From the NCBI RefSeq assembly GCF_001592085.1, contig NZ_BCWD01000011.1, positions 1 to 64,000 on the forward strand: a DNA stretch of 64,000 nt. Direction: 5' to 3'. The first letter of the stretch is position 1. Each line of letters starts with the position of its first letter. Position numbers and translations under genes: made by a program. Below, piece by piece: positions 1 through 64,000 of this stretch. The notes below the pieces were generated by a model that had not been told where the DNA came from, made no database searches, and saw only the letters and a program-made list of their open reading frames with translations. This stretch comes from Levilactobacillus senmaizukei DSM 21775 = NBRC 103853. GTDB taxonomy: Bacteria; Bacillota; Bacilli; Lactobacillales; Lactobacillaceae.

Positions 1-204
1 CGGTTGGATTTTAAAAGACTGTTCAGGAGTTGGGGGAAAACACGGTGTTGACGAGCGTTACCGATTAGTCGAATTGAGGTTGATAAGTTGAGGGACTACT
101 TAGAAAATAATGCCGACAGATCACTGTCAAATCAACGTTTATCCGAGTTAGCGCAGGCCAAATATTAAAACGCGAGAAAGGTTCCTTTTCCCGGGCGAAA
201 CCGC
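1..204 (+). other. Left-edge region, possible 3' end of a truncated gene
   Basis: No complete gene is visible. One + frame is open from 52 to a TAA at 166-168 and reads as a polar peptide ending LSELAQAKY; a second frame is open from the window edge to about 115. Either could be the tail of a gene that starts left of the window, possibly with a frameshift between them, but I do not recognise a family. Confidence 0.2.
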
Positions 205-233
205 TTTACAATGCATGACAAAGCAAGCATAAT
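205..233 (+). promoter_or_regulatory. Promoter of the oleate hydratase gene
   Basis: TTTACA at 205-210 and CATAAT at 228-233 are separated by exactly 17 bp and lie about 40 bp upstream of the chosen start codon. This is a sequence-only prediction of a housekeeping sigma promoter. Confidence 0.5.
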
Positions 234-275
234 GGGGGCGTAACGAGCTGAGACAATCTCATGGAGGTGTTGTTG

Positions 276-1970
276 ATGGTTAAGACCAAAGCGGTAATGA
301 TCGGTGCCGGCCTGTCCAACATGGCGGCAGCGGTTTATCTGATTCAAGAAGGTCACTGGCAAGGTGACCACATTACTTTCTATGGTGTCGATATGCATGG
401 TGCCAATGATGGGGGCTCTACCAGTCAATTTACCGATGAATACTGGAATAAGCGTCATCCGCTCAGTAACCAAACGGGCTATGTGGCCCGTGGTGGCCGG
501 ATGCTGAATTATCGGACCTATGTGGATCTGATGGACCTACTCGATCGTGTCCCATCGGCGACAGAAGACGGTATGACAGCCGCTGAAGACACCCGAGACT
601 TCGATGCTCACCACCGGACCTTTGACAAGGCCCGTCTCTTAGAGGGGGGCAAGGGGATCATTGATGGTGGCAAGCTGGGGCTGAATAATAAGGACCGGGT
701 CTTACTTTCCAAGTTGGTCTTGATGCCCGACAGTGAAGAAACCAAGTTAGACAATGTCTCGATTGCCGAATACTTTAAGGACTCACCGCATATTTTCCAA
801 ACCAAATTTTGGTTCATGTGGGAGACAACTTTTGCCTTTCGGATTCAAAGTTCGGCCCAAGAATTGCGGCGTTACATGCACCAAATGATTTATGAATTTA
901 CGCAAATTGAACATCTGGTTGGGGTCAACCGAACCCGTTACAACCAATTTGAAAGCCTCATGTTACCGTTGATTAATTATTTAAAGGACGAAGGGGTGAC
1001 CTTCTTAGACAATCGGATCGTGACCGACTGGGACTTCGCCGACAGCTCCTTGCAAGACGAAATTACCGTCACTGGTATTCACGTCAAGAATGTCGCGACC
1101 GATGCTGAAGACGATGTTACCATCGACGATGACACGGCGGTTTTCTTCACGAATGGATCGATTACCGATTCCGCTACGATGGGGGACTACGACACGCCAG
1201 CCCGTGAAAACATGGAATACGGGATCAGTGCTGCCCTTTGGAAGAAGGCCACGGAGCGGTTCTACAACCTAGGAACCCCTGATAAATTCTTTAATGACCG
1301 GAAGAATTCCGAATGGGTCAGCTACACGTTGACCACGAAGAACCACCTGTTGCTGAACGAAATCACGCGGATCACCACCCAAGTTCCTGGGAACGCGTTG
1401 AACTCCTTCTTGTCCACGACGCCAATCACGCCATTAGGCCAAAAGGACGTTAACACGTCAATCGTGGTACATCATCAACCACACTTTACGACGCAACAAC
1501 CGAATGAGTCGGTTATTTGGGGATACTTCCTGTATCCACGGCGGACGGGGGAATTCGTCCACAAGCAATACATCAAGATGACCGGGAAGGAAATGGCGCA
1601 AGAATTAATTGGGCAATTATCCAAGGTTGACCCTGGGCCCGACAACATTAAGCATCATGAGGCTGAAATCTTAGATAGTATTGTGAATAACGTACCAGTC
1701 TACATGCCTTACGCTTCGGCGTTGTTTAACAATCGGGCGAAGTCTGATCGGCCAAAGGTCATTCCGGACCACTCGACCAATTTAGCCTTCACGGGTGAAT
1801 TCGTTGACCAACCTTACCAGATGATCTTCACGGAACAAAGCGCTACCCGTTCCGGTGAAATCGCGGCCTACCACTTTGCCGGGGTTTCGATGGACAAGTT
1901 AGTCAAGACGCCACGCTACGATAAGGACCCGAAGACGTTGGCGCGGGCAACCAAGAAGATGTTTAGTTAA
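276..1970 (+). CDS. ohyA: Oleate hydratase (67 kDa myosin-cross-reactive antigen family)
   Basis: FAD-dependent fatty acid hydratase that adds water to the cis-9 double bond of oleic or linoleic acid to give 10-hydroxy fatty acids; in lactobacilli this detoxifies free unsaturated fatty acids. The N-terminus has the dinucleotide-binding motif GAGLSNMAAAVYL, followed by the family motifs GGSTSQF and GYVARGGRML. The length, 564 residues, fits the family. An in-frame ATG at 261 is rejected because it overlaps the GGAGG at 263-267, which sits eight bases upstream of ATG 276. The gene is monocistronic, between its own promoter and a terminator at 1981. The membrane-associated cytosolic location is family knowledge. 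Assignment is firm. Confidence 0.95.
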   Translation: MVKTKAVMIGAGLSNMAAAVYLIQEGHWQGDHITFYGVDMHGANDGGSTSQFTDEYWNKRHPLSNQTGYVARGGRMLNYRTYVDLMDLLDRVPSATEDGMTAAEDTRDFDAHHRTFDKARLLEGGKGIIDGGKLGLNNKDRVLLSKLVLMPDSEETKLDNVSIAEYFKDSPHIFQTKFWFMWETTFAFRIQSSAQELRRYMHQMIYEFTQIEHLVGVNRTRYNQFESLMLPLINYLKDEGVTFLDNRIVTDWDFADSSLQDEITVTGIHVKNVATDAEDDVTIDDDTAVFFTNGSITDSATMGDYDTPARENMEYGISAALWKKATERFYNLGTPDKFFNDRKNSEWVSYTLTTKNHLLLNEITRITTQVPGNALNSFLSTTPITPLGQKDVNTSIVVHHQPHFTTQQPNESVIWGYFLYPRRTGEFVHKQYIKMTGKEMAQELIGQLSKVDPGPDNIKHHEAEILDSIVNNVPVYMPYASALFNNRAKSDRPKVIPDHSTNLAFTGEFVDQPYQMIFTEQSATRSGEIAAYHFAGVSMDKLVKTPRYDKDPKTLARATKKMFS

Positions 1971-1980
1971 CCGATGTTTG

Positions 1981-2010
1981 AAGAACCAGATGGTTTGTCT
2001 GGTTCTTTTT
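1981..2010 (+). terminator. Terminator of ohyA
   Basis: Inverted repeat AGAACCAGA / TCTGGTTCT followed by a T run, directly after the ohyA stop codon. Confidence 0.85.
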
Positions 2011-2015
2011 GATCC

Positions 2016-2042
2016 AAAAAGGCCATCGCGTTGCGATGGCCT
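2016..2042 (-). terminator. Terminator of the MerR gene
   Basis: GGCCATCGC / GCGATGGCC stem preceded on the + strand by AAAAA, so it ends in T residues when read on the - strand, just past the regulator's stop. Confidence 0.85.
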
Positions 2043-2048
2043 GGGTGG

Positions 2049-2858
2049 TTACGGTTGGATTTGGTATTGCAGACAAACCAGATTGGAAGCCCCCTTGCTG
2101 GTGAAAGCCTCGTCGCGGTTCATTTGCCACAGTTCTTGATTGATCTTCAGGTGGTGATTGGTGATGTATTCGGCCAGGATCTGTAAACCGATGCAGATGT
2201 TTTTGGTGTCGTTAGTGGTATTGATGGCGACAAATTTCCCAGCTGGTTTGGATAGTCGTGGTAGATTCCCCGTATCGGTGTCGGCCGTGATGGCCTTCAG
2301 GATGCAAAATGACGCGGTGGGATACAAGTTGGCGTCACTCTTAGGGAGTTGCGTAAGAAAACCGGAATCCTTTTTATTCATCAGTTTGAGCTTACCTAAT
2401 CGTTGGTAAAAGTCCGCATAGATTTCGGCGATTTCTTCCTCGGTACAGGCAACCGACTGCTTTGACTGGCAGAATAGCTGTGCCGCTCCGGTGGTGATGA
2501 ACGGATGGTTTTTCACCACGGATTCACTGGACGTGGGTTGGTTGAAGCGGGCATCTAGGGTCGACCGCAATAAGTTTAGGTTGTCGATCCGTTGGTTGAT
2601 TTGACTCAGAATGCTGGTCAGCCGATCGTTGAGTGCCGACTGATCCCGGGAGTCATTCAACGCCTTGATTTCCGAAATGGAGAGACCAAGTCGGCGTAGC
2701 TCCAGAATAAACGTGGCGCGATATAACTGGTCGTAATCATAATATCGGTAGCCATTGTCGGCAACGCGCTTGGGCTTGAACAGATCCTTTTGATCATAAA
2801 AGATCAGGGTACGGCGGGTCGTGCCGGCAAGTTCGGCAAATTTCTGAATCGTAAGCAT
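2049..2858 (-). CDS. MerR family transcriptional regulator with C-terminal effector-binding domain
   Basis: A 269-residue protein starting MLTIQKFAELAGTTRRTLIFYD, a winged helix-turn-helix of the MerR type, followed by a dimerisation coiled coil (about residues 75-120) and a C-terminal half resembling the GyrI-like/BltR effector-binding fold. A longer reading frame extends upstream to 3077, but that would overlap the divergent dehydrogenase gene; the ATG at 2858 has an AGGAG-type site (CAGGAGATG) a few bases upstream. It faces the dehydrogenase gene across a 99-bp intergenic region with a 19-bp-spacer promoter, which strongly suggests it activates that gene by DNA distortion. The inducer cannot be told from sequence; small electrophiles or hydrophobic compounds are typical of the family. 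Confidence 0.88.
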   Translation of the reverse strand: MLTIQKFAELAGTTRRTLIFYDQKDLFKPKRVADNGYRYYDYDQLYRATFILELRRLGLSISEIKALNDSRDQSALNDRLTSILSQINQRIDNLNLLRSTLDARFNQPTSSESVVKNHPFITTGAAQLFCQSKQSVACTEEEIAEIYADFYQRLGKLKLMNKKDSGFLTQLPKSDANLYPTASFCILKAITADTDTGNLPRLSKPAGKFVAINTTNDTKNICIGLQILAEYITNHHLKINQELWQMNRDEAFTSKGASNLVCLQYQIQP

Positions 2859-2881
2859 AGGGCATCTCCTGACTAAAGAAC

Positions 2882-2912
2882 TTGACTGTAACGTTACGGT
2901 ACACTCTATACT
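2882..2912 (+). promoter_or_regulatory. MerR-type promoter with 19-bp spacer and palindromic operator
   Basis: TTGACT (2882-2887) and TATACT (2907-2912) are separated by 19 bp instead of 17. A near-perfect 16-bp palindrome (ACTGTAACGTTACGGT, 2885-2900, one mismatched pair) overlaps the spacer. This is the classic architecture of MerR-activated promoters and reads toward the dehydrogenase gene. Confidence 0.85.
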
Positions 2913-2957
2913 GAAATCATTAAAGAAGCAACTGACTAAGGAATGGAGTAGATAAGC

Positions 2958-3902
2958 ATGCGAGCAATTGTGATTAATGAACCTGGCAACGTTGAGGTGA
3001 TGAAGCTGGTGGATCGGCCAATGCCTAAGGCAACCGAACACCAATCGGTTATACGAATCCATGCGTTTGGCGTTCACCGTTATGAGGTCTTGACGCGGGC
3101 TGGGGGATCACCATCGGTGAAATTCCCCCGGGTGATTGGCGTCGAGGCTGTTGGTGAAGTGGCCGAGGCCGCTGCGGATAGCAAGCTCACGGTCGGTCAA
3201 AAGGTTATGACCATGATGGGAGGCTTCGGTCGTGAGGTTGATGGCAGCTATCAGGAGTATGCCCTGGTTGATGACGACCATTTGTACCCGGTCGACTATG
3301 ATGGTGACTGGATCACCCTAGCCGAATATCCCGAGAACTTCTACACGGCCATTGGGGCCATTAAGTCATTGGGATTGCACGCGGGTCAAACGCTGTTGGT
3401 TCGGGGCGGCACTACGGCGGTTGGTTTGGCGGCCGTTAAATTAGCCAAAGCCATGGGGCTTACGGTGGCCGCAACGAGCCGCCGAGAAACTATGTTGCCT
3501 GAAATTGCGGCAAATGGGGCCGATTCGGCGGTGCTGGACGTGGACAATCAACTGGATACTGAGGCAAGCTATGACGGTATCATCGATATGGTGGGCACGG
3601 TTTCCATGGCTGATTCCATCGCCCACCTCAATCAAGATGGGGTAGTCTGTGTGATTGGCCTGCTGGCCGGTGAATGGGTAGCCAAGGAGTTTTCACCATT
3701 TAGTTTAGCCGGTAAATTCCTAACCTGCTTCGATTCGACCGAGGTTAAGCAAGACCTAGTGGATGAGATGTTCCGGTTAATCAATGATCACCATTTGGAA
3801 ATTCCCATTGCTAAGGTCTTCAAGCTCGACCAGATTCAGGCAGCCCACGAATACGTGATGGCCAGTCGTGAACTGGGTCAAGTCATCGTGGACAACGATT
3901 AG
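2958..3902 (+). CDS. Zinc-independent MDR alcohol dehydrogenase / quinone oxidoreductase-like protein
   Basis: Medium-chain dehydrogenase/reductase of 314 residues. An N-terminal GroES-like domain (about 1-120, with FPRVIGVEAVGEV) precedes a Rossmann NADPH-binding domain (about 120-260, with LLVRGGTTAVGLAAVKLAKAMG cut across the glycine motif). The catalytic and structural zinc cysteines of true alcohol dehydrogenases are absent, so it belongs with the zeta-crystallin/quinone oxidoreductase branch that reduces quinones or activated double bonds using NADPH. The start ATG has a GGAG site. It is divergent from the MerR gene and sits under a 19-bp-spacer promoter, so it is probably induced by an electrophile sensed by that regulator. 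The substrate is unknown. Confidence 0.87.
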   Translation: MRAIVINEPGNVEVMKLVDRPMPKATEHQSVIRIHAFGVHRYEVLTRAGGSPSVKFPRVIGVEAVGEVAEAAADSKLTVGQKVMTMMGGFGREVDGSYQEYALVDDDHLYPVDYDGDWITLAEYPENFYTAIGAIKSLGLHAGQTLLVRGGTTAVGLAAVKLAKAMGLTVAATSRRETMLPEIAANGADSAVLDVDNQLDTEASYDGIIDMVGTVSMADSIAHLNQDGVVCVIGLLAGEWVAKEFSPFSLAGKFLTCFDSTEVKQDLVDEMFRLINDHHLEIPIAKVFKLDQIQAAHEYVMASRELGQVIVDND

Positions 3903-3930
3903 TTTAGGTTAATTAGATAGCGTTAAGTGC

Positions 3931-3969
3931 CACTCGTACAGGTCCAATAGATCTTTACGGGTGGTTTTT
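3931..3969 (+). terminator. Terminator after the dehydrogenase gene
   Basis: Stem CACTCGTA / TACGGGTG (one G-T pair) followed by GTTTTTG. Confidence 0.65.
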
Positions 3970-4084
3970 GTTTGGTCGTTTCAATGACCGGAAAATTAGA
4001 TAGTCGCTTTGCTTCGGTTTAGATAGTGGGTATGCTAAACTATGAATCCGATGTTTAATTGCCAAGTCAATTGGGAGGTTCAAG

Positions 4085-6328
4085 ATGACAGATTCTGAGT
4101 ACATAGAAATTGTGAATGACCGTCAGAATAATTTAAAGAATGTCAGTCTGCGAATTCCGAAGAATAAGCTGACCGTGTTCACCGGGGTCTCGGGTTCCGG
4201 CAAGTCTTCGATTGTGTTTGATACCATTGCCCAGGAAGCGGGACGGCAGCTGAATAGTACCTATGACAGCTTTACGCGCTTGTACCTACCACATTACCAG
4301 CGACCGGATGTTGATGCCGTACGGCACCTGTCCACGGCGATCGTGATTGATCAAAAGCCGTTGGGCGGTAATGCGCGCTCAACCCTGGGAACCATTAGTG
4401 ATATTAATCCCTTGCTGCGGATCCTCTTTTCCCGATTTGGCACGCCGCACTATGGTCAGGCTAGTAACGCCTTTTCGTTCAACGATCCGGCGGGGATGTG
4501 TCCTGATTGTGAGGGGATCGGCAAAACCTACGTGTTAAAGCAAGCCGTGGCCTTGGACCAGTCGTTGTCCCTTGCCGATGGGGCGATTCAGTTACCGGGT
4601 TACGGCAACAATAGCTACTATTACCAATCCATCATCGCCACGGGGATGTTTGATGAGCATTTGCCGCTAAAAGACTATGATTCGACGACCTTTTCGGAAT
4701 TGATGAACGGCGAACAGCCGGTCACCGTAGAGTATCGAGGTTCACAGATTAAAGGGACTTTCGAGGGGATCGAACGGCTTTTCTACCGCCAGAACGTGAA
4801 GACCGGTAAGGCCATTAGCGATAGTGCTCGCAAAAAAATCGAGAAGTTCGCTGATCAAGTCCCTTGTCCAACCTGCGAAGGGAAACGTTATCGACCAGAG
4901 GTGCTAGCGGCCAAGATCAATGATTACAATATTTATGATTTGACGGCTATGCAATTGGATCAGCTGGCGCGGGTCCTAAAGGACTTTCAAGCCGATGAGA
5001 TGCAGAGTGTCGTCCAGGGGATTCAGGAACGGGTGCAAAGTCTGATCGATGTTGGCTTGGATTACCTAAGTTTAACGCGGGAGACCACCACACTGTCCGG
5101 TGGGGAGTCACAACGAGTTAAGACAGTTAAGTATCTGGCCAATAGTTTGACGAATCTCCTCTATATCTTGGACGAACCCAGCACGGGCTTGCACCCCCGC
5201 GATGTCCATCGGTTAAATGATCTGTTGTTAAAGCTGCGTGATAACGGCAATACGGTGTTGGTGGTTGAGCATGATCCCGATGTAATTAAGGTAGCCGACT
5301 TCATCGTAGACGTGGGGCCTAAGGCTGGTACCCATGGGGGTGAGATCACCTTCACTGGGAGTTATCAGGAGTTGTTGCAGTCTGATACCTTGACGGGCCA
5401 GTACCTGACCCGTCACTTACCGCTAAAGGACCTGCCACGGAAGCCGAAGACTTTCCTAACCAGTCAGCCGAGTCGGCGACACAACCTGAAGGAGGCAGTC
5501 CTCCGGGTGCCTGAGGGCCTCTTTACCGTGGTAACCGGGGTGGCCGGTTCCGGGAAGAGCACGCTGGTTGAACAGGTCTTTGCGCAAGAACATCCAGAAG
5601 CTATCCGAATTAGTCAGCGACCGTTGCATGCCAATAGTCGATCTAACCCGGCGACCTATGTGGGGGTCATGAACGACATTCGTAAGTTGTTGGCCGAGGA
5701 GAATGCGGTCAGCGACAGCCTGTTTAGCTACAATTCGAAGGGAGCCTGCCCGCAGTGTGGGGGTAAGGGCGAAGTTGAGTTAAATCTCTCCTTTATGGAG
5801 AACACAACGGTCGAATGTTCCCTCTGTCAAGGGGGCCGCTTTGATCCGGCCGTGCTGAACTATACCTTTGACAGCCGTAATATCGAAGAAATTATGGCGA
5901 TGACGGTGGAGGAAGCGGTGGCCTTTTTTGCCGAAACCAAGGTCGCCACGAAGCTGCAACATGTGTTAAACGTTGGTCTCGAATATTTGGCATTGGGACA
6001 ACCCCTCACAACCTTATCGGGTGGCGAAAGCCAGCGCTTGAAGGTTGCCAAGGAACTTAATCAACGCGGCAACCTGTACATCTTAGATGAACCCACGACG
6101 GGACTTCACGCAGCCGATATCGAAACAATTATTGGCATTATTAATCGACTGGTGGACCGCGGGAACACGGTGATCGTGATTGAACATAATCTGGATGTCA
6201 TGCGGCAAGCCGATTGGTTGATTGATATCGGTCCGGATGGTGGCACTAAGGGGGGCGAAGTGCTCTACGAAGGGCCCGCCGGCGGCCTGAAGGCCGTTAC
6301 GCGTTCGGTCACGGCACAGTATCTATAA
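4085..6328 (+). CDS. UvrA-like ABC ATPase, short class lacking the UvrB-binding domain
   Basis: A 747-residue UvrA paralogue with two ABC ATPase units. Visible are Walker A GVSGSGKSS (34-42) and GVAGSGKST (about 484), signatures TLSGGESQR in both halves, Walker B ILDEP in both halves, and UvrA zinc modules (CPDCEGIGKTY with CPTCEGKRY; CPQCGGKGE with CSLCQGGRF). Housekeeping UvrA is about 940 residues; the missing length fits loss of the UvrB-interaction insert, as in UvrA2/DrrC-type proteins linked to tolerance of DNA-damaging or intercalating drugs. ATG 4085 has GGGAGG upstream. A paralogue lies at 12520. A role in drug tolerance rather than nucleotide excision repair is inference. Confidence 0.9.
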   Translation: MTDSEYIEIVNDRQNNLKNVSLRIPKNKLTVFTGVSGSGKSSIVFDTIAQEAGRQLNSTYDSFTRLYLPHYQRPDVDAVRHLSTAIVIDQKPLGGNARSTLGTISDINPLLRILFSRFGTPHYGQASNAFSFNDPAGMCPDCEGIGKTYVLKQAVALDQSLSLADGAIQLPGYGNNSYYYQSIIATGMFDEHLPLKDYDSTTFSELMNGEQPVTVEYRGSQIKGTFEGIERLFYRQNVKTGKAISDSARKKIEKFADQVPCPTCEGKRYRPEVLAAKINDYNIYDLTAMQLDQLARVLKDFQADEMQSVVQGIQERVQSLIDVGLDYLSLTRETTTLSGGESQRVKTVKYLANSLTNLLYILDEPSTGLHPRDVHRLNDLLLKLRDNGNTVLVVEHDPDVIKVADFIVDVGPKAGTHGGEITFTGSYQELLQSDTLTGQYLTRHLPLKDLPRKPKTFLTSQPSRRHNLKEAVLRVPEGLFTVVTGVAGSGKSTLVEQVFAQEHPEAIRISQRPLHANSRSNPATYVGVMNDIRKLLAEENAVSDSLFSYNSKGACPQCGGKGEVELNLSFMENTTVECSLCQGGRFDPAVLNYTFDSRNIEEIMAMTVEEAVAFFAETKVATKLQHVLNVGLEYLALGQPLTTLSGGESQRLKVAKELNQRGNLYILDEPTTGLHAADIETIIGIINRLVDRGNTVIVIEHNLDVMRQADWLIDIGPDGGTKGGEVLYEGPAGGLKAVTRSVTAQYL

Positions 6329-6333
6329 ATGAC

Positions 6334-6373
6334 AGAAAAGAAGCTAACCCCAATCGGTGTTAGCTTCTTTTCT
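6334..6373. terminator. Bidirectional terminator between the UvrA-like gene and the surface protein gene
   Basis: A perfect 15-bp inverted repeat (AGAAAAGAAGCTAAC and its complement) with a ten-base loop; it has T-rich ends in both directions and separates two convergent genes. Confidence 0.9.
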
Positions 6374-6384
6374 CATTTCCATGG

Positions 6385-7890
6385 TTATTTAATGACCTTG
6401 AGATCCCGTGTGTTGGCTAGTATATAGCCGCCGCTAACGCGATAAAGTTTTTGACCGGGCTTAGCTGAACGGTCGCCGTTGGTGTCGTCCCAGCCCTTGA
6501 CCGCAATGAGGTGGTTCTTAGCGTAGTGGGTGTGAATTCGTTTGAGGTCGGTGTTCCGGTAAACAGTCACTTTCGTCTTGGCCTTGACGCGGGTGACCAA
6601 TCGTGGTCGGTTCGGTGAGACCCATTGCTTATTGCCGGTGATGTAGGTGCCATCGGCAAGTTGGTAACGGGTCATTTGGCCTTTTCGTACACGCTTGATG
6701 ACGGTGACCGCCGATCCCTGTTTGTAATGACCTAACTTATCAGTAAAGGTCGTGGTTTGATGGGCGTTGACGCCACGGGGATTAGTCACGTAAAGGGTTT
6801 GATAGTGGGTGCCTTGCCAATAGAGTTTGGCCACGTAGTCGGGGTTGGCGGTGATGTAGCTGCCATCACTGAGTTGGTAACGGGCCAAGCCGGCCTTGTT
6901 TTTAACGGTTTTAACTACCGTAAAGATCGGCGCATAGGTCTTGGACTTTTTGGCATAGCCCTGTAGTCGTTCAGATTTATTGAAATCGGGGTTCTGGTAG
7001 CGGTACAGGCCACGCTTGCCGTAAACCTTAAAGGGATCAGATGTCACAACGTCGGGTTCACTGGCGCCAGTCGAGTGGTTGACGGGTGATGGCTTGGCGT
7101 AGGTGATCGTGATATCTTGGTCGCCGTCGGCATCTAGCTTACCGTGATTGTCAAAGGTGAATTCGTTGGCATTGGCTTCGTAACCGTCAATCTTGGGAAT
7201 TAGGTAATGGTTAGTATCGGTGTAGGTGTCACCGCTAACGCCGGTAACGATTCGCGGATTTTCCGGAACCTTATCTGCTGGTACGGCGGAACCGTCCGCC
7301 ATTTTATAAGTGATCTTAGCTTTGGTGTCGTTGGCTTTTTCCGGGTAATACCACAGAAGAGTATAAGCCGTTTTTCCAGAAGCGGCATCAACTTGTTTTT
7401 TTTCATAAGTGTCGACGGTTTTTTTATTTAAGAAGTTGTTGAAGTTTTCTTGATCGAATGATTGTTTTAAGGGAAGGTTATCTGATTTTAATGTATCGAT
7501 GAACTCTGACCATTCGTCTGTCGTTATGGTTGAACCGACGAATTCGGTCGCTTGGTCGACGGTCCACAAATTATTATTGAGGTTGGACAGTGCAACCGCA
7601 ACATCGATGATTGACAATGACTTGCCGTCAAATACTTCGGCACTCAGTGTGTTTTCGGTTGCCGCGAGGAGTTTACGATTGGTGGTGGAATCCGTCACCG
7701 GGCAAATGAAGTCTGCGGCGAACCAAGTCATCGTGGATTCATGTGATTTGATCCTAATAGTAATCTCAGCATCATCACTGACATCATCGGCCGAGGCAGG
7801 GCTAACGAAGTGACTACTAAAAACATTGCCAATGAATCCACCTAAACAAAGTGCCATAGTAACTAACAGAATGCGTTTGAAAATCTTCAT
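6385..7890 (-). CDS. Secreted surface protein with MucBP-like and DUF5776-type repeats
   Basis: A 501-residue exported protein. Residues 1-36 form a signal peptide (MKIFKRILLVTMALCLGGFI...ASA). An unassigned N-terminal domain (about 40-190) precedes a MucBP-like segment (AKITYKMADGSAVPADKV to DQDITITYA, about 200-280). The C-terminal third contains repeats of the type TRYQLADGTYITGNKQWV, which resemble the DUF5776/SLAP-like wall-binding modules of lactobacilli. No LPXTG motif or C-terminal membrane segment is present, so non-covalent wall attachment is likely. The ATG at 7890 is preferred over an upstream TTG because it follows GGGAGC and begins the signal peptide. A cre site lies just upstream. 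Adhesion to mucus or glycans is inference. Confidence 0.85.
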   Translation of the reverse strand: MKIFKRILLVTMALCLGGFIGNVFSSHFVSPASADDVSDDAEITIRIKSHESTMTWFAADFICPVTDSTTNRKLLAATENTLSAEVFDGKSLSIIDVAVALSNLNNNLWTVDQATEFVGSTITTDEWSEFIDTLKSDNLPLKQSFDQENFNNFLNKKTVDTYEKKQVDAASGKTAYTLLWYYPEKANDTKAKITYKMADGSAVPADKVPENPRIVTGVSGDTYTDTNHYLIPKIDGYEANANEFTFDNHGKLDADGDQDITITYAKPSPVNHSTGASEPDVVTSDPFKVYGKRGLYRYQNPDFNKSERLQGYAKKSKTYAPIFTVVKTVKNKAGLARYQLSDGSYITANPDYVAKLYWQGTHYQTLYVTNPRGVNAHQTTTFTDKLGHYKQGSAVTVIKRVRKGQMTRYQLADGTYITGNKQWVSPNRPRLVTRVKAKTKVTVYRNTDLKRIHTHYAKNHLIAVKGWDDTNGDRSAKPGQKLYRVSGGYILANTRDLKVIK

Positions 7891-7961
7891 GTGATTAGCT
7901 CCCTTCGAAAGTGAACCTGTCTGGATGTGTATAGGATTAGTATAACGTAAATCGGCCAAAA

Positions 7962-7975
7962 TGTGAGCGCTTTCA
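7962..7975. promoter_or_regulatory. Catabolite-responsive element (cre) upstream of the surface protein gene
   Basis: TGTGAGCGCTTTCA matches every fixed position of the Gram-positive cre consensus TGWNANCGNTNWCA and continues as a near palindrome to 7977. It lies about 70 bp upstream of the start codon, close to a - strand TATACT (7939-7944), so CcpA would probably repress the promoter on good carbon sources. Confidence 0.72.
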
Positions 7976-7989
7976 CAAATTGGTATAAC

Positions 7990-8021
7990 AAAAAAGGATC
8001 GGCACCAATCGACCGATCCTT
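7990..8021 (-). terminator. Terminator of lepB
   Basis: AAGGATCGG / CCGATCCTT stem with a ten-base loop; the - strand copy ends in TTTTTTG. Confidence 0.88.
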
Positions 8022-8031
8022 GTGGGTGACT

Positions 8032-8664
8032 TTATGAAGCAGCGCCTTGCCAATTAAAAGAAGCTTGTACCTGGCCCTTGTGATTTGCGAGACGGTTAAT
8101 GTTATCACGATGAGTCGCCGTTCCCTGCCAGAAGGGAACCTTCACGATGCCCATGACCTTATCAGCATTGACGTAGCCCCAAGCGCGACCATCTTCTGAA
8201 ATGCTACGGTGGTCACCGAGCACAAAGTAGTGGTTAGCGGGAACCACACTGGTCGTTGTTGACCAGTGATGCTGCTGGGCGAGGCTGGCTAGTGTCCAGT
8301 TACCCGTTCCACCGGCGCGTTCGGACTGATCGATGAAAGATTGATTAAGCTTGCGACCATTGACGTAGAGGTTGCCATTACGACTGGCGATCTGATCGCC
8401 CGGCAAGCCAATGACCCGCTTGACGTAGTTGGTTCCCGGTTGAGCATTGGGATCTTCGCCATAGGCATCGAAGACAATAACGCTGAGTCGCCTTATCTTG
8501 AGCGGTTTAACCACGACCATTCGTTCCTTATCGGCCAGGTTGGGTTCCATTGATCCCCCAGATACTTTGACAATTTCAAATAGATACGTTCGGACCAGCA
8601 AGACCAGGACCAAAGCAATTAAGATGGGAATGACCCATCCCAAAAAATTCCGTGCGATTCTCAT
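8032..8664 (-). CDS. lepB: Signal peptidase I
   Basis: Type I signal peptidase of 210 residues that cleaves signal peptides from secreted preproteins on the outer face of the membrane. One N-terminal membrane segment (about 8-27) precedes box B with the nucleophile in SGGSMEPNL (Ser38), the general-base lysine in YVKRVIGLPGD (Lys82), and box E YFVLGDHRSISEDGRAWG. This matches the single-span SipS-type enzymes of Gram-positives. The gene appears monocistronic, with its own terminator at 7990. Other signal peptidase genes may exist outside the window, so it may be one of several paralogues. Assignment is firm. Confidence 0.95.
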   Translation of the reverse strand: MRIARNFLGWVIPILIALVLVLLVRTYLFEIVKVSGGSMEPNLADKERMVVVKPLKIRRLSVIVFDAYGEDPNAQPGTNYVKRVIGLPGDQIASRNGNLYVNGRKLNQSFIDQSERAGGTGNWTLASLAQQHHWSTTTSVVPANHYFVLGDHRSISEDGRAWGYVNADKVMGIVKVPFWQGTATHRDNINRLANHKGQVQASFNWQGAAS

Positions 8665-9307
8665 AAATCCACATTCTCCCCATCACTAATTATTCTGCTT
8701 TTTTTAGTCTAGCATAAGTGGTCGGTCAGAAGATAAAAGCCGCAGAGTTTCTTGGGCTTTTTTGAAAATTGACGCGGAATGTCAGGCCTGAGAGAATGTT
8801 GTACTGGGAGTTCAAGGTGAAGAATCACGGGTTTGTTCGTCTAATTGACGATACAAATTCTGATACGGCGGGAACGACAACTATAGGTGGCCGTTAGTGC
8901 AGTGAACTCCCACAGGTTGGCCGGGTTGGGTGAAACCGTGGTTAGACCAAAGATGGCAAAATCGTCAGATGACACTCGCTATCTCAGTTAAGCAGAAATG
9001 ATCCATCCAGAATTATTATTGGATCGGTCGTTTTGAGGATAACAGATTTTACCCAATCAATTAAGTATTCTGTGTAATTTTCTGATTGTTACCAGTTTAG
9101 CAAAAGTGTGGTCAAACTTTTAGCCCAAATGGGTTTATACTTTAACTAGACTAGGACTAACTTAAAAGGTTTGTGTCTAATTGTTGATTAGGTACAAACA
9201 TCGTAGATTCACAAAAGAGAGCGTTTTCTTCAAATTGTAAAGAAATTGCCAACAATTTAGCAAAAAAGGGTTTATTTTTTGTTGGAGAGAGGCGATACTA
9301 TAGAGAG
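8665..9307. other. Gene-free region of 640 bp
   Basis: No convincing coding frame on either strand. It contains an imperfect hairpin at 9169-9199 (GTTTGT-GT-CTAAT, loop TGTTG, ATTAG-GT-ACAAAC) about 30 bp downstream of a possible -10 (TATACT, 9136-9141), and an A/T-rich stretch to 9300. An untranslated small RNA is possible but unsupported by a clear terminator. Confidence 0.4.
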
Positions 9308-9562
9308 TCAAGATGACGACCGGTCGTACAGATGCCACCAAGATTGAAATTGGTGCAGTTTAACCTGGGTAATTTGCGTGAGGGGAATTTCACGAAATTG
9401 ACCGGCAGCTAGGCCGAGCACAACGGAATTCGTCGACACTAAATCGACAGTCCCTGTACAACTAACATTGTTGAATGTCAGAGTTGTCAGTTGGTTATTT
9501 TGATACGCAGTTTGGAGTAGACGCCTGATTTGCTGACGGGCTCGTTGCATAGTGAACATCAC
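9308..9562 (-). CDS. Small YolD-like protein, probably SOS-regulated
   Basis: An 84-residue protein with an N-terminal helix (RARQQIRRLLQTAY) and a C-terminal beta-rich part (TFNNVSCTGTVDLV... FREIPLTQITQV). The order and spacing resemble the C-terminal half of YolD-family proteins, which often accompany Y-family DNA polymerases and are LexA-controlled. The reading starts at GTG 9562; ATG 9559 or ATG 9550 are alternatives because the AGGA site is very close to the GTG. A LexA-type box inside a perfect palindrome lies about 30 bp upstream. No polymerase gene is adjacent. The family assignment is tentative; the promoter context is the stronger evidence for an SOS role. Confidence 0.55.
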   Translation of the reverse strand: MMFTMQRARQQIRRLLQTAYQNNQLTTLTFNNVSCTGTVDLVSTNSVVLGLAAGQFREIPLTQITQVKLHQFQSWWHLYDRSSS

Positions 9563-9578
9563 ATCCTAAACGAAAGAT

Positions 9579-9616
9579 TATTTCCATTATAGAACACATG
9601 TTCTATAATGGAAATA
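9579..9616. promoter_or_regulatory. Palindromic divergent promoter with central LexA-type box
   Basis: Perfect inverted repeat with 18-bp arms (9579-9596 and 9599-9616) and a 2-base centre. Each arm supplies TTTCCA and the opposite arm TATAAT at 17-bp spacing, so the same promoter is readable on both strands. The centre GAACACATGTTC (9592-9603) fits the core of the Gram-positive SOS box CGAACRNRYGTTYC. Confidence 0.75.
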
Positions 9617-9795
9617 GGACTTTCATATCATGGGATTAGGTTGTTTGCAGATAAACTATCTGTGTCGTTATGCACTTTGCAATTCTGTCGGTAACTTGGG
9701 TCAGATTATCTAAATAAATTTTATCCCGGAGTTGTGATAATTTGGGCCGGTGTAATCGTTTTTTTATGCTGGACAGAAGGAGTAATGGACATATA

Positions 9796-10317
9796 ATGAC
9801 AGAGACAAATGACACGGTAACTGAAGCAGAATTAAAACAACAGTTTGACGATCTATACATGCATATCTTCAAGTATATTGGAGATTTCGTTTCCATCCCT
9901 ACGCAAAAGTACAATTTAACTTTTGAGGCGTTCATGGTCATGGATAATGTTGCTCACAGCAAAAATGGCCAGACTTTAGTTGAACTCGCAAAGTTAGAGG
10001 GTGTCTCTAAGAGTGCCATTGCTCGGCAAGTTAACGTCTTGCTAAAGGAAAATTATGTGATGCAAAAGGTCGATCCTAAGGACCGGCGGGTGAAGTACAT
10101 TACCTTAACCGCTGCCGGTAGCCGGGTTCAACGGAACCTGTCGCAAGCGACTGACGAACGTTTCCACCGGTGGTTAACCTTTTTCGGTGGGAAAGAAGAA
10201 GGCGAACGGTTTATTAAGGTCTTGAATCAAGCCAATGAACGGGCCATCGAAGCCGGGTTCGTCGGGTTTGACAGCCTGCATGATAAGCGCCGAAACTCCA
10301 ACCGGAGTACCCATTAA
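9796..10317 (+). CDS. MarR family transcriptional regulator
   Basis: A 173-residue winged-helix regulator. The N-terminal dimerisation helices are followed by the DNA-binding region around SKSAIARQVNVLLKENYV and the wing motif DPKDRRVKYITLTAAG, characteristic of MarR proteins. The C-terminal tail is basic and asparagine/arginine-rich. The best ATG is 9796. A GAAGGAG site lies about 13 bp upstream of it and is ideally spaced for a tiny reading frame (ATG GAC ATA TAA at 9785), whose stop overlaps the MarR start as TAATG, hinting at translational coupling. No target gene is adjacent downstream; the opposite gene is the YolD-like one. Function beyond MarR-type regulation is unknown. Confidence 0.85.
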   Translation: MTETNDTVTEAELKQQFDDLYMHIFKYIGDFVSIPTQKYNLTFEAFMVMDNVAHSKNGQTLVELAKLEGVSKSAIARQVNVLLKENYVMQKVDPKDRRVKYITLTAAGSRVQRNLSQATDERFHRWLTFFGGKEEGERFIKVLNQANERAIEAGFVGFDSLHDKRRNSNRSTH

Positions 10318-10344
10318 GCATCGGCAGATCACGAATCACTAAAG

Positions 10345-10385
10345 CAAATCAGGTGCCACCGTTGTCGGTGGCACCTGATTTTTAT
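10345..10385. terminator. Bidirectional terminator after the MarR gene
   Basis: AAATCAGGTGCCACCG stem with TTGT loop and its complement, followed by TTTTTAT. Confidence 0.9.
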
Positions 10386-10390
10386 CTAAC

Positions 10391-10427
10391 AGGCCAGTTC
10401 GACCTTACTTAGTGGTCGAACTGGCCT
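10391..10427. terminator. Second hairpin before the GPH transporter stop
   Basis: A 14-bp inverted repeat AGGCCAGTTCGACC with its complement directly between two convergent genes; no strong T tract on the - strand, so it may work together with the neighbouring hairpin. Confidence 0.6.
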
Positions 10428-10434
10428 GCTGCTT

Positions 10435-11751
10435 TTAATCTGAGATGGCTGCTTGTAACTGGCGTTCGTTGTAGAGCAAAAGCACCAGGAACATGATCAC
10501 ATAGAGGATCAGTGGCAACCAAGCGTAATTCAAGGTAATCATATGTTGGGTCGCTAAGTTTTGTGCATGATTGGCGGAGTAACCAGAGAGATGGAACAGC
10601 CCGGCCGTGATCAGGCCACCGAGCCCGAGCCCCACGTTAACGCCAAAATCATCGGTCGACGCGAGGATGCCCTCTGCCTGAATGCCCATGGCCATCCCAT
10701 AGCGGATCGTGTCGGCAATCATGATTGAGACTAGTCCGATGATGATCCCATTACCGACGGAGTTGATAAAGATTCCGGTGAACAAGATGGGCAGGTGATG
10801 CCCCATCACGCCGAGGCTTAGGACCAGTTGTCCGCCGATGGCAATCGCAATCCCCCCGAGCATCGTGCGTTTCTTCCCCCAGTGACTAGCGGCATGTACG
10901 ATGAGTAAGACACCAATGAGGGCGGCAAAGGTGAAGCTGTTGGCCCAGGGAACTAGGGCTTCGCTATGCTGAATGTATTTGAAATAATAGATGGTGGTCT
11001 GATTCTTAATAGCGGTCGTCAGCCAATACAGGAGGATGACGACGGAGATCACTAACCACGGTTGATTCCGCTTGAGCATGGTGCCAACGGCGTGCCAGGA
11101 CTGGTGGGCTTGTTCCGGATTGGTAAATCGTTCGTGAACATGAAAGAAGGTATTCCAGATCAGCACCAGAGAAATCAGGCCGAAGACGGCGATGGTGAGG
11201 AGAAAGCCGTGACGTTGATTACCACGGCCCAATAGAGCCACCAGCGGTAGGGTAAAGACGGCCACGATGATTTGCACCGAGCTACCACAGAATTGGCGGA
11301 TGACCCCAAGGAGGGTCAGTTCATCTTCATTTTGGGTCAGGGTTGGCAGGATTGAGGTGATCGGTAAATTAACGGCCGTATAGAAGAAGCCGAGTCCGAG
11401 ATAGGTGACGTAGGCCCAGATGATCTTGCCCGAACCGGTAAAGGGTGGGGTGACGAAGGTCAGGATGGCAAAAATCACGTAGGGCAACGCATACCACAGA
11501 AAAAATGGCCGACTCTTACCCCAGCGAGAATGGGTACGATCAATCATGAGGCCAATGATCAGGCTCTCCACGACATCGGCCAGCCGAGCCACGATGAAGA
11601 GGACGGCAGCGTTACTGGCCGAAAGTCCATAAACGTCCGTATAGAAGAACAGCAGGTAGGTGGTCATCATTTGAAAGACTAAGTTATCGGCCGCATCGCT
11701 GAGCCCATAGCTCAGACGTTCCGGCCATTTGGTTTGCCAGGGTTGGTTCAA
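10435..11751 (-). CDS. GPH family sugar:cation symporter (MFS superfamily)
   Basis: A 438-residue, roughly twelve-span membrane protein. The N-terminal PERLSYGLSDAADNLVFQ and the loop motif MIDRTHSRWGKSRPF are diagnostic of glycoside-pentoside-hexuronide symporters such as MelB, XylP and LacS. It lacks the C-terminal IIA-like domain of LacS. It probably imports a pentose, pentoside or melibiose-like sugar with H+ or Na+. No glycosidase or sugar kinase is adjacent, so the substrate is open. The neighbouring YagU-like gene (11780) ends 29 bp upstream on the same strand and may be co-transcribed. Confidence 0.85.
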   Translation of the reverse strand: MNQPWQTKWPERLSYGLSDAADNLVFQMMTTYLLFFYTDVYGLSASNAAVLFIVARLADVVESLIIGLMIDRTHSRWGKSRPFFLWYALPYVIFAILTFVTPPFTGSGKIIWAYVTYLGLGFFYTAVNLPITSILPTLTQNEDELTLLGVIRQFCGSSVQIIVAVFTLPLVALLGRGNQRHGFLLTIAVFGLISLVLIWNTFFHVHERFTNPEQAHQSWHAVGTMLKRNQPWLVISVVILLYWLTTAIKNQTTIYYFKYIQHSEALVPWANSFTFAALIGVLLIVHAASHWGKKRTMLGGIAIAIGGQLVLSLGVMGHHLPILFTGIFINSVGNGIIIGLVSIMIADTIRYGMAMGIQAEGILASTDDFGVNVGLGLGGLITAGLFHLSGYSANHAQNLATQHMITLNYAWLPLILYVIMFLVLLLYNERQLQAAISD

Positions 11752-11779
11752 GGCGCCGCCTCCTTTGAGTAGTTAGGGC

Positions 11780-12301
11780 TTATTTATTCTTTTCGGCGAC
11801 TAAGCGACGATAGACTTCGGCACCTACCAGATCGTTGGTGACCATCCAGGCAATGTGACCCAAGGCCTCGGAGACGTGTTCCTCCTTGGGCTGGTCCTTG
11901 GCACTTGGCACGGTTCCCATGGCTGGCATGAGGCCTAAGTGAAAGGCAAACCAGATTGCCAAGCCAAACCAGGTTCCGGCGTCCTTTTTAACGGCTGGAA
12001 TTTTTTCACCAATAATTTGATAGAGCACCGCGAAGGTCGTTGAGAAGCCGAAATGAATGACGTAGCTGACCCAGGGTAAGGAATGGCCAGAATAGTGATA
12101 GGTGGCGTGGGTGACCTCGGCGGGGATGCCAAATTGTTCTAGTAAGGTCTGTGGGGGATTCGTGGCATCCCGTGCTTCGGTTCGAGGGGGCAAGACGTTT
12201 TCCCAACCCAGCTTAACGAGGCCAGAAACGATACCGGCAGCGCCACCGGCAATGATGGCGGCGGGAAGATTGAGTTGACGATGCGAGTTAAATAAGGACA
12301 T
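11780..12301 (-). CDS. YagU family (DUF1440) membrane protein
   Basis: A 173-residue protein with three or four predicted membrane segments, including PAAIIAGGAAGIVSGLVKLGWE near the N-terminus and the motif LGHIAWMVTNDLVGAEVYRR at the C-terminus (each at or below 22 residues in the protein). These features match the YagU/DUF1440 family, in enterobacteria linked to acid-stress survival. A longer frame begins at 12388, but ATG 12301 has the strong AAAGGAGG site. It is upstream of and possibly co-transcribed with the GPH transporter. The biochemical function is unknown. Confidence 0.75.
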   Translation of the reverse strand: MSLFNSHRQLNLPAAIIAGGAAGIVSGLVKLGWENVLPPRTEARDATNPPQTLLEQFGIPAEVTHATYHYSGHSLPWVSYVIHFGFSTTFAVLYQIIGEKIPAVKKDAGTWFGLAIWFAFHLGLMPAMGTVPSAKDQPKEEHVSEALGHIAWMVTNDLVGAEVYRRLVAEKNK

Positions 12302-12519
12302 GAGTGGTTCCTCCTTTAAGTAATAATCACATTTAAAGTATAAGCGTCTGGTAGGAAATGCGCGGGTATTTCGCTTGTGGTATTTCACACAGCTATCAGA
12401 TGATAAGGCGCGAAGAAACGTGACTTATCAAAGATTGAATGGCCGTGCTGTTCCATTAAAAAAGAATATGTTAAGGTGAAAAGGTAGTGGATTATCAGAA
12501 TCATGAGAGGGGTAACGGG

Positions 12520-14790
12520 ATGCAAACAACGTTTGATCAGGGTTATATCGAGATTAATGACGCCACCCAAAACAACTTGAAACACGTGAGTCTGCGGGTG
12601 CCGAAGTATGAAACCACCGTGTTCGTGGGACTGTCTGGTTCCGGGAAATCTTCATTGGTTTTCGATACGATTGCGGCGGCTTCCCGGCGTGAACTCAACG
12701 AGACCTTTCCGAGTTTCACGCAACAGTACCTACCGAAGTTTGGGCAGCCCCACGTCAAAGACATCGAGCACCTGCCGGTAGCCATCGTAATTGAACAGCA
12801 ACGACTAGGGAAGAACGCCCGGTCCACGTTGGCAACCTATACCGGTATTTATTCCCTCATGCGATTGCTGTTTTCGCGTATTGGCAAACCCTTTATTGGC
12901 TATTCCGATACGTTCTCATTTAACTTACCACAGGGGATGTGTCCGACCTGTCAAGGCTTGGGGTACGTCGACGATATTGATGAGAGCAAATTAATTGATC
13001 CGGAAAAGTCCCTCAACGAGGGGGCTATCACCTTTGTGAGCTTTGGACCAAATACCTGGCGTTGGCGACGTTACGCCACCAGTGGTTTGTTTGATGATGA
13101 CAAGCCCATTAAGGACTATACGGCCGAGGAATATGAACTCTTGATGCATGCTCCCCAGCAGCAGTTGAAGCATCCCGGCGAAGGCTTTCCCCGGACGGCG
13201 TTATATGAAGGGGTGGTTCCCCGGATTCGGCGGTCGGTTATCGGCAAGAAGGAAGCGGAACATCACCGCGAGGCCATTGCCGAAATTGTCACCCGCAAGC
13301 CCTGTCCCACCTGCTATGGTACGCGACTGAAGGCCGAGGTCTTAACCAATCATCTCAATGGGTATAATATTGCCGAAGTCACGGCCATGGATTTACGGCA
13401 CGTTCTGAGCTTTTTGGGGACGATCACGGAACCCCTGGCCACCGATGTGGTTCGGGAATTGACGACGAAGATTCAATCGTTGGTTGATATCGGTTTGGGT
13501 TACTTAACGTTGGATCGCGGGACGAGTTCCTTATCCGGTGGGGAAGCTCAACGGATTAAGATCGCGAAGTATCTGACGAGTTCCTTGGTCGACATGGTCT
13601 ACATTCTGGATGAACCCAGTGTGGGCCTGCATCCGCACGATATCCAATTGATCAAGCAAGCATTGACGCGCTTGAAGGATAAAGGAAATACCATTTTAGT
13701 GGTTGAACATAATCCGGCCATGATTGATTTTGCCGATTACGTGGTGGAAATGGGGCCCAAGGCCGGCCAAGGTGGTGGGACCGTGACTTTTACAGGGACC
13801 TATCCAGAATTATTAGCGTCGGATACATTGACTGGTAAATGGTTGCGACAAGTCCATCAGTGGGGCCCAGAGCGTCAATCGACAGGACAGTTGCACCTGG
13901 CCCATGTCACCCAAAATAATCTACAGGATGTCAGTGTCAATGTGCCTTTAGGCGTGATGACTGTGATCTCTGGAGTGGCCGGATCCGGGAAGTCATCGTT
14001 GGTTACCGCGTTGAAGCGGCAATTGAAGACGGCGTATATTGACCTGGCTCAGGCTCCAGTTGGGATTAACATTCGGTCGACGCCCGCTACTTATCTGGGG
14101 ATTTTGGATGAGATTCGTAAACTGTTCAGCCAGGCCAATGACCGGGTTGGGACGAGCTGGTTCAGCTACAACGGTAAGGGCGCCTGTCCCCGCTGTAAGG
14201 GTAAGGGTGTGACGATTACCAACATGGCCTTCATGGACCCGGTTGTGCAGACGTGTGAGCTGTGTCACGGCCAGCGGTACAGTGATCAGGCGCTACAATA
14301 TAGTTATCATGATAAGAATATTGCCGAAGTTCTCCAACTTTCGGTTTCGGCCGCGAGTGACTTCTTTGCCGATTCGCCCAAGCTGGCGGCACAACTGGGT
14401 AACCTGGATCGCGTCGGTTTAGGCTATCTAACTTTGGCCCAACCCCTGACCACGCTTTCCGGCGGTGAACTTCAACGGTTAAAGCTAGCGGTTGAACTGG
14501 GCAAGCAGGGAACGGTTTATCTTCTAGATGAACCGACCGCTGGCCTGCATTTGCAGGACACCGCACGGCTCTTAAGGTTATTCAATGAACTGGTAGCCGC
14601 TGGTAATTCGTTGATTATCATTGAACATAATTTAGCGGTCATTGGTGCGGCGGACTGGTTGATTGACGTGGGCCCCGATGCCGGTCGGTATGGTGGCCGG
14701 ATCCAGTACAGTGGTACGCCACGGCAGGCCGTCGATGTGGCCACGTCGCGAACGGGGGTCGCTTTGAAGCAGTGGATCGCCCAAAATTAA
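12520..14790 (+). CDS. Second short UvrA-like ABC ATPase
   Basis: A 756-residue paralogue of the protein at 4085, with the same order: Walker A GLSGSGKSS and GVAGSGKSS, signatures SLSGGEAQR and TLSGGELQR, Walker B ILDEPS and LLDEPT, and the UvrA zinc modules CPTCQGLGY, CPTCYGTRL, CPRCKGKGV and CELCHGQRY. It too lacks the UvrB-binding insert. ATG 12520 follows AGAGGGG; a GTG at 12487 also has an upstream AAGGTG and cannot be excluded. It is divergent from the YagU-like gene. As a UvrA2-type protein it probably acts in tolerance to DNA-binding drugs; no drug biosynthesis or export gene is adjacent. Confidence 0.88.
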   Translation: MQTTFDQGYIEINDATQNNLKHVSLRVPKYETTVFVGLSGSGKSSLVFDTIAAASRRELNETFPSFTQQYLPKFGQPHVKDIEHLPVAIVIEQQRLGKNARSTLATYTGIYSLMRLLFSRIGKPFIGYSDTFSFNLPQGMCPTCQGLGYVDDIDESKLIDPEKSLNEGAITFVSFGPNTWRWRRYATSGLFDDDKPIKDYTAEEYELLMHAPQQQLKHPGEGFPRTALYEGVVPRIRRSVIGKKEAEHHREAIAEIVTRKPCPTCYGTRLKAEVLTNHLNGYNIAEVTAMDLRHVLSFLGTITEPLATDVVRELTTKIQSLVDIGLGYLTLDRGTSSLSGGEAQRIKIAKYLTSSLVDMVYILDEPSVGLHPHDIQLIKQALTRLKDKGNTILVVEHNPAMIDFADYVVEMGPKAGQGGGTVTFTGTYPELLASDTLTGKWLRQVHQWGPERQSTGQLHLAHVTQNNLQDVSVNVPLGVMTVISGVAGSGKSSLVTALKRQLKTAYIDLAQAPVGINIRSTPATYLGILDEIRKLFSQANDRVGTSWFSYNGKGACPRCKGKGVTITNMAFMDPVVQTCELCHGQRYSDQALQYSYHDKNIAEVLQLSVSAASDFFADSPKLAAQLGNLDRVGLGYLTLAQPLTTLSGGELQRLKLAVELGKQGTVYLLDEPTAGLHLQDTARLLRLFNELVAAGNSLIIIEHNLAVIGAADWLIDVGPDAGRYGGRIQYSGTPRQAVDVATSRTGVALKQWIAQN

Positions 14791-14824
14791 AAACTTGTTA
14801 CCGATGGTGACGCAGAAGATTGCC

Positions 14825-14860
14825 GAGGCCTAATTCTAAATTGAGTTAGGTCTCTTTTTA
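14825..14860 (+). terminator. Terminator of the second UvrA-like gene
   Basis: GAGGCCTAA / TTAGGTCTC stem (one G-T pair) followed by TTTTT. Confidence 0.82.
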
Positions 14861-14949
14861 TTTAAACTATTTTCGATCAAACACGCGTTCTGTATTTGGA
14901 TAAATTATGGTATGCTGGAAGAACAATTTTTTAATGAGAAAGGATGACC

Positions 14950-16485
14950 ATGATGGCAACGACTATTCTGACGCCGGCAGAAAACCGGTTTCTCCAACTC
15001 AGTCAACCGGCGATTCAGGTGCCGGAGTTAACGCAAGTGTTGCCGACGCTACGAGATCATCCGACCATCAAGGATTCCAGTGAATTTTTGACGCGATCCA
15101 CGCGGCAAATCCTGTTGGATCAGCGGGTCAATTGGCTCATTCAGGGGAGCTTGGCGTGGAAGCTATTGGCCCGGTTACCCTACGCCATTAATGACAGCGA
15201 TCAGCGGCAAGACTGGCATCACTGCGCGTTGTGCCATAAACCGGTTCGCTATGAGTATCATGTTGTCTTGCGGATTACGGATCGTGAGGTTTTGGTGGGG
15301 TCCGAGTGTGTCAAAAAGTTCATGAGCGATGAACTTCAATACTTGATGACCATCACGACTGAAGATAATTTTCAGGCTGTGACTCAGTACGACGCGCTAA
15401 CCGCCGAACATCCTGAGGTCCCGGAAATCTTGTGGGATCGCGAGGCGTTATCCAATCTGCCAAAGGAGTTGCAGCCGCAGCGGCATGCGGTGCGTCAGGG
15501 GACTCAGGCGACGGTCACAGGGTATTTACGACGTCGGCAAATCAGCCTCCCTGAACGGCAGTTGGCACCGTATCTGCATGACTATCGGGGGTTACAGACG
15601 ATCAACCATCGGGCAACCGCCGATCTTGAGGAACAACGACGCCGAGCGCAGCAACAGGCTCAGAACCTGGTCGAACGTGAGGCCCAAGCGGCCTGGGATG
15701 CCGCCAATGCTGCCCAAACGACAGCGGAGCAACAACTTCGTCAATCCACCGGCTATCGCGACTATTTGCGGGCCGTGGCGGCTCTTATCGCGGATCGGAA
15801 AGATCTAACCATCTTTAAACAGCAGTTAACCCAAGTGATTCAACCGCGGCAATTGAAGCGGTTGGTCAATTCCTATCAATTAGGTGTGATGGCGACAGAG
15901 TTTTCACGAACCGGTCAGATTAAGGCCGCACGGTTACAAATCGTTCCCCGGTATTTTGTGGCGGATTTGAACCGGGTGACCCGGCGATTAGCCGCTCAAC
16001 GGTTACGTGATTGGCAAGATGATCTCTTTAACGCGGCCGTGGGGTTTGACCTTGGTCCGGATGAACGGCAGCAGTCGTTGGCGACCCTCCAACAGAGTTG
16101 GGAAGGTCAACAGGTCCCGGCAACGGTTTATCAAGACCTGATGACGCTGCGCGCACAACTGGCTGCGGACCGAGAACTGCCACCGTCGTGGCCGGCCGCT
16201 CTGCGAATGGCATTTACGCACCGATTGGCGGTACAGCCGCTGACTGGCTGGGTACCAGCCAAGAAGAATCACGTGACCCCCCACCAGCTGCAGCAACTGG
16301 TATGTCACTCGAACGATTTTGCTCAGCTGACGCAGGCCTATCATCGACTATATGCCTTGCCGGCCCGGGATGAGGCGATAACCCTGTCGGCGTTGGCTCA
16401 GGCGCAGCTTCGGCTGGAAGACCAACAGGCCGGCCGTTCTCAGGCCACGCGTAACCTGGTTGACCGGATCCTTTCAGAGGATTGA
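14950..16485 (+). CDS. Zinc-finger protein of unknown function
   Basis: A 511-residue soluble protein that I do not recognise as a named family. Around residues 95-130 it has the pattern CALCHKPVRYEYHV followed by VGSECVKKF, a four-ligand zinc knuckle seen in various phage and bacterial nucleic-acid-associated proteins. The middle (about 220-260) is a glutamine/arginine/alanine-rich coiled coil, and the rest is helical. GTG/ATG choice: ATG 14950 or 14953 is better spaced from AAAGGA than ATG 14944. A promoter with TATGCT lies about 35 bp upstream. It follows the UvrA-like gene but is separated from it by a terminator, so a functional link is only a guess. Confidence 0.7.
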   Translation: MMATTILTPAENRFLQLSQPAIQVPELTQVLPTLRDHPTIKDSSEFLTRSTRQILLDQRVNWLIQGSLAWKLLARLPYAINDSDQRQDWHHCALCHKPVRYEYHVVLRITDREVLVGSECVKKFMSDELQYLMTITTEDNFQAVTQYDALTAEHPEVPEILWDREALSNLPKELQPQRHAVRQGTQATVTGYLRRRQISLPERQLAPYLHDYRGLQTINHRATADLEEQRRRAQQQAQNLVEREAQAAWDAANAAQTTAEQQLRQSTGYRDYLRAVAALIADRKDLTIFKQQLTQVIQPRQLKRLVNSYQLGVMATEFSRTGQIKAARLQIVPRYFVADLNRVTRRLAAQRLRDWQDDLFNAAVGFDLGPDERQQSLATLQQSWEGQQVPATVYQDLMTLRAQLAADRELPPSWPAALRMAFTHRLAVQPLTGWVPAKKNHVTPHQLQQLVCHSNDFAQLTQAYHRLYALPARDEAITLSALAQAQLRLEDQQAGRSQATRNLVDRILSED

Positions 16486-16584
16486 TGACCCGGGACCATA
16501 AATTTTAGTGACGGCAACTGTTCAACCTTTGTGAGGTTTGGTAGACTAAACGAGAAGGGTTATATCGCGAAAGAAGGGGTCGCC

Positions 16585-17451
16585 GTGCCAAAAGAATCAG
16601 GAGTTAAATTCTGTTTTAATTGTGGGAAGAAGATTCCCGCCGAAGCCAAGTTCTGCCCCAATTGTGGGACAGACCAAACGCGGCCGGCACCGGTTTCACC
16701 AGCCAGTACCGCGTCCGTTGATCAACATCCAAGGACCACGGCGGATCGAGCCGAAACGACCAAGCCGCTCAATGAGGCTGATCGGTCACGGCCGGAGTCC
16801 CTGGGCCGGCCAAACAAGGGTCCAGAACCCGCTGAGGCCCTTGAGGACCACGGCCCAGATGTGGGTAACGATGAGGAACCGACCAAGGCTGGTCCGGCGT
16901 TCGAACGGCCAGACTTTCAACCGGTGATTCCGACTAAGCCGGCCAAGCATGCCAATCTAATTAATTCTCTAGAATTGGGATTTAGGGACGCCTTCACCAT
17001 TGGTAAGCGGACCTCACGGGCGGATTTTTGGTGGCTGTACCTGGTCACCATCATTGCTGACAGTCTGGTTCAAGCCTGGTTCATTTTGGATTTTCGGAAA
17101 AACCCATTTATCATTTTTCCCATCAAGGCGATTTGTTTTGCTTTAACCTCCTTGCTTACCATTATGATGATTTCTGCCGGGATGCGCCGGTTGCACGATA
17201 TTAATAAGCCGGGGAGTCATATCTGGTGGCTACTCTTGCCGGTAATTGGGAGTCTGTTACTGATCTTCTTCTGGGCACAACCGAGTGTTCCAGCCGGGAA
17301 ACGATTCGATGACCCCAAGGTAAGCGGTCGAAGTTGGTTAACAAGTTGGTGGCCGTGGTTGATCTTACTGCTCATGAGTATTGGGACGTATAGTTGCTAC
17401 ATAACGGCGATGCAAAATCTTCCCGGCCTCATCGTACTTTCTAATTACTAA
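16585..17451 (+). CDS. Zinc-ribbon and DUF805 membrane protein
   Basis: A 288-residue protein with an N-terminal zinc ribbon (KFCFNCGKKIPAEAKFCPNC), a long hydrophilic Pro/Glu-rich linker (about 35-125), and a DUF805 membrane domain with four segments and the hallmarks RTSRADFWW and RRLHDINKPGSHIWW. The GTG at 16585 is chosen because AAGAAGGGG lies five bases upstream; an in-frame GTG at 16531 has none. The DUF805 domain normally begins by residue 20, so the linker makes this an extended version. Such proteins are membrane proteins of unknown role, sometimes affecting inhibitor tolerance. It is monocistronic with its own terminator. Confidence 0.82.
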   Translation: MPKESGVKFCFNCGKKIPAEAKFCPNCGTDQTRPAPVSPASTASVDQHPRTTADRAETTKPLNEADRSRPESLGRPNKGPEPAEALEDHGPDVGNDEEPTKAGPAFERPDFQPVIPTKPAKHANLINSLELGFRDAFTIGKRTSRADFWWLYLVTIIADSLVQAWFILDFRKNPFIIFPIKAICFALTSLLTIMMISAGMRRLHDINKPGSHIWWLLLPVIGSLLLIFFWAQPSVPAGKRFDDPKVSGRSWLTSWWPWLILLLMSIGTYSCYITAMQNLPGLIVLSNY

Positions 17452-17519
17452 GACTGACATCCGGCAACGGTAGGGCCCAGTTCATGGATGGAAAACTAAA
17501 TTTGATAGTTAGTCATGTC

Positions 17520-17551
17520 AGCCCAGGGATACTTCATTCCTGGGCTTTTTT
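17520..17551 (+). terminator. Terminator of the DUF805 gene
   Basis: AGCCCAGG / CCTGGGCT stem with TTTTTT. Confidence 0.88.
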
Positions 17552-17610
17552 AGTGTTCGATAATAGTGGAGTGACGTCAGACTATCGAGTCAGTGGCAAA
17601 GGTTCCCGTA

Positions 17611-17638
17611 AAAAAATTCCGACCAATTGGCCGGAATT
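17611..17638 (-). terminator. Terminator of the MarR-MFS operon
   Basis: AATTCCG / CGGAATT stem; on the - strand the hairpin is followed by a run of T residues. Confidence 0.8.
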
Positions 17639-17642
17639 CTTA

Positions 17643-18818
17643 TTAGGCGTTATTTCTAGCTAGATCGCGACGATTTGGTAGGTAAACCATGATAATCACG
17701 GGTAATGTCAGCATCATGACGGGGTAGAACCAAGCCCATGGTAGGGCAGTCGAAATGACCCCACCAAGCATGGGCCCCAGTGCCATACTGAGGTCGATCC
17801 CAATGTAGAAAGTACTGTTGGCCAGCCCGTGGTCGGCTTCGGGTACCAGCATCAAGGATTTTGCTTGGCAGATGGAGAACATCATGCCGTAACCCGCGGC
17901 CAACCCGAAGGCGGCCATGATCAGCATGAACCAGTTGCTCAGTTGCGTCAGGCCGATTAAGCCCAGGAGGTTAAAGCCTAAGCAGAGCCAGATGAATCGT
18001 TTAAATGGGACGTGGTCGAAGGCATCGCGTAGCGTTAACCGCAGAATGAGTAGGGTAATTGCGTAAATGGGGAAGAAGACCCCGGCTGGCACACCGAAAT
18101 GCCGGTGGGCAATGTAGGTCACGATGTAGGCTTGCGTGGCGAAGTATGGTAGTGAGAACAACAGGATGATAACCGCCACCGGAACGACCTTCGGCTGAAC
18201 TAACCGGAAGCCGGGCTGTTTATTCTTCGTCTTGGACGCTTGATAGTCGGGGTGGGGAATCCCTTTGTCACCAACGAACTGAATCGTGACCAGCAACAGG
18301 AGACTGAAGATCGCCGCCAACCAGAAGACACTTTGATAGTTGAAGTTTTGGTAGAGGAACACGCTGACGGCGGGCCCCACGGCCATCCCTAAGGCGTTAG
18401 CCAAACCGTAAATTCCCATGCCGGAACCGATTCGGTCGGGAGGGAGCAAGCTGGCCATCCAGGTGGCCATGCAGACAGAACAGAGCGTGTAACCCACCCC
18501 GTTGACGATCCGGCACAGCAGGATCAGGGTGACGTTGTCCGTCAGCCCATAGCCCAAGCTGGCGATCAGGATTAAAACGCCACCAACGATGGTTAAATGG
18601 TACTTGGAAATACGGTCAGTCAGGTTACCGGCAAGGGGCCGGAGTACCAATGAGGTTAAGTTCATCGCCCCGGCCACAATTCCCGCAAAGATGCTGGTGG
18701 CACCGATGTCCGATGCGAAGCCAGCGATGATCGGGTTAATCAGCATGGAACTCATTAAGAAGAAAAAGCTAGCAGCAAGCACTAGGATGACATCTTTGGT
18801 ATATAAACGCGTTTTCAC
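17643..18818 (-). CDS. MFS transporter, probable drug exporter
   Basis: A 391-residue, twelve-span major facilitator. The loop after helix 2 reads RPLAGNLTDRISKYH, the MFS motif A region, and helix 5 has the exporter-type pattern GLANALGMAVGPAVS. It begins six bases after the stop of the MarR gene at 18825, so the two form an operon transcribed from a promoter with a palindromic MarR operator. This arrangement is typical of efflux pumps induced by their substrate. The substrate is unknown. Confidence 0.85.
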   Translation of the reverse strand: MKTRLYTKDVILVLAASFFFLMSSMLINPIIAGFASDIGATSIFAGIVAGAMNLTSLVLRPLAGNLTDRISKYHLTIVGGVLILIASLGYGLTDNVTLILLCRIVNGVGYTLCSVCMATWMASLLPPDRIGSGMGIYGLANALGMAVGPAVSVFLYQNFNYQSVFWLAAIFSLLLLVTIQFVGDKGIPHPDYQASKTKNKQPGFRLVQPKVVPVAVIILLFSLPYFATQAYIVTYIAHRHFGVPAGVFFPIYAITLLILRLTLRDAFDHVPFKRFIWLCLGFNLLGLIGLTQLSNWFMLIMAAFGLAAGYGMMFSICQAKSLMLVPEADHGLANSTFYIGIDLSMALGPMLGGVISTALPWAWFYPVMMLTLPVIIMVYLPNRRDLARNNA

Positions 18819-18824
18819 GCAAAC

Positions 18825-19250
18825 TCAGTTCCTTTCTAAATTGCTACTCGTGCGCTGCAACAAGGTTAGGAGTTGTCGTTGCTCGCGAGGAGTAAAGTCG
18901 GTCAGTAATTTTTGGCTGGTTTGCCAAATGTGTTGATCTAAGCTGGTTCGTTTGGCGTGGCCACTAACGGTTAGCGTGACCAATTTGGCGCGGCCATCGG
19001 TCGGGTTCGGTGTCAGGACGACGAGGCCCTTTTGTACCAAGCCTTGGACAATCTGGCGAGCGGTCTGGTGTGTGATTTCCTGATAAGTACGAAAGCCTGC
19101 GATCGTTTCTTGCGGATGGTCGGCGAAGAAGCGCAATGCATCGGCCTGTTCGCTGGTTAAATTTAGATGGCGGATGTATTGGTTACGACATTGGCGAATC
19201 TTCCGGCCAAGGATGATAATTTGGCGGGCCACCGTTTCGTCACTGGTCAT
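18825..19250 (-). CDS. MarR family repressor of the adjacent MFS pump
   Basis: A 141-residue MarR protein. The DNA-binding part covers TYQEITHQTARQIVQGLVQ and the wing has PNPTDGRAKLVTLTVSG. The ATG has GAGGTGA eight bases upstream. A perfect 12-bp-arm palindrome with the same symmetry as MarR operators lies 18 bp upstream of the start codon, and the pump gene follows after six bases. Autorepression and ligand-induced release of the operon is a strong inference from this context. Confidence 0.88.
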   Translation of the reverse strand: MTSDETVARQIIILGRKIRQCRNQYIRHLNLTSEQADALRFFADHPQETIAGFRTYQEITHQTARQIVQGLVQKGLVVLTPNPTDGRAKLVTLTVSGHAKRTSLDQHIWQTSQKLLTDFTPREQRQLLTLLQRTSSNLERN

Positions 19251-19267
19251 GAAATCACCTCATCTTT

Positions 19268-19293
19268 AAACTATACAGGACCCTGTATAGTTT
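19268..19293. promoter_or_regulatory. Perfect palindromic operator of the MarR-MFS operon
   Basis: AAACTATACAGG (19268-19279) and its exact complement (19282-19293) are separated by AC. It sits just upstream of the marR start, overlapping the expected promoter. Confidence 0.8.
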
Positions 19294-19345
19294 TGAAAGG
19301 GATATTTTCAATGGTCATTACCGTGAAAGTCACTTTACGGAAAAT

Positions 19346-19379
19346 AAAAAACCGGTCAGCATCCGTGCGTTGACCGGTT
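19346..19379 (-). terminator. Terminator of the membrane protein gene at 19385
   Basis: AACCGGTCA / TGACCGGTT stem; T-rich on the - strand side. Confidence 0.85.
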
Positions 19380-19384
19380 GTCGC

Positions 19385-20713
19385 TTACTTATTAGGTGAT
19401 TTTTGACTGAGGTGGAGCGTCGTTAGTCCTAGTGAAATCAAGGTCAGAGGCCAACTCAGGCCGTAAAAATACAGGTTGAAGTCAGCGGGGCTGTGCGGAT
19501 TGAAGAATGCTAAGAGGTCCGTGTGCGCATAGGTGCTGGCCGTTACTAGCAGGGTGAACAGGGCGAGTTGGCAGAGTAGCCCGCCATAAGTGGAGAAGCG
19601 GTATTTACGGATGATGGCGCTGTCGGGGTTCAATTCCGGCAGGTCGTAGAGGTTCTCATTGACCTGAGGATTATCGTGGCCGATATATAAAGTGATCAAC
19701 AGGAGGCCGATGATGTAGGTGCCTACCCAGGGAATCAATAGGAGAACTTGCCCACAGATAACAGCGAGTTCACTTAGGGTGAATTTTCCAGGTGCTGGTC
19801 GCCGTTCAAGCTTGATGAAGAGGGGATGACCAAGCTCGAAGCCGATAAGGTAGATGCCAAAGGTGGCGTACATTCCCAATTTTCCCAGATAGAAATAGGC
19901 GAAGAATCCGTTAAACAACAGGATCAATGTCATGATAAAACCACGATTTAATAGTCGGAGCTTAAAAGTTGGCAGTGTCTTCCAATCGGCGGCTAACTCC
20001 AAGATGAGAATGACCAAAGCAGTCGTAATTGCCACGTAGATTACCCAGGTGGGGAGACTCAAGGTTACTTTGCGCAGGGCCGTCAAAAAGGCGACGACGG
20101 CGAAGCCAATGACGGATAGGCTCCACCGCCAAGCCTTGGTGTGTTCCGGATGGAGATCCATTTCTGGATAGACCATGCGCAGGGGTTCGCGTAACAGGAG
20201 ACTGCCGGGGAGGGCCGCGAGATATAGCAGGCCGAGCACACCAAAGGAGAGGGTGTAGGCTAAGTGGAATCCCAGGTCGGCGGCGACCATTAAGCCCAAG
20301 AGGCCAAAGATAATCCAGTAAAGGCGCTTCATTTTGAAGTGGCGATAGTGCTTGAGGTGGAGTTTAACGGTGAGAAAGTATGGCCAGATGGTCGCGGCGC
20401 TATAGCCCCACAGCAGGCTGCCAATGACCAACCAGATAAAGTTGGTCGTGCTGGCAAAAATAAAGGCCCCCGCGGCCCCCAAGACGAGACTGAGGGTGAG
20501 GTAGGTGACGGACTTCAGGCCCAGCCGCTGGGTGTAGAAGATGCTGGCGGACCGAGAAATGTAGAAGGTCACCAGGGCGATCAGCAGGGTGGTCGTATGT
20601 AATTGTTGATATTTCGCCATGATCAGCAGGTAGGGCAGGACCAGGCCGATGTTGGCCAAAAAATTGAGAATGCCCCCGGATAAATCGATGACAGCAGACC
20701 TGAATTTTTCCAC
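19385..20713 (-). CDS. Multi-spanning membrane protein, MFS-like, function unknown
   Basis: A 442-residue protein with about twelve hydrophobic segments, for example GGILNFLANIGLVLPYLLIM near the N-terminus. It lacks clear MFS motif A or antiporter motifs, so superfamily placement is by hydrophobic pattern only. The GTG at 20713 is chosen because GAGAGGAG lies eight bases upstream; the frame would otherwise extend to 20740. It stands alone between two terminators. I cannot assign a substrate or a named family. Confidence 0.7.
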   Translation of the reverse strand: MEKFRSAVIDLSGGILNFLANIGLVLPYLLIMAKYQQLHTTTLLIALVTFYISRSASIFYTQRLGLKSVTYLTLSLVLGAAGAFIFASTTNFIWLVIGSLLWGYSAATIWPYFLTVKLHLKHYRHFKMKRLYWIIFGLLGLMVAADLGFHLAYTLSFGVLGLLYLAALPGSLLLREPLRMVYPEMDLHPEHTKAWRWSLSVIGFAVVAFLTALRKVTLSLPTWVIYVAITTALVILILELAADWKTLPTFKLRLLNRGFIMTLILLFNGFFAYFYLGKLGMYATFGIYLIGFELGHPLFIKLERRPAPGKFTLSELAVICGQVLLLIPWVGTYIIGLLLITLYIGHDNPQVNENLYDLPELNPDSAIIRKYRFSTYGGLLCQLALFTLLVTASTYAHTDLLAFFNPHSPADFNLYFYGLSWPLTLISLGLTTLHLSQKSPNK

Positions 20714-20753
20714 AATGGCAACTCCTCTCGATAACTTCACTTAGTAGTATACC

Positions 20754-20793
20754 AAAAAGCCGGGCCAATCCTCAGATGGTGGACTGGTCCGGC
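20754..20793 (-). terminator. Terminator of the Bcr/CflA-type transporter gene
   Basis: GCCGGGCCA / TGGTCCGGC stem with AAAAA on the + strand side, so a T run on the transcript. Confidence 0.8.
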
Positions 20794-20805
20794 AATGATC
20801 ATTGG

Positions 20806-22002
20806 TTATTCTTCAAGATTAATTGACCGACGTTGGGTCAGTCTTAGGCGACTAAACACCAGTAGCATCCCCATACACAATGCCAGGACGTACCAAGGTA
20901 GGGAGAGAATTTGGCCGTTGTGTAGGCCGCTCATCCCCCAGGTGATGGCACTGACCAGCAGATAATAGGCCAAACTAAACCAACCGCTGGCACTGCCCAT
21001 GACAGTCTCATATCCGACCAAGGCGCGATTCAAGGCATTAGGTAGAGTAATGTTGAGTCCCAGGAAGGTCACAAAGATGGCGAGGAGCATGGGTATTACG
21101 AGCTGCCAATTGGCGGTCAGTAGCCAACTTCCACCCCCAATGACGCTGAGGACTAAACCGCACCAGGTCAATTGTTCGGGGGCCCACCAAGTGAGCAGGT
21201 GATTAACGATCACGGCACCCAGCAGACTGGCCGCCGCCAATACCATGCCCAACCAGCCGTATTGCACACTGGAAAAGCCAAAGTGTGTCATGAAGATGAA
21301 GGGCGCCTCGGCGTAGTAGCTGAATAAGATCCCGTTAATGCCGCCGATTAGGAGGCCATAGGTCCAGACTACGGGGTCCCGCAGCAAGCGGAGACATAGT
21401 TGCCGGTGATGGAGCCGCACGGGTTCGCCGTTTACCGGTTGCGTTTCGGGTAGTCGAGTCCAGGCGTAACCGCCGATCGTGATGGCCAGGATGACTAGGG
21501 CCGTGAAGACACTATGGACGCCCCAGTAAAGCTGTAAACAGCCACCAATTAGGGGGCCTAACGCCGGCGCCAACGCCATGGCAGCACTGGTTTTCGCAAA
21601 GATTTTGGCACCGGTAACCCCGCTAAAACTTTCACGCATCATAGTTTGAGTAATTACCGACCCGGCACTTGCGCCGAAGGCTTGGACTAAACGACTCAAT
21701 AGTAACCAATCAAAGGTGGGACTCCAACTCAGCCCGAGGTTGCCGATGAGGTAAATGACAATACCAGCCAGCATGGTAGGCCGGCGACCGAAACGATCGG
21801 CTAGCTGTCCCCAGATGAGGACCCCAAAGGCAAAGGCGATGAAGTACCAACTCATGGTGAGTTGAATCCGGCTGGCGCTGACCTGTAGATTCTTCTGCAA
21901 TTGCGGTAAGACGGGGGTGAAAATGGATTCGCTGATTTGTGGAAAACCAACGAGGGTGATGATCAGCCCTAGTGAGGGGGCCGATCGATGGACGTTTTTC
22001 AT
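20806..22002 (-). CDS. Bcr/CflA-type MFS drug exporter
   Basis: A 398-residue, twelve-span MFS protein. PQISESIFTPVLPQL near the N-terminus, the motif GQLADRFGRRPTML after helix 2 and the helix 5 motif APALGPLIGG are typical of the Bcr/CflA (bicyclomycin/chloramphenicol resistance) DHA1 subfamily. The ATG has TAAGGAG upstream. A 7-bp inverted repeat (GTTTTAC / GTAAAAC) about 115-140 bp upstream may be an operator. The exported compound is not evident. Confidence 0.87.
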   Translation of the reverse strand: MKNVHRSAPSLGLIITLVGFPQISESIFTPVLPQLQKNLQVSASRIQLTMSWYFIAFAFGVLIWGQLADRFGRRPTMLAGIVIYLIGNLGLSWSPTFDWLLLSRLVQAFGASAGSVITQTMMRESFSGVTGAKIFAKTSAAMALAPALGPLIGGCLQLYWGVHSVFTALVILAITIGGYAWTRLPETQPVNGEPVRLHHRQLCLRLLRDPVVWTYGLLIGGINGILFSYYAEAPFIFMTHFGFSSVQYGWLGMVLAAASLLGAVIVNHLLTWWAPEQLTWCGLVLSVIGGGSWLLTANWQLVIPMLLAIFVTFLGLNITLPNALNRALVGYETVMGSASGWFSLAYYLLVSAITWGMSGLHNGQILSLPWYVLALCMGMLLVFSRLRLTQRRSINLEE

Positions 22003-22114
22003 GAGATTTCTCCTTAAAAGTTATTCTGCGGAAAAACGTCCTTATCCGTTTGCGGGGACACATGCCATTAATTTAGTTAAAGTCATTGGGCTGGTCACCC
22101 CTTTCGTAGTAGTC

Positions 22115-22141
22115 GTTTTACCATACGGGATTACGTAAAAC
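22115..22141. promoter_or_regulatory. Inverted repeat upstream of the Bcr/CflA-type gene
   Basis: GTTTTAC (22115-22121) and GTAAAAC (22135-22141) separated by 13 bp; the spacing suits a TetR- or MarR-like dimer. No regulator gene is adjacent. Confidence 0.4.
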
Positions 22142-22156
22142 CTGTCAAGTCGATCC

Positions 22157-22180
22157 AAAAAAGGCCGGAGAATTCCGGCC
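22157..22180 (-). terminator. Terminator of the opuC operon
   Basis: GGCCGGA-GAAT-TCCGGCC hairpin with six A residues on the + strand, giving a T run on the operon transcript. Confidence 0.88.
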
Positions 22181-22196
22181 AGCTGAATCGATAGAT

Positions 22197-22859
22197 TTAA
22201 CGTTCCGAAGAGGTCTTCGGGGTTAACCGTTTTTCGATAAAAGAGAGGACCAAGTCGGTGATGATGGCCATTAATGCGGTGGGTAAGGCCCCCGCCAAGA
22301 TAATGGCGCCACCATTGGTGGCATTGGTTCCGCGGACGATGATGTCCCCTAAACCACCGGAGCCGATGAAGGATCCAATGACGGTAATCCCGATGCCGAT
22401 CACTAGGGCGTTGCGAATTCCGGCAATGATGACGGCTAACGAAAGCGGGATCCGAATGGTCTTCATGATTTGTAGCCGGGTCATGCCCATTCCCTTACCG
22501 GCATCTAAGACGTCGGGATCGACGCTGATCATGCCGGTATAGGTGTTTTTAATGATGGGAAGCAGGGAGTAGAGAAAGACGGTCACGATGACGGTGGTTT
22601 GTCCGAGTCCCAGTCCCAGCATCAAGATGGATAACATTGCTAGCGATGGGATGGTTTGAATCACGTTGGCAATGCCAATGATGACGGGTGAGAGTTTCCG
22701 ATATTGAGAGATCCAGATGCCCAACGGAATCCCAACGATCGCGCCCAACAAAACCCCGTAGATGGAAACCAGGAATGTTTGGTTGAATTGGCCCAGGACG
22801 TACATTCCGTTATGCGAAAAATAGTAGACTAACTGGCTAAATAAATCCATGCCTTTCAT
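22197..22859 (-). CDS. opuCD: Osmoprotectant ABC transporter permease OpuCD
   Basis: A 220-residue permease with five or six membrane segments and the inner-membrane component (EAA-like) loop LDAGKGMGMTRLQIMKTIRI. It pairs with OpuCB as the second permease of the glycine betaine/carnitine/choline importer. ATG 22859 has GGGAGG eight bases upstream. It is the last gene of the operon opuCA-CB-CC-CD; only two bases separate it from opuCC. Confidence 0.92.
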   Translation of the reverse strand: MKGMDLFSQLVYYFSHNGMYVLGQFNQTFLVSIYGVLLGAIVGIPLGIWISQYRKLSPVIIGIANVIQTIPSLAMLSILMLGLGLGQTTVIVTVFLYSLLPIIKNTYTGMISVDPDVLDAGKGMGMTRLQIMKTIRIPLSLAVIIAGIRNALVIGIGITVIGSFIGSGGLGDIIVRGTNATNGGAIILAGALPTALMAIITDLVLSFIEKRLTPKTSSER

Positions 22860-22861
22860 GC

Positions 22862-23791
22862 CTAATTCCTCCCTTCGAAGTAGTTGTGCGCCTTTAGATA
22901 ATTATTGGCCACGGTTTGTGGTTCCTGGAGTTCGTCGTCAACTTCGTAGTTCAAGTGTTGCATGGTCTTCAAAGAAATCTTCCCAACCAGACGGTTTAAG
23001 ACCGGTTTGAGTTCGGGGTGTTTCTTTAGAATCGCGTTTGTGGCCACCGGACTGGCGTCGTATGGTGGGAAGAAATCGCGGTCGTCTTTCAGTAGTTTCA
23101 AGTGGTAGCTGGCGACCCGACCGTCGGTGGAGTAACCCAGAATGGCGTCCATCTTGTTGGCCGAGAGGGCATCGTAGAGCAGGCCGACTTGCATCGGATA
23201 GACCGTGCCGAAGCTATAGCCATAGGTCTTCTGAAAGGCAGGATACCCGTCACCCTGACGGTTCTGCCAAATTTGGTCGATCCCAACCTTCATGTTGGGG
23301 GCCAATTTCCGCAAGTCGCTGACCTTGGTTAAGTGGTGTTGCTTAGCGTAGTCGGCCTTCACCATCCAAGCATAGGTGTCGGCAAATCCATAGGACTTGA
23401 AGTAGGTCATCTGGTAGCGATCGTTGAACTCGCGGGTCACGATACCCTTAACCTTGCTGGGATCACGTTGGAACTTTTCGTTTAGAACGGTGGTGAGATC
23501 GGTTCCGTAGAAGCGGATCGCCGAGATGTCGGCGTCGCCGTTCTTTAGGGCATTGAAGCTCACATTGCCGGAACCTAAGTTGTTGATGATGGTCGAATCA
23601 AGGTTGGTGTAATGGTGAATCATACCTTGAATCATGTAAGCCATAATTTGCTGTTCAGTCGTATTTTGTGAGGCAATTCGGACCGTTTGATCGTTCGAGG
23701 CATTTAGCCCCGGTAGTCCGCAGCCGGCCAGTGGTAATAGGACGAAGGTTACCAGTAGTCCGGCAAGCCATTGACGTAAATGTTTTCGCAT
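22862..23791 (-). CDS. opuCC: Osmoprotectant-binding lipoprotein OpuCC
   Basis: A 309-residue substrate-binding lipoprotein. The signal peptide ends in the lipobox LAGC (Cys about 24), predicting lipid anchoring to the outer face of the membrane. The mature part has the OpuAC-type fold with SGNVSFNALKNGDADISAI and DAILGYSTDGRVASY. It delivers quaternary amines to the OpuCB/OpuCD channel. It lies third in the operon, ten bases downstream of opuCB. Confidence 0.93.
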   Translation of the reverse strand: MRKHLRQWLAGLLVTFVLLPLAGCGLPGLNASNDQTVRIASQNTTEQQIMAYMIQGMIHHYTNLDSTIINNLGSGNVSFNALKNGDADISAIRFYGTDLTTVLNEKFQRDPSKVKGIVTREFNDRYQMTYFKSYGFADTYAWMVKADYAKQHHLTKVSDLRKLAPNMKVGIDQIWQNRQGDGYPAFQKTYGYSFGTVYPMQVGLLYDALSANKMDAILGYSTDGRVASYHLKLLKDDRDFFPPYDASPVATNAILKKHPELKPVLNRLVGKISLKTMQHLNYEVDDELQEPQTVANNYLKAHNYFEGRN

Positions 23792-23801
23792 GACGGACCT
23801 C

Positions 23802-24428
23802 CTATCGTAGTTGTCGTGGGGAAACTAGCGCTTCAACCTTGCCCAGTAGGTAGTCGACGATGAGCGCCAACAGGATGACGGGAATCGACCCACCAAGGAT
23901 CAGATCTGACCGGTAGAGGTTGAGCCCATTGAAGATAAAGTCGCCAAGTCCGCCGGCCCCAATGTAAGAGGCCAGAGTGGCCCAGGCAATAACGTAGGTG
24001 GCTGAGAGCCGAATACCGGCCATGATGACGGGTGCGGCCAGGGGAATCTCGGCCTGAGTCATTCGTTGCCACCAAGTCATGCCCATGCCTTCGGCGGCAT
24101 CCTTCACTGTGGGCGATACGCCCTGCATCCCCAAGTAGGTGTTGCGCAGGATTGGCAACAGAGAGTAAATGAACAGCGCAACGATGGCGGGCGTTGAACC
24201 GATCCCAAAGATGGGAATCATCATGGCTAATAACGCCATGGCGGGGATGGTTTGCAGAACCCCGGCCAAGGAAATGATAAAGTTGGCGCCATGCTGCATC
24301 CGAGTCAGGAGTACACCTAGAGGAACCGCCACGATGACGCCTAAGAGCAAGGCCGCCGCGGAGATATAAAGGTGCTGGCCTGTTTTACTCAGCAGTTGGG
24401 TACCATAGGTTGCAAAGAAGTGCATCAT
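23802..24428 (-). CDS. opuCB: Osmoprotectant ABC transporter permease OpuCB
   Basis: A 208-residue permease homologous to OpuCD, with the cytoplasmic loop [20 protein letters not shown] that contacts the ATPase. Its start overlaps the end of opuCA by four bases (ATGA), indicating translational coupling. Forms the channel with OpuCD. Confidence 0.93.
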
Positions 24429-25630
24429 TGTTGCGAGTCACCTCCCTCTTTCGTTGCCGTGGCGTGGATGTCTGCGTTGATTGGCGAGGCCGGCTGGTGG
24501 TCGGATTCTGGAGCTCCTTTCAAAGCATCGTAGACGATATCGACCAGCGCCGTCCGGGTAACAATCCCAACTAAACGCTTTTCACTATCGACAACGGGGA
24601 CGTTCTTCACGCCTTGCTTTAAGATGCGGTCGACCGTGTCGCCAATGAGGGAGTCGGCCTGAACGTAGAAGACTTCACGGTTGGTGAAGCTCTTGATCGG
24701 CGTCGTCACGTCGGCGATACGGTTGATGTCGTTTAAGTCAACGAAGCCTTGCAAGACGTTCTGATCATTGACAACCAGCAAGGTATCAACCCGCCGGTCA
24801 TGCATGCGATCGATCGCATCCTTTAAGGTTTCGTCCGGCCGAATTGAGGCGGGATGATCTAACATGATTTGGCTAACCGTTAAGATATTCGGTTGCGCTC
24901 GAATTAGGCGTTCTTCACCGATTAGGTTGGTGACAAATTGATTAGCGGGATGCCGGAGAATATTTTCCGGGGTATCAACTTGAACCTGTTTGCCCCGACT
25001 CATAATGACCACGCGAGTCGCTAAGTGTAAAGCCTCATCCATGTCGTGGGTCACGAAGATGAAGGTCTTGCCGAGGTCCTCTTGTAGACGCTTGACTAAG
25101 GCTTGGAGAGATTCTCGGGTAATCGGGTCCAAGGCCCCAAACGGCTCGTCCAGCAGGATGATGTCTTGGTCGGCCGCGAGCGCGCGCACGACGCCGATTC
25201 GTTGCTGTTGTCCACCGGAGAGTTCGCCGGGATACCGTTGCAACATGTCGTCCGGCAGTTGGGCTAACTCAATCATCTTGTGGGCCTGGGTGTTCCGTTT
25301 TTCCTTGGACCAGCCCAACAGCTTGGGGACGATCTCAATATTTTCTTGGATGGTCATGTGGGGCATTAACCCAATATTTTGAATGACATAGCCGATGGAG
25401 CGCCGGAGCTTGACGGGGTCCATCTTGGAAATATCCTCGCCATCAATCTTAATGGTGCCGGAAGTTTGGTCCAGCATGCGATTAATCATCCGCATGGTCG
25501 TGGTCTTGCCGGACCCAGAGGTACCGATGAAGGCGATAAATTCACCGCGATCGACCTGAAGATTGAAGTCATCAACGGCGACTTTGCCGTTAGGATATTC
25601 TTTTCGTAAGTGTTCCATTGAGAGCAGCAT
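24425..25630 (-). CDS. opuCA: Osmoprotectant ABC transporter ATPase OpuCA
   Basis: A 401-residue ATPase that energises glycine betaine, carnitine or choline uptake. Walker [10 protein letters not shown] (about 36-44), signature [10 protein letters not shown], Walker [14 protein letters not shown], and two C-terminal CBS domains (about 270-380) that sense ionic strength or c-di-AMP in homologues. A longer frame reaches 25720, but ATG 25630 follows AGGAGG. First gene of opuCABCD; it is preceded by a sigma-A-type promoter and a roughly 120-nt structured leader. Confidence 0.94.
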
Positions 25631-25734
25631 GCAAGTACCTCCTATTTTTGCGGCGGGTAAAAACCGCTGGAATAAAAATAACGATCGGCGTGTCGGGAGC
25701 ACACGCGTAGACGAGAGCAACCTGGACCGATCGT
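25631..25734 (-). promoter_or_regulatory. Structured 5' leader of the opuC operon
   Basis: In the transcript, ACGATCGG (25734-25727) pairs with CCGATCGT (25688-25681). Between them lie an unpaired stretch of about 21 nt and a nested hairpin CGTGT / ACACG stacked on the 3' arm. The outer stem is followed by TATTTTTATT, so it looks like a terminator inside the leader; a small GCGG/CCGC hairpin follows before the AGGAGG. This suggests attenuation or a riboregulator. Confidence 0.5.
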
Positions 25735-25756
25735 ATTAACTGACTGATTTTAAAGC

Positions 25757-25785
25757 ATTATACCTGAAATAGTGACATGGATCAA
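25757..25785 (-). promoter_or_regulatory. Promoter of opuCABCD
   Basis: On the - strand TTGATC (25785-25780) and TATAAT (25762-25757) are separated by exactly 17 bp. A perfect 12-bp-arm inverted repeat (25786-25797 and 25809-25820, AAGAAAACCCTT) abuts the -35 box and may be an operator. Confidence 0.75.
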
Positions 25786-25917
25786 AAGAAAACCCTTATA
25801 AAGATGGAAAGGGTTTTCTTATTAACGGGCGACACTTCGTGAGATCAACTTAACATATCTGCTAAAATTTTTAAACCGAAGTCCTTCAAAATCCGAAAAC
25901 TTTTTTCAAAAAAGGGG

Positions 25918-25948
25918 TTGCCTTCTAGTTACTGTAACCCACTATAAT
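25918..25948 (+). promoter_or_regulatory. MerR-type promoter with 19-bp spacer before the NAD(P)-binding protein gene
   Basis: TTGCCT (25918-25923) and TATAAT (25943-25948) are 19 bp apart, with the dyad GTTAC-T-GTAAC in the spacer. No MerR gene is adjacent. Confidence 0.7.
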
Positions 25949-25976
25949 CATTTTTATGATCAAGCGAAAGGAAGTT

Positions 25977-26456
25977 ATGATCTTGAAAAGAGTGCTCATC
26001 ATCGGGGCTCTAGATACCGCCGCACAACGGTATGTAGATGACCTCAGTCATAATCAACAGTTTCAATTGACGGTCTACACCCCTAGTAGAGTCCGTCTGG
26101 CCGAATCGATTCAAGCCCTTACCGAGGAAGTCTTGGACGAAGGCGGGTTAACGGCTGCCATGTTAGATCAAGACGTTGTCGTGGCGCTAGTGCCAACTAT
26201 TCGGTTAACCGCAATGGTCAAAACGTTGGTCACGGCGGCTAATGCGACGGGAACGCGGTCATTGATGATTAGTCGAACCGATGACATTGATGACTTGCCC
26301 GGAGAAATTCGGATGGCACGGCAGCAGTTGGCACAGGCCCAATTGCACTATGATTTCATTACTGGTTTGGGCGGTATTGGCACACTCTTGGGTAGCACAC
26401 CGGTTCCCAGTGAAGTCATTCCCTTCGATCCCCTTACCGGTCAACAAGCAGGATAG
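25977..26456 (+). CDS. Short NAD(P)-binding Rossmann protein
   Basis: A 159-residue protein beginning MILKRVLIIGALDTAAQRYV, an NmrA/atypical-SDR-like nucleotide-binding start in which the canonical GxxGxxG is degenerate (GALDTAA). Later segments (DVVVALVPT, TRSLMISRTDD) follow the beta-alpha order of such folds, but it is shorter than usual (about 200-215 residues). ATG 25977 has AAAGGAAG upstream and is preferred to ATG 25956. It lies under a 19-bp-spacer promoter, so it is probably induced by a MerR-type redox or electrophile sensor. The substrate is unknown. Confidence 0.65.
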   Translation: MILKRVLIIGALDTAAQRYVDDLSHNQQFQLTVYTPSRVRLAESIQALTEEVLDEGGLTAAMLDQDVVVALVPTIRLTAMVKTLVTAANATGTRSLMISRTDDIDDLPGEIRMARQQLAQAQLHYDFITGLGGIGTLLGSTPVPSEVIPFDPLTGQQAG

Positions 26457-26489
26457 AAGTGACTGCGGCGCGAGTCGTGGACAACCTAA

Positions 26490-26525
26490 ACAGGGACTAT
26501 GACAGCCGTCATAGTCCCTGTTTTA
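26490..26525. terminator. Bidirectional terminator
   Basis: Perfect 14-bp stem ACAGGGACTATGAC with its complement, loop AGCC, then TTTT; it separates convergent genes. Confidence 0.92.
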
Positions 26526-26552
26526 ATTGTCCTAATTTGGTGAAACGGATGG

Positions 26553-27782
26553 TTAAGCTGGTCGCAACTTGGTATGCCGTAGTTCAGGCACCAGCCACCA
26601 GATCATGGCCAGGTTAATCAGCATCAACATGGCCGTTGAGATGAAGACCGCGTTGTAGTTGAAGATCCCGGCAATCCAGCCCCCTAAGAGGGACCCCATC
26701 ATGTTACCGATGGCTTGGAACGATTGATTCCAACTGAAGACGGTGGAGGTCAACTCGATCGGTGAATTTTTGGTCAAGAGCGTTTGAATTTCTGGGAATA
26801 AGGCCCCATCGGAAATCCCGATCATGAAGCGAAGAATCCCCAGCATCCAGACACTGTGGACGAAGCCTTGCGGCAGATACATGACCGTGGCGAAAATATA
26901 GCCAAAGATTAGCACCTTCCCGGATCCGTGTTTATCACCGTAACGTCCTAAGCGTGGCGAGGCGAAGATGTTGGAGATCCCGGGTAACGCCGCAATAATT
27001 CCGGCGACCACGGTAATGGGACCGACGTTATGCATCAGTTCCTTAACGTAGAGACTGATGATGGGTGAAATGGAAATATTCCCGAATTGCACAATTAAGG
27101 TGGAGGTTAACAGTACCAGAATTAATTTAGGCTTGGGAAACGCCGCCAATGGATTCAGGCTCTTCTCGGAAGCCGGCTTGGCTGGAACCGGTTTGAACTT
27201 TTCTTGAACGAAGATCCAACTGAGCACGAAGGTTAATAATAGTAGGAAGGCGGTGATAAAGAAAGTTAGCCGAATGGAGAATAGTTGGGCTAAGATCCCG
27301 CCAATCACTGGGCCCAGTAGCATCCCACTGGTGACGCCGGTCATCAGGGTACTCAGGGCAGCGCCACTGTGCTTTCGGGGGGTCTGGGAAGCCACAAGGG
27401 CCTGCGCGTTAGAAATATAGCCCGCAAAGACGCCTTGTAAGGCCCGTAACGCCACCAATTGCCAAACAGTCGTGGCAAAACCCATCAGACCCATGGCGAT
27501 GGCCGTCCCAAAGGAGGCCCGCAACAGCATGAGTTTGCGTCCCTTTTTGTCGGCAATCATCCCCCAGAGCGGGGCGGAGATGGCACTGACAAAGAAATCG
27601 GCTGCGTAGACCAGCCCGGCATACATGGTGACTTGCGACTTGCTGTAATCACCTAAACTACCAATATATAACGACAGGAACGGCATGATTTCACTAAACG
27701 CCATCCCTGCGACGAACGTACAAAACCAGAGAACTCGTAAATTACGACGCCAAGGGCCGCGTTCTCTTTCAGCCTCGTCCAA
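26553..27782 (-). CDS. MFS multidrug efflux transporter (PmrA/MdtG-like)
   Basis: A 409-residue, twelve-span exporter with the motif A loop GMIADKKGRKLMLLRA, exporter motif C in helix 5 (GMLLGPVIGG) and an N-terminal charged tail. The pattern is closest to PmrA/MdtG-type multidrug pumps. The start is TTG 27782 with AAGGAG ten bases upstream. A - strand promoter TTGACG-17-TATCTT lies about 80-120 bp upstream. No regulator is adjacent. Confidence 0.85.
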   Translation of the reverse strand: MDEAERERGPWRRNLRVLWFCTFVAGMAFSEIMPFLSLYIGSLGDYSKSQVTMYAGLVYAADFFVSAISAPLWGMIADKKGRKLMLLRASFGTAIAMGLMGFATTVWQLVALRALQGVFAGYISNAQALVASQTPRKHSGAALSTLMTGVTSGMLLGPVIGGILAQLFSIRLTFFITAFLLLLTFVLSWIFVQEKFKPVPAKPASEKSLNPLAAFPKPKLILVLLTSTLIVQFGNISISPIISLYVKELMHNVGPITVVAGIIAALPGISNIFASPRLGRYGDKHGSGKVLIFGYIFATVMYLPQGFVHSVWMLGILRFMIGISDGALFPEIQTLLTKNSPIELTSTVFSWNQSFQAIGNMMGSLLGGWIAGIFNYNAVFISTAMLMLINLAMIWWLVPELRHTKLRPA

Positions 27783-28048
27783 AGTGGTTCAACTCCTTAA
27801 ATTATGAATTGATTCGTGGAACTACCCATTGATAGTGTCCACTAATCGTCATTTAATCGATATAATACCCCCCTTAAGATACCCTCTTAATTTGGAACCG
27901 TCAACGTTGTACGAGATGATGTATGCGCTCGCAATGTTTTAAATAAAGGGATAACAACGCCTTTTGACAAATTATCTCAAATACAAATAATTCAGTAAGA
28001 CGATGATTTTAGGGGGCGGGCATGACGCACTTTGAGGCAGCCAAGCGA

Positions 28049-28996
28049 CTAGTCAATGAGCTCGCCAGCGGCAATGCGTTCTAGTAACGACCGGGAGGGG
28101 ATGAAAAAGACACAACCAGTCACGGGCGTACTGAAGTCTAGCAGGCGGTCACTCTTAGTGAACATGTTCGTGAGCATTCGCAGGGTCACTGCCAAGTGAC
28201 GGGCATAACCGATGAAGTAGGTCCCCCGGATGTTATCGGCCTCATTGATGTAGGGGACGTTCATTCGGACAATCTTGTGTTCAATGTCATCGTGATTATC
28301 TTGGGAGGCAACGTTGTGAGCGTTTGCCAGCTTTTGGTCGTCGGTTAATTCCAGGTCATTGAACTTGTGGCGGCCAATAGCGGCTTCCTGATCGTCCGTG
28401 GCGAGGCCGTCCCAAGCGTCCAGGTTGTGGACGTATTTTTGGGCAAACGCGTAAGATCCATTAATGAACTCGGGATCTTCGTCGCCAATCAGGGCGTAGG
28501 GTGTCGCGTCATTGGCCGCTGGATTTTCGGTGCCGTCCACGAAGCCGATGATCGCCCGGCCTTCAAAGTAGCGAAAACCCGGAGTGGCATCGATCACGGT
28601 GGTCCAGTCACGCAGAAAACGGTTGGCTTGGTCGATTAACTCGTAAACGACGGCCATCTCGTTAGCTCGAATGTGGAGAAAGAGATCGCCGGCCGTGGCC
28701 GGTGCACTATATTTAGGCCCGGTAACGCCGGTAAAGTCGGCCAATTCCTTCGGGCGGTTGGCATGGGGGAAGAGCAGTCGCCAGGCCGTGGCACCAATTC
28801 CGAAGGCTACCTTGAGGTCGGCATTGGGATATCGGACGGCCATGCTACGTTCGATGGCAGCTAGTCGATCGGCAAACTCCGCGAGGGCATCGCGGTCCCG
28901 TTCGAGATGTTCTCGGTCGATCAGGTAGGTTAGAAAGAAAATGTTTTCGCCGGCGTCGCGGTAGACGTCTTGGGCATCAGCTGAATTAATTGGCAT
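28049..28996 (-). CDS. Dyp-type heme peroxidase
   Basis: A 315-residue dye-decolorising peroxidase, with the signature GFVDGTENP (Asp about 154, distal side) and the C-terminal GTYFIGYARHL. It uses H2O2 to oxidise aromatic substrates; the heme ligand histidine probably lies in the segment around DNHDDIEHK. ATG 28996 follows GGGGAGG; the frame's upstream extension to 29134 has no site. No signal peptide or encapsulin gene is seen, so it should be a free cytosolic enzyme. The heme would have to be acquired, since no heme biosynthesis genes are visible. Confidence 0.92.
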   Translation of the reverse strand: MPINSADAQDVYRDAGENIFFLTYLIDREHLERDRDALAEFADRLAAIERSMAVRYPNADLKVAFGIGATAWRLLFPHANRPKELADFTGVTGPKYSAPATAGDLFLHIRANEMAVVYELIDQANRFLRDWTTVIDATPGFRYFEGRAIIGFVDGTENPAANDATPYALIGDEDPEFINGSYAFAQKYVHNLDAWDGLATDDQEAAIGRHKFNDLELTDDQKLANAHNVASQDNHDDIEHKIVRMNVPYINEADNIRGTYFIGYARHLAVTLRMLTNMFTKSDRLLDFSTPVTGCVFFIPSRSLLERIAAGELID

Positions 28997-29148
28997 GGAT
29001 GAAGACCTCCCCATAAATTTGGTAATAATTATGTCCAAAGTATAGCATTGCCAGCGAGTCACGGCGTCTTCTGGCCCTCGGTTACCGCAAGCTAAGCGTA
29101 AATAAAAACAGACCCCTGTTAGTTCACCTAACAAGTGTCTGCTATTAA

Positions 29149-30313
29149 TTATTCTTGATAGTTGTTAATCCCCGTTGCCAGTCGGTTCAGGCCGTCTTGA
29201 AGGCGCTCTGGCGGGCAGGCAACGTTGATCCGCAGATAGTGACCACCATCGCCGCCATATTCGGCACCGTCCGACAGGAATAAACCGGTTGTGTCACGAA
29301 TGGCTTGGCAAAGTTTGACGGAGTCATGGCTGATTTCCGCGCAGTCGAGCCAGACCAGATAGGTTGCGTGGCCGGTAATGACGTGAATTTGGGGAATGTT
29401 TTTCGCCACAAATTTAGTCAGTGTCTGCTTGTTGGCTGTGATCGTGGTATTGAGTTCATGGACCCAGTCGGCCCCCTGTGTGTACGCCGCGATCGTTCCA
29501 GGGATGGCGAATGCATTGGGTTCGGCCAGTTCATCCGTATTGATACCGCGGTCCACGATGTTACGTAATCGTTCATTGGGGATGATCAACGTGGCGGCGT
29601 GTAGGGCGGCCACGTTAAACGTCTTGCTGGGGGGAGACCGCGGTCACACTAAGGTTGGCAGCCGTGTCACTAGCGGCAGCGAATGGCGTGTAACCGTGAC
29701 CGGAGTCCGTGATATCTCCGTGAATTTCATCGGCGAAAACGGTGACGTGATTGCTTTCGGCTAGTTCGGCAATTCGGCGTAATTCAGCTGGTTGCCAGAC
29801 CTTGCCCACGGGATTATGGGGATTGCATAGGATCATCATAGTGGTCAGGGGTTCGGCCATCTTAGTAGCCAAATCGTCCCAGTCGATTTCATACACGCCT
29901 TCGTTATTTTTTAGATCGCTTGAGAGAATATGCCGACCATTATTGATGATTGAATTGTAGAAAATATTATACACGGGTGCCTGGATCAGAACGTTGTCCC
30001 CAACGTTTGAAAGTCGACGTACGGCCGAGGAAATAGCGGGAACAACCCCCGTCACGAACCGCATCCAACAAGGCTGTGGTTTCCAGTTGTGTTCGTTGGT
30101 ATACCACTGTTGAACTGCGGCAAAGTACTCGTCGGGGACTTCTTCGTAGCCAAAGATTCCGGTGTCTGCCTTTTGCTTGATGGCTTCGACAATGGCCGGG
30201 GCGGTTCGGAAATCCATGTCAGCCACCCACATGGGCAGCTCGTCGGCGCCAACATCCCACTTAACGGAATTGGTGTTGCGCCGATCAATCATTTCTGAAA
30301 AGTTATTAGTCAT
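29149..30313 (-). pseudogene. patB: Frameshifted MalY/PatB aminotransferase (cystathionine beta-lyase)
   Basis: PLP-dependent class I/II aminotransferase related to MalY/PatB, which cleave cystathionine or cysteine conjugates. The first part (from ATG 30313, AGGAGG upstream) reads MTNNFSEMIDRRNTNSVKWD to ...NLSVTAVSP; the remainder (AALHAATLIIPNERLRN to GINNYQE) is in another frame. The break is at a run of six G (29629-29634, C on the coding strand). With five, the frame would continue as SPSKTFNVAALHAATL, restoring the PLP lysine in SKTFN. The locus has 1,165 bases, one more than the 388 codons expected. It overlaps the end of the DUF3737 gene by eight bases. A sequencing error in the homopolymer is the alternative. 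Confidence 0.85.
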
Positions 30314-31175
30314 TTGGGTTAGCCTCCTGGTTACCGATGGTGATCGTTGTTTGGCTGGGATCAATCTTGGGGTCATCGAAGATTGTTTCGCCGATCGCCA
30401 GTGCCGTAATCTTCCCACTGATGGGGTTTTTGACGCTGGTGATTTCGGTCGTGATCGAGGCATCGATGTCGGAGCAGTATTCGAAGGCCAGGTTGGTATT
30501 TACCAGTGCACAATTTGTCATCGTTAGGTGATCAACGTAACATAACCCTTGTTCGCTTTCAATCCAACAGTTAACGAAGGTGATGTTCTTGGTGTTCCAG
30601 GCCAGATATTCGCCAATGATGGTGGAATCATAGATCGTGACGTTGTCACAGTTCTAGAAGGCGTCGTGGGTGATGAAGGTGGAGTTATGCACCTCAATGT
30701 TCTTACTGCCATCGAAGGCGTAGTTCCCGTTGATGGTCAAATTGTTGGCCACGACATTTTCGTTGTTCATGCCAAAATAATCGCCAGTGGCGGTCACATT
30801 GTCCAGTTGGACGTTTTGACACCACCAGAGAGTTTCGCCGGCATTGGAAAAGGTCACGTCATTTAAGTGAAGATCGCTGGCGTGCCGGAAGGTCTTGGTG
30901 GCTCGTACCCGAGTGTGTGTCATCGTTAACCCCTGGGTATACCAAATGCCGGCGTGGGCCTCTGGTTGCCAGGTCGTGTGGTTGAGGGTCGCGTGGTTGG
31001 TGTACCACAGGGGATACTTCCACTTGAAAATGGTATGGTCAATGGCTAGGTTTTGGCCGTGTTTCAACGGTGATTCGCCATCTTCGAAGATACTGTTGGT
31101 AATATGCAGGTCGTGAGCCTGAAAGAGGGCCCGCTCACCGGTTAATTTTGCCTGATTAATAAGTTTTTTAGTCAA
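30306..31175 (-). pseudogene. DUF3737 family beta-helix protein, interrupted by an in-frame stop
   Basis: A right-handed beta-helix protein of the DUF3737 family (function unknown), about 289 codons. It starts at TTG 31175, with AAAGGAAG upstream, reading MTKKLINQAKLTGERALFQ. After THDAF an amber codon (TAG, + strand 30654-30656) replaces what is probably TGG; the same frame then continues without a break as NCDNVTIYDSTIIGEYLAW to GNQEANPND. Both halves therefore belong to one gene with a single nonsense mutation. It precedes and overlaps patB, which is also broken. The promoter at 31243 has a 19-bp spacer. Confidence 0.85.
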
Positions 31176-31242
31176 AAAAATAACTTCCTTTGTCGGTTGA
31201 TTTGGGGTACTGGTCATAAGCGTGAGTAACGCTTCATGATCT

Positions 31243-31273
31243 AGTGTAGTACCCTCGAGTAACCTTAAGGCAA
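31243..31273 (-). promoter_or_regulatory. MerR-type promoter with 19-bp spacer for the DUF3737-patB operon
   Basis: On the - strand TTGCCT (31273-31268) and TACACT (31248-31243) are 19 bp apart. The spacer contains an imperfect dyad CCTTAAG-GTTA-CTCGAGG. It shares TTGCCTTnnnGTTACT with the promoter at 25918. Confidence 0.7.
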
Positions 31274-31291
31274 GTTATTTGATTGATTATT

Positions 31292-33358
31292 TTAAATTTG
31301 ACGCCGATACCAGTAAAACCGATCGATAATTAACAGCCCACCCAACCATAGGGCGCCGAACAGGAGCCAGAACTTTCCGTGCGACAGGACCGGCGCAATA
31401 CTACGTTGTTGAACGAAGAAACGTAGGTACTGGTGAGGATGCTGACGGATACCCTGGGGTAACAATGGATAGTTAGCTGGCGCAGAGATGAGCCGGAAAC
31501 TTTCAGTCCCGGTGTTCTGGACCGATAGGGTATAACGGCCGGCTGGTTGCAAAGGAATGGTTCCTAACAGATCGATCTCTTGGTCATGGGTCTGCCAGAT
31601 GGTCTTGCCCTTGGCGTTGGTGAGGGTGATCCTTCCGGCGACCGATTCCCCATTGTTAATGATAAATTGGTCAAAGGGCAGGGTGGCCGTGAAGGGTTGA
31701 GAGACCTTTTGGTGGGGCAGTAACCGGTAATGGTGATTTTGATAGTAGCGCCCTTCGCCCTGGCTAATAACACTGACCGGTTCGCTGTTGGAGTGGGTGA
31801 TCAGCCCGGTATTTTGCCAGGCGGCCAGTCCTAAGACTAGGGTAAAGGTGACGCCCATGCCCAGCGGTAACCAGCGCAGTTGGTCGGACTTCTGGAATAG
31901 GTTGAGTGGCTGGCGATAACCGGCCGCAGTGCCGGCTATTAAGAGTGGCAGGATTGGCAGGGCGTACCGTTCCTCCGTTTCCCAAAAGATGATGTGGAAG
32001 GCCGCTAGTCCTAAGACAAAGAGGCCGGCCATTAGGAAACTAGCGCTAATTCGTCGCCGTCGGAGCTGTTGAAGTCCCCAGCCGAGGTTGACCAGTAACA
32101 GTGCTAGGTAATTCATTTGGCACCAGTTAGCGAGAAACCAGTCGGTTGTTGCACGATGCTGCCGGTACCAGTTAGGCGCTCGATCGAACTCTGGTGAGAT
32201 CTGAAACGCGTCGAATGTTCCGGTCGCGAAGAAGAGTTGGGCCTTCTTGAAAAGGTGTCCGATAATGCCGACGGGGCCCAACTGATGGAGACGGTTGATT
32301 AAATTCTGTTTAGCGACCGCTTTCTTAGCCGCGGGGGTCGGTTGCTTGATAATTTGAGTGGCATCGGCCCGATTGTATTGGCCATACAGGTCAGGATTCC
32401 AACTCATGGCAATCCAGCTCACTGGTGGCAGGACGGCGCCGTTAGTGTGGTAACCCTGTTGGCGCTGGACGGAATGCATCAGGCTGGTCCCCGTTGCCAG
32501 CGATGCCAACAAGATTAAGATGGCGATGCTGCGGGTAATATTAGGCTGCGGGGCCCGGTTCTTTAGCAACAGGAGGGCCAAAAGTACGGCGATAATCAAC
32601 ACGATAAAGTTAGCCTTTAACAGGTAGGCACTTGTCACGATCAGGCCAAGAATAATACTCCACCCAGTGATTTGTGGCCAGGTGATTGTGTCTTGCAATC
32701 GTCGGAAAGCGACGAGACTTAAGAGTACCAATGGTAAAACATAGGTGTCGGTGTAGGTGTTCAAGGCATATGCGTACAACGGGACCGTCCCCAAGACGAT
32801 GACTAAGAAGAGGTTCGCTCGAACGATGCTTAGTCGCTTAAGCTGGCGCCAGCTGGCCCAAAGACTGAGGTCAAGCCAAGCAAATTGAACCAGATTGAGC
32901 CAGAGACCGGTATGTTCACCCAGGACCGTTCGTCCCAAGCTCAAGAGGCCACTCAGTAGAATCGTGAGGTTCACATTGTTGGGATAGGTTTGAAAGTACG
33001 GCGCCCACTGATGACTCCCGTCTAATAGTGCCAGCGCCTGTTGATGAACGAAGTAGAGATCAGCCCGTGGCGCGGCGATCCAGTGAATGGCGACAAAGAC
33101 TTGAATGACTAGTAACAGGAGCCAGAGGCCCCGGCCGATCCAGTGGTTACGGCGATCACTGGTATGGTGCAGGGCTCTGAAAGTCAAACCGAGGCCCCCG
33201 AGATAAACTCCCGCGCCGATTAGAATAACTAAGGGCGATAGCCAGTCGTGATCCACGCGAAAAGTCACCGGCAGCGCAAACGCTAAACCGGTGGCAACGA
33301 ACAACATAAGACTGATTAGGCCACCGAGCGTGGCGAAAAGATGTTGACGGATTCGCAT
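31292..33358 (-). CDS. GT-C type membrane glycosyltransferase (family 39-like)
   Basis: A 688-residue membrane protein with about a dozen spans and a C-terminal extracellular beta domain (about 530-655, with AGRYTLSVQNTGTESFRL) before a last membrane segment. The first extracellular loop has an APRADLYFVHQQ acidic motif, and FWETEERYALPILPLLIAG matches the conserved late helix of PMT/GT39-like enzymes. It would transfer a sugar from a polyprenyl-phosphate carrier to a wall polymer or protein outside the cell. It lies 12 bases after a bactoprenol glucosyltransferase gene, its likely donor-making partner. The acceptor is unknown. Confidence 0.8.
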   Translation of the reverse strand: MRIRQHLFATLGGLISLMLFVATGLAFALPVTFRVDHDWLSPLVILIGAGVYLGGLGLTFRALHHTSDRRNHWIGRGLWLLLLVIQVFVAIHWIAAPRADLYFVHQQALALLDGSHQWAPYFQTYPNNVNLTILLSGLLSLGRTVLGEHTGLWLNLVQFAWLDLSLWASWRQLKRLSIVRANLFLVIVLGTVPLYAYALNTYTDTYVLPLVLLSLVAFRRLQDTITWPQITGWSIILGLIVTSAYLLKANFIVLIIAVLLALLLLKNRAPQPNITRSIAILILLASLATGTSLMHSVQRQQGYHTNGAVLPPVSWIAMSWNPDLYGQYNRADATQIIKQPTPAAKKAVAKQNLINRLHQLGPVGIIGHLFKKAQLFFATGTFDAFQISPEFDRAPNWYRQHRATTDWFLANWCQMNYLALLLVNLGWGLQQLRRRRISASFLMAGLFVLGLAAFHIIFWETEERYALPILPLLIAGTAAGYRQPLNLFQKSDQLRWLPLGMGVTFTLVLGLAAWQNTGLITHSNSEPVSVISQGEGRYYQNHHYRLLPHQKVSQPFTATLPFDQFIINNGESVAGRITLTNAKGKTIWQTHDQEIDLLGTIPLQPAGRYTLSVQNTGTESFRLISAPANYPLLPQGIRQHPHQYLRFFVQQRSIAPVLSHGKFWLLFGALWLGGLLIIDRFYWYRRQI

Positions 33359-33370
33359 GTCGAGACTCCC

Positions 33371-34396
33371 TTATTTAGTGACGGAGGGCCGTTCGAAGTG
33401 TAATGTCACCGCGGCCGGTTGGGTTGTTGAGAATTTAGGTGAATAGGTATCCGTTTGAATGATGAAGCGTGGCCGGTGTTTAACTTCGGTAAAGGTTCGG
33501 CCAACGTATTCACCAATGATACTGATGGCGATGAGTTGAAATCCCCCGAGAAACCAGAGGGAGGCCATGATGGAACTCCAGCCGGTAACGACGGTTCCTT
33601 GAAGGTGGGTCCAAAGAATCCAGATCAGCATTGCTAAGGCCCCACCGCAAATGATTAGGCCAGAGTAAAGGACGGCCCGGATGGGGGCAATGGTAAATGA
33701 TAACAAGCCATCTAAGGCGAAGCGGATCATTTTTCGCAGGGGATACTTGGATACCCCGGCTTGCCGTGGTTGACGCTTGTAATAGACCTTCGTCGAGGGG
33801 AAACCAAGTTGTGGGATGATCCCCCGAATGAAGGGCTTGGACTCGCGACAGGCTAGTAAGGCGCCCACAACGCGACGAGTTAGTAGCCGAAAGTCAGAGT
33901 GGTTAGGAACTAGGTCGACCCCGAGTTTACGCATGAACCAATAGAAGCCTTCAGCTGTGCTACGCTTGAACCAGGTGTCGGTGGAGCGGTCATTACGGAC
34001 CCCGTAGACGATGTCATTACCGGCCTTGGCCTTAGCAACCATCGTTGGAATTAGCGTGGGGTCATCTTGCAGGTCGGCATCGATACTGATGGTGAGGTCC
34101 GAGTACGGATGAGCAGTTTGTAGGCCGGCAATTAGGGCGGCCTCTTGGCCAAAGTTACGGCTGAAACGAACACCAGAAAACATGGCATTGGTTTGTTCCA
34201 ACTGAATAATTTGTGCCCAGGTTTGGTCGTGACTGCCATCGTCCACGAAGAGTATCCGACTGTCAGTTGTCACTTCATGGTCATCCATCAACCGTTGCAG
34301 AATTTTCCCCAAAATCGCTGCGCTGGTGGGTAAGACGGGTTCCTCGTTGTAACAGGGAACGACTACGGTTAATCGTGGAATTGTTATTTGTGTCAT
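33371..34396 (-). CDS. Bactoprenol glycosyltransferase, GT2 family (GtrB/CsbB-like)
   Basis: A 341-residue enzyme with a GT-A domain (VVVPCYNEEPVLPTSAAIL, DDG in LFVDDGSHD, DAD in SIDADLQDDP, and the QRQAG-like loop RQPRQAGVSKYPLRKM) and two C-terminal membrane helices (about 235-300). This order defines GtrB/CsbB-type polyprenyl-phosphate glycosyltransferases, which load a hexose from a nucleotide sugar onto undecaprenyl phosphate at the inner membrane face. ATG 34396 has GGGGGAGAGGA upstream. With the downstream GT-C gene it forms a two-gene unit; a GtrA-type flippase is not in the window. Confidence 0.9.
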   Translation of the reverse strand: MTQITIPRLTVVVPCYNEEPVLPTSAAILGKILQRLMDDHEVTTDSRILFVDDGSHDQTWAQIIQLEQTNAMFSGVRFSRNFGQEAALIAGLQTAHPYSDLTISIDADLQDDPTLIPTMVAKAKAGNDIVYGVRNDRSTDTWFKRSTAEGFYWFMRKLGVDLVPNHSDFRLLTRRVVGALLACRESKPFIRGIIPQLGFPSTKVYYKRQPRQAGVSKYPLRKMIRFALDGLLSFTIAPIRAVLYSGLIICGGALAMLIWILWTHLQGTVVTGWSSIMASLWFLGGFQLIAISIIGEYVGRTFTEVKHRPRFIIQTDTYSPKFSTTQPAAVTLHFERPSVTK

Positions 34397-34531
34397 AATG
34401 ATCCTCTCCCCCAAAATTAACTGAATTGAGTCTGTTTATTAATTAATAATAGACGTAATTCAAAGTTAGTGGTCAGGGTTGACCTAATGTTTACCTATTT
34501 TTAAGGGGGATTAACTTTGATGTATTTTGGC

Positions 34532-34710
34532 AAAACGGGTCTGGGACAAAACCCCCAGACCCGTTTTTGCGTACCAGTCGATATGGTCGAAACGTGCGAC
34601 CAAAGGCAGCCGATTCCGCTTAAAACTGCTACCCAAACAATCCAAAACCAGGATTATTCGGTTATCAGCCTTAATGCTCGCCGGCCAATTGCCTTTTGTC
34701 CCACTCTCTT
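34532..34710. repeat. Structured intergenic element downstream of purH, with terminator
   Basis: A bidirectional terminator (AAAACGGGTCTGGG and its complement, 34532-34567, followed by T) forms one end. GGGACAAAA (34543-34551) recurs inverted as TTTTGTCCC (34694-34702), bracketing about 150 bp with further hairpins (such as GGTCG/CGACC). This organisation suggests a small repeated intergenic element or long 3' structure of the purH transcript. Confidence 0.45.
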
Positions 34711-34720
34711 TTGTCGCGAT

Positions 34721-36250
34721 CTAGTGCCGGAAGTGCCGGTTGCCGGTGAAGATAAGGGCAACGCCGTATGCATTGGCCATGGCGATGGAATCATTGTCAC
34801 GAATGCTACCACCAGGTTCGGCAATGACCTTGATGCCATGCTGTGCAGCGTATTCGACACAGTCATCCATTGGGAAGAAGGCGTCGGAAATCAGTACCGC
34901 TTGGTTAAAGTCCGGCTGAGTTTCGGCCTTACCCACGGCAATTTTGACGGCATCAATGCGGTTCATCTGACCGGGCCCAATCCCTAGAGTCTGTGTGGCC
35001 GAATTGACCACAATCGCATTGCTCTTAACGAACTTGATGGCTTTTAAGCCGAAGGTTACGGCCCGAAGTTGTTCGTCTGTTGGTTGGGCATGACTAACGA
35101 CTTTAAAATTGGCGGGATCGTCGACGACCGTATCGGGTTCCTGTCGGAGCAAGCCACCTCGGACGCTCAACACTTCGTCAGCTTCCGGTGCCTGTGACGA
35201 CGTAAAGTCTACCGTGAGCAATCGAAGATTTTTCTTCTTCGCCAGTACATCGTAGGCGTCGTTGTCAAAGCTGGGAGCGATGATAATTTCTAAGAAGAGA
35301 TGGTGCATTTTGGTTGCGGTGGCTAGGTCAACGGGCCGGTTGAGGACGATGATCCCACCGAAGATGGACATGGAGTCAGCGGCGTAGCATTTGTCCCAAG
35401 CGGTTGTCAGGTCGGCAGCCGTTCCAATGCCGCAGGGGTTCATGTGCTTTAGGGCAACGACGGTGGGTTCTTCGTATTCTCGAATCAGGCCCAGACCTGC
35501 ATCAGCGTCTTTGATGTTGTTGTAGGATAAGGGCTTTCCGTGCAGTTGTTTGGCGGCTGCAATTGAGAAAGGTACCGGTTGATCGGCCTGATAGAAGGTC
35601 GCGGTCTGTTGTGGGTTTTCACCGTAGCGCAAGGCTTGTTTTCGTTGATAGGTGAGGGTCAATGTTTCGGGCTTGGCTTCATCGGTTAAGTAGTTGGCAA
35701 TAATCGCATCGTAATGTGCCGTGTGATGAAAGACCTTGGCTGCCAAGTGTTTCCGGAATAGCAAGTCGTCAGTATGTTCAATCAGCGACTGACTAACTTG
35801 GTCATAGTCGGCGGGATCGCAGACCACCAGGACATCTTGATAGTTCTTTGCCGCGGCCCGAATTAAGGAGGGCCCGCCAATGTCGATCTGTTCCGTTGCC
35901 GTTGTTAGGGTCACATCGGCCTGGGCAATGGTTTTGGCAAAGGGATAGAGGTTCACGCAGACCAGATCGATGGGGGCAATCACGTGTTCCTGTAATGTTT
36001 GCAGGTGGTCCGGATTGTTCCGGCGGGCGAGAATTCCACCAAAAACGCGTGGATTCAGCGTCTTCACCCGACCATCTAACATTTCTGGGAAGTGCGTGAC
36101 TTCTTCGATTGGGATGGCCGAAATGCCGGCCGCGGCTAAGGCGGCGAGGGTTCCACCGGTCGAGACAATTTCAAAATCCTGAGAGACCAGGGTTTGGGCA
36201 AATTCAACGAGACCGACTTTATCAGAAACACTTAACAGAGCACGACGCAT
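34721..36250 (-). CDS. purH: Bifunctional AICAR transformylase / IMP cyclohydrolase
   Basis: A 509-residue enzyme for the last two steps of de novo purine synthesis, AICAR to FAICAR to IMP. The N-terminal MGS-like cyclohydrolase domain (RRALLSVSDKVGLVEFAQ, TGGTLAALAAAGI) is followed by the transformylase domain (YGENPQQTATFY, ALKHMNPCGIG, ISDAFFPMDD). Length and C-terminus are normal. ATG 36250 has AGGAGG; a promoter TTGATC-17-TATGAT lies on the - strand at 36314-36286. No other pur gene is adjacent, which is unusual because purH normally sits inside the pur operon. Confidence 0.96.
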   Translation of the reverse strand: MRRALLSVSDKVGLVEFAQTLVSQDFEIVSTGGTLAALAAAGISAIPIEEVTHFPEMLDGRVKTLNPRVFGGILARRNNPDHLQTLQEHVIAPIDLVCVNLYPFAKTIAQADVTLTTATEQIDIGGPSLIRAAAKNYQDVLVVCDPADYDQVSQSLIEHTDDLLFRKHLAAKVFHHTAHYDAIIANYLTDEAKPETLTLTYQRKQALRYGENPQQTATFYQADQPVPFSIAAAKQLHGKPLSYNNIKDADAGLGLIREYEEPTVVALKHMNPCGIGTAADLTTAWDKCYAADSMSIFGGIIVLNRPVDLATATKMHHLFLEIIIAPSFDNDAYDVLAKKKNLRLLTVDFTSSQAPEADEVLSVRGGLLRQEPDTVVDDPANFKVVSHAQPTDEQLRAVTFGLKAIKFVKSNAIVVNSATQTLGIGPGQMNRIDAVKIAVGKAETQPDFNQAVLISDAFFPMDDCVEYAAQHGIKVIAEPGGSIRDNDSIAMANAYGVALIFTGNRHFRH

Positions 36251-36742
36251 GGTGGACCTCCTATTGATTTAGAATGTTTAGGCCCATCATACGCGATTGT
36301 TTCTGAACGATCAACGGGAACAAAATATAATTATTCGCATATTGGCGGTTTCAAGTGCGGACAGACGGCTCATCAACTCAATTGATGATAAATAACTTTA
36401 TATTAAGGCGGCCGGGGTCCCTTTTAACATTGCTCCAGGTGTGGTTCGGTGTAAGACGAGTGAGATGGCGAAAACTAGGTCGACTGCCGATTGAATTCTT
36501 AATGATTTGCCAACCTGATAGTTGGCGGTATCGTTGATTTAACAGGCTTTCTGTAATAAATATAATTGTAAGACGCGGTAATTAAACTGCAATTGATCTG
36601 TCACGAATTGCACACGAAAAAAGGTTACAGTGAAACTGGTTTAGGAAATGAGGAGGTGAATAAAGGGGAGCTTTCGTGTTGGGGAGAGTCCACACGGCTA
36701 GGAGTAGGGCACACCAAATTTAAGTAGGGAAGTGCCAAGATT
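36251..36742. promoter_or_regulatory. Divergent intergenic region between purH and the GH25 gene
   Basis: The - strand promoter of purH is at 36286-36314 (TATGAT and TTGATC, 17 bp apart). On the + strand a TATAAT at 36561-36566 lies about 175 bp upstream of the lysozyme start, implying a long leader that contains an AGGAGG (36651 region) without a good reading frame. I see no gene or known riboswitch. Confidence 0.45.
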
Positions 36743-38092
36743 ATGTCGAATACACACCTTTGGGCCAAGCGATTAACCCAAGCAGTTGTTGCTGCTAGTG
36801 CACTGCTGGGGATTGCGTGGAGCGGCCAAGCCGTTGCCCACGCGGGCACCTTGGCCATTCCGGATATCTCCGAATGGCAAGGTAAATTAACCGCTAACCA
36901 AGTTTCTAATTTAAAAAGTCAGGTTTCATTTGTGATTAACCGGCGGCAGTATGGATCGTCGTACAAGGACCTCTACGCCACCAACAACACCGCCCTTTAC
37001 GTGAAGTACGGAATTCCGTTTGGGGAATACGACTATGCTCGGTTCACGAGTGTGGCTAGCGCCAAGACCGAGGCCAAGGATTTTTACAATCGGTCGAATA
37101 AGAGCGCCAAATTCTATGTGTTGGATTTTGAAGAAAACGATGTGAGTTCAGGGACCACCAATGCCGCGGTGAAGGCTTGGTACAATGAAATGCGGTCGTT
37201 GACCAATAAGAATCTCGTTTTCTACTCTTACCAGTCATTTGCGACATCGTATGCCAATACGGCCCGGCAAAAATTTGATGCACAGTGGATTGCTAATTAT
37301 TCCACGACGCCAACGATCTCATACGCTCTGTGGCAGTACACGGATCACAACTACTTATCGGCCTTAAGTGAATATACCGATAACAGTCGGGCAGTCACCA
37401 CCGTTCATCCGATCAATTGGTGGACAGATGGGATGACGACGGCGTTAACACCGGTTACTTATGCCTACAGCAAGTACAATGCGGGTCAACACGTCTATTT
37501 ACATAAGGGCGCATCGAAGTATCAGGATGGGACTGCCATTGCCAGTTCCGATCGACAAAAGTTCTACAAAATTTCGAAGGTGAAGCGTCTGACACAGTCA
37601 AAGTCTAAGCAAGCCTTGTACATTGGGGCTCTTGGTAAATGGGTCTTATCTCAGGATGCCACGGGATTCTGGGTTGGACAACATGGGTCATTTAATCTGA
37701 TCCATAAATTGAATATTTATTCTGACGCGAGTCTAAGTAAGAAGACGGGGAGCTATTATGTCTCGGGTGACAAGGTGGCCGGTAAGGTCGTGAAGGCGCC
37801 AAGTGGCAAGTCATATCGGATTAAGACCAATCTCGGCTATATCTCCGCCAATACCCGGTTCTCCAATCATGCTTACTACGAGTCGGTCGCTGCTTCCAAG
37901 ACGTTGACGACTAAGAAGAAGTTATATGAGTACCAGAAGTCTTCATTTGCCAAGTCTAGCCGATCTAAGGCGGTTACTAAAGGAACGAAGCTGAAGGTGA
38001 CGGCGATGAAGAAACGGTCGACGGGGTCGCGTTACTTTGTCTTAAGCAATGGCAAATACGTGACGGCTTTGCGGAGCTACGTTAAGGAATAA
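36743..38092 (+). CDS. Secreted GH25 muramidase with C-terminal wall-binding repeats
   Basis: A 449-residue exported lysozyme that cuts the N-acetylmuramic acid to N-acetylglucosamine bond of peptidoglycan. A signal peptide (1-34, ending AVAHA) precedes a GH25 domain (about 38-230) with the catalytic acids in PDISEWQG (Asp41) and YVLDFEEND (Asp128, Glu130). The C-terminal half carries DUF5776-like repeats, such as RYFVLSNGKYVTALRSYV, related to those of the protein at 6385. ATG 36743 has an AGGGAAG site. A small exported protein follows after 21 bases. It is probably a housekeeping autolysin rather than a phage endolysin, because it has its own signal peptide. Confidence 0.9.
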   Translation: MSNTHLWAKRLTQAVVAASALLGIAWSGQAVAHAGTLAIPDISEWQGKLTANQVSNLKSQVSFVINRRQYGSSYKDLYATNNTALYVKYGIPFGEYDYARFTSVASAKTEAKDFYNRSNKSAKFYVLDFEENDVSSGTTNAAVKAWYNEMRSLTNKNLVFYSYQSFATSYANTARQKFDAQWIANYSTTPTISYALWQYTDHNYLSALSEYTDNSRAVTTVHPINWWTDGMTTALTPVTYAYSKYNAGQHVYLHKGASKYQDGTAIASSDRQKFYKISKVKRLTQSKSKQALYIGALGKWVLSQDATGFWVGQHGSFNLIHKLNIYSDASLSKKTGSYYVSGDKVAGKVVKAPSGKSYRIKTNLGYISANTRFSNHAYYESVAASKTLTTKKKLYEYQKSSFAKSSRSKAVTKGTKLKVTAMKKRSTGSRYFVLSNGKYVTALRSYVKE

Positions 38093-38113
38093 TAGAAGAG
38101 AGGCTGAGTAAAT

Positions 38114-38758
38114 ATGCAACGAAAGACAAAGATTATTACCGGGGTTACCGCCGCGTTGGCCATCGTGACGCTGGGGTCGGGGACGGCCCGGCAGATGCAT
38201 GCCGCTAATAACGTCAGCGCGGTGAGCCAGACAACCGCACCGCATACGGTCAACGTTGATCACACTAAGCTGGTGGCAAATTCAACGAGCGGGACCAAGC
38301 AAAATTACACCGTTAAATACACGGCTAAAGGTTCCGCGGACAGTTCGGCAACTTTTCAGAAGAAAACCTATGGATCAGCCACGTTGGCGGCCGATCAGGT
38401 GGATTACGTGGGTAGTGCCGACGGCCCCACGGTGAAACTGAATCACGGAAGTAGAGCTGTCGTTCAGGGAACCATGGGGCATACCTATGTCCATTGGACC
38501 AAGGGGGATTGGTCGGTGACCGCCGTGACCAACAATGCCGATGTGACCGGAACGCCAACTCAATTCGCTAAACGGGTCAATACCCAAATTTCGCAGCGTA
38601 ATTTGCCTAAAAAGGCAGACACCGGGGCCATTACGGTTTACAGTCAGGATGAAAAGAATGAGACCAATTCCGTGAGTTGGCACCGGGGCAAACAGCTTTA
38701 CCAAGTCAGTGGAACCGTGGCTGATGCCACGGTCAAGGTTGCTCAAAGCGCTAATTAG
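38114..38758 (+). CDS. Exported protein of unknown function, downstream of the lysozyme
   Basis: A 214-residue protein with an N-terminal signal sequence (MQRKTKIITGVTAALAIVTL to about MHAA, residue 29) and a Thr/Ser/Gly-rich, beta-prone mature part. I recognise no domain. It follows the GH25 gene by 21 bases and shares its terminator, so the two are co-transcribed; the product could modulate or accompany the muramidase outside the cell. That link is inference only. Confidence 0.7.
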   Translation: MQRKTKIITGVTAALAIVTLGSGTARQMHAANNVSAVSQTTAPHTVNVDHTKLVANSTSGTKQNYTVKYTAKGSADSSATFQKKTYGSATLAADQVDYVGSADGPTVKLNHGSRAVVQGTMGHTYVHWTKGDWSVTAVTNNADVTGTPTQFAKRVNTQISQRNLPKKADTGAITVYSQDEKNETNSVSWHRGKQLYQVSGTVADATVKVAQSAN

Positions 38759-38773
38759 TTCAACCGGTTGATG

Positions 38774-38803
38774 AAGCAGTCGTGAGTCCACGACTGCTTT
38801 TCT
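38774..38803 (+). terminator. Terminator of the GH25 operon
   Basis: AAGCAGTCGTG / CACGACTGCTT stem followed by TTTTCT. Confidence 0.88.
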
Positions 38804-38910
38804 GGTTAGGTGGGCCAACCGTAGTGGATACCGCGTGACTTTTTTCGATCTGGACTGGTCAGAAGCGACCGTTAGCCGTACACTTAAAGTACTGAACGGA
38901 GGGGGTTGCC

Positions 38911-40095
38911 GTGAACAAACAGGGCCAGTCCGAATCGGGATTCTCCTGGTTTTATCGACGCTTTTTAAACAATCATATAACGATTCTTTTATTAAATATC
39001 TTCCTGCTATTATTGGTCATTCATGAACTGCTTCAAAATGCTCAGTTGCTAACGCCAATCTGGCGCTTTATCAGTATCACCACGCCATCCCTGGTGGTGG
39101 CCGGAATCCTGTTCTACGTGTTAGATCCGTTCGTCCACTTCATGGAACGGCGACTGCACCTAAACCAGGGGACGGCGATCGCAGTTGCCATGGTGCTGAC
39201 GGTCGCCTTGATTGCCTTGGTCTTTGTCCTGTTAATTCCTTTTTTGGCGCGGCAAATGGCTGGGGTCATTGCGTCCTTACCGCAATTCTCGAATGACTTG
39301 TTGCGGCACTTCAATCGGCTGAATCGGGAACATCACTGGTTGTCGAGTGAGACGCTGGCTGAGATTAATAATCGCGTCACGTCGTACTTTTCGAAACGAG
39401 GCTTTAACATTTTGACGGGAACGCTGACCTCATTAGGTAGCATGGTCACCACGGTTACGGATTGGGTCATCACCCTAATCACGGCGCCGCTGGTCCTGTT
39501 CTTCATGTTGAAGGACGGCACGCGCTTTCCCCATTACGTTAGTCAGATTATCCCGACGCGGTATCGTGGACGATTTGTGACGATGCTAGCGCAGATGAAT
39601 CAGAAGGTCAGCTCGTATGTGCGGGGACAACTGACCGTGGCTTTCTGTGTGATGGCGATCTTCACCGTGGGCTATACGATTATCGGTTTGCGGTATGCCT
39701 TACTGATTGGCTTGCTAGCGGGGCCATTGAACCTGATCCCATACTTTGGATCGGCCATTGCCCTGGTGCCGGCGTTGATTATTGGCTTTTTGACCAGTCC
39801 GTCGATGCTGATTGGGGTCATCGTGGTTTACCTCATCGAATGGGTCCTGGAGACCCAGGTCTTATCACCACTGATCATGGGGAACAGTTTGGAAATGCAC
39901 CCCATTACCATTGTCTTCGTGTTGTTGGCCGGGGGTAAGATGTTTGGGTTGATCGGTGTGGTCTTCGGGGTTCCTGGTTTTGCCATCCTGAAGGTTTTCG
40001 TCGCCACCGCCTTTCACCTGTACCAGGAATACTCAGCTTTGTATCCCGATATTTTGCCGGACGAGGAAGACCTGGATGATTGGCGTCAAAACTAA
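38911..40095 (+). CDS. AI-2E family membrane transporter
   Basis: A 394-residue polytopic membrane protein. Features of the AI-2E (TqsA/PerM) family are visible: paired N-terminal spans, a long extracytoplasmic helical region (about 100-185), the PLVLFFMLKDG motif, the GLRYALLIGLLAGPLNLIPYFG segment read across two helices, and the GEVFGVPG-like C-terminal GVVFGVPGFAILK. Members export small molecules or ions; a link to autoinducer-2 is established only for TqsA. The GTG start has GGAGGGGG seven bases upstream. Monocistronic. Confidence 0.88.
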   Translation: MNKQGQSESGFSWFYRRFLNNHITILLLNIFLLLLVIHELLQNAQLLTPIWRFISITTPSLVVAGILFYVLDPFVHFMERRLHLNQGTAIAVAMVLTVALIALVFVLLIPFLARQMAGVIASLPQFSNDLLRHFNRLNREHHWLSSETLAEINNRVTSYFSKRGFNILTGTLTSLGSMVTTVTDWVITLITAPLVLFFMLKDGTRFPHYVSQIIPTRYRGRFVTMLAQMNQKVSSYVRGQLTVAFCVMAIFTVGYTIIGLRYALLIGLLAGPLNLIPYFGSAIALVPALIIGFLTSPSMLIGVIVVYLIEWVLETQVLSPLIMGNSLEMHPITIVFVLLAGGKMFGLIGVVFGVPGFAILKVFVATAFHLYQEYSALYPDILPDEEDLDDWRQN

Positions 40096-40110
40096 CATAT
40101 AACGAAAGCA

Positions 40111-40149
40111 AGAGGCCTGCTCAACTAAATTTGTTGAGCAGGCCTCTTT
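40111..40149. terminator. Bidirectional terminator
   Basis: AGAGGCCTGCTCAAC stem and complement with T-rich end, separating convergent genes. Confidence 0.92.
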
Positions 40150-40172
40150 GTCAGTTAATCACTTAAAAGCTG

Positions 40173-41243
40173 TTAGTCTTGGTTGCGACGACGGCGAGCG
40201 CCGAAGAACCAGGCGAAGACGGCTGCGGCAACGACAACCAATCCACCTAGGAGGTAGAGTTGGTGCTTGTCATTTTCCTTGTTGGCAGCAGATTCCTTGT
40301 TGTTTGACGCGGAAGCCTGTTTCGTCGTTTGACCAGTGGTCGAATTAGAATTATCTGACTTGGATTGCTTGTCGGTGGTCTTTTTATCCTTAGAAGTCGT
40401 CTTGTCGGGTTTCTTCGAGACGGCATTCTTGGTTGCGGCGTGGGCCACGGTTTCTCCCGTGACTTGATTAAGAACGTGGGAGACGGCTGGAACGACCGCC
40501 GTTAAGGCACCTTGCGCTTGGTTGCCGGCAAAGGCCAACACGGACGTTCCATTATGACTACCGGAACGAGAGGTGGTCAAGGTTGCTCGATGACCGGTTC
40601 CAGTTGAAGTGCCGTTAGCCTTGGTGACAGTCTTTCCGGATTGTTTGGAACCCTTAGCAGTCTTCGTGCTCTTCTTGGTCGATGGCTTGGTGGCCTTTTT
40701 AACGACCTTGGCTGGCTTTTTACCAGTATCGGTGGCTGGTTCGCCAGCGGTGTGCGTCGTTGAAGTGTCCGTCGTTGCGGGTTGCGTTGGGGTTGTCGTG
40801 GTTGTGCCAGTTTGGCCACCATTATTGTGGTTATTGTTGGCGGCGGCAATCAACGCGTCGAGAACGGTCTGCCGAACCGTGGCCAGCTTGCTGTCGGCCT
40901 GATCCTTATCGGTCTTAGCTTGACTAAGCAAGCCTTCGTCTGTCGCTAATAGTGCTTTGGCAGTGGTAAGGGCCTTGTCGGCATCGGAACTGGCATCTTG
41001 TGCTGATGTAAGATTTATTTTAGCAGTCTCGACGGCAGCATCGGCACTACTTGCAGCGCTTGAAGCGTCATTGAACTTAGTTTGGGCATCACTCGCCGCG
41101 GTCTTGGCAGCGTCGGCGGTGGACTTAGCCGCGGTAGCCTTGTCATTCAGTGCTTTTTGATTATCGCTGGCGGATTGCGCGGCGGTTGCAGCTATGGTGC
41201 TAGCGGTTGCGGCATTGGAGGCGGCAGTTTGAGCTGCGGCCAA
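40173..41243 (-). pseudogene. Surface-anchored Ala/Thr/Lys-rich protein, apparently 5'-truncated
   Basis: The readable 356 residues comprise an alanine-rich coiled coil (about 1-135, heptad-like ADAAKTAASDAQTKF), a Thr/Pro/Lys-rich spacer typical of wall-spanning stalks, and a C-terminal membrane helix with RRRRNQD tail (YLLGGLVVVAAAVFAWFF). No clear LPXTG precedes the helix. The 5' end is abnormal: the first usable codon is TTG 41243 without any ribosome binding site, no signal peptide is encoded, and the open frame upstream (to a TAA about 41311) is unlike a leader. The start has probably been deleted (see the remnant at 41241), so the gene is likely non-functional. Confidence 0.65.
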
Positions 41244-41303
41244 TTGACTCAGATGTTGGCGGCTATTACGACCAAAGACGACGCGGATACAGTAGAGAAG
41301 TAA
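41241..41303 (+). pseudogene. 3' remnant of a + strand gene at a deletion scar
   Basis: The + frame ending TAA 41301-41303 reads QLTQMLAAITTKDDADTVEK, a normal-looking hydrophilic C-terminus, and is followed 20 bp later by a strong + strand terminator that no other gene needs. Upstream, the same frame runs into the antisense of the surface protein gene. This is best explained as the last 20 codons of a lost, formerly divergent gene. The family is not recognisable. Confidence 0.5.
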
Positions 41304-41323
41304 AAGGATTTATAGTCCGAGCG

Positions 41324-41355
41324 AGGATTGACGAGAAGTCGTCGATCCTTTTTTT
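41324..41355 (+). terminator. Orphan + strand terminator
   Basis: AGGATTGACGA / TCGTCGATCCT stem (one G-T pair), GAAG loop, seven T. No intact + strand gene lies upstream before the terminator at 40111. Confidence 0.85.
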
Positions 41356-41628
41356 GTGGACAAAAGTCGCCACACATTTAACCATGTGGACAAATTGCTT
41401 TAGCTAGTAAAAGCTGTTTCACAGGACGTCCAGCTTGCGTGAAAGCGATTAATCAATGCGGATTTTTCATGAAACAAATCTAAACTTCGCCGTCAATTCG
41501 AATAAATTTCATGCTATAATCAATCCTGTTGTTCAAAAACGACACCACAATATATTGTGCTCATAGCCTAATCTCGCCGGCAAGAAACACTAGATATGGC
41601 AACTAAATTTATAAGGGAGCACAAGCAT
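41356..41628 (+). promoter_or_regulatory. Promoter and leader of pnuC
   Basis: An extended -10 (TGCTATAAT, hexamer 41514-41519) lies 16 bp after TCAATT, giving a leader of about 100 nt with the hairpin CACAA-TATA-TTGTG. Further upstream TGTGGACAAA occurs twice (about 41354 and 41384). NAD-responsive riboswitches precede pnuC in some Lactobacillales; I cannot match a consensus by eye here. Confidence 0.4.
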
Positions 41629-42381
41629 ATGACGCATTATTTTCAATTTTTATCACATCAATTAACCGGATGGCCGCAACAGAATTATTACTTATTCTTC
41701 TTTAGCTTGGGTTGTCAGGTCATGACCCTGGTTAGTTCACCAATCACTTGGCTGACGATCTTAACCTTTATCGGGACGACGTTAGGGGTGCTCTGTGTTT
41801 TGGCGATTAACGCCGCCAAGTCGGTCAATGGTTTCCTAGGAGTTGTCTCGGCCTTTTGCTTCATCGTGACCGGCTATGCCGCCAAAAATTATCTGAGTAT
41901 TTTTGAACAGGTGGCTTACGTGGCGACGTTAGATATTCCGGTACTTCTGAGTGCTAGTTGGAACGTCAATATGGCCGCTAAGATTCGGCGGTTTACTGGG
42001 AAGTCATGGGCCGTGGCTTTGGTGTCAACGGTCGTGGTTTACTTGATTGCCGGTTGGGGGATTGGCACGTTTACCGATGATCCCCGGCCTTGGGTCGATG
42101 CAATTAGCTTCGCCATCAGCTTGTCCGCGGGCGTGATTTGCTTCCTACGCTTCAACAACCAATACGTTTGGTGGATCGCATCGGGGCTGGCACAAATGGT
42201 CCTGTGGTTTATTTCCTTCCGGCAAGGTTCAGCCACGCTGGCCATGTTCATCAATAGCTCGATTTACCTATTGAACGACGTCTTGGCCTTCACGATTTCT
42301 CCCTGGTACAACCAGAAGGAGCGGCAACGGGTGATGAAGCAAGAAGCAGCGTACGCGGCCAGCCTGGAACAGGCGAACTAA
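41629..42381 (+). CDS. pnuC: Nicotinamide riboside transporter PnuC
   Basis: A 250-residue membrane protein with about seven spans of the PnuC family, which takes up nicotinamide riboside by facilitated diffusion for NAD synthesis. Supporting segments are QNYYLFFFSLGCQVM, FLGVVSAFCFIVTGY, the WxxG-type WNVNMAAKIRRFTGKSW loop, and NNQYVWWIASGLAQM plus NSSIYLLNDVLAF at the substrate site. ATG 41629 has AAGGGAG; the upstream ATG at 41596 has none. It stands alone, so regulation probably lies in its own leader. Confidence 0.9.
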   Translation: MTHYFQFLSHQLTGWPQQNYYLFFFSLGCQVMTLVSSPITWLTILTFIGTTLGVLCVLAINAAKSVNGFLGVVSAFCFIVTGYAAKNYLSIFEQVAYVATLDIPVLLSASWNVNMAAKIRRFTGKSWAVALVSTVVVYLIAGWGIGTFTDDPRPWVDAISFAISLSAGVICFLRFNNQYVWWIASGLAQMVLWFISFRQGSATLAMFINSSIYLLNDVLAFTISPWYNQKERQRVMKQEAAYAASLEQAN

Positions 42382-42461
42382 CCGGTTCCTGGTATTTAGA
42401 AGGCAAAATTTTAGCGGTCGTGGTACACTTAAACCAATGTTTTTTAGAGGAGTGAGCGGCC

Positions 42462-43379
42462 GTGATTGTCGAAAGAAAAATCGGAACGAGTGACCAAAAC
42501 CTGGTCTGGGTGATGGCAATGATGGAGGACGATAGTGACCGTGAAGCCCTGCAGGTTAAGTATGGTCTCACGGATGAAATCATTACCTATGTGACCGACG
42601 TTAACGAACGGTCGCACTATGATCGCGATGAATATTTGAATACTCAACTGATCGTCTTTCACGTGCCAGTCGTGGTTGATCAGATCTCGCAGCGTTACAT
42701 CACGCGGCCCGTCACGTTCCTGTTGAAGGGTAATCAGATCTTCACGATTACCACCAAGCGGACGCAGTGGGTTAATCAGATACTGACGGAGCGATTGAAA
42801 TTGGAGACGATTGCCGATACCAATGAGTTCATGTTGATTGGACTCTTTATCCTGTTTGACCAATTTATCCCACCAATTCGTAAGATTAATGCGGAGCAGA
42901 ATCGACTGGATAAGCAATTGAATCAGTCGCCAGATAATAAGGATTTAATCGCGCTATCTAACCTACAGCAGAGCCTGGCCTACTTCGTCAGTGCGACGCG
43001 GAACAACGCCATGCTGGTGTCCAACTTGGGGAGTACGCCATTTGGTAAACAACTCTCTGACCGGAATAAGGAACACCTAGCGGATGCGGTTATTGAAGCC
43101 CGACAAACCTCTGAAATGACGGCCATCGAGGCAGATGTCGTCGACCGGATCTCGCGGACCTTCAACAACGTTTTGAATAATAACTTAAACGACACCATGA
43201 AATTCTTGACGATTTGGTCGTTAGTTTTAACGATTCCAACGATTGTCACCGGATTTTATGGGATGAATGTCAAGTTACCTTTTGCCAACCAAGGACTCTC
43301 CTGGGTCATCACCGTGCTCATTATGGTAGGAATTATGATTTGGGTGGCCATTGCGTTACGGCATCGTCACTTCTGGTAA
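42462..43379 (+). CDS. corA: CorA-type Mg2+/divalent cation channel
   Basis: A 305-residue CorA family protein. The N-terminal cytosolic alpha/beta domain and long stalk helix (about 140-240) are followed by two membrane helices, with the diagnostic GMN selectivity motif in GFYGMNVKLP (about residue 265). It forms a homopentameric Mg2+ or Co2+ channel. GTG 42462 is preceded by GGAGTGAG. Monocistronic with a terminator at 43390. Confidence 0.92.
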   Translation: MIVERKIGTSDQNLVWVMAMMEDDSDREALQVKYGLTDEIITYVTDVNERSHYDRDEYLNTQLIVFHVPVVVDQISQRYITRPVTFLLKGNQIFTITTKRTQWVNQILTERLKLETIADTNEFMLIGLFILFDQFIPPIRKINAEQNRLDKQLNQSPDNKDLIALSNLQQSLAYFVSATRNNAMLVSNLGSTPFGKQLSDRNKEHLADAVIEARQTSEMTAIEADVVDRISRTFNNVLNNNLNDTMKFLTIWSLVLTIPTIVTGFYGMNVKLPFANQGLSWVITVLIMVGIMIWVAIALRHRHFW

Positions 43380-43389
43380 GGGGACCCCT

Positions 43390-43420
43390 AAGCTCACAGC
43401 CACTCGGTTGTGAGCTTTTT
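43390..43420 (+). terminator. Terminator of corA
   Basis: AAGCTCACA / TGTGAGCTT stem with TTTTT. Confidence 0.88.
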
Positions 43421-43563
43421 GAGTAGACGGTAATCAGGTTCTGATCGTGTTGGTAGCGCTACTATCCTAACTATGAGATGTAGCGTTATTTTTATTTGGG
43501 GTTAAACATGGTAGAATTCAGCTCCAAATAAGGCGATAGGCCGTTGAAAGCGAGGCGATTCGC

Positions 43564-43980
43564 ATGAAATTTGACTGGCGGTATGCATTTCATTCTTTTT
43601 GGCTTCTGATGGCGGCAACGGTACTCCTTAGCTCCGTTGCGATTACCGAACATCATGCGCTCCGAGTGGCACTCAGCATCGTGCTCGCTTTCGGCGTGAT
43701 CGATCTGTTATGGACCTGGGAATATCCTTACTTTAGTCGTTTTAGCCGGCAAGGGTCCTCGGCACTCATTAACTTGGCATTGTTCATCATGGTAGCCTTT
43801 GTGGCGGTAAAGGTTGGCCGTGGCTGGAGTCCCAAGGAATGGGGGCTCCTCAGCTTTAGTCTAGCTAGCATTGCCGGCACCATTGATGGCTATCTGGCGC
43901 GACCAACTAAGATTCAACTGATGCAAACCCGGCAACAACTACGCAAGAAGGCCGAAATTTTACGAAACTCATTACGATGA
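43564..43980 (+). CDS. Small four-span membrane protein, function unknown
   Basis: A 138-residue protein with four hydrophobic segments (around 12-28, 34-50, 68-83 and 90-110) and a basic C-terminal helix (QTRQQLRKKAEILRNSLR). The ATG has GCGAGG seven bases upstream. I do not recognise a family. It is monocistronic, with a terminator directly after. Confidence 0.65.
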   Translation: MKFDWRYAFHSFWLLMAATVLLSSVAITEHHALRVALSIVLAFGVIDLLWTWEYPYFSRFSRQGSSALINLALFIMVAFVAVKVGRGWSPKEWGLLSFSLASIAGTIDGYLARPTKIQLMQTRQQLRKKAEILRNSLR

Positions 43981-44026
43981 GGGCTGATCACGGTGATCCA
44001 ACGGCCGTGAAGTCGAGACTTATTAG

Positions 44027-44060
44027 GAAGCCAGGGAACTGATCTCGGGCTTCTTTTTTT
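44027..44060 (+). terminator. Terminator of the small membrane protein gene
   Basis: GAAGCC / GGCTTC stem with a long T run. Confidence 0.78.
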
Positions 44061-44196
44061 GTGCGATACAGAGAGTTATCAGACCTGTGGTCTCAGGGGC
44101 TAGGTAGCGATGCGGAATCGGTAAGTTGCCATCGTAGACCGCTTGGGGTTGGGATCGGTTGCCCCACAGGCGGCGGTCCGCCGCACAATTCTTCAA

Positions 44197-44235
44197 ATAA
44201 AAACCGGTACCGCGGCGCAAGGCCAGCGGTACCGG
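44197..44235 (-). terminator. Terminator of the conserved 82-residue protein gene
   Basis: Perfect stem CCGGTACCGC / GCGGTACCGG; on the - strand it is followed by TTTTTATTT. Confidence 0.92.
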
Positions 44236-44248
44236 ATTAATAATCGAG

Positions 44249-44497
44249 TTAGACGGCTGAGTAGGTCCAGTCATAGGAGAGTAGTTGGTGGAACTTTTCT
44301 CCAATCGGGATCCACAGCTTGGCCTTAGCAATGTTTGTAATGGATTCCCAGAATAGGGGGTCATGTCGTTCCTGGTCGCTCAGGTTAATGTTGACGTAAC
44401 TCCCGGCTTCCGTTTTGGCGATTACGTAGGGATAGAACACCTTGGTAATTTGGGCGGGAGTGATACTTTTAATTTGCGGGTTGTCATCAATCAGCAT
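44249..44497 (-). CDS. Conserved small protein of unknown function
   Basis: An 82-residue soluble protein (MLIDDNPQIKSITPAQITKV to LLSYDWTYSAV). The ATG at 44497 has GAAAGGAAG upstream, and a perfect terminator follows, which supports a real gene despite the size. It has no recognisable domain; the composition suggests a compact alpha/beta fold. It lies just downstream of the histidine kinase gene on the same strand, 90 bp away, so it could be part of that transcript. Confidence 0.65.
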   Translation of the reverse strand: MLIDDNPQIKSITPAQITKVFYPYVIAKTEAGSYVNINLSDQERHDPLFWESITNIAKAKLWIPIGEKFHQLLSYDWTYSAV

Positions 44498-44587
44498 ACG
44501 AACGCTTCCTTTCAATTTATGAACCCAGTATACCGAGGAACGGTCGCATGCGTCCTTGATTTCCGTTAAGGATTTCCTGAGAATTTC

Positions 44588-45961
44588 TTATTTTTCCGTA
44601 GCGTCGTCAATGACTCGATTGAGAGTCAAGGTGAACTGGCACCCTTGCGGATCGTTGCTGGTCACCGTCACTTGACCGTGGTTCAGGTGGGCCAGTTGTG
44701 AAACGATGGCTAGCCCGAGGCCACTCCCTTCAATTTGATTAGACCGTGAGGCGTCGACCCGATAGAAGCGATCGAAGATGTGCGCGCGATCCGCCCTGGG
44801 TATCCCTTCACCTAGGTCGGCAACCGTGAGTGTCACCGTTTGTGGATTCATGTGAACACTGACGGTGATGGGCGCTGTTTCGGGTGAATACTTGTGGGCA
44901 TTATCCAATAAGGCGGTTAGGATTTGATGGATCATATCTTGATTGCCCTGGACCATGGCGATTGAATCTGGGGCCACAAAGGTGATGGGTTGTTTGACCA
45001 GGGGCTGATAGTGTTCAACGACGCCTTGGGCCAAGAGCCCAAGGTCTAGGGGTTCCAGCGTGACTTCGGCGCGATCGGCACGTGATAGATGAAGCAGATT
45101 CTCAATCAGATGCTGCATCCGCAGGGACTCCTGGTCGATAAAGCCTAGCGACTCGGGGATGATCTCGGGATGTTGGTCGCCCCGGCGTTCGATCAACTTG
45201 ATATTGCCACGGATCGTAGCGATGGGTGTTCGTAGCTCATGGGAAGCGTCGGCAATAAATTGACGTTCTCGTTGCAAACGACCGTTTTGGGCTGCTAAAA
45301 GTTGGTTGAAGTCCTTGGCCAATTGGGAGATTTCGACCGGCTCCGTGGGTTCGGGTAATTCCGCTTGGGTGTTTTCGGGATTAGCCGCCGCCTGTTGAGC
45401 CGCTTGGGCCAATTGAAGGGTGGGGTCGCTTAGTCGCCGCGCGAGTTGGCGAACGAAGAATAAGCCAATCAAGAGACTCAGGCCAATTGCAATAATGAGA
45501 ACGGACACGAGAACGTGGAGATTTCCGACCAGCACCTTCATCCCAATGAAGAGGAAGTAGGTTCGTGATCCGGTATGAATCGTTTCGGAAAAATAGAGAC
45601 CCCAATGCTTGATATAGACCAGGTGGGTAAATGGCACGGACCAGGTGTTAGCGGCGGTGAATTTGCCCGCGTGGGGTAACAGAGAGGTGATGGTGCCATC
45701 GCTATTCTTAATCATGGCAAAGGTATTATGTGAATTTAGGCCACTGCTCTGGTTAACCGTCAGCCATTCCTTGAAGTTACTGACCTGGGTCGTTTCTAGA
45801 CTGGCACTTAGGCGTTGCGCCTGATCCTGTGCCCGAAGGATTTGATCGACCGTCAGCGTGATCGTGACGGTTAAAACAATGATGAGACCAATCGCGACCA
45901 GGAGACTGGTGAACGATTGGCGAATAATGGTCGCATAGGATCGTGGGACTTTAGTGTTCAT
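44588..45961 (-). CDS. Sensor histidine kinase of an OmpR-type two-component system
   Basis: A 457-residue membrane kinase. Two membrane helices (about 16-38 and 148-170) flank an extracytoplasmic sensor domain (about 40-145), followed by HAMP, the HisKA box ADASHELRTPIATIRGN (phospho-His241) and the HATPase boxes N (LDNAHKYS), G1 (VADLGEGIP), F (FDRFYR) and G2 (GSGLGLAI). It overlaps the end of the response regulator gene; ATG 45961 is nine bases from AAAGGAAG and preferred over ATG 45967. The stimulus is unknown; envelope stress is a common one for this type. Confidence 0.92.
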   Translation of the reverse strand: MNTKVPRSYATIIRQSFTSLLVAIGLIIVLTVTITLTVDQILRAQDQAQRLSASLETTQVSNFKEWLTVNQSSGLNSHNTFAMIKNSDGTITSLLPHAGKFTAANTWSVPFTHLVYIKHWGLYFSETIHTGSRTYFLFIGMKVLVGNLHVLVSVLIIAIGLSLLIGLFFVRQLARRLSDPTLQLAQAAQQAAANPENTQAELPEPTEPVEISQLAKDFNQLLAAQNGRLQRERQFIADASHELRTPIATIRGNIKLIERRGDQHPEIIPESLGFIDQESLRMQHLIENLLHLSRADRAEVTLEPLDLGLLAQGVVEHYQPLVKQPITFVAPDSIAMVQGNQDMIHQILTALLDNAHKYSPETAPITVSVHMNPQTVTLTVADLGEGIPRADRAHIFDRFYRVDASRSNQIEGSGLGLAIVSQLAHLNHGQVTVTSNDPQGCQFTLTLNRVIDDATEK

Positions 45962-46652
45962 CCGCATCAGCTTCCTTTAGGCTATAGCCGACCCCCCGAA
46001 TGGTGTGGAAGAGGTGGGGGGCATCGTCAGTGTCAATTTTATTTCGTAAATAACCAATGTAGACGTCGACCACGTTCTGTTGGCCTAAGAAGTCGACGCC
46101 CCAGACATTATCAAGCAACTCATCGCGGGTAAAGACTTGTCCGGGATGTTGCATTAAGAATAGTAGAAGATCGTATTCTCGTTGGGTGAGTTGTAGGCGC
46201 TGTTCGCCGCGTGTCACCTGCCGTGTTTTAGTAATGAGGGTGAGGTCGCCAATGCGGTAGCTTTGGTCTAATCCACTCTGATGAGCGGTCCGGCGCTGGA
46301 TGACCCGGATACGAGCAAGCAACTCCTCAATTTCAAAGGGCTTCGTGATGTAGTCGTCAGCCCCGTTATCGAGACCGGTGACTTTGTCGCCCAAATAGTC
46401 TCTGGCGGTCATCATGATGACGGGCAGGTCAGCGTGTTTACGAATTCGCCGGAGAACCTCCATGCCGTCCATCTTTGGTAACATCCAGTCTAAAAGAACT
46501 AATAGGAGGTCATCTTGATTGGCCTGATAGGTTTCCCAGGCGGCTTCACCATCGGCAGCGGTGAGAACGTTGAAGTCTTCAAAGGTTAATTCTTTGGCAA
46601 CGTAACTCGCCAGACCAGTCTCATCTTCAACTAGCAATATGGTATTTTTCAT
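45951..46652 (-). CDS. OmpR/PhoB-type response regulator
   Basis: A 233-residue regulator. The receiver domain has the acidic pocket (VED, residues 8-10), phospho-acceptor Asp55 in LLDWMLPKMDG, Thr in MMTARD and Lys in ITKPFE. The C-terminal winged helix (about 130-228) has the OmpR-type QLTQREYDLLLFLM and VDVYIGYLRNKID. It is the first gene of the pair; the kinase overlaps its 3' end. A small exported protein is divergent. Confidence 0.94.
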   Translation of the reverse strand: MKNTILLVEDETGLASYVAKELTFEDFNVLTAADGEAAWETYQANQDDLLLVLLDWMLPKMDGMEVLRRIRKHADLPVIMMTARDYLGDKVTGLDNGADDYITKPFEIEELLARIRVIQRRTAHQSGLDQSYRIGDLTLITKTRQVTRGEQRLQLTQREYDLLLFLMQHPGQVFTRDELLDNVWGVDFLGQQNVVDVYIGYLRNKIDTDDAPHLFHTIRGVGYSLKEADADEH

Positions 46653-46719
46653 CGTTAATTATGACTCCTTATTTATGCGTGACGAGGTTTATAGGCATCA
46701 TACCATACCACTTCCAATC

Positions 46720-46758
46720 GAAACTAAGAAATTCACAGACAATGTTTATTTTAGTTTC
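46720..46758. promoter_or_regulatory. Inverted repeat between the two-component system and the exported protein gene
   Basis: GAAACTAA (46720-46727) and TTAGTTTC (46751-46758), 23 bp apart, lie upstream of both divergent genes, near a TATAAC -10 toward the exported protein. A response-regulator binding site is plausible. Confidence 0.45.
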
Positions 46759-46840
46759 AAGATGGTTAAGGGTGGGGATGGTATAACTAGACTATCGAAA
46801 GCGGCTAGCTGAAACCGACAATTATTGAGGAGTGATTAAA

Positions 46841-47152
46841 ATGTTGAAAATTAAAAAGATGATGAGCAAATTGGTCTTAGGCGCCATGACAGTGACAACG
46901 TTGTTGGCAACCTCGGCGGGGGCCTCTGCGGCCACGAAAACCACGGTGACGGCAACGCCCGTCAATCCGGCCGTGACCGCAGTCGTTAACCTAAAGACCC
47001 GGCCAGCGGGTGACTTTCAACTCACGAAGATTCACTTGAAACGAGTGACCAGCAAAGAAATTTCTAGCCAGGTCCAAACCAACATTGATGCCAGCGCGTT
47101 AAGCCTGGACCGGAAGCACCAGGCTAGCCAACTTACCAGTCAACTGAAGTAA
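46841..47152 (+). CDS. Small exported protein divergent from the two-component system
   Basis: A 103-residue protein with a clear signal peptide (LGAMTVTTLLATSAGASA, cleavage about residue 31) and a short basic, Thr/Lys/Gln-rich mature part (about 72 residues) with no cysteine and no known domain. ATG 46841 follows GAGGAG by eight bases; an in-frame GTG at 46832 is too close to it. The position opposite the response regulator suggests it is a target, or a peptide that feeds back on the sensor. Function unknown. Confidence 0.68.
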   Translation: MLKIKKMMSKLVLGAMTVTTLLATSAGASAATKTTVTATPVNPAVTAVVNLKTRPAGDFQLTKIHLKRVTSKEISSQVQTNIDASALSLDRKHQASQLTSQLK

Positions 47153-47320
47153 TCTGCTTCAGGACAACCAGCTAGAATAGAAGCTAACTAACCAGCAGCG
47201 GCGGGACCGTTGCTGATTTTTTAGTTGGCCGACTTTTTAATGAGTTATCACCGATCATTGGGCTATACTGGATGAGTAGTGTGACCAGAAATAGCCAAGT
47301 CTTGGCGAAAGGAGTTTGTT

Positions 47321-48955
47321 ATGAAAGTAGGAATCGACCGTTTGAACGACCCCTTCTTAAATAAGGGGACGGCATTCACCACCGCCGAACGTGAACAATT
47401 TGAATTGACGGGATTGTTGCCACCGCGAGTTCAGACGCTGACACAGCAGATTCATCGGATGTATGACCAGGTAGAACGGCAGAGTGACGACCTAGCCAAA
47501 CGCCAATTTCTCATGCATTTGTTCAACACCAATCGCGTTTTGTTTTTTGCCCTATTTGCGGACCACGTGGCGGAGTTTATGCCGATCGTCTATGATCCCA
47601 CGATTGCCGAATCCATCGAGCACTATAGCGATTTGTACCTGAATCCACAGAACGCAGCTTTTCTGTCGATTGACGATGATCCGCAAACCTTTCGGTCGAC
47701 CCTGGAACGGGCAGCCGATGGTCGTGAGATTAAGTTGGTCGTGGTAACCGATGCCGAGGGAATCCTGGGTATCGGTGATTGGGGGACCAATGGGGTCGAT
47801 ATTGCCATTGGCAAGCTGATGGTTTATACGGCCGCGGCCGGGATTGATCCACGACAGGTGCTACCCGTTATGCTGGATGCTGGGACCAATAATGCCACCT
47901 TGTTGAAGGATGCCCATTACCTGGGTAATCAGCACGCTCGAGTTGACGGGGAGCGCTATGCCAAATTCGTAGATGACTTTGTGATGGCGGCAACGGCAGC
48001 CTTTCCAGACCTGTACTTGCACTGGGAAGACTTCGGCCGCGGACATGCGGCCAAGATCCTCCGGCGGTACCAGGGCCGATTGGCCACCTTTAATGATGAC
48101 ATCCAGGGAACTGGAATTATTTCCTTGGCGGCGATTCTTGGGGCGTTAAATATCTCTGGTCAGAAACTGACCGATCAGACCTACCTGACCTTTGGTGCCG
48201 GGAGTGCTGGGGCGGGGATTGCCCACCAGATTTTTACGGCCATGGTCACGGCGGGGTTGACGCCTGCTGAGGCCCGGCGGCACTTCTATATGGTCGATAA
48301 GCAAGGCTTACTGTTCGACGATATGTCGGACCTGACTCCAGAGCAGCGTCCATTTGCCCGTAAAAGGTCTGAATTCACTAATGCTGCCGACCTAACCTCT
48401 CTGGCGGCCGTGGTGGCAGCGATTCATCCGACGATCTTGGTTGGGACGTCAACCCAACCGGGAACCTTTACGGAAGCAATCGTGCGCGACATGGCCGCCA
48501 ATACCCCGCGGCCGATTATTTTGCCGTTATCGAATCCCACCAAGCTGGCGGAAGCCACGGCGGCCGATCTGCTTAAATGGACGGCTGGTCGGGCCTTGGT
48601 TGCGACAGGGGTCCCGTCAGCACCAGTTAGGGTGAATGGTGTGACCTACCAGATTGGTCAGGCTAACAACGCGTTGGTCTATCCGGGATTAGGGTTAGGT
48701 GTTCTCGCTGTGGCTGCTAATCAGCTAGATGAATCGATGATTTCCGCGGCGGCCCACTCCCTAGGGGGCTTGGTGGATGTGCACCAGGCCGGGGCGGCAG
48801 TATTGCCGTCCGTTGATCAGTTAAGTCACTTCAGTCGGACTGTCGCAACGGCGGTGGCGCAAAGTGCTTTGGATCGAGGGTTAGCAACCAAGCGGGTGAC
48901 GGATGCCCAAACGGCGGTTCGTGCTGCTCAGTGGCAACCCGTGTATGATCATTAG
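47321..48955 (+). CDS. mleA: Malolactic enzyme
   Basis: A 544-residue NAD- and Mn-dependent enzyme that decarboxylates L-malate to L-lactate, giving deacidification and proton motive force. It begins with the malic-enzyme-type [12 protein letters not shown] and has [34 protein letters not shown] (metal ligands) and the Rossmann motif [11 protein letters not shown]. The length and motifs distinguish malolactic enzyme from shorter malic enzymes, although activity assay would be needed for certainty. The usual partner permease mleP is not downstream and the regulator mleR is not upstream. ATG 47321 has AAAGGAG. Confidence 0.9.
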
Positions 48956-48967
48956 TCAATAAAAAAA

Positions 48968-48998
48968 CTCTGCTGGCAAGCTTGCCGGCAGAGATTTT
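48968..48998. terminator. Bidirectional terminator after mleA
   Basis: Stem CTCTGCTGGCAAG with CTTGCCGGCAGAG and flanking A and T runs. Confidence 0.9.
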
Positions 48999-49010
48999 TG
49001 TGATCAGTGA

Positions 49011-49661
49011 TTAGTTAAGATCAACGGCCGTTTTAATTGGTGTAGCGTCGTTAACAATTGAAATGATCTTGGGTAATTTAGGTGCGGGCGCGAGAACGGC
49101 GACCACCGTTGCGGCAACATCGGCGCGGGTAATTTCCTTAGAAGCACTCGCGGATGGATCGAGGGTAATCTTGCCAGTAGCGGCCGCATCGGTTAGAATA
49201 CCTGGCCGTACGATCGTGTAATCCAGATTGGTCCGGTGTTGTAACCATTGGTCGGCATAGTATTTGGCCACATAATAAGGGCGAATTCCGGACTTATTCC
49301 AGAAGGCCCGGTCGTCGGTGCCAATGGCGCTAACCAAGACAAACCGTTTAATGCCAACTTTCTCAGCGGCCATCATGGTCTTAATGGCACCATCAAGGTC
49401 AATGTTTAGGGTCATGTCGTCACCGGTATTGCCACCAGATCCGGCGGTGAAGATGATTCGGTCGATACCCGCCATGGCGGCAGCTAGATCGTCGACAGAA
49501 CCCATGAGATCAACGGGTCGTGCTTGACCACCAAGGGTCTTCATGGTGGTGACTTGGGCATCATTGCGAACACTCCCATAGACGGTTTCACCCGTAGCTG
49601 CCAAGTCCTTAACGATGAATTGACCCACCCGACCGTGGGCCCCAATAACTAATGTCGTCAT
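49011..49661 (-). CDS. NAD(P)-binding atypical SDR (NmrA/YwnB-like)
   Basis: A 216-residue protein with the N-terminal Rossmann motif LVIGAHGRVGQFIV, followed by FTAGSGG and the active-site-like RFVLVSAIGTDD and YYVAKYYADQWL (YxxxK). This matches the NAD(P)H-binding 10/atypical SDR-5 group of flavin- or quinone-related reductases, whose substrates are mostly undefined. ATG 49661 has GGGAGG seven bases upstream. Convergent with mleA. Confidence 0.85.
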   Translation of the reverse strand: MTTLVIGAHGRVGQFIVKDLAATGETVYGSVRNDAQVTTMKTLGGQARPVDLMGSVDDLAAAMAGIDRIIFTAGSGGNTGDDMTLNIDLDGAIKTMMAAEKVGIKRFVLVSAIGTDDRAFWNKSGIRPYYVAKYYADQWLQHRTNLDYTIVRPGILTDAAATGKITLDPSASASKEITRADVAATVVAVLAPAPKLPKIISIVNDATPIKTAVDLN

Positions 49662-49992
49662 TAAAAATCCTCCCATTCATAACTCAATTTACTATCTCTT
49701 ACCATAATCTTTTTAATGATAAAATTCAGTGATCACGACTTGGCAGTGATGACCGTGGTCGGACGAAAATGATCGTTAAAATCCTGTGACGATCAGGAAA
49801 ATAGCGGTTTCTTAAAACTGGCTTTTCGGGTGATAAGCCTTATAATGAAGGTAAATCTTCCCTACGGTTAGTTCTTTAAGCGCTCGTTCCTTTGGGGGGA
49901 GTGGGAGTTGGTGGCTAAGCAGTGTGATTAGTCAGAATGAGATGAAGATACCTACTCGGGGAGAACTTCAAGAGAAAAGGGGTCGTTAAATA
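49662..49992 (+). promoter_or_regulatory. Intergenic region upstream of ndh
   Basis: About 330 bp with no gene. On the + strand a likely -10 (TATAAT, 49840-49845) implies a leader of about 145 nt for ndh. The leader contains TTTGGGGGGAGTG (about 49891), a motif also found in the intergenic regions at 59.2 and 60.6 kb. Confidence 0.4.
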
Positions 49993-51198
49993 ATGGCAAC
50001 GATTTTAGTTCTAGGTGGCGGTTACGCAGGGATGCGAGCTATCAAGTTCCTTCAACGCGAAGTTCCCAGCGAGGACCGGCTGATTTTGGTCGATAAGTCC
50101 GGGACGCATGCGGAAAAAACAAATTTACATGAAGTTGCGGCGGGGACGATTGCGCCCAGTCGGATTACCTACGAGATTAATGATGTGATTAGTCGACGGG
50201 TTGAATTTATTCAAGATGCGGTGACCAATGTGGATGTGGACCAAAAGCAAGTCACGCTGGCCAACCACGCTCCACTGACCTATGATTATCTCGTCGTAGC
50301 GTTAGGCTTTCAATCCGAAACCTTTGGCCTGAAGGGTGCCACCGAGAATGCCCTGCCAATGGATGATTTGGCTACCTCCGAGGCCGTGTACCGGCATATC
50401 GAAGACAAGATTAAAGGGTACGCGGAGTCGAAAGACGATCGGGATCTCACAATTGCAGTCTGCGGGGCTGGTTTCACCGGGATTGAACTTCTGGGAGAAT
50501 TGACCCAATCGATGCCGAAATTACAAGCTAAATACAACACACCGGCCATTAAGCTGGTTTGTTTGGAACGGACCACGACTATTCTGCCAATGTTTCACGA
50601 TAAGACGTTGGCGGACTATACGATGCGGTTCATGGCCAAGCATAATGTTGAAATGAAGCTGGGATCGAGTATTGCTGAAATTAAGCCGGGGGTAGTGGTT
50701 TACACCGATAGTGATGATGCCGAACATGAGGTAGCCGCAAACACCATCGTTTGGACGGTTGGGGTCAGTGGATCACAAGTTATGGCGGATTCCGGATTTG
50801 ACCAACGCCGTAACCGAGTTGTGGTCAAGGATGACTTATCCCTGGAAGGTCACCCAGAGGTTTACATCATCGGGGATGTTTCCGCGGTGATGGATCCTGA
50901 CAGTGGTCGGCCATACCCAACGACGGCGCAAATTGCCTTGGCGTCTGGGACCACGGCGGCCAAGAACATTGGGTTAGCTATTCGGGGTCGCGACACCAAA
51001 CCGTTTGTCTACAAGGCTCTGGGTACCGTGGCTTCGTTGAGTGACCGTGACGGGGTTGGTGAAGTCTTTAGCACTAACCGGCCGGTCCGCGGCTACATGG
51101 CGTCGGCGTTGAAGAAGGTTATTACCGACCGCTCGTTACTTGAAAGTGCCAAGTTCAGTACCCTATTGGCCAAGGGGCGCTTCGACCTGTACCATTAA
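49993..51198 (+). CDS. ndh: Type II NADH dehydrogenase
   Basis: A 401-residue FAD enzyme that transfers electrons from NADH to membrane quinone without pumping protons. The FAD motif LVLGGGYAGMRAI (residues 5-17), the second Rossmann motif CGAGFTGIELLGEL, and the flavin-loop IIGDVSAVMDP are visible. The C-terminal region ends with the amphipathic membrane-binding segment near SAKFSTLLAKGRFDLYH. In lactobacilli it supports respiration when quinone and heme are supplied, or NADH reoxidation with exogenous acceptors. The start has AAAAGGGG. Confidence 0.93.
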   Translation: MATILVLGGGYAGMRAIKFLQREVPSEDRLILVDKSGTHAEKTNLHEVAAGTIAPSRITYEINDVISRRVEFIQDAVTNVDVDQKQVTLANHAPLTYDYLVVALGFQSETFGLKGATENALPMDDLATSEAVYRHIEDKIKGYAESKDDRDLTIAVCGAGFTGIELLGELTQSMPKLQAKYNTPAIKLVCLERTTTILPMFHDKTLADYTMRFMAKHNVEMKLGSSIAEIKPGVVVYTDSDDAEHEVAANTIVWTVGVSGSQVMADSGFDQRRNRVVVKDDLSLEGHPEVYIIGDVSAVMDPDSGRPYPTTAQIALASGTTAAKNIGLAIRGRDTKPFVYKALGTVASLSDRDGVGEVFSTNRPVRGYMASALKKVITDRSLLESAKFSTLLAKGRFDLYH

Positions 51199-51271
51199 TC
51201 GGTTATGGCAGGACATGCCCAATTTCAGATCCGGCCAACGCCGCGGCTGATAAGTCCGAGTTAGACTAATC

Positions 51272-51421
51272 ATGGCTGGTAACGGCGATTTCGGTCATTA
51301 TCTGGGGAACCGGGGTGCGAGTGAAGACTTCGCCTTGGTTTACCTGGACGGTAGTCCAACGGTGGCCGTTCCTAACGGCCGGAGAATGGCCATGACCAGC
51401 AGCTTGAAAACCAGCAAATAA
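51272..51421 (+). CDS. Possible small protein or 3' remnant of a lost gene
   Basis: A 49-codon frame (MAGNGDFGHYLGNRGASEDF to TSSLKTSK) with codon use like its neighbours, ending 22 bp before a strong + strand terminator. There is no convincing ribosome binding site at the ATG, so it is more likely the tail of a decayed gene than an expressed protein. No family recognised. Confidence 0.3.
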   Translation: MAGNGDFGHYLGNRGASEDFALVYLDGSPTVAVPNGRRMAMTSSLKTSK

Positions 51422-51443
51422 AATCTGAAAATTCGTTGAGAAA

Positions 51444-51476
51444 CGCGGGAGCAACCAATGCTCCTGCGTTTTTTTT
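51444..51476 (+). terminator. Terminator upstream of ogt
   Basis: CGCGGGAGC / GCTCCTGCG stem followed by eight T. It lies 35 bp upstream of the ogt start, downstream of the possible gene remnant or as the late terminator of ndh. Confidence 0.85.
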
Positions 51477-51510
51477 ATGGTAGAATAACTGATAAAAGGG
51501 ATGAGCACAG

Positions 51511-52035
51511 ATGTTAAGGAAGGATCTGACGACACCGCTGGGGCCTGTCACAGTGATGACAGATGGTCGGGCTATTACGGGACTGTGGTTTACCGATCAA
51601 CGACACTATGGCAGTACCCTTCCTCGGCTAACACTGGTTGGGGATAGCCCGCTGTTCGCAGAAACGCAGACTTGGCTAAATCAGTATTTTGCCGGTGAAC
51701 AACCAGCGATGACCTTGCCAGTCCGGCCGGAAGGTACGACCTTCCGCCAGACGGTTTGGCAAGTGTTGCAGACCATTCCATACGGTCAAGTGAAGACGTA
51801 TGGCGAGATAGCCCAGGTCGTCGGTCTCCAGGTCGGCCACGACGTTGGTGCGCGTTCGATTGGTGGGGCAGTCGGTAACAATCCCATTAGTCTGTTGATT
51901 CCGTGCCACCGAGTTGTTGCCGGTACAGGCGACCTGACGGGATATGCCGGTGGGTTAGACCGTAAGCGGGCGTTACTTGAATTGGAAGGTCAATTAAAAG
52001 CTGGCCAAGTTCGGGTGAAGCTACCGACGGACTAG
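51511..52035 (+). CDS. ogt: Methylated-DNA-[protein]-cysteine S-methyltransferase
   Basis: A 174-residue suicide repair protein that moves the alkyl group from O6-methylguanine to its own cysteine. The active site IPCHRV (Cys132) and the helix-turn-helix with TYGEIAQVVG and the asparagine-hinge GGAVGNNP are present. The C-terminal tail after GYAGGLDRKRALLELE is normal. The start ATG has AAAGGGATG upstream. No Ada-type regulator is adjacent. Confidence 0.93.
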   Translation: MLRKDLTTPLGPVTVMTDGRAITGLWFTDQRHYGSTLPRLTLVGDSPLFAETQTWLNQYFAGEQPAMTLPVRPEGTTFRQTVWQVLQTIPYGQVKTYGEIAQVVGLQVGHDVGARSIGGAVGNNPISLLIPCHRVVAGTGDLTGYAGGLDRKRALLELEGQLKAGQVRVKLPTD

Positions 52036-52064
52036 ACCTTTTTGAAAAAATTTTTATTTTCTGA

Positions 52065-52328
52065 CCTATTGTGCACAAAAGTATCGTACAATAGGACAGA
52101 GGTTATGCTATAATCAATGAAGTTGAAATACATAGTCCCATGATTGTTGATAGGCATAATAAGTCTGAGTTAGTTGAAATTTTGTTCTTGAGGGGGTTTC
52201 TTCTCACCAGAAGACGCGTATAATTTTAGCTAGCTTAGACGATTTGTTAGGATTACTGACTTCCGGGGGGGACGTCAGTCAATAACAAATTAAAATTTTC
52301 AATGGTGTGAATGATTGGAGGTATCACG
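52065..52328 (+). promoter_or_regulatory. Promoter, operator and long leader of the TetR gene
   Basis: CCTATTGT (52065-52072) and ACAATAGG (52088-52095) form an inverted repeat just upstream of an extended -10 (TGCTATAAT, hexamer 52109-52114). About 210 nt of untranslated sequence follow, with the hairpins TCTTCT-CACC-AGAAGA and ACTGAC/GTCAGT and a second TATAAT (about 52218). An autoregulatory operator is likely. Confidence 0.5.
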
Positions 52329-52895
52329 ATGGCTGCATCAGAAACTAAGGAGCGAATTGCGGAGGCCTTGGCTTCGTTGTTGAACCACAATACATTTGAT
52401 AAGATCACGGTTCGGGAGATTGCGGATGAGGCGGAAGTTCACCGCAAAACGTTCTATTACTATTTCGCGGACAAATATGAGCTGTTATCGTTTGTGTATG
52501 AGCACTTCATCGTTGAAGCGCCCCGGCATGAACAGCCGTTGACGTTGACCTTGGAGAATTGGCGGCCGGCAGTAATTCAGTTGCTTGAACGAATTGCCGA
52601 TCACTCAAAAATATTCTTGAACGCTTATCCCTATGATGATGGGGTTTGGCGTCAGTCTATGAATGAATTTGTGGCTTCACGACTGTCAATCTTGTTGCAC
52701 GCAATGCCGGAATACCGGTATTTAAAAGAAGATGTGATTGACACCTCAGCGGAGTTTATCGCTGCGGGTTCGCTGGGCATTATAAATAAATGGGCAGACG
52801 GTAGTTTTACGGCTAGTCCACGAACGGTCTTAGACCAAATCACAACTGCTAATCGGTTGATGAATGGGATTCTGGATCGTTGGAAGCTTAGTTAA
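52329..52895 (+). CDS. TetR/AcrR family regulator (DhaS-like)
   Basis: A 188-residue regulator. The N-terminal helix-turn-helix (ITVREIADEAEVHRKTFYYYF, at about residues 28-48) is typical of TetR proteins, with the DhaS-like C-terminal domain. ATG 52329 has GGAGG. It precedes the succinate-semialdehyde dehydrogenase gene by 250 bp, with a terminator between, so it could regulate that gene or the SDR gene further on. Confidence 0.88.
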   Translation: MAASETKERIAEALASLLNHNTFDKITVREIADEAEVHRKTFYYYFADKYELLSFVYEHFIVEAPRHEQPLTLTLENWRPAVIQLLERIADHSKIFLNAYPYDDGVWRQSMNEFVASRLSILLHAMPEYRYLKEDVIDTSAEFIAAGSLGIINKWADGSFTASPRTVLDQITTANRLMNGILDRWKLS

Positions 52896-52913
52896 TTAAG
52901 TCATTTATCTGTG

Positions 52914-52944
52914 GCCATCGATGCGGCTTGTCGATGGCTTTTTT
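52914..52944 (+). terminator. Terminator of the TetR gene
   Basis: GCCATCGA / TCGATGGC stem with TTTTTT. Confidence 0.88.
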
Positions 52945-53018
52945 GTGTGGATAGAAACAAGACCAATTTGCACTGGAAGGGCCAGCGACTGGCCAGAGCA
53001 ACAACATATAAGTATAAG

Positions 53019-53115
53019 TTTCACAATCTAATTGAATAACTCATCACAATCAAAATACTGGCATTCCGGTTCTATGACGGGTATAGTTTCGTTTGTAAGG
53101 GGTTACATTGTGAAA
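53019..53115. promoter_or_regulatory. Distant inverted copies of TTTCACAAT before the aldehyde dehydrogenase gene
   Basis: TTTCACAAT (53019-53027) and ATTGTGAAA (53107-53115) lie in opposite orientation, 79 bp apart, flanking the likely promoter. The second is 30 bp upstream of the gene start. They could be two binding sites of one regulator acting by looping, or Rex-like half sites. Confidence 0.4.
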
Positions 53116-53146
53116 TGGCAATGGCCCTTAAAGGAGGAAAATAGAA

Positions 53147-54565
53147 ATGGCTTATCAAACAACCAATCCTTATACCAATGAAGTTGTCAAGACTTATGAA
53201 AATGCCACGCCTGAATATGTTGAAGCAAGTTTAGCTAAGGCGCAAAAACTCTATAAAGACTGGCGTAACGATCCGGTATCATCACGGATTCCGGTCCTCC
53301 ACAAGCTTGCACAAATTTTCCGCGATGAAACTGACAGTCTGGCCAAAGTGCTGACCACTGAAATGGGTAAGCTGTACGTTGAAGCCCAAGGTGAAGTGGT
53401 TCTGTGTGCCATGATTGCCGACTATTATGCTGACCATGCTGAAGAATTTCTGAAGCCCCGCAAGATTGATTCGATTGCCGGTGACGCCCAACTTGAAAAT
53501 CATCCACTGGGGGTGCTCATGGCGGTTGAACCTTGGAATTTCCCATACTACCAAATGATGCGGATCTTCGCACCGAACTTCGCCGTTGGTGACCCAATCG
53601 TCTTCAAGCACGCTGCGATTACGCCAGGCTCCGCTTTGGCCTTTGAAGATGCCGTTAAGCGGGCCGGTGCGCCGGACGGGGCTTTGACCAACCTGTTCCT
53701 GTCGTATGACCAAGTCTCTAAGGTAGTTGCTGACAAACGGGTTCAAGGGGTCGCCCTGACTGGTTCCGAACGGGGCGGTACGGCCGTTGCGGAAGTTGCG
53801 GGTAAGTATCTGAAGAAGAGCACCATGGAACTTGGCGGGGTCGACGCCTTCATCGTGGCCCACGATGCTAACATGGCCGACGTGAATGCCATTGCACCAC
53901 GGGCACGACTCTACAATGCCGGCCAAGTCTGCACATCTTCGAAGCGTTTCATTGTGACGGCTAATCACTATGACGAATTCTTGGCTTCCCTGAAGGATGC
54001 CTTTGCTTCAGTAAAGTTGGGGGATCCAATGGATCCAAGCACAACCTTGGCCCCGATGAACTCTAAGAAGGCTAAGGACAAGTTGCAAGCCCAAGTCGAC
54101 GAAGCCATTGCTGGTGGGGCCACGGCCTACTTTGTCCATGACGCGGTTGACAGTGATGGCCAATTCTTCCTGCCAACGATTCTAACCGATATCACCAAAG
54201 ACAATCCGGCATATGGGAAAGAAATGTTTGGTCCCGTTGCCCAAGTCTACAAGGTAGCCGACGATGACGAAGCCATTGCCTTAGCTAACGATGCCGACTA
54301 TGGTTTAGGTGGGATTGTCTTTGCTGGAAGTGCTGAATATGGCGCTGAACTAGCCTCTCGAATTGAAACCGGGATGGTTTACGTCAACACCTTCTTCAGT
54401 TCCTTACCTGAATTAGAATTTGGTGGGGTGAAGAAGTCTGGCTTTGGTCGGGAACTCGGCCAAAACGGGATCAGTAGCTTCGTCAACCAAGAACTGGTAG
54501 TTAAACGCGACCGTCCAAATGATGATGAGACGGGTGGGCTGGTTTTGCCACACAAGTTTTCTTAA
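53147..54565 (+). CDS. gabD: NAD(P)-dependent succinate-semialdehyde dehydrogenase
   Basis: A 472-residue aldehyde dehydrogenase. Catalytic Cys262 in GQVCTSSKR and general base Glu228 in MELGG are present, with the NAD-binding VEPWNFPYYQ and the late motif EMFGPVAQVY. It oxidises succinate semialdehyde or related aldehydes. The usual ELGGN/S triad is ELGGVD here, a mild deviation. ATG has AAAGGAGG. It may serve gamma-aminobutyrate catabolism or general aldehyde removal; no transaminase is adjacent. Confidence 0.88.
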   Translation: MAYQTTNPYTNEVVKTYENATPEYVEASLAKAQKLYKDWRNDPVSSRIPVLHKLAQIFRDETDSLAKVLTTEMGKLYVEAQGEVVLCAMIADYYADHAEEFLKPRKIDSIAGDAQLENHPLGVLMAVEPWNFPYYQMMRIFAPNFAVGDPIVFKHAAITPGSALAFEDAVKRAGAPDGALTNLFLSYDQVSKVVADKRVQGVALTGSERGGTAVAEVAGKYLKKSTMELGGVDAFIVAHDANMADVNAIAPRARLYNAGQVCTSSKRFIVTANHYDEFLASLKDAFASVKLGDPMDPSTTLAPMNSKKAKDKLQAQVDEAIAGGATAYFVHDAVDSDGQFFLPTILTDITKDNPAYGKEMFGPVAQVYKVADDDEAIALANDADYGLGGIVFAGSAEYGAELASRIETGMVYVNTFFSSLPELEFGGVKKSGFGRELGQNGISSFVNQELVVKRDRPNDDETGGLVLPHKFS

Positions 54566-54588
54566 ATAGTTAAAGAGTTAACCATAGA

Positions 54589-54619
54589 GAGTTCGGACAA
54601 TCGTCCGAGCTCATTTTTT
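54589..54619 (+). terminator. Terminator of gabD
   Basis: GAGTTCGGAC / GTCCGAGCTC stem (one mismatch) with TTTTTT. Confidence 0.85.
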
Positions 54620-54933
54620 GTTACTGAGGGTTGAAAGATGGACTACCCGTCTCGTTCCAGTATTGGCAAGAAATTGTAACGTCAAATTAGTATAAATTGC
54701 CGCACTCCGGAGGCTAAGAATTTCGCCTGCTGTGAGGCCGATCCGGAGTGAGAGACTGAATGCGTTCAGCCCATATCTGCTGACCGATAGGGCGAAGAGT
54801 TCACCAGGTTGCTGCTTTAGAAGCTTCAACCTTTAGGCGGGGTAAGATTATGGGAGTTAAAGAAATTATTGTGGTTCACAAAGAAGGTGTGATATTCTGA
54901 ACAAGAAGCAAAAGAAGAAAGGATGATTATAAA
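54620..54933. other. Structured intergenic region before the SDR gene
   Basis: Contains CACTCCGGA (54703-54711) and its exact complement (54742-54750) with a 30-nt loop, then CTGAA-TGCG-TTCAG (54756-54769). A 72-codon antisense frame crosses it but has no ribosome binding site. It may be a repeated intergenic element or a small structured RNA; the SDR promoter probably lies at 54880-54905. Confidence 0.4.
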
Positions 54934-55683
54934 ATGAGTGATCGTTTAAAGGGAAAAGTTGCCATCATTACCGGTGGGGTTGCCGGAATCGGCTTGGGCG
55001 TGGCGGAATGCTACGTGCGTGAAGGCGCCAAGGTTGTTTTGACCGCCAACCATAACGTGGATGGGGGTCGTGCTGCCGTTGCCAAGTTTGGTGATGACGT
55101 TAGCCTGTTCGTTCAACAAGACGTTGCCAACGAAGACGACTGGAAGAAAGTTATCGATGCCACGATTGCAAAGTTTGGTAAGCTAGACATCTTGGTTAAC
55201 AATGCTGGGATCGGTGGCGTTAACGGTGCCCTTGAAGACCTATCGTTAGAAGACTGGCAAAAGGTTATCGATATTAACCTGACCGCTAACTTCTTGGGTG
55301 AAAAGGCCGCGATCAACGCGATGAAGAAGACTAATGACGCCAAGGGTTCCATTGTGAACGTTTCCTCAGTTGCCGGTCTGGTTGGCTTGCCAATGGCTCC
55401 AGCCTACTCCGCCAGCAAGGGTGGGAGTCGTATGCTGACGCACGCCACGGCATTGAGCCTGGCTTCACGCGGGATTGATATTCGGGTTAACTCCGTTCAT
55501 CCAGGTTGGATTGACACGGCCATCATTCCTGAAACGGCTCGCGAACAGATCGTGAAGACGATTCCAGTTGGCCACATGGGCGAACCTCATGATATTGGTG
55601 AGATCTGTGTCTACCTAGGTAGCGATGAATCCAAGTTCGCTAACGGGGCAGAATTCACGGTTGACGGTGGTCAACGCGCTTAA
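54934..55683 (+). CDS. SDR family alcohol dehydrogenase
   Basis: A 249-residue classical short-chain dehydrogenase, similar in layout to the R-specific alcohol dehydrogenase of L. brevis. The cofactor motif is TGGVAGIG (13-20), NNAG is at 89-92, and the catalytic set is Ser144/145, Tyr158 and Lys162 in YSASK. The C-terminus ends GGQRA; in RADH the C-terminal residues hold a Mg2+ ion, and here the terminal Gln is in a similar place. It reduces prochiral ketones or oxidises secondary alcohols with NAD(P). RBS GAAAGGATG. Confidence 0.9.
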
Positions 55684-55897
55684 TAAGAGTGTCAGACAGG
55701 GCGGTTAGCCGGTGAGTATTAACATCACTAGGAAATTAATCCCGGGTTTGGATTAGTTTCCTAGTGGGGTTAAACGGAGCTGGCTGCCTTGGCTGGCACG
55801 TTTCGACAGTGTCAATTCAAAAATTTAAAGTGATCAAAATAGGCAGTGTGATCCCGAATATAGGGACCACACCGCCTTTAAGTTATGCTCAAAAAGG
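55684..55897. other. Hairpins downstream of the SDR gene
   Basis: A strong stem CACTAGGAAA / TTTCCTAGTG (55726-55766) without a T tract, and GGCAGTGTGATCCC / GGGACCACACCGCC (55842-55876), which on the - strand ends in TATTTTG and would terminate the GNAT remnant. Confidence 0.6.
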
Positions 55898-56201
55898 TTA
55901 ATCCGAAGCCAATTTCGCAGACAATACCGCGTTCCAATAACCCCCATGGGTATCCGGAATCTGTTCACGCAATCGACCTTCCACCTGAAAGTGCCAGCGC
56001 TTTGCCACCCTTTGACTAGGGAAGTTAGCGCTGGCCGCTAGTCAGAAGCGTTTACTTTGTTCCATGTGGCGTTGGCAAATGCGAAGAAAAGCGGCCTCAT
56101 CCGCCACGGTTTTAGTGTCATCGGTCCAGGGCAACCACTGGCGTAACGTCGGGCGTGAGAGACCTGAAAACAATCGTTTCAGAAACCTGATACTCCGTCA
56201 T
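55898..56201 (-). pseudogene. Decayed GNAT acetyltransferase (RimJ/RimL-like)
   Basis: The - strand from ATG 56201 (GAAGTGAG upstream) reads MTEYQVSETIVFRSLTPD, then a shifted frame gives TLRQWLPWTDDTKTVADEAA, a hallmark of RimL-type acetyltransferases. A TGA (56044-56042) follows KRF where TGG is expected, and the sequence then jumps to NFPSQRVAKRWHFQVEGRLRE, the acetyl-CoA-binding end, finishing at 55898. About 90 central residues are missing. So there is at least one frameshifting deletion, one nonsense codon and one large deletion; the gene is dead. A - strand terminator remains at 55842. Confidence 0.75.
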
Positions 56202-56298
56202 GACGCTCACTTCATTTTTTATTAGTTATAATCTTCTGCTGGGGTCAAGTCGTTTCCAATGGGACGGCGACCGGCTTGCCAGCGTAACCGGCGGTAAA

Positions 56299-56325
56299 AT
56301 AAAAGCCCGACCAAGCCGGCCGGGC
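56299..56325 (-). terminator. Terminator of mntH
   Basis: GCCCGACC / GGCCGGGC stem with AAAA on the + strand side. Confidence 0.8.
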
Positions 56326-56337
56326 CATTCGTCAGGT

Positions 56338-57714
56338 TTAGGCGAGATGCAACGTATTTAAGATCAGGTAGACGTTTAAGATAATCAGGATGACCGCAAT
56401 AATCCAACCGAGGATTCGGGTCCAGGTCTTGTTCACGAACTCGCCCATGAGGTCCTTGCTACTGGTAAAGATTACCAGCGGAATCATCGCGAATGGTAAT
56501 GCGATACTCAGGAAGACTTGCGAGAGGGTTAACAAGTTTTCAATCTTAGCTTCATTACCATGGTAGATAACGGCGAAGATGATGACCGGCGTCACAGAAA
56601 GCAGACGAGTCAACAACCGTTGTGCCCATAGCGGCATTTTCAAGTTGATGAAGCCTTCCATGATGATTTGGCCCGCCAAAGTTCCCGTAATCGTTGAACT
56701 TTGACCAGATGCCAACAAGGCGAGGGCAAAGAGCATACTGAGGATTGGACTGGCAATGGCACCAACAATCTGGCTATTACTTAAGGCGTTGAATAGGTCC
56801 ACGAAGCGACCAAGATCGCTGTCGGTTCCAAAGAAGAGGGCGGCCCCTAAGATTAACAGTAAGCTATTCACGACGAAGGCGAGCGTTAATTGAATGTTTG
56901 AGTCGATCGTTGTGAAGCGAATCGCTTGAGAAACGCTCTTGCGGTCCTTACGGTCAAAGTTCCGTGTTTGCGAAATTGATGAACCCAGGTATAAGTCATG
57001 GGGCATAACCGTTGCCCCGACAATCCCTAGAGACAAGTAGAGCATTCCGTGATTGGTCACCACGTGGCTTGAAGGCAAGTAACCCTTAAGCACTTCACCC
57101 ATGTGTGGTTGGGCTAAGATGACTTCATACAAGAAGACGAAGAGAATGACCGCCACCAATGTGGCTACGATGGCTTCAATTTTACGGAAGCCTAATTTCA
57201 TGAGGACTAACAGAACCAGCACGTCGGCCGCCGTGATGAGAATCCCAATAATGAGTGGGAAACCGAATAATAGCTTCAACGCAATCCCGGAACCAATGAT
57301 TTCGGCGATATCGGTGGCCATAATGGCGAGTTCGGTAATAATCCAGAGGACGATCCCGGTCTTCTTACCGGTTCGTTCCCGTGTCAGCTGGGCCAGGTCT
57401 TTACCGGTCACAATCCCTAAACGGGCGGACATGGCTTGTAGCAGCATGGCAATCAGACTAGAAATCAAGACGATAGTCAGCAGTGCGTATTTGTATTGTG
57501 CACCACCGGCGATGGAGGTAATCCAGTTACCAGGGTCCATATACCCAACGGCGATCAGGGCGCCTGGTCCCGTGTACGCCATCAATGTTCGCCAGAAGCC
57601 GGCACCTTGTGGAACTTCAACGGTTCCGTTGACTTCATTCAGACTCTTTTGGTCGTGGCCGGTGGATTCTAACATATGGTGCTTGGACTTGTCGTTGGTT
57701 TCATGATTTTTCAT
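56338..57714 (-). CDS. mntH: Nramp family Mn2+:H+ symporter MntH
   Basis: A 458-residue importer of Mn2+ (and Fe2+) with eleven spans. The metal-binding motif GYMDPGNW in helix 1 and [10 protein letters not shown] in helix 6 are intact, as is the hydrophilic 40-residue N-terminus. ATG 57714 follows AGAGGG by five bases; the frame's extension to 57894 lacks a site. A promoter TTGACA-16-TATACT (57890-57863) precedes a leader of about 145 nt with a 9-bp stem. Lactobacilli depend heavily on Mn for oxidative stress, so tight control is expected. Confidence 0.95.
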
Positions 57715-57780
57715 AAAATCCCTCTTTTCTATTGGCTTAGAAATTCGGGTAGTCAGGTGACTTTCTGTCTTTCTGGTTCC

Positions 57781-57890
57781 AGTCCCGTTGAATTTAAAAT
57801 GTTGCGAATAAGTGCAAAATTGAGAATTATTAACGGGACTAGAGACTACGATTCCAAACGTAAGTATAGGCCTCTGAGCCCCGATGTCAA
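57781..57890 (-). promoter_or_regulatory. Promoter and structured leader of mntH
   Basis: On the - strand TTGACA (57890-57885) and TATACT (57868-57863) are 16 bp apart. In the leader AACGGGACT (57840-57832 region) pairs perfectly with AGTCCCGTT (57789-57781) across a 42-nt loop. The stem may shape translation or hold a regulator site; no classical MntR box was recognised by eye. Confidence 0.6.
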
Positions 57891-58224
57891 CCATCAGAGC
57901 CGATTGTTTCGGGCACCCAAAACTATTTTTATATCCGATCTTAGTTCTAAATTAATTGAGTAGGAGGTCGGCCTTGTTGCCCCAATTTTAAGTGTTTCCG
58001 GTTTCATGCTTGGTATAGAACTGTGTGTGAAAAAAGCCTCAAGGTAATCCGTTTTACTATGGGTTAGGGACGGGTTATTTAAAAATTAGTTTTTCGTGAT
58101 GCTTGAACCATCATAAATTTTATTTTCAATGGCGGGGAATCCTGGTTAAAAAGGGTGGTAACCCCGCTCTACAAATGCAAATGAACCGCTCAGTTGGGCC
58201 TCTTACAGAACTGACAACAGAAGA
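57891..58224. other. Intergenic region between mntH and degV
   Basis: No gene. It holds a compound hairpin around 58130-58170 (GCGGGG ... GGTTA / TAACC ... CCCCGC), which contains AGGGTGGTA, reminiscent of but not matching a T-box core. I see nothing else. Confidence 0.35.
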
Positions 58225-58258
58225 CCTAGTTTTCAAAACTAGGCAACTGAGTTATAAT
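58225..58258 (+). promoter_or_regulatory. Promoter with palindromic operator upstream of the DegV gene
   Basis: CCTAGTTTT-C-AAAACTAGG (58225-58243) is a perfect palindrome ending ten bases before TATAAT (58253-58258), so it covers the -35 position. A repressor site is likely. Confidence 0.65.
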
Positions 58259-58302
58259 AACCTTTAAAGCGAAAGAACTCAGTAGAAATCGAGGTAATTC
58301 CT

Positions 58303-59157
58303 GTGCCAAGAGAAAAAATCGCAATTCTGGTGGACTCCTGCTCCGACGTTCCGGCCGAAGTGGTTGAGGCCGCCGACATGGCCTTAATGCCAATGAATGT
58401 TATTTTTAGAGATCGGGTCTATGAAGACCGGGTAACCATTACACCAACTGCCTTTTATGAACGTCAGGCCAAGGAGCCCGCAACGACAGCGAGTCCTACC
58501 GGTAAGCGGATTGTTGAGGCGTTAGAACAGATCCAGCAATCCGGCTATACCCACGTGATTGCCATTTGTATCTCGGCGAAGCTTTCCGGAACCTATCAAG
58601 AAACCCGGTTACTAGCGGAGGATTCTCCCTTAACCGTCCACGTCATTAACACTTGTAGTGTGGGAATTGGGAGCGGATTTGCCGCTATCTATGCCGCTCA
58701 GCTGCGAGCCGAAGGCAAGTCGTTCGACGATATTGTCCAAGAGGTTGAGCGGGTAACGGCGCAGACCAAGGTCTTCTTCTATGTGCCATCGTTGAAGTAT
58801 TTACAAGCGGGTGGCCGAATTGGGAAAGTTGCCGGCATGGCCGGGACCCTATTGAATGTGAAACCAATTATTTCCTGTGATCCAGAGGGAGTCTATTACC
58901 CCATTGCCAAGGTTCGTGGTGAAAAGCGGACCCTGACTAAGCTCCTGCAATTGGTTGATGGGGCGATTGGTTCGGCAAAGCGGGTTAACGTAGCCGTCTG
59001 TGACGGGGTGAACCCGGAACTACGGGAAGCTGTCCTCAAACGGCTCCAAGCGGCTCATCCGGGGGTCCTGCAGTGGTATTCAGGGGATGTTTCGCCAGCT
59101 CTCGGCGTGCATACCGGACCTGGCCTGATTGGGGTCGGCGTTCAAGTCTTGGACTAG
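58303..59157 (+). CDS. DegV family fatty acid-binding protein
   Basis: A 284-residue cytosolic protein of the DegV/FakB family. The N-terminal ILVDSCSDVP, the ligand-contact motif ASPTGKR, SAKLSGTYQ, and LQAGGRIGKVAG with CDGVNPELR are typical. FakB-type members present bound fatty acids to the kinase FakA for phospholipid synthesis; others have unknown ligands. The start is GTG 58303 with GAGGTAAT upstream. It has its own promoter with a palindromic operator. Confidence 0.9.
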   Translation: MPREKIAILVDSCSDVPAEVVEAADMALMPMNVIFRDRVYEDRVTITPTAFYERQAKEPATTASPTGKRIVEALEQIQQSGYTHVIAICISAKLSGTYQETRLLAEDSPLTVHVINTCSVGIGSGFAAIYAAQLRAEGKSFDDIVQEVERVTAQTKVFFYVPSLKYLQAGGRIGKVAGMAGTLLNVKPIISCDPEGVYYPIAKVRGEKRTLTKLLQLVDGAIGSAKRVNVAVCDGVNPELREAVLKRLQAAHPGVLQWYSGDVSPALGVHTGPGLIGVGVQVLD

Positions 59158-59171
59158 GGGCTTCAGATCAC

Positions 59172-59205
59172 AAAAAAAGCCACGATGGCAAGGCTATCGC
59201 GGCTT
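59172..59205 (-). terminator. Hairpin after degV, oriented as a - strand terminator
   Basis: AAGCCACGAT / ATCGCGGCTT stem. The A run on the left makes it a canonical terminator only on the - strand, where no gene is seen; on the + strand it would end degV without a T tract. Confidence 0.55.
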
Positions 59206-59390
59206 GAGGGGGGATACGAGCAGGAATTAGAAACTTTGGGGGAGTGCTAGTGTCTGCTCGTAAATAGTAGAAGTAATAAGAACTTGGTGTAGATGCGCTA
59301 GCAACAGTCACTGTTACTAACTTGACTGTAGTGTAACGCCTGGCCTCATCAGGTGCAATCGATTGGTTTCACAAATTTTATAATAACGAA
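59206..59390. other. Intergenic region with long-arm inverted repeat
   Basis: ACGAGCAG (59216-59223) and CTGCTCGT (59254-59261) frame a 30-nt loop containing TTTGGGGGAGTGC. No gene. Similar G-rich hairpin loops occur near 49.9 and 60.6 kb. Confidence 0.35.
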
Positions 59391-59460
59391 TTTGGTCGGT
59401 TGACCCGTGTTCGTGGTCTCCTAAGAGGGGGCTACTAACTGGGTCAGCCGATTTTTATTT
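59391..59460 (+). ncRNA. Candidate small RNA ending in a long terminator hairpin
   Basis: A TATAAT at 59379-59384 is followed within 12 bp by a 56-nt double hairpin: outer stem TCGGTTGACCC / GGGTCAGCCGA (59396-59406, 59441-59451) and inner GTGGTCTCC / GGGGGCTAC with wobble pairs, then ATTTTTATTT. There is no gene directly upstream on this strand apart from degV, which has another hairpin 200 bp earlier. The -35 region is weak. It could be an independent short transcript or a second degV terminator. Confidence 0.4.
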
Positions 59461-59908
59461 AACGACAAAAGATTCACATACTCGTGGCAAAGGGGATACC
59501 TATAACGGATTTAGCTAGATAAGCTTGTGAATATCAGTCTAACCGCTAAAACTTTATCAGCAACCTGTCACGATTCACGTATAATAGAAGCCAGTTAGCA
59601 GAATTGTTGGTCACCGGCGACACTTTTTCGAATATGAGAGATCGGTTCTCGGGAACGGTGAGGGTCCTTATCGAATATTCGGTTAATTGTTTAAGTTACA
59701 CCAAGGTCACGGAATCAACTAATTTGCGGTAAAAAATGAGAATAGCACCCGTTGATCGTTTATACTGAGCTTGATTTTATAAACGGGATTATTACGCGGT
59801 TTGTCTGTGTGACAGATACCCCCATTTTGGGTAAGGGGGCCCTAAATAATATGAAGAGATAACGGTTAAAGGTCGCACACATTTTAAATGAAAGCGGAGG
59901 TGATCGAC
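59461..59908 (+). promoter_or_regulatory. Long structured leader upstream of the DedA gene
   Basis: A TATAAT at 59580-59585 lies 320 bp upstream of dedA. Downstream are CGAATAT (59629-59635) and ATATTCG (59675-59681) around a 39-nt loop with TTCTCGGGAA, and further on CCCCC/GGGGG around ATTTTGGGTA (59816-59842). No coding frame. Regulation by RNA structure is possible. Confidence 0.4.
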
Positions 59909-60544
59909 TTGGAATTTGTCACATTCTTAAGTAATGTGGTCTGGCACCCACTGGATTTGTTAGTCAGTTTAACCAATCAGTTGGGCACTGGGACGTACTG
60001 GGTTTTGTTTTGCTTAGTCTTCCTAGAATCTGGTATGTTGATCTTTTCCTTTATACCTGGTCAGTCATTGCTATTCATGGGCGGATCAATCGCGGCCAGT
60101 CCCCATTCGGTCCTGAATATCTGGGGCCTTATCTTAATGTTTACTGTGGCCGCTACTGCCGGTTCGGCGGTTAAATACTGGACTGCTGTCCGTTGGCAGG
60201 GGGTGCAAGACCACCTTGTGCGGCACTTACCGGACAAGAAGGTGGCGGAGGCCAATGCCGTGTTCAAGCGTAATCAAAAGGAAACGTTGATCTTTGGCCG
60301 GTTTATTCCGTTTGTCGGGCTGTTCTTGCCCGTCTTGGCGGGTTCTGCAGACATGGGTTGGCACCAATTTCGCTTTGAAAACCTGGTAGGGAGCCTGATC
60401 TGGGTCGTGAGTTGTTGTGCCGTTGGTTTCTTTTTTGGGAATTCTCCATTTATTCGAGCGAACTTCACCTGGCTATTTATTATCATTTTGATTTTACCGG
60501 TGGCAGTTCGTCAAATTTGGACGATCGTTCGAAAAAAAGGGTAA
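59909..60544 (+). CDS. DedA/SNARE-associated family membrane protein
   Basis: A 211-residue DedA family (VTT domain) protein. Motifs are FLESGMLIFSFIPGQSLLFMGG, the phospho-lipid-scramblase/transport-related FGRFIPFVGLFLPVLAGSADM with its G-R-F-P core, and the re-entrant loops. In B. subtilis and S. aureus, related proteins recycle undecaprenyl phosphate (UptA) or phosphatidylethanolamine. The TTG at 59909 is chosen because GGAGGTG lies six to eight bases upstream; ATG 59888 is in frame but lacks a site. Confidence 0.87.
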   Translation: MEFVTFLSNVVWHPLDLLVSLTNQLGTGTYWVLFCLVFLESGMLIFSFIPGQSLLFMGGSIAASPHSVLNIWGLILMFTVAATAGSAVKYWTAVRWQGVQDHLVRHLPDKKVAEANAVFKRNQKETLIFGRFIPFVGLFLPVLAGSADMGWHQFRFENLVGSLIWVVSCCAVGFFFGNSPFIRANFTWLFIIILILPVAVRQIWTIVRKKG

Positions 60545-60553
60545 AAGAAAGGC

Positions 60554-60579
60554 CCTGAGTAACATGCGGATTACTCAGG
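60554..60579 (+). terminator. Terminator-like hairpin after dedA
   Basis: CCTGAGTAA / TTACTCAGG stem with a poor T tract. Confidence 0.6.
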
Positions 60580-61140
60580 ACCATTATTAGGAATCTGTTA
60601 ATAAATCACTTGTTTTGGGGGGAGTGCATCTATAGACAGTGATTCCTATCATCTATCACAGTGCTTTAAGGTCAGAACGTATCACGATCTAACTGTCGAT
60701 AATAATAGTCAGAACGCCACGAACCTGCAAGCGAAATGTGACGGAACTTAGAAAGTGGCTAAAGAATCTCCGGCGGCCGTTACATGGATTCATTTGAACG
60801 AAAAGACTATGATATCGCGTTTTGTTGGCAGTGAAACTGATCGTGTCAGTTTCATAGTAACCATTTGAGTGAACGAATAAATAAGTTAATCACTTGAGCA
60901 GATCAATCATAATGTTGACTATATTTTTAAATTTTTACGTTATTTAGTCGTGATCGATCGTGATTATAACGGGAACGGTCGTTGATTCAGCTAACTTGAG
61001 AAAAATATGACGTAACGGAAGCGAAACGTTTCAGTTTTGTAAAACTGTGGTGCATTATGCACTTATTTTAACCACTTTTCACGAAGTGTGAGGATTTACG
61101 GCCTGTGGCCCGCCTTTTTGAGAGCAAGTCATTTATCTTT
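60580..61140. other. Gene-free region before nox, with clustered palindromes
   Basis: AATCACT/AGTGATT around a G-rich loop (60610-60655), then three back-to-back palindromes: GAAACGTTTC (61022-61031), CAGTTTT-GT-AAAACTG (61032-61047) and GTGCATTATGCAC (61050-61062). No coding frame. These probably are binding sites of regulators of nox. Confidence 0.45.
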
Positions 61141-61166
61141 TGCTAACTTTCTAGTATGCTAACTTT
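61141..61166 (+). promoter_or_regulatory. Direct repeat in the nox promoter region
   Basis: TGCTAACTTT occurs at 61141-61150 and 61157-61166, 16 bp apart, 30-55 bp upstream of the nox start. The second copy overlaps a possible -10 (TATGCT). It may be a regulator site or a promoter duplication. Confidence 0.45.
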
Positions 61167-61195
61167 AGAATCGTTTTTCGTGTAGGAGGGTAAAC

Positions 61196-62599
61196 ATGAA
61201 AGTCATCATTGTTGGTAGTACACACGCTGGCACAAATGCCGCACTTCAAATCTTGCGTGATCACCCAGACACAGATGTTACTATTTATGAACGTCATACG
61301 AACGTCTCATTTCTTTCTTGTGGAATCTCTTTGTTCTTAGATGGACAAGTTAAACATCTAGAAGATATGTTCTATTCTTCCCCTAAGCAGCTGGAAGAAG
61401 CTGGCGCCAAGGTTAAGACTCGACGGAATGTCATTAAGATTGACTCCGAAGCCAAAACCGTCGACGTTGTGGACATGGACTCTGGTGACTTAACGACGGA
61501 TAGTTATGATAAATTAATTATGGCTACCGGATCGACGGTGACTGTCCCACCAATCTTTGGAATTGATGAAGATAAGGTCATGTTGTGTAAGAATTACGAA
61601 CAAGCAGTGGCAATTGATGCTGCCGCTAAGGGTAACAAGCGGATTGCCATCATTGGTGCTGGTTATATCGGGACTGAATTGGCCGAAAGCTACGCTCGGA
61701 CTGGCCACGAAGTTCAGTTGTTCCAATCACGTGATATTATCCTGAATCATTATGTGGACAAGGGATTGTCCGACCATATCGTTGGCCTGCTAGAAGACAA
61801 GGGCGTTGCCGTTAACCTTAATCGGCGGGTGACGGCCTTCACCGGTAACGACAATGGGGAATTGGTCATTGAAACGACGAATGGTGAGTTCACGGCTGAC
61901 CTAGCTGTGGTCTGCACCGGCTTCGTGCCCAACACCGAATTACTTCGGGGGCAAGTTGAAATGGACCGGCATGGGGCCATTATCATCAATGACTATGTGC
62001 AAACGTCCAACCCGGACATCTTCGCCTGTGGCGATGCCAGCGTGGTTAACTTTAACCCAACCGGCAAGCCAGCCTACACACCATTGGCGACCAACGCCGT
62101 GCGGCAAGGGATGTTAGCTGGGATTAACGTCTTTGGCAACATTCAACAATACATGGGAACCCAAGCAACGTCGGCCATGAAGATTTTTGGTCACACGTTG
62201 GCTTCAACTGGATTAACCATTGATCACGCCCTGAGTGCAGGGATGGATGCTGATATGGTAACCTTTGAGGGCACATGGCGACCAAGTTACATGCCAACGA
62301 CGGATGATCTGACGATCAACTTGGTTTACAACCGGAAGAACCGCCGGATCTTAGGCGCCCAATTCTTCAGTAAACACGAAGTGGCCCAATCGGCTAACGC
62401 CATCTCCATTGCGATTCAAAACCGCAATACGATTGATGACCTGGCCTTTGTGGACATGTTGTTTAACCCGAACTTCGATGACCCATTCAACTACTTGAAC
62501 CTTGTGGCACAACAAGCCGTTGAAAAGGAAACGAAGCGGGGCAACAACCATCCACGGTTGACGGCGGGGGTTGACCCAGATCCAGAATTAGCGGATTAA
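61196..62599 (+). CDS. nox: FAD-dependent NADH oxidase / CoA-disulfide reductase family
   Basis: A 467-residue flavoenzyme with redox Cys42 in FLSCGI, the FAD motif VGSTHAGTNAA, the NAD motif IIGAGYIGTELAES and the flavin-loop FACGDAS. It lacks a C-terminal rhodanese domain, unlike CoA-persulfide reductases. This pattern fits water-forming NADH oxidase (Nox2), which removes O2 and regenerates NAD+. ATG follows TAGGAGGG. The same fold occurs in CstR regulons as CoA-persulfide reductase; since thioredoxin-cstR lie directly downstream, that activity is a possible alternative. Confidence 0.88.
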   Translation: MKVIIVGSTHAGTNAALQILRDHPDTDVTIYERHTNVSFLSCGISLFLDGQVKHLEDMFYSSPKQLEEAGAKVKTRRNVIKIDSEAKTVDVVDMDSGDLTTDSYDKLIMATGSTVTVPPIFGIDEDKVMLCKNYEQAVAIDAAAKGNKRIAIIGAGYIGTELAESYARTGHEVQLFQSRDIILNHYVDKGLSDHIVGLLEDKGVAVNLNRRVTAFTGNDNGELVIETTNGEFTADLAVVCTGFVPNTELLRGQVEMDRHGAIIINDYVQTSNPDIFACGDASVVNFNPTGKPAYTPLATNAVRQGMLAGINVFGNIQQYMGTQATSAMKIFGHTLASTGLTIDHALSAGMDADMVTFEGTWRPSYMPTTDDLTINLVYNRKNRRILGAQFFSKHEVAQSANAISIAIQNRNTIDDLAFVDMLFNPNFDDPFNYLNLVAQQAVEKETKRGNNHPRLTAGVDPDPELAD

Positions 62600-62616
62600 A
62601 GATAACTAGATTGATT

Positions 62617-62648
62617 AGGACATCGGGGTCAAGCCGATGTCCTTTTTT
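62617..62648 (+). terminator. Terminator of nox
   Basis: AGGACATCGG / CCGATGTCCT stem with TTTTTT. Confidence 0.9.
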
Positions 62649-62678
62649 GATCGGCTTAAGCTAAATACTAGCTAATTG

Positions 62679-62694
62679 ATACCCCTTGGGGTAT
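62679..62694. promoter_or_regulatory. CstR/CsoR-type palindromic operator upstream of trx-cstR
   Basis: ATACCCC-TT-GGGGTAT is a perfect palindrome with the C-tract/G-tract layout of CsoR-family operators. It lies 37 bp upstream of the thioredoxin start and overlaps a possible -10 (TATAGT, 62692-62697). Confidence 0.8.
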
Positions 62695-62730
62695 AGTTGG
62701 GAATATTAAATTAGAGAAAATGAGGTATTG

Positions 62731-63060
62731 ATGATGCAAGCAATTACGACAAAGGATTTCGAACACATTGGTGACGACACGGCCGTCACGGTCGTTGACT
62801 TCTGGGCAGATTGGTGTGGACCATGTAAGATGCAGACGCCGGTGCTAGAATCCCTGGATGAAGAATACGGGGACAAGGTCAAGTTTGCTTCACTCGACGT
62901 TGATAAGAATCAAGAGTTGGCGCAAAGTTTAGGCATCATGAGTATTCCTTCCATGGTGATCTTCAAGAATGGGATGCCAACGGAAAAGGTTGTGGGTTTT
63001 CATCCTAAGGCGGCGCTCAAGAAGTACCTGGATGGTAAGCTAACTGAAGTGGCCGGCTAA
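62731..63060 (+). CDS. trxA: Thioredoxin
   Basis: A 109-residue classical thioredoxin. The active site is WADWCGPCKM (Cys29, Cys32) and the cis-proline is in SIPSMVIF. It reduces disulfides and, in CstR-controlled systems, persulfides. ATG 62731 or 62734 can serve with the GAGG site. Its stop overlaps the cstR start by one base. The operator upstream indicates that this is a special, sulfur-stress-controlled thioredoxin rather than the housekeeping copy; the latter is expected elsewhere. Confidence 0.93.
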   Translation: MMQAITTKDFEHIGDDTAVTVVDFWADWCGPCKMQTPVLESLDEEYGDKVKFASLDVDKNQELAQSLGIMSIPSMVIFKNGMPTEKVVGFHPKAALKKYLDGKLTEVAG

Positions 63061-63323
63061 TGGTTCAAACCACGTCGGCTCAACTCAAAAATCGCCTTCG
63101 TCGGGCGGACGGTCAACTCCAAGGAATTTTGAAAATGGTCGAAGATGATCGCGACTGTCGTGATATCTTGACACAACTTGCCGCGGTTCGGTCTGGGGTT
63201 GAACGGATGATGGGGGTTGTTGTCGCTGAAAATGTCAGGCAGTGTGTTGCCGCAGGCCAGTTAACACCGGAGCAACAGACCGAGTTGCAGTCAGCCCTGG
63301 ACCTGGTGGTTAAGACTCACTAA
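63060..63323 (+). CDS. cstR: CsoR/FrmR family repressor, CstR-type persulfide sensor
   Basis: An 87-residue DUF156 repressor. The Cys pair is present (Cys33 in DRDCRDIL and Cys62 in VRQCVAA), but the Cu ligand His four residues before the second Cys is Asn58 (AENVRQC). This Cys/Asn/Cys pattern is that of CstR, which is released from DNA by per- and polysulfides, not by Cu(I). The arrangement SGVERMMGVVVAENV is very like S. aureus CstR (from memory). The start overlaps the trxA stop (TAATG), so it is co-translated and autoregulated through the operator at 62679. Confidence 0.87.
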   Translation: MVQTTSAQLKNRLRRADGQLQGILKMVEDDRDCRDILTQLAAVRSGVERMMGVVVAENVRQCVAAGQLTPEQQTELQSALDLVVKTH

Positions 63324-63332
63324 ATTTGATGA

Positions 63333-63358
63333 GAAGCCGCCGTTCTGGCGGCTTTTTT
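63333..63358 (+). terminator. Terminator of trxA-cstR
   Basis: AAGCCGCC / GGCGGC stem with TTTTTT. The -10 (TATAAT, 63361-63366) of crcB directly follows. Confidence 0.9.
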
Positions 63359-63395
63359 GGTATAATGAAGAGATTATTTTCTGGAGGCGAAACGA

Positions 63396-63788
63396 ATGGA
63401 AACCGTCTTTTCAATTGCCGGATGGGCGTTTGTTGGCGCCAGTTTACGTTATTGGCTGGGGCTTCAGTTACCGACGGGCCCCGACTTTCCCTGGGCCACG
63501 ATTATCGTCAATCTCTTGGGTAGTGGGCTGTTGGCCTGGTTGTCCCACGCTGACCGCCTAACGGCACGTTGGCCGAGTGCTCTGACGGTTGGGTTGGGAG
63601 TTGGCGGGGTCGGTGCGTTCACGACCTTTTCCACTTTTAGTGTTGCGACGCTTAAACTGCTGATGACCCAGCATTGGGGTACGGCTGCAATCTATATGGG
63701 GATGACTCTGGTAGGCGGTTTCATCATGAGCGTGCTGGGCGTTTGGATTGCGCGACACTGGTTTTCGTTTCCGGTGGCTGAACAGTGA
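63396..63788 (+). CDS. crcB: CrcB/Fluc fluoride channel subunit 1
   Basis: A 130-residue, four-span fluoride exporter subunit. GASLRYWL (first helix), the conserved N in INLLGS-like VNLLGSG, and GVGAFTTFSTFSVATLKLL (the TTFSTF phenylalanine-box signature) are intact. Active channels are dual-topology dimers; tandem genes encode opposite-oriented subunits. It overlaps the next crcB by one base (TGATG). ATG has TGGAGG. No fluoride riboswitch fits in the 72-bp upstream gap. Confidence 0.95.
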   Translation: METVFSIAGWAFVGASLRYWLGLQLPTGPDFPWATIIVNLLGSGLLAWLSHADRLTARWPSALTVGLGVGGVGAFTTFSTFSVATLKLLMTQHWGTAAIYMGMTLVGGFIMSVLGVWIARHWFSFPVAEQ

Positions 63789-64000
63789 TGGCGGTCGGGG
63801 TTGGCTTGGGAGCAGCCATTGGGGCCTTGGCCCGTTATGCGGTGACCCGGCTTCTACAGCCGTTGACCCAGAATCGGTGGCCGGTCGCCACGCTACTGAT
63901 CAACTGGTTGGGCAGCGGGCTATTAGGAGCGCTGACCGCCGCCAGTCTGAGTCATTGGCTGGTGGTCTGCTTAGGAACGGGTGTCTTAGGTGGCTTCACC
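63788..64000 (+). CDS. crcB: CrcB/Fluc fluoride channel subunit 2 (runs off the window)
   Basis: The N-terminal 71 residues of a second CrcB: MAVGVGLGAAIGALARYAVT, the conserved NWLGSG and the beginning of VLGGFT. It starts at ATG 63788, overlapping the first crcB stop, and is cut by the right edge. The pair would form a heterodimeric channel. Incomplete here only because of the window. Confidence 0.9.
   Translation, partial: MAVGVGLGAAIGALARYAVTRLLQPLTQNRWPVATLLINWLGSGLLGALTAASLSHWLVVCLGTGVLGGFT

Follow-up and report, generated by a model that had tools for sequence, protein, structure and literature searches.

The window, meaning the whole 64,000-nucleotide stretch analysed here, lies on contig C11 of a 2.2-Mb draft genome of Levilactobacillus senmaizukei assembled in 74 contigs. 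On its forward strand, a thioredoxin gene, trx (62734-63060), is followed by a repressor gene, cstR (63060-63323), and the stop codon of trx overlaps the start codon of cstR by one base (TAATG). The trx product is a thioredoxin of 108 residues with a WCGPC active site, which was recognised by PF00085 and by TIGR01068 (112.5 bits against a cut-off of 96.8); its start (MQAI...) was set to match relatives. The cstR product is a CsoR-family repressor of 87 residues (PF02583, 84 bits, cut-off 22.8) with Cys33, Asn58 and Cys62, and was placed by alignments, a tree and a fold search. Upstream of trx lies the operator ATACCCCTTGGGGTAT (62679-62694), a perfect 16-bp palindrome that was located by exact-copy and pattern searches and in the alignment of relatives. 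The first-pass annotation had described a thioredoxin joined to a CsoR-family gene under a perfect palindrome, and this arrangement is confirmed. A probable ribosome-binding site, GAGG (62722-62725, forward strand), was read from the sequence, and a terminator-like hairpin, a consensus match only, is located 3' of cstR (63339-63352, forward strand).

A putative -10 box, TATAGT (62692-62697, forward strand), the outer bases of which are kept in relatives, overlaps the operator. A putative -35 box, TAGCTA (62669-62674, forward strand), which is often TAGCCA in relatives, was read from the sequence 17 bases 5' of the -10 box. A sigma-70 consensus scan called no promoter at the trx-cstR operon. 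Across 28 aligned upstream regions from the genus, 12 of the 16 positions of the operator do not vary; as the search pattern itself fixes these letters, the independent evidence of conservation comes from the bases that complete the -10 box and from a G further upstream. The A and T that finish the -10 hexamer outside the search pattern were identical in all 28 aligned regions, as was the G of the putative -35 box, eight bases 5' of the operator. ATACCCCTTGGGGTAT is present as a single exact copy in the window, and the pattern ATACCCN{2,5}GGGTAT was found at one place in the whole 2.2-Mb draft genome, compared to none for the reversed-pattern control. The regulon search proposed in the first-pass annotation gave no second site of this pattern in the genome. 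An operator-like site near position 55938 of the window has three mismatches, which is within the expectation from the dinucleotide-shuffled window (mean of 0.64 matches at up to three mismatches), and was set aside.

The gene upstream of the operon (61196-62599, forward strand) encodes a flavoprotein whose nearest solved structures are NADH oxidases (5er0). It scored 404 bits against the NCBIfam profile for H2O-forming NADH oxidase, under the 600-bit cut-off of that profile, and 421 of 467 aligned residues are identical to a protein of L. brevis ATCC 14869. The adjoining gene had been annotated at first pass as an NADH oxidase next to the operon, and it is indeed a conserved, NADH oxidase-like neighbour, but it looks like a separate transcription unit and is probably outside the trx-cstR unit. 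We leave it out because a terminator-like hairpin (62617-62643, forward strand; a 10-pair stem followed by a T run, again a consensus match only) lies between it and the operon, and within the window none of the reported operator-like sites is close to it. On the other side, 3' of the operon at 63396-64000, are two CrcB/Fluc-like fluoride channel genes in tandem, the first identified by profile search and the second judged by eye.

Alignment of the repressor with members of the CsoR family placed Asn58 opposite the His of M. tuberculosis CsoR, Geobacillus CsoR and InrS. The same position is Asn in the S. pneumoniae protein of 7mq1 and Ala in 7mq3; the PDB titles name 7mq1-7mq3 as CstR and 7mq3 as N55A, which marks the position equivalent to Asn58. 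The Cys-Asn-Cys triad (Cys33, Asn58 and Cys62) was kept in 15 of 15 aligned Levilactobacillus proteins, and these alignments uphold the initial claim that the copper-ligand His is replaced by Asn, the CstR signature. Among 125 CsoR-family rows, a set that includes copies and two loci from outside Lactobacillaceae, the triad was present in 84, Asn occupied the Asn58 position in 119 and His occupied it in one. The closest named relatives of the repressor are Levilactobacillus proteins, the top one being from L. tangyuanensis (85% identity). Its predicted structure (pLDDT 84, pTM 0.66) was searched with Foldseek, and the six top matches were S. pneumoniae CstR chains (E 3.5e-4 to 9.8e-4), with CsoR and InrS next in order; the TM-scores overlap and do not separate CstR from CsoR or FrmR, so that it is the Foldseek order alone that separates them. 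In a 32-row tree, three Cu/Ni sensor references branched away from the rest (95/91). The window repressor fell into a group (85/94) that also includes two CstR references and further Lactobacillaceae proteins; this group has no settled inner order, and its reference branches are long (long-branch warnings). Local identity was 35/74 to S. pneumoniae CstR and 33/84 to S. aureus CstR, compared to 28/77 to InrS and 23/75 and 24/73 to two CsoRs. A CstR-type assignment is supported by the Cys-Asn-Cys triad, by CstR as the best match among solved folds and by an operator of the cst kind.

The operator was followed across the genus in 35 Levilactobacillus genomes using the pattern ATACCYN{2,3}GGGGTAT, with a site seen on both strands counted once. 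Matches were obtained in 32 of the 35 genomes, at 51 sites in total, compared to one match over all 35 for the reversed-pattern control. A thioredoxin or CoA-disulfide-reductase/rhodanese (CoAPR) gene is preceded by 49 of the 51 sites. Thirty are located 5' of the WCGPC thioredoxin of the trx-cstR operon (28 assigned by script, and G313 and G315 besides, with the pattern on the other strand), 16 are 5' of a WCPPC thioredoxin located elsewhere, and three, in G309, G310 and G317, are 5' of the 550-residue CoAPR. Five genomes are without an exact site at trx-cstR; four of them have a two-mismatch site there, and in the fifth, G306 (72% complete), a trx-cstR-type thioredoxin was not found. A cstR encoding the C-N-C triad follows the thioredoxin in all 34 loci, 30 with the exact site and four with the two-mismatch site. 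The two sites without an evident target, on G302:C6 and G308:C98 (L163 at 3060 and L168 at 3046), are seemingly in the same intergenic stretch in two species, flanked by genes that appear by eye to be acetyltransferase-like on one side and dehydrogenase-like on the other.

The cst locus of S. aureus on pRM27 has ATACCTATGAGGGTAT and ATACCTATAGGGGTAT 5' of its divergent genes. The form ATACCTATGGGGGTAT, which is present at 11 of the 51 Levilactobacillus sites, is one base from ATACCTATGAGGGTAT and one base from ATACCTATAGGGGTAT, and on this frequent form we class the operator as cst-type. The window's own ATACCCCTTGGGGTAT is four and three bases away, respectively, and this distance was counted against reading the repressor as a persulfide-sensing CstR.

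WCPPC-type thioredoxins (at least 70% identity to the query) were found at 17 places in 16 of the 35 Levilactobacillus genomes, and 16 of these places have the exact operator. The 17th, 54 bases 3' of a TACCAATGGGGGTA site, has its own cstR and is part of a G318 contig that also bears a transposase. The transposase-bearing locus L243 (G318:C32) has a WCPPC trx-cstR pair together with a CoAPR-type gene and then a second CsoR-family gene. A flavoprotein frame with the motif GTCPNYGC is located 3' of the WCPPC thioredoxin in seven of the 16 loci read, the frame of L201 containing stops as read, and the top profile for the L162 copy was glutathione reductase, under the cut-off. CoAPR was detected at 63% identity or above in 21 of the 35 genomes, and forms of 38-46% identity in nine more. 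Twelve CoAPR loci were inspected: six have an operator-like site (up to two mismatches) 16-28 bases 5' of the start, and the other six have no operator-like site, which weighs against a persulfide sensor. CoAPR is an apparent target in some Levilactobacillus species only. The recurrence of the operator at thiol-reducing enzymes suggests a simple sulfur-stress circuit.

The genome of the window has four thioredoxin-family matches (the WCGPC protein of the operon, another WCGPC protein, a WCPDC protein and one more divergent), a thioredoxin reductase gene and a single CsoR-family gene. It has one rhodanese, which lies away from the operon and has no operator match, and this too was counted against persulfide sensing, as was the lack of any TusA or CoAPR match. 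With the draft assembly as its limit, the term minimal two-gene unit appears apt for this species, since one operator was found and a WCPPC thioredoxin, a CoAPR of more than 30% identity and TusA were not found in the draft genome. Thioredoxin as the sole effector, as the first-pass annotation had it, fits this species but not many of its relatives, where operators also precede a second thioredoxin and, in some, CoAPR.

A survey of 301 Lactobacillaceae genomes returned a CsoR-family match in 95, of which 94 were placed and one, G259, under the cut-off, was left out. A thioredoxin gene is directly upstream of the repressor gene on the same strand in 41 of the placed genomes, divergent in 14 and within 2 kb upstream in seven, making 62 of 94 thioredoxin-linked. 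No thioredoxin was seen near the repressor in the other 32, and some may have been missed at 29 loci (L028-L056) that covered at most 1.5 kb per side. In Levilactobacillus, the thioredoxin was directly upstream in 15 of the 15 genomes in this survey. With linkage this common in Lactobacillaceae, it is, judged by gene order, a lineage trait, and the idea that the two genes are an isolated case of a reduced CstR system does not stand. In a 93-row tree, a 54-row group (94/75) united Levilactobacillus with the other main thioredoxin-linked rows, a join that carried a long-branch warning; the thioredoxin-linked C-N-K proteins of genus g20 fell outside this group. A single origin of the linkage was not supported, as the label needs several changes on this tree and the join is a meeting of long branches.

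The thioredoxin-linked repressors of genus g4 and others are without Cys at the Cys62 position, a further point counted against the persulfide reading. At the genus g4 loci (L103, L106, L107, L109-L113, L116, L118, L119, L121 and L124), the thioredoxin gene is divergent from the repressor gene, operator-like sites lie between the two, and a Cys is found three residues beyond the usual place of the second Cys. In genus g33, the CsoR-family proteins of L108, L115, L117, L122 and L123 have no cysteine at all, and some are encoded near an NADH-oxidase-like flavoprotein; going by their residues, neither CstR nor CsoR, as usually understood, can apply to them.

Building on the observed anatomy and its conservation, on the family placement and on the finding that relatives repeatedly have the operator in front of thiol-reducing genes, we propose that trx-cstR is probably an autoregulated thiol-repair operon in which a CstR-type persulfide sensor drives thiol reduction. 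Reduced CstR tetramers would sit on the palindrome, cover the -10 box and keep the operon from being transcribed, as the overlap of operator and -10 box suggests. When per- or polysulfides rise, Cys33 would attack them and become bridged to Cys62 of the neighbouring subunit, and the bridged CstR would leave the DNA, allowing thioredoxin and CstR to be made. Thioredoxin, recharged by thioredoxin reductase, would strip proteins of their sulfane sulfur and disulfides and, by reducing CstR too, may close the loop. We infer that CstR binds the DNA, that sulfur is the signal, that the two Cys become bridged and that thioredoxin resets CstR, and base the persulfide sensing on the residues, the fold, the form of the operator and CoAPR as a shared target. 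The available text of PMC9774590 describes how the two Cys of S. aureus CstR become linked by di- to tetrasulfide bridges, and that of PMC6196236 describes the reduction of persulfides by S. aureus thioredoxin-like proteins.

The operon shares features with several known systems. The S. aureus cst locus (pRM27 copy) has a Cys-Asn-Cys repressor, with the 33/84 identity noted above, and operators of the same form, but its linked gene encodes a DsrE-type sulfurtransferase on the divergent strand rather than a thioredoxin. In the cst-like operon of Enterococcus faecalis (RhdA, RhdB and CoAPR), which also has a CstR-type repressor, CoAPR is a CstR target according to the available text of PMC9405070, matching its apparent role in some Levilactobacillus. 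Rhodanese/CoAPR-linked repressor operons occur in other Lactobacillaceae as well, for example the rhodanese/FAD-oxidoreductase/cstR operon with a CstR-type repressor on a Secundilactobacillus malefermentans plasmid. In operons of the E. faecalis and S. malefermentans type, rhodaneses and CoAPR are in an operon with cstR, whereas the Levilactobacillus partner is a thioredoxin. The Bacillus licheniformis YrkD cluster combines a CstR homologue with a hypothetical thioredoxin, YdfQ, but there the thioredoxin gene belongs to an 11-gene cluster with sqr and pdo among its members (PMC9918477, available text). In Thermus thermophilus, the CsoR-family repressor TTHA1953 represses a thioredoxin, SoxW, but its operator is TACNNTACNNNNGTANNGTA and its Sox pathway targets are distant from the repressor gene (PMC10318464, available text). 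Thioredoxin genes within larger regulons of the CsoR/CstR family are thus already published, as these texts on YdfQ and SoxW describe. None of the literature matches listed, as titles and abstract openings, described lactobacilli with an operon of thioredoxin and CstR; these matches did not extend to the main paper on persulfide sensors of the CsoR family (Nucleic Acids Research, 2021).

The repressor could instead sense thiol stress more broadly, with electrophiles, oxidants, organic disulfides or sulfur compounds from plants as signals, and trx-cstR would then be a thioredoxin operon for disulfide stress. We consider this unlikely: thioredoxin fits disulfide stress as well as it fits persulfides, and the glutathione-reductase-like flavoprotein at seven of 16 WCPPC loci is in keeping with it, but some species appear to have a persulfide enzyme, CoAPR, among the targets, and the operator is of the cst kind.

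Far less probable is a copper CsoR whose thioredoxin shields thiols under copper stress, since Asn58 stands in the place of the copper-ligand His and leaves no Cys-His-Cys site, and the three Cu/Ni sensors fall outside the tree group of the repressor. The genome already has CopY, and the open frame after it looks, by eye, like a copper P-type ATPase; no copper export or chaperone gene was seen beside the unit, where the neighbours read were NADH oxidase and CrcB. What speaks for copper is membership of the CsoR family (PF02583) and the company of some related pairs. One L. brevis plasmid carries thioredoxin, repressor, Dps, a CopZ-like protein and Crp-type regulators together, and at loci of genus g38 (L072:5349-7259 and others) what looks by eye like a P-type ATPase carrying a CPG motif is encoded upstream of trx-cstR; these neighbours hint at metal in those branches. 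A formaldehyde sensor like FrmR is barely conceivable, as the weak match to the FrmR profile (40.5 bits) is far under the 133-bit cut-off and the protein begins with MVQ, without the N-terminal Pro that FrmR carries.

Taking trx-cstR as a persulfide-sensing thiol-repair operon, we tentatively extend the reading to the family, as a possibility somewhat short of even. Lactobacillaceae may have a CstR branch with thioredoxin as its core target, rather than sulfur-transfer or sulfide-oxidising enzymes, forming a sensor-and-eraser pair in which thioredoxin would repair persulfidated proteins and reset the repressor. In some species this pair would have gained further targets, namely CoAPR, a second thioredoxin and a glutathione-reductase-like flavoprotein, and in small genomes like that of the window it would have been cut back to one operator. 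The published persulfide-sensor regulons of S. aureus, E. faecalis, B. licheniformis and T. thermophilus centre, as far as their available texts describe them, on sulfur-transfer, CoAPR or sulfide-oxidising enzymes; if the proposal is true, a thioredoxin-centred lactobacillar regulon would be another route for handling reactive sulfur. The conserved operator and named targets make it testable in easily handled laboratory species, as a circuit of two genes whose enzyme may also reset the sensor controlling it.

Relatives of the repressor are present on 444 plasmid records. Some hosts of related pairs came from sauerkraut and kimchi, foods in which plant sulfur compounds are a plausible signal.
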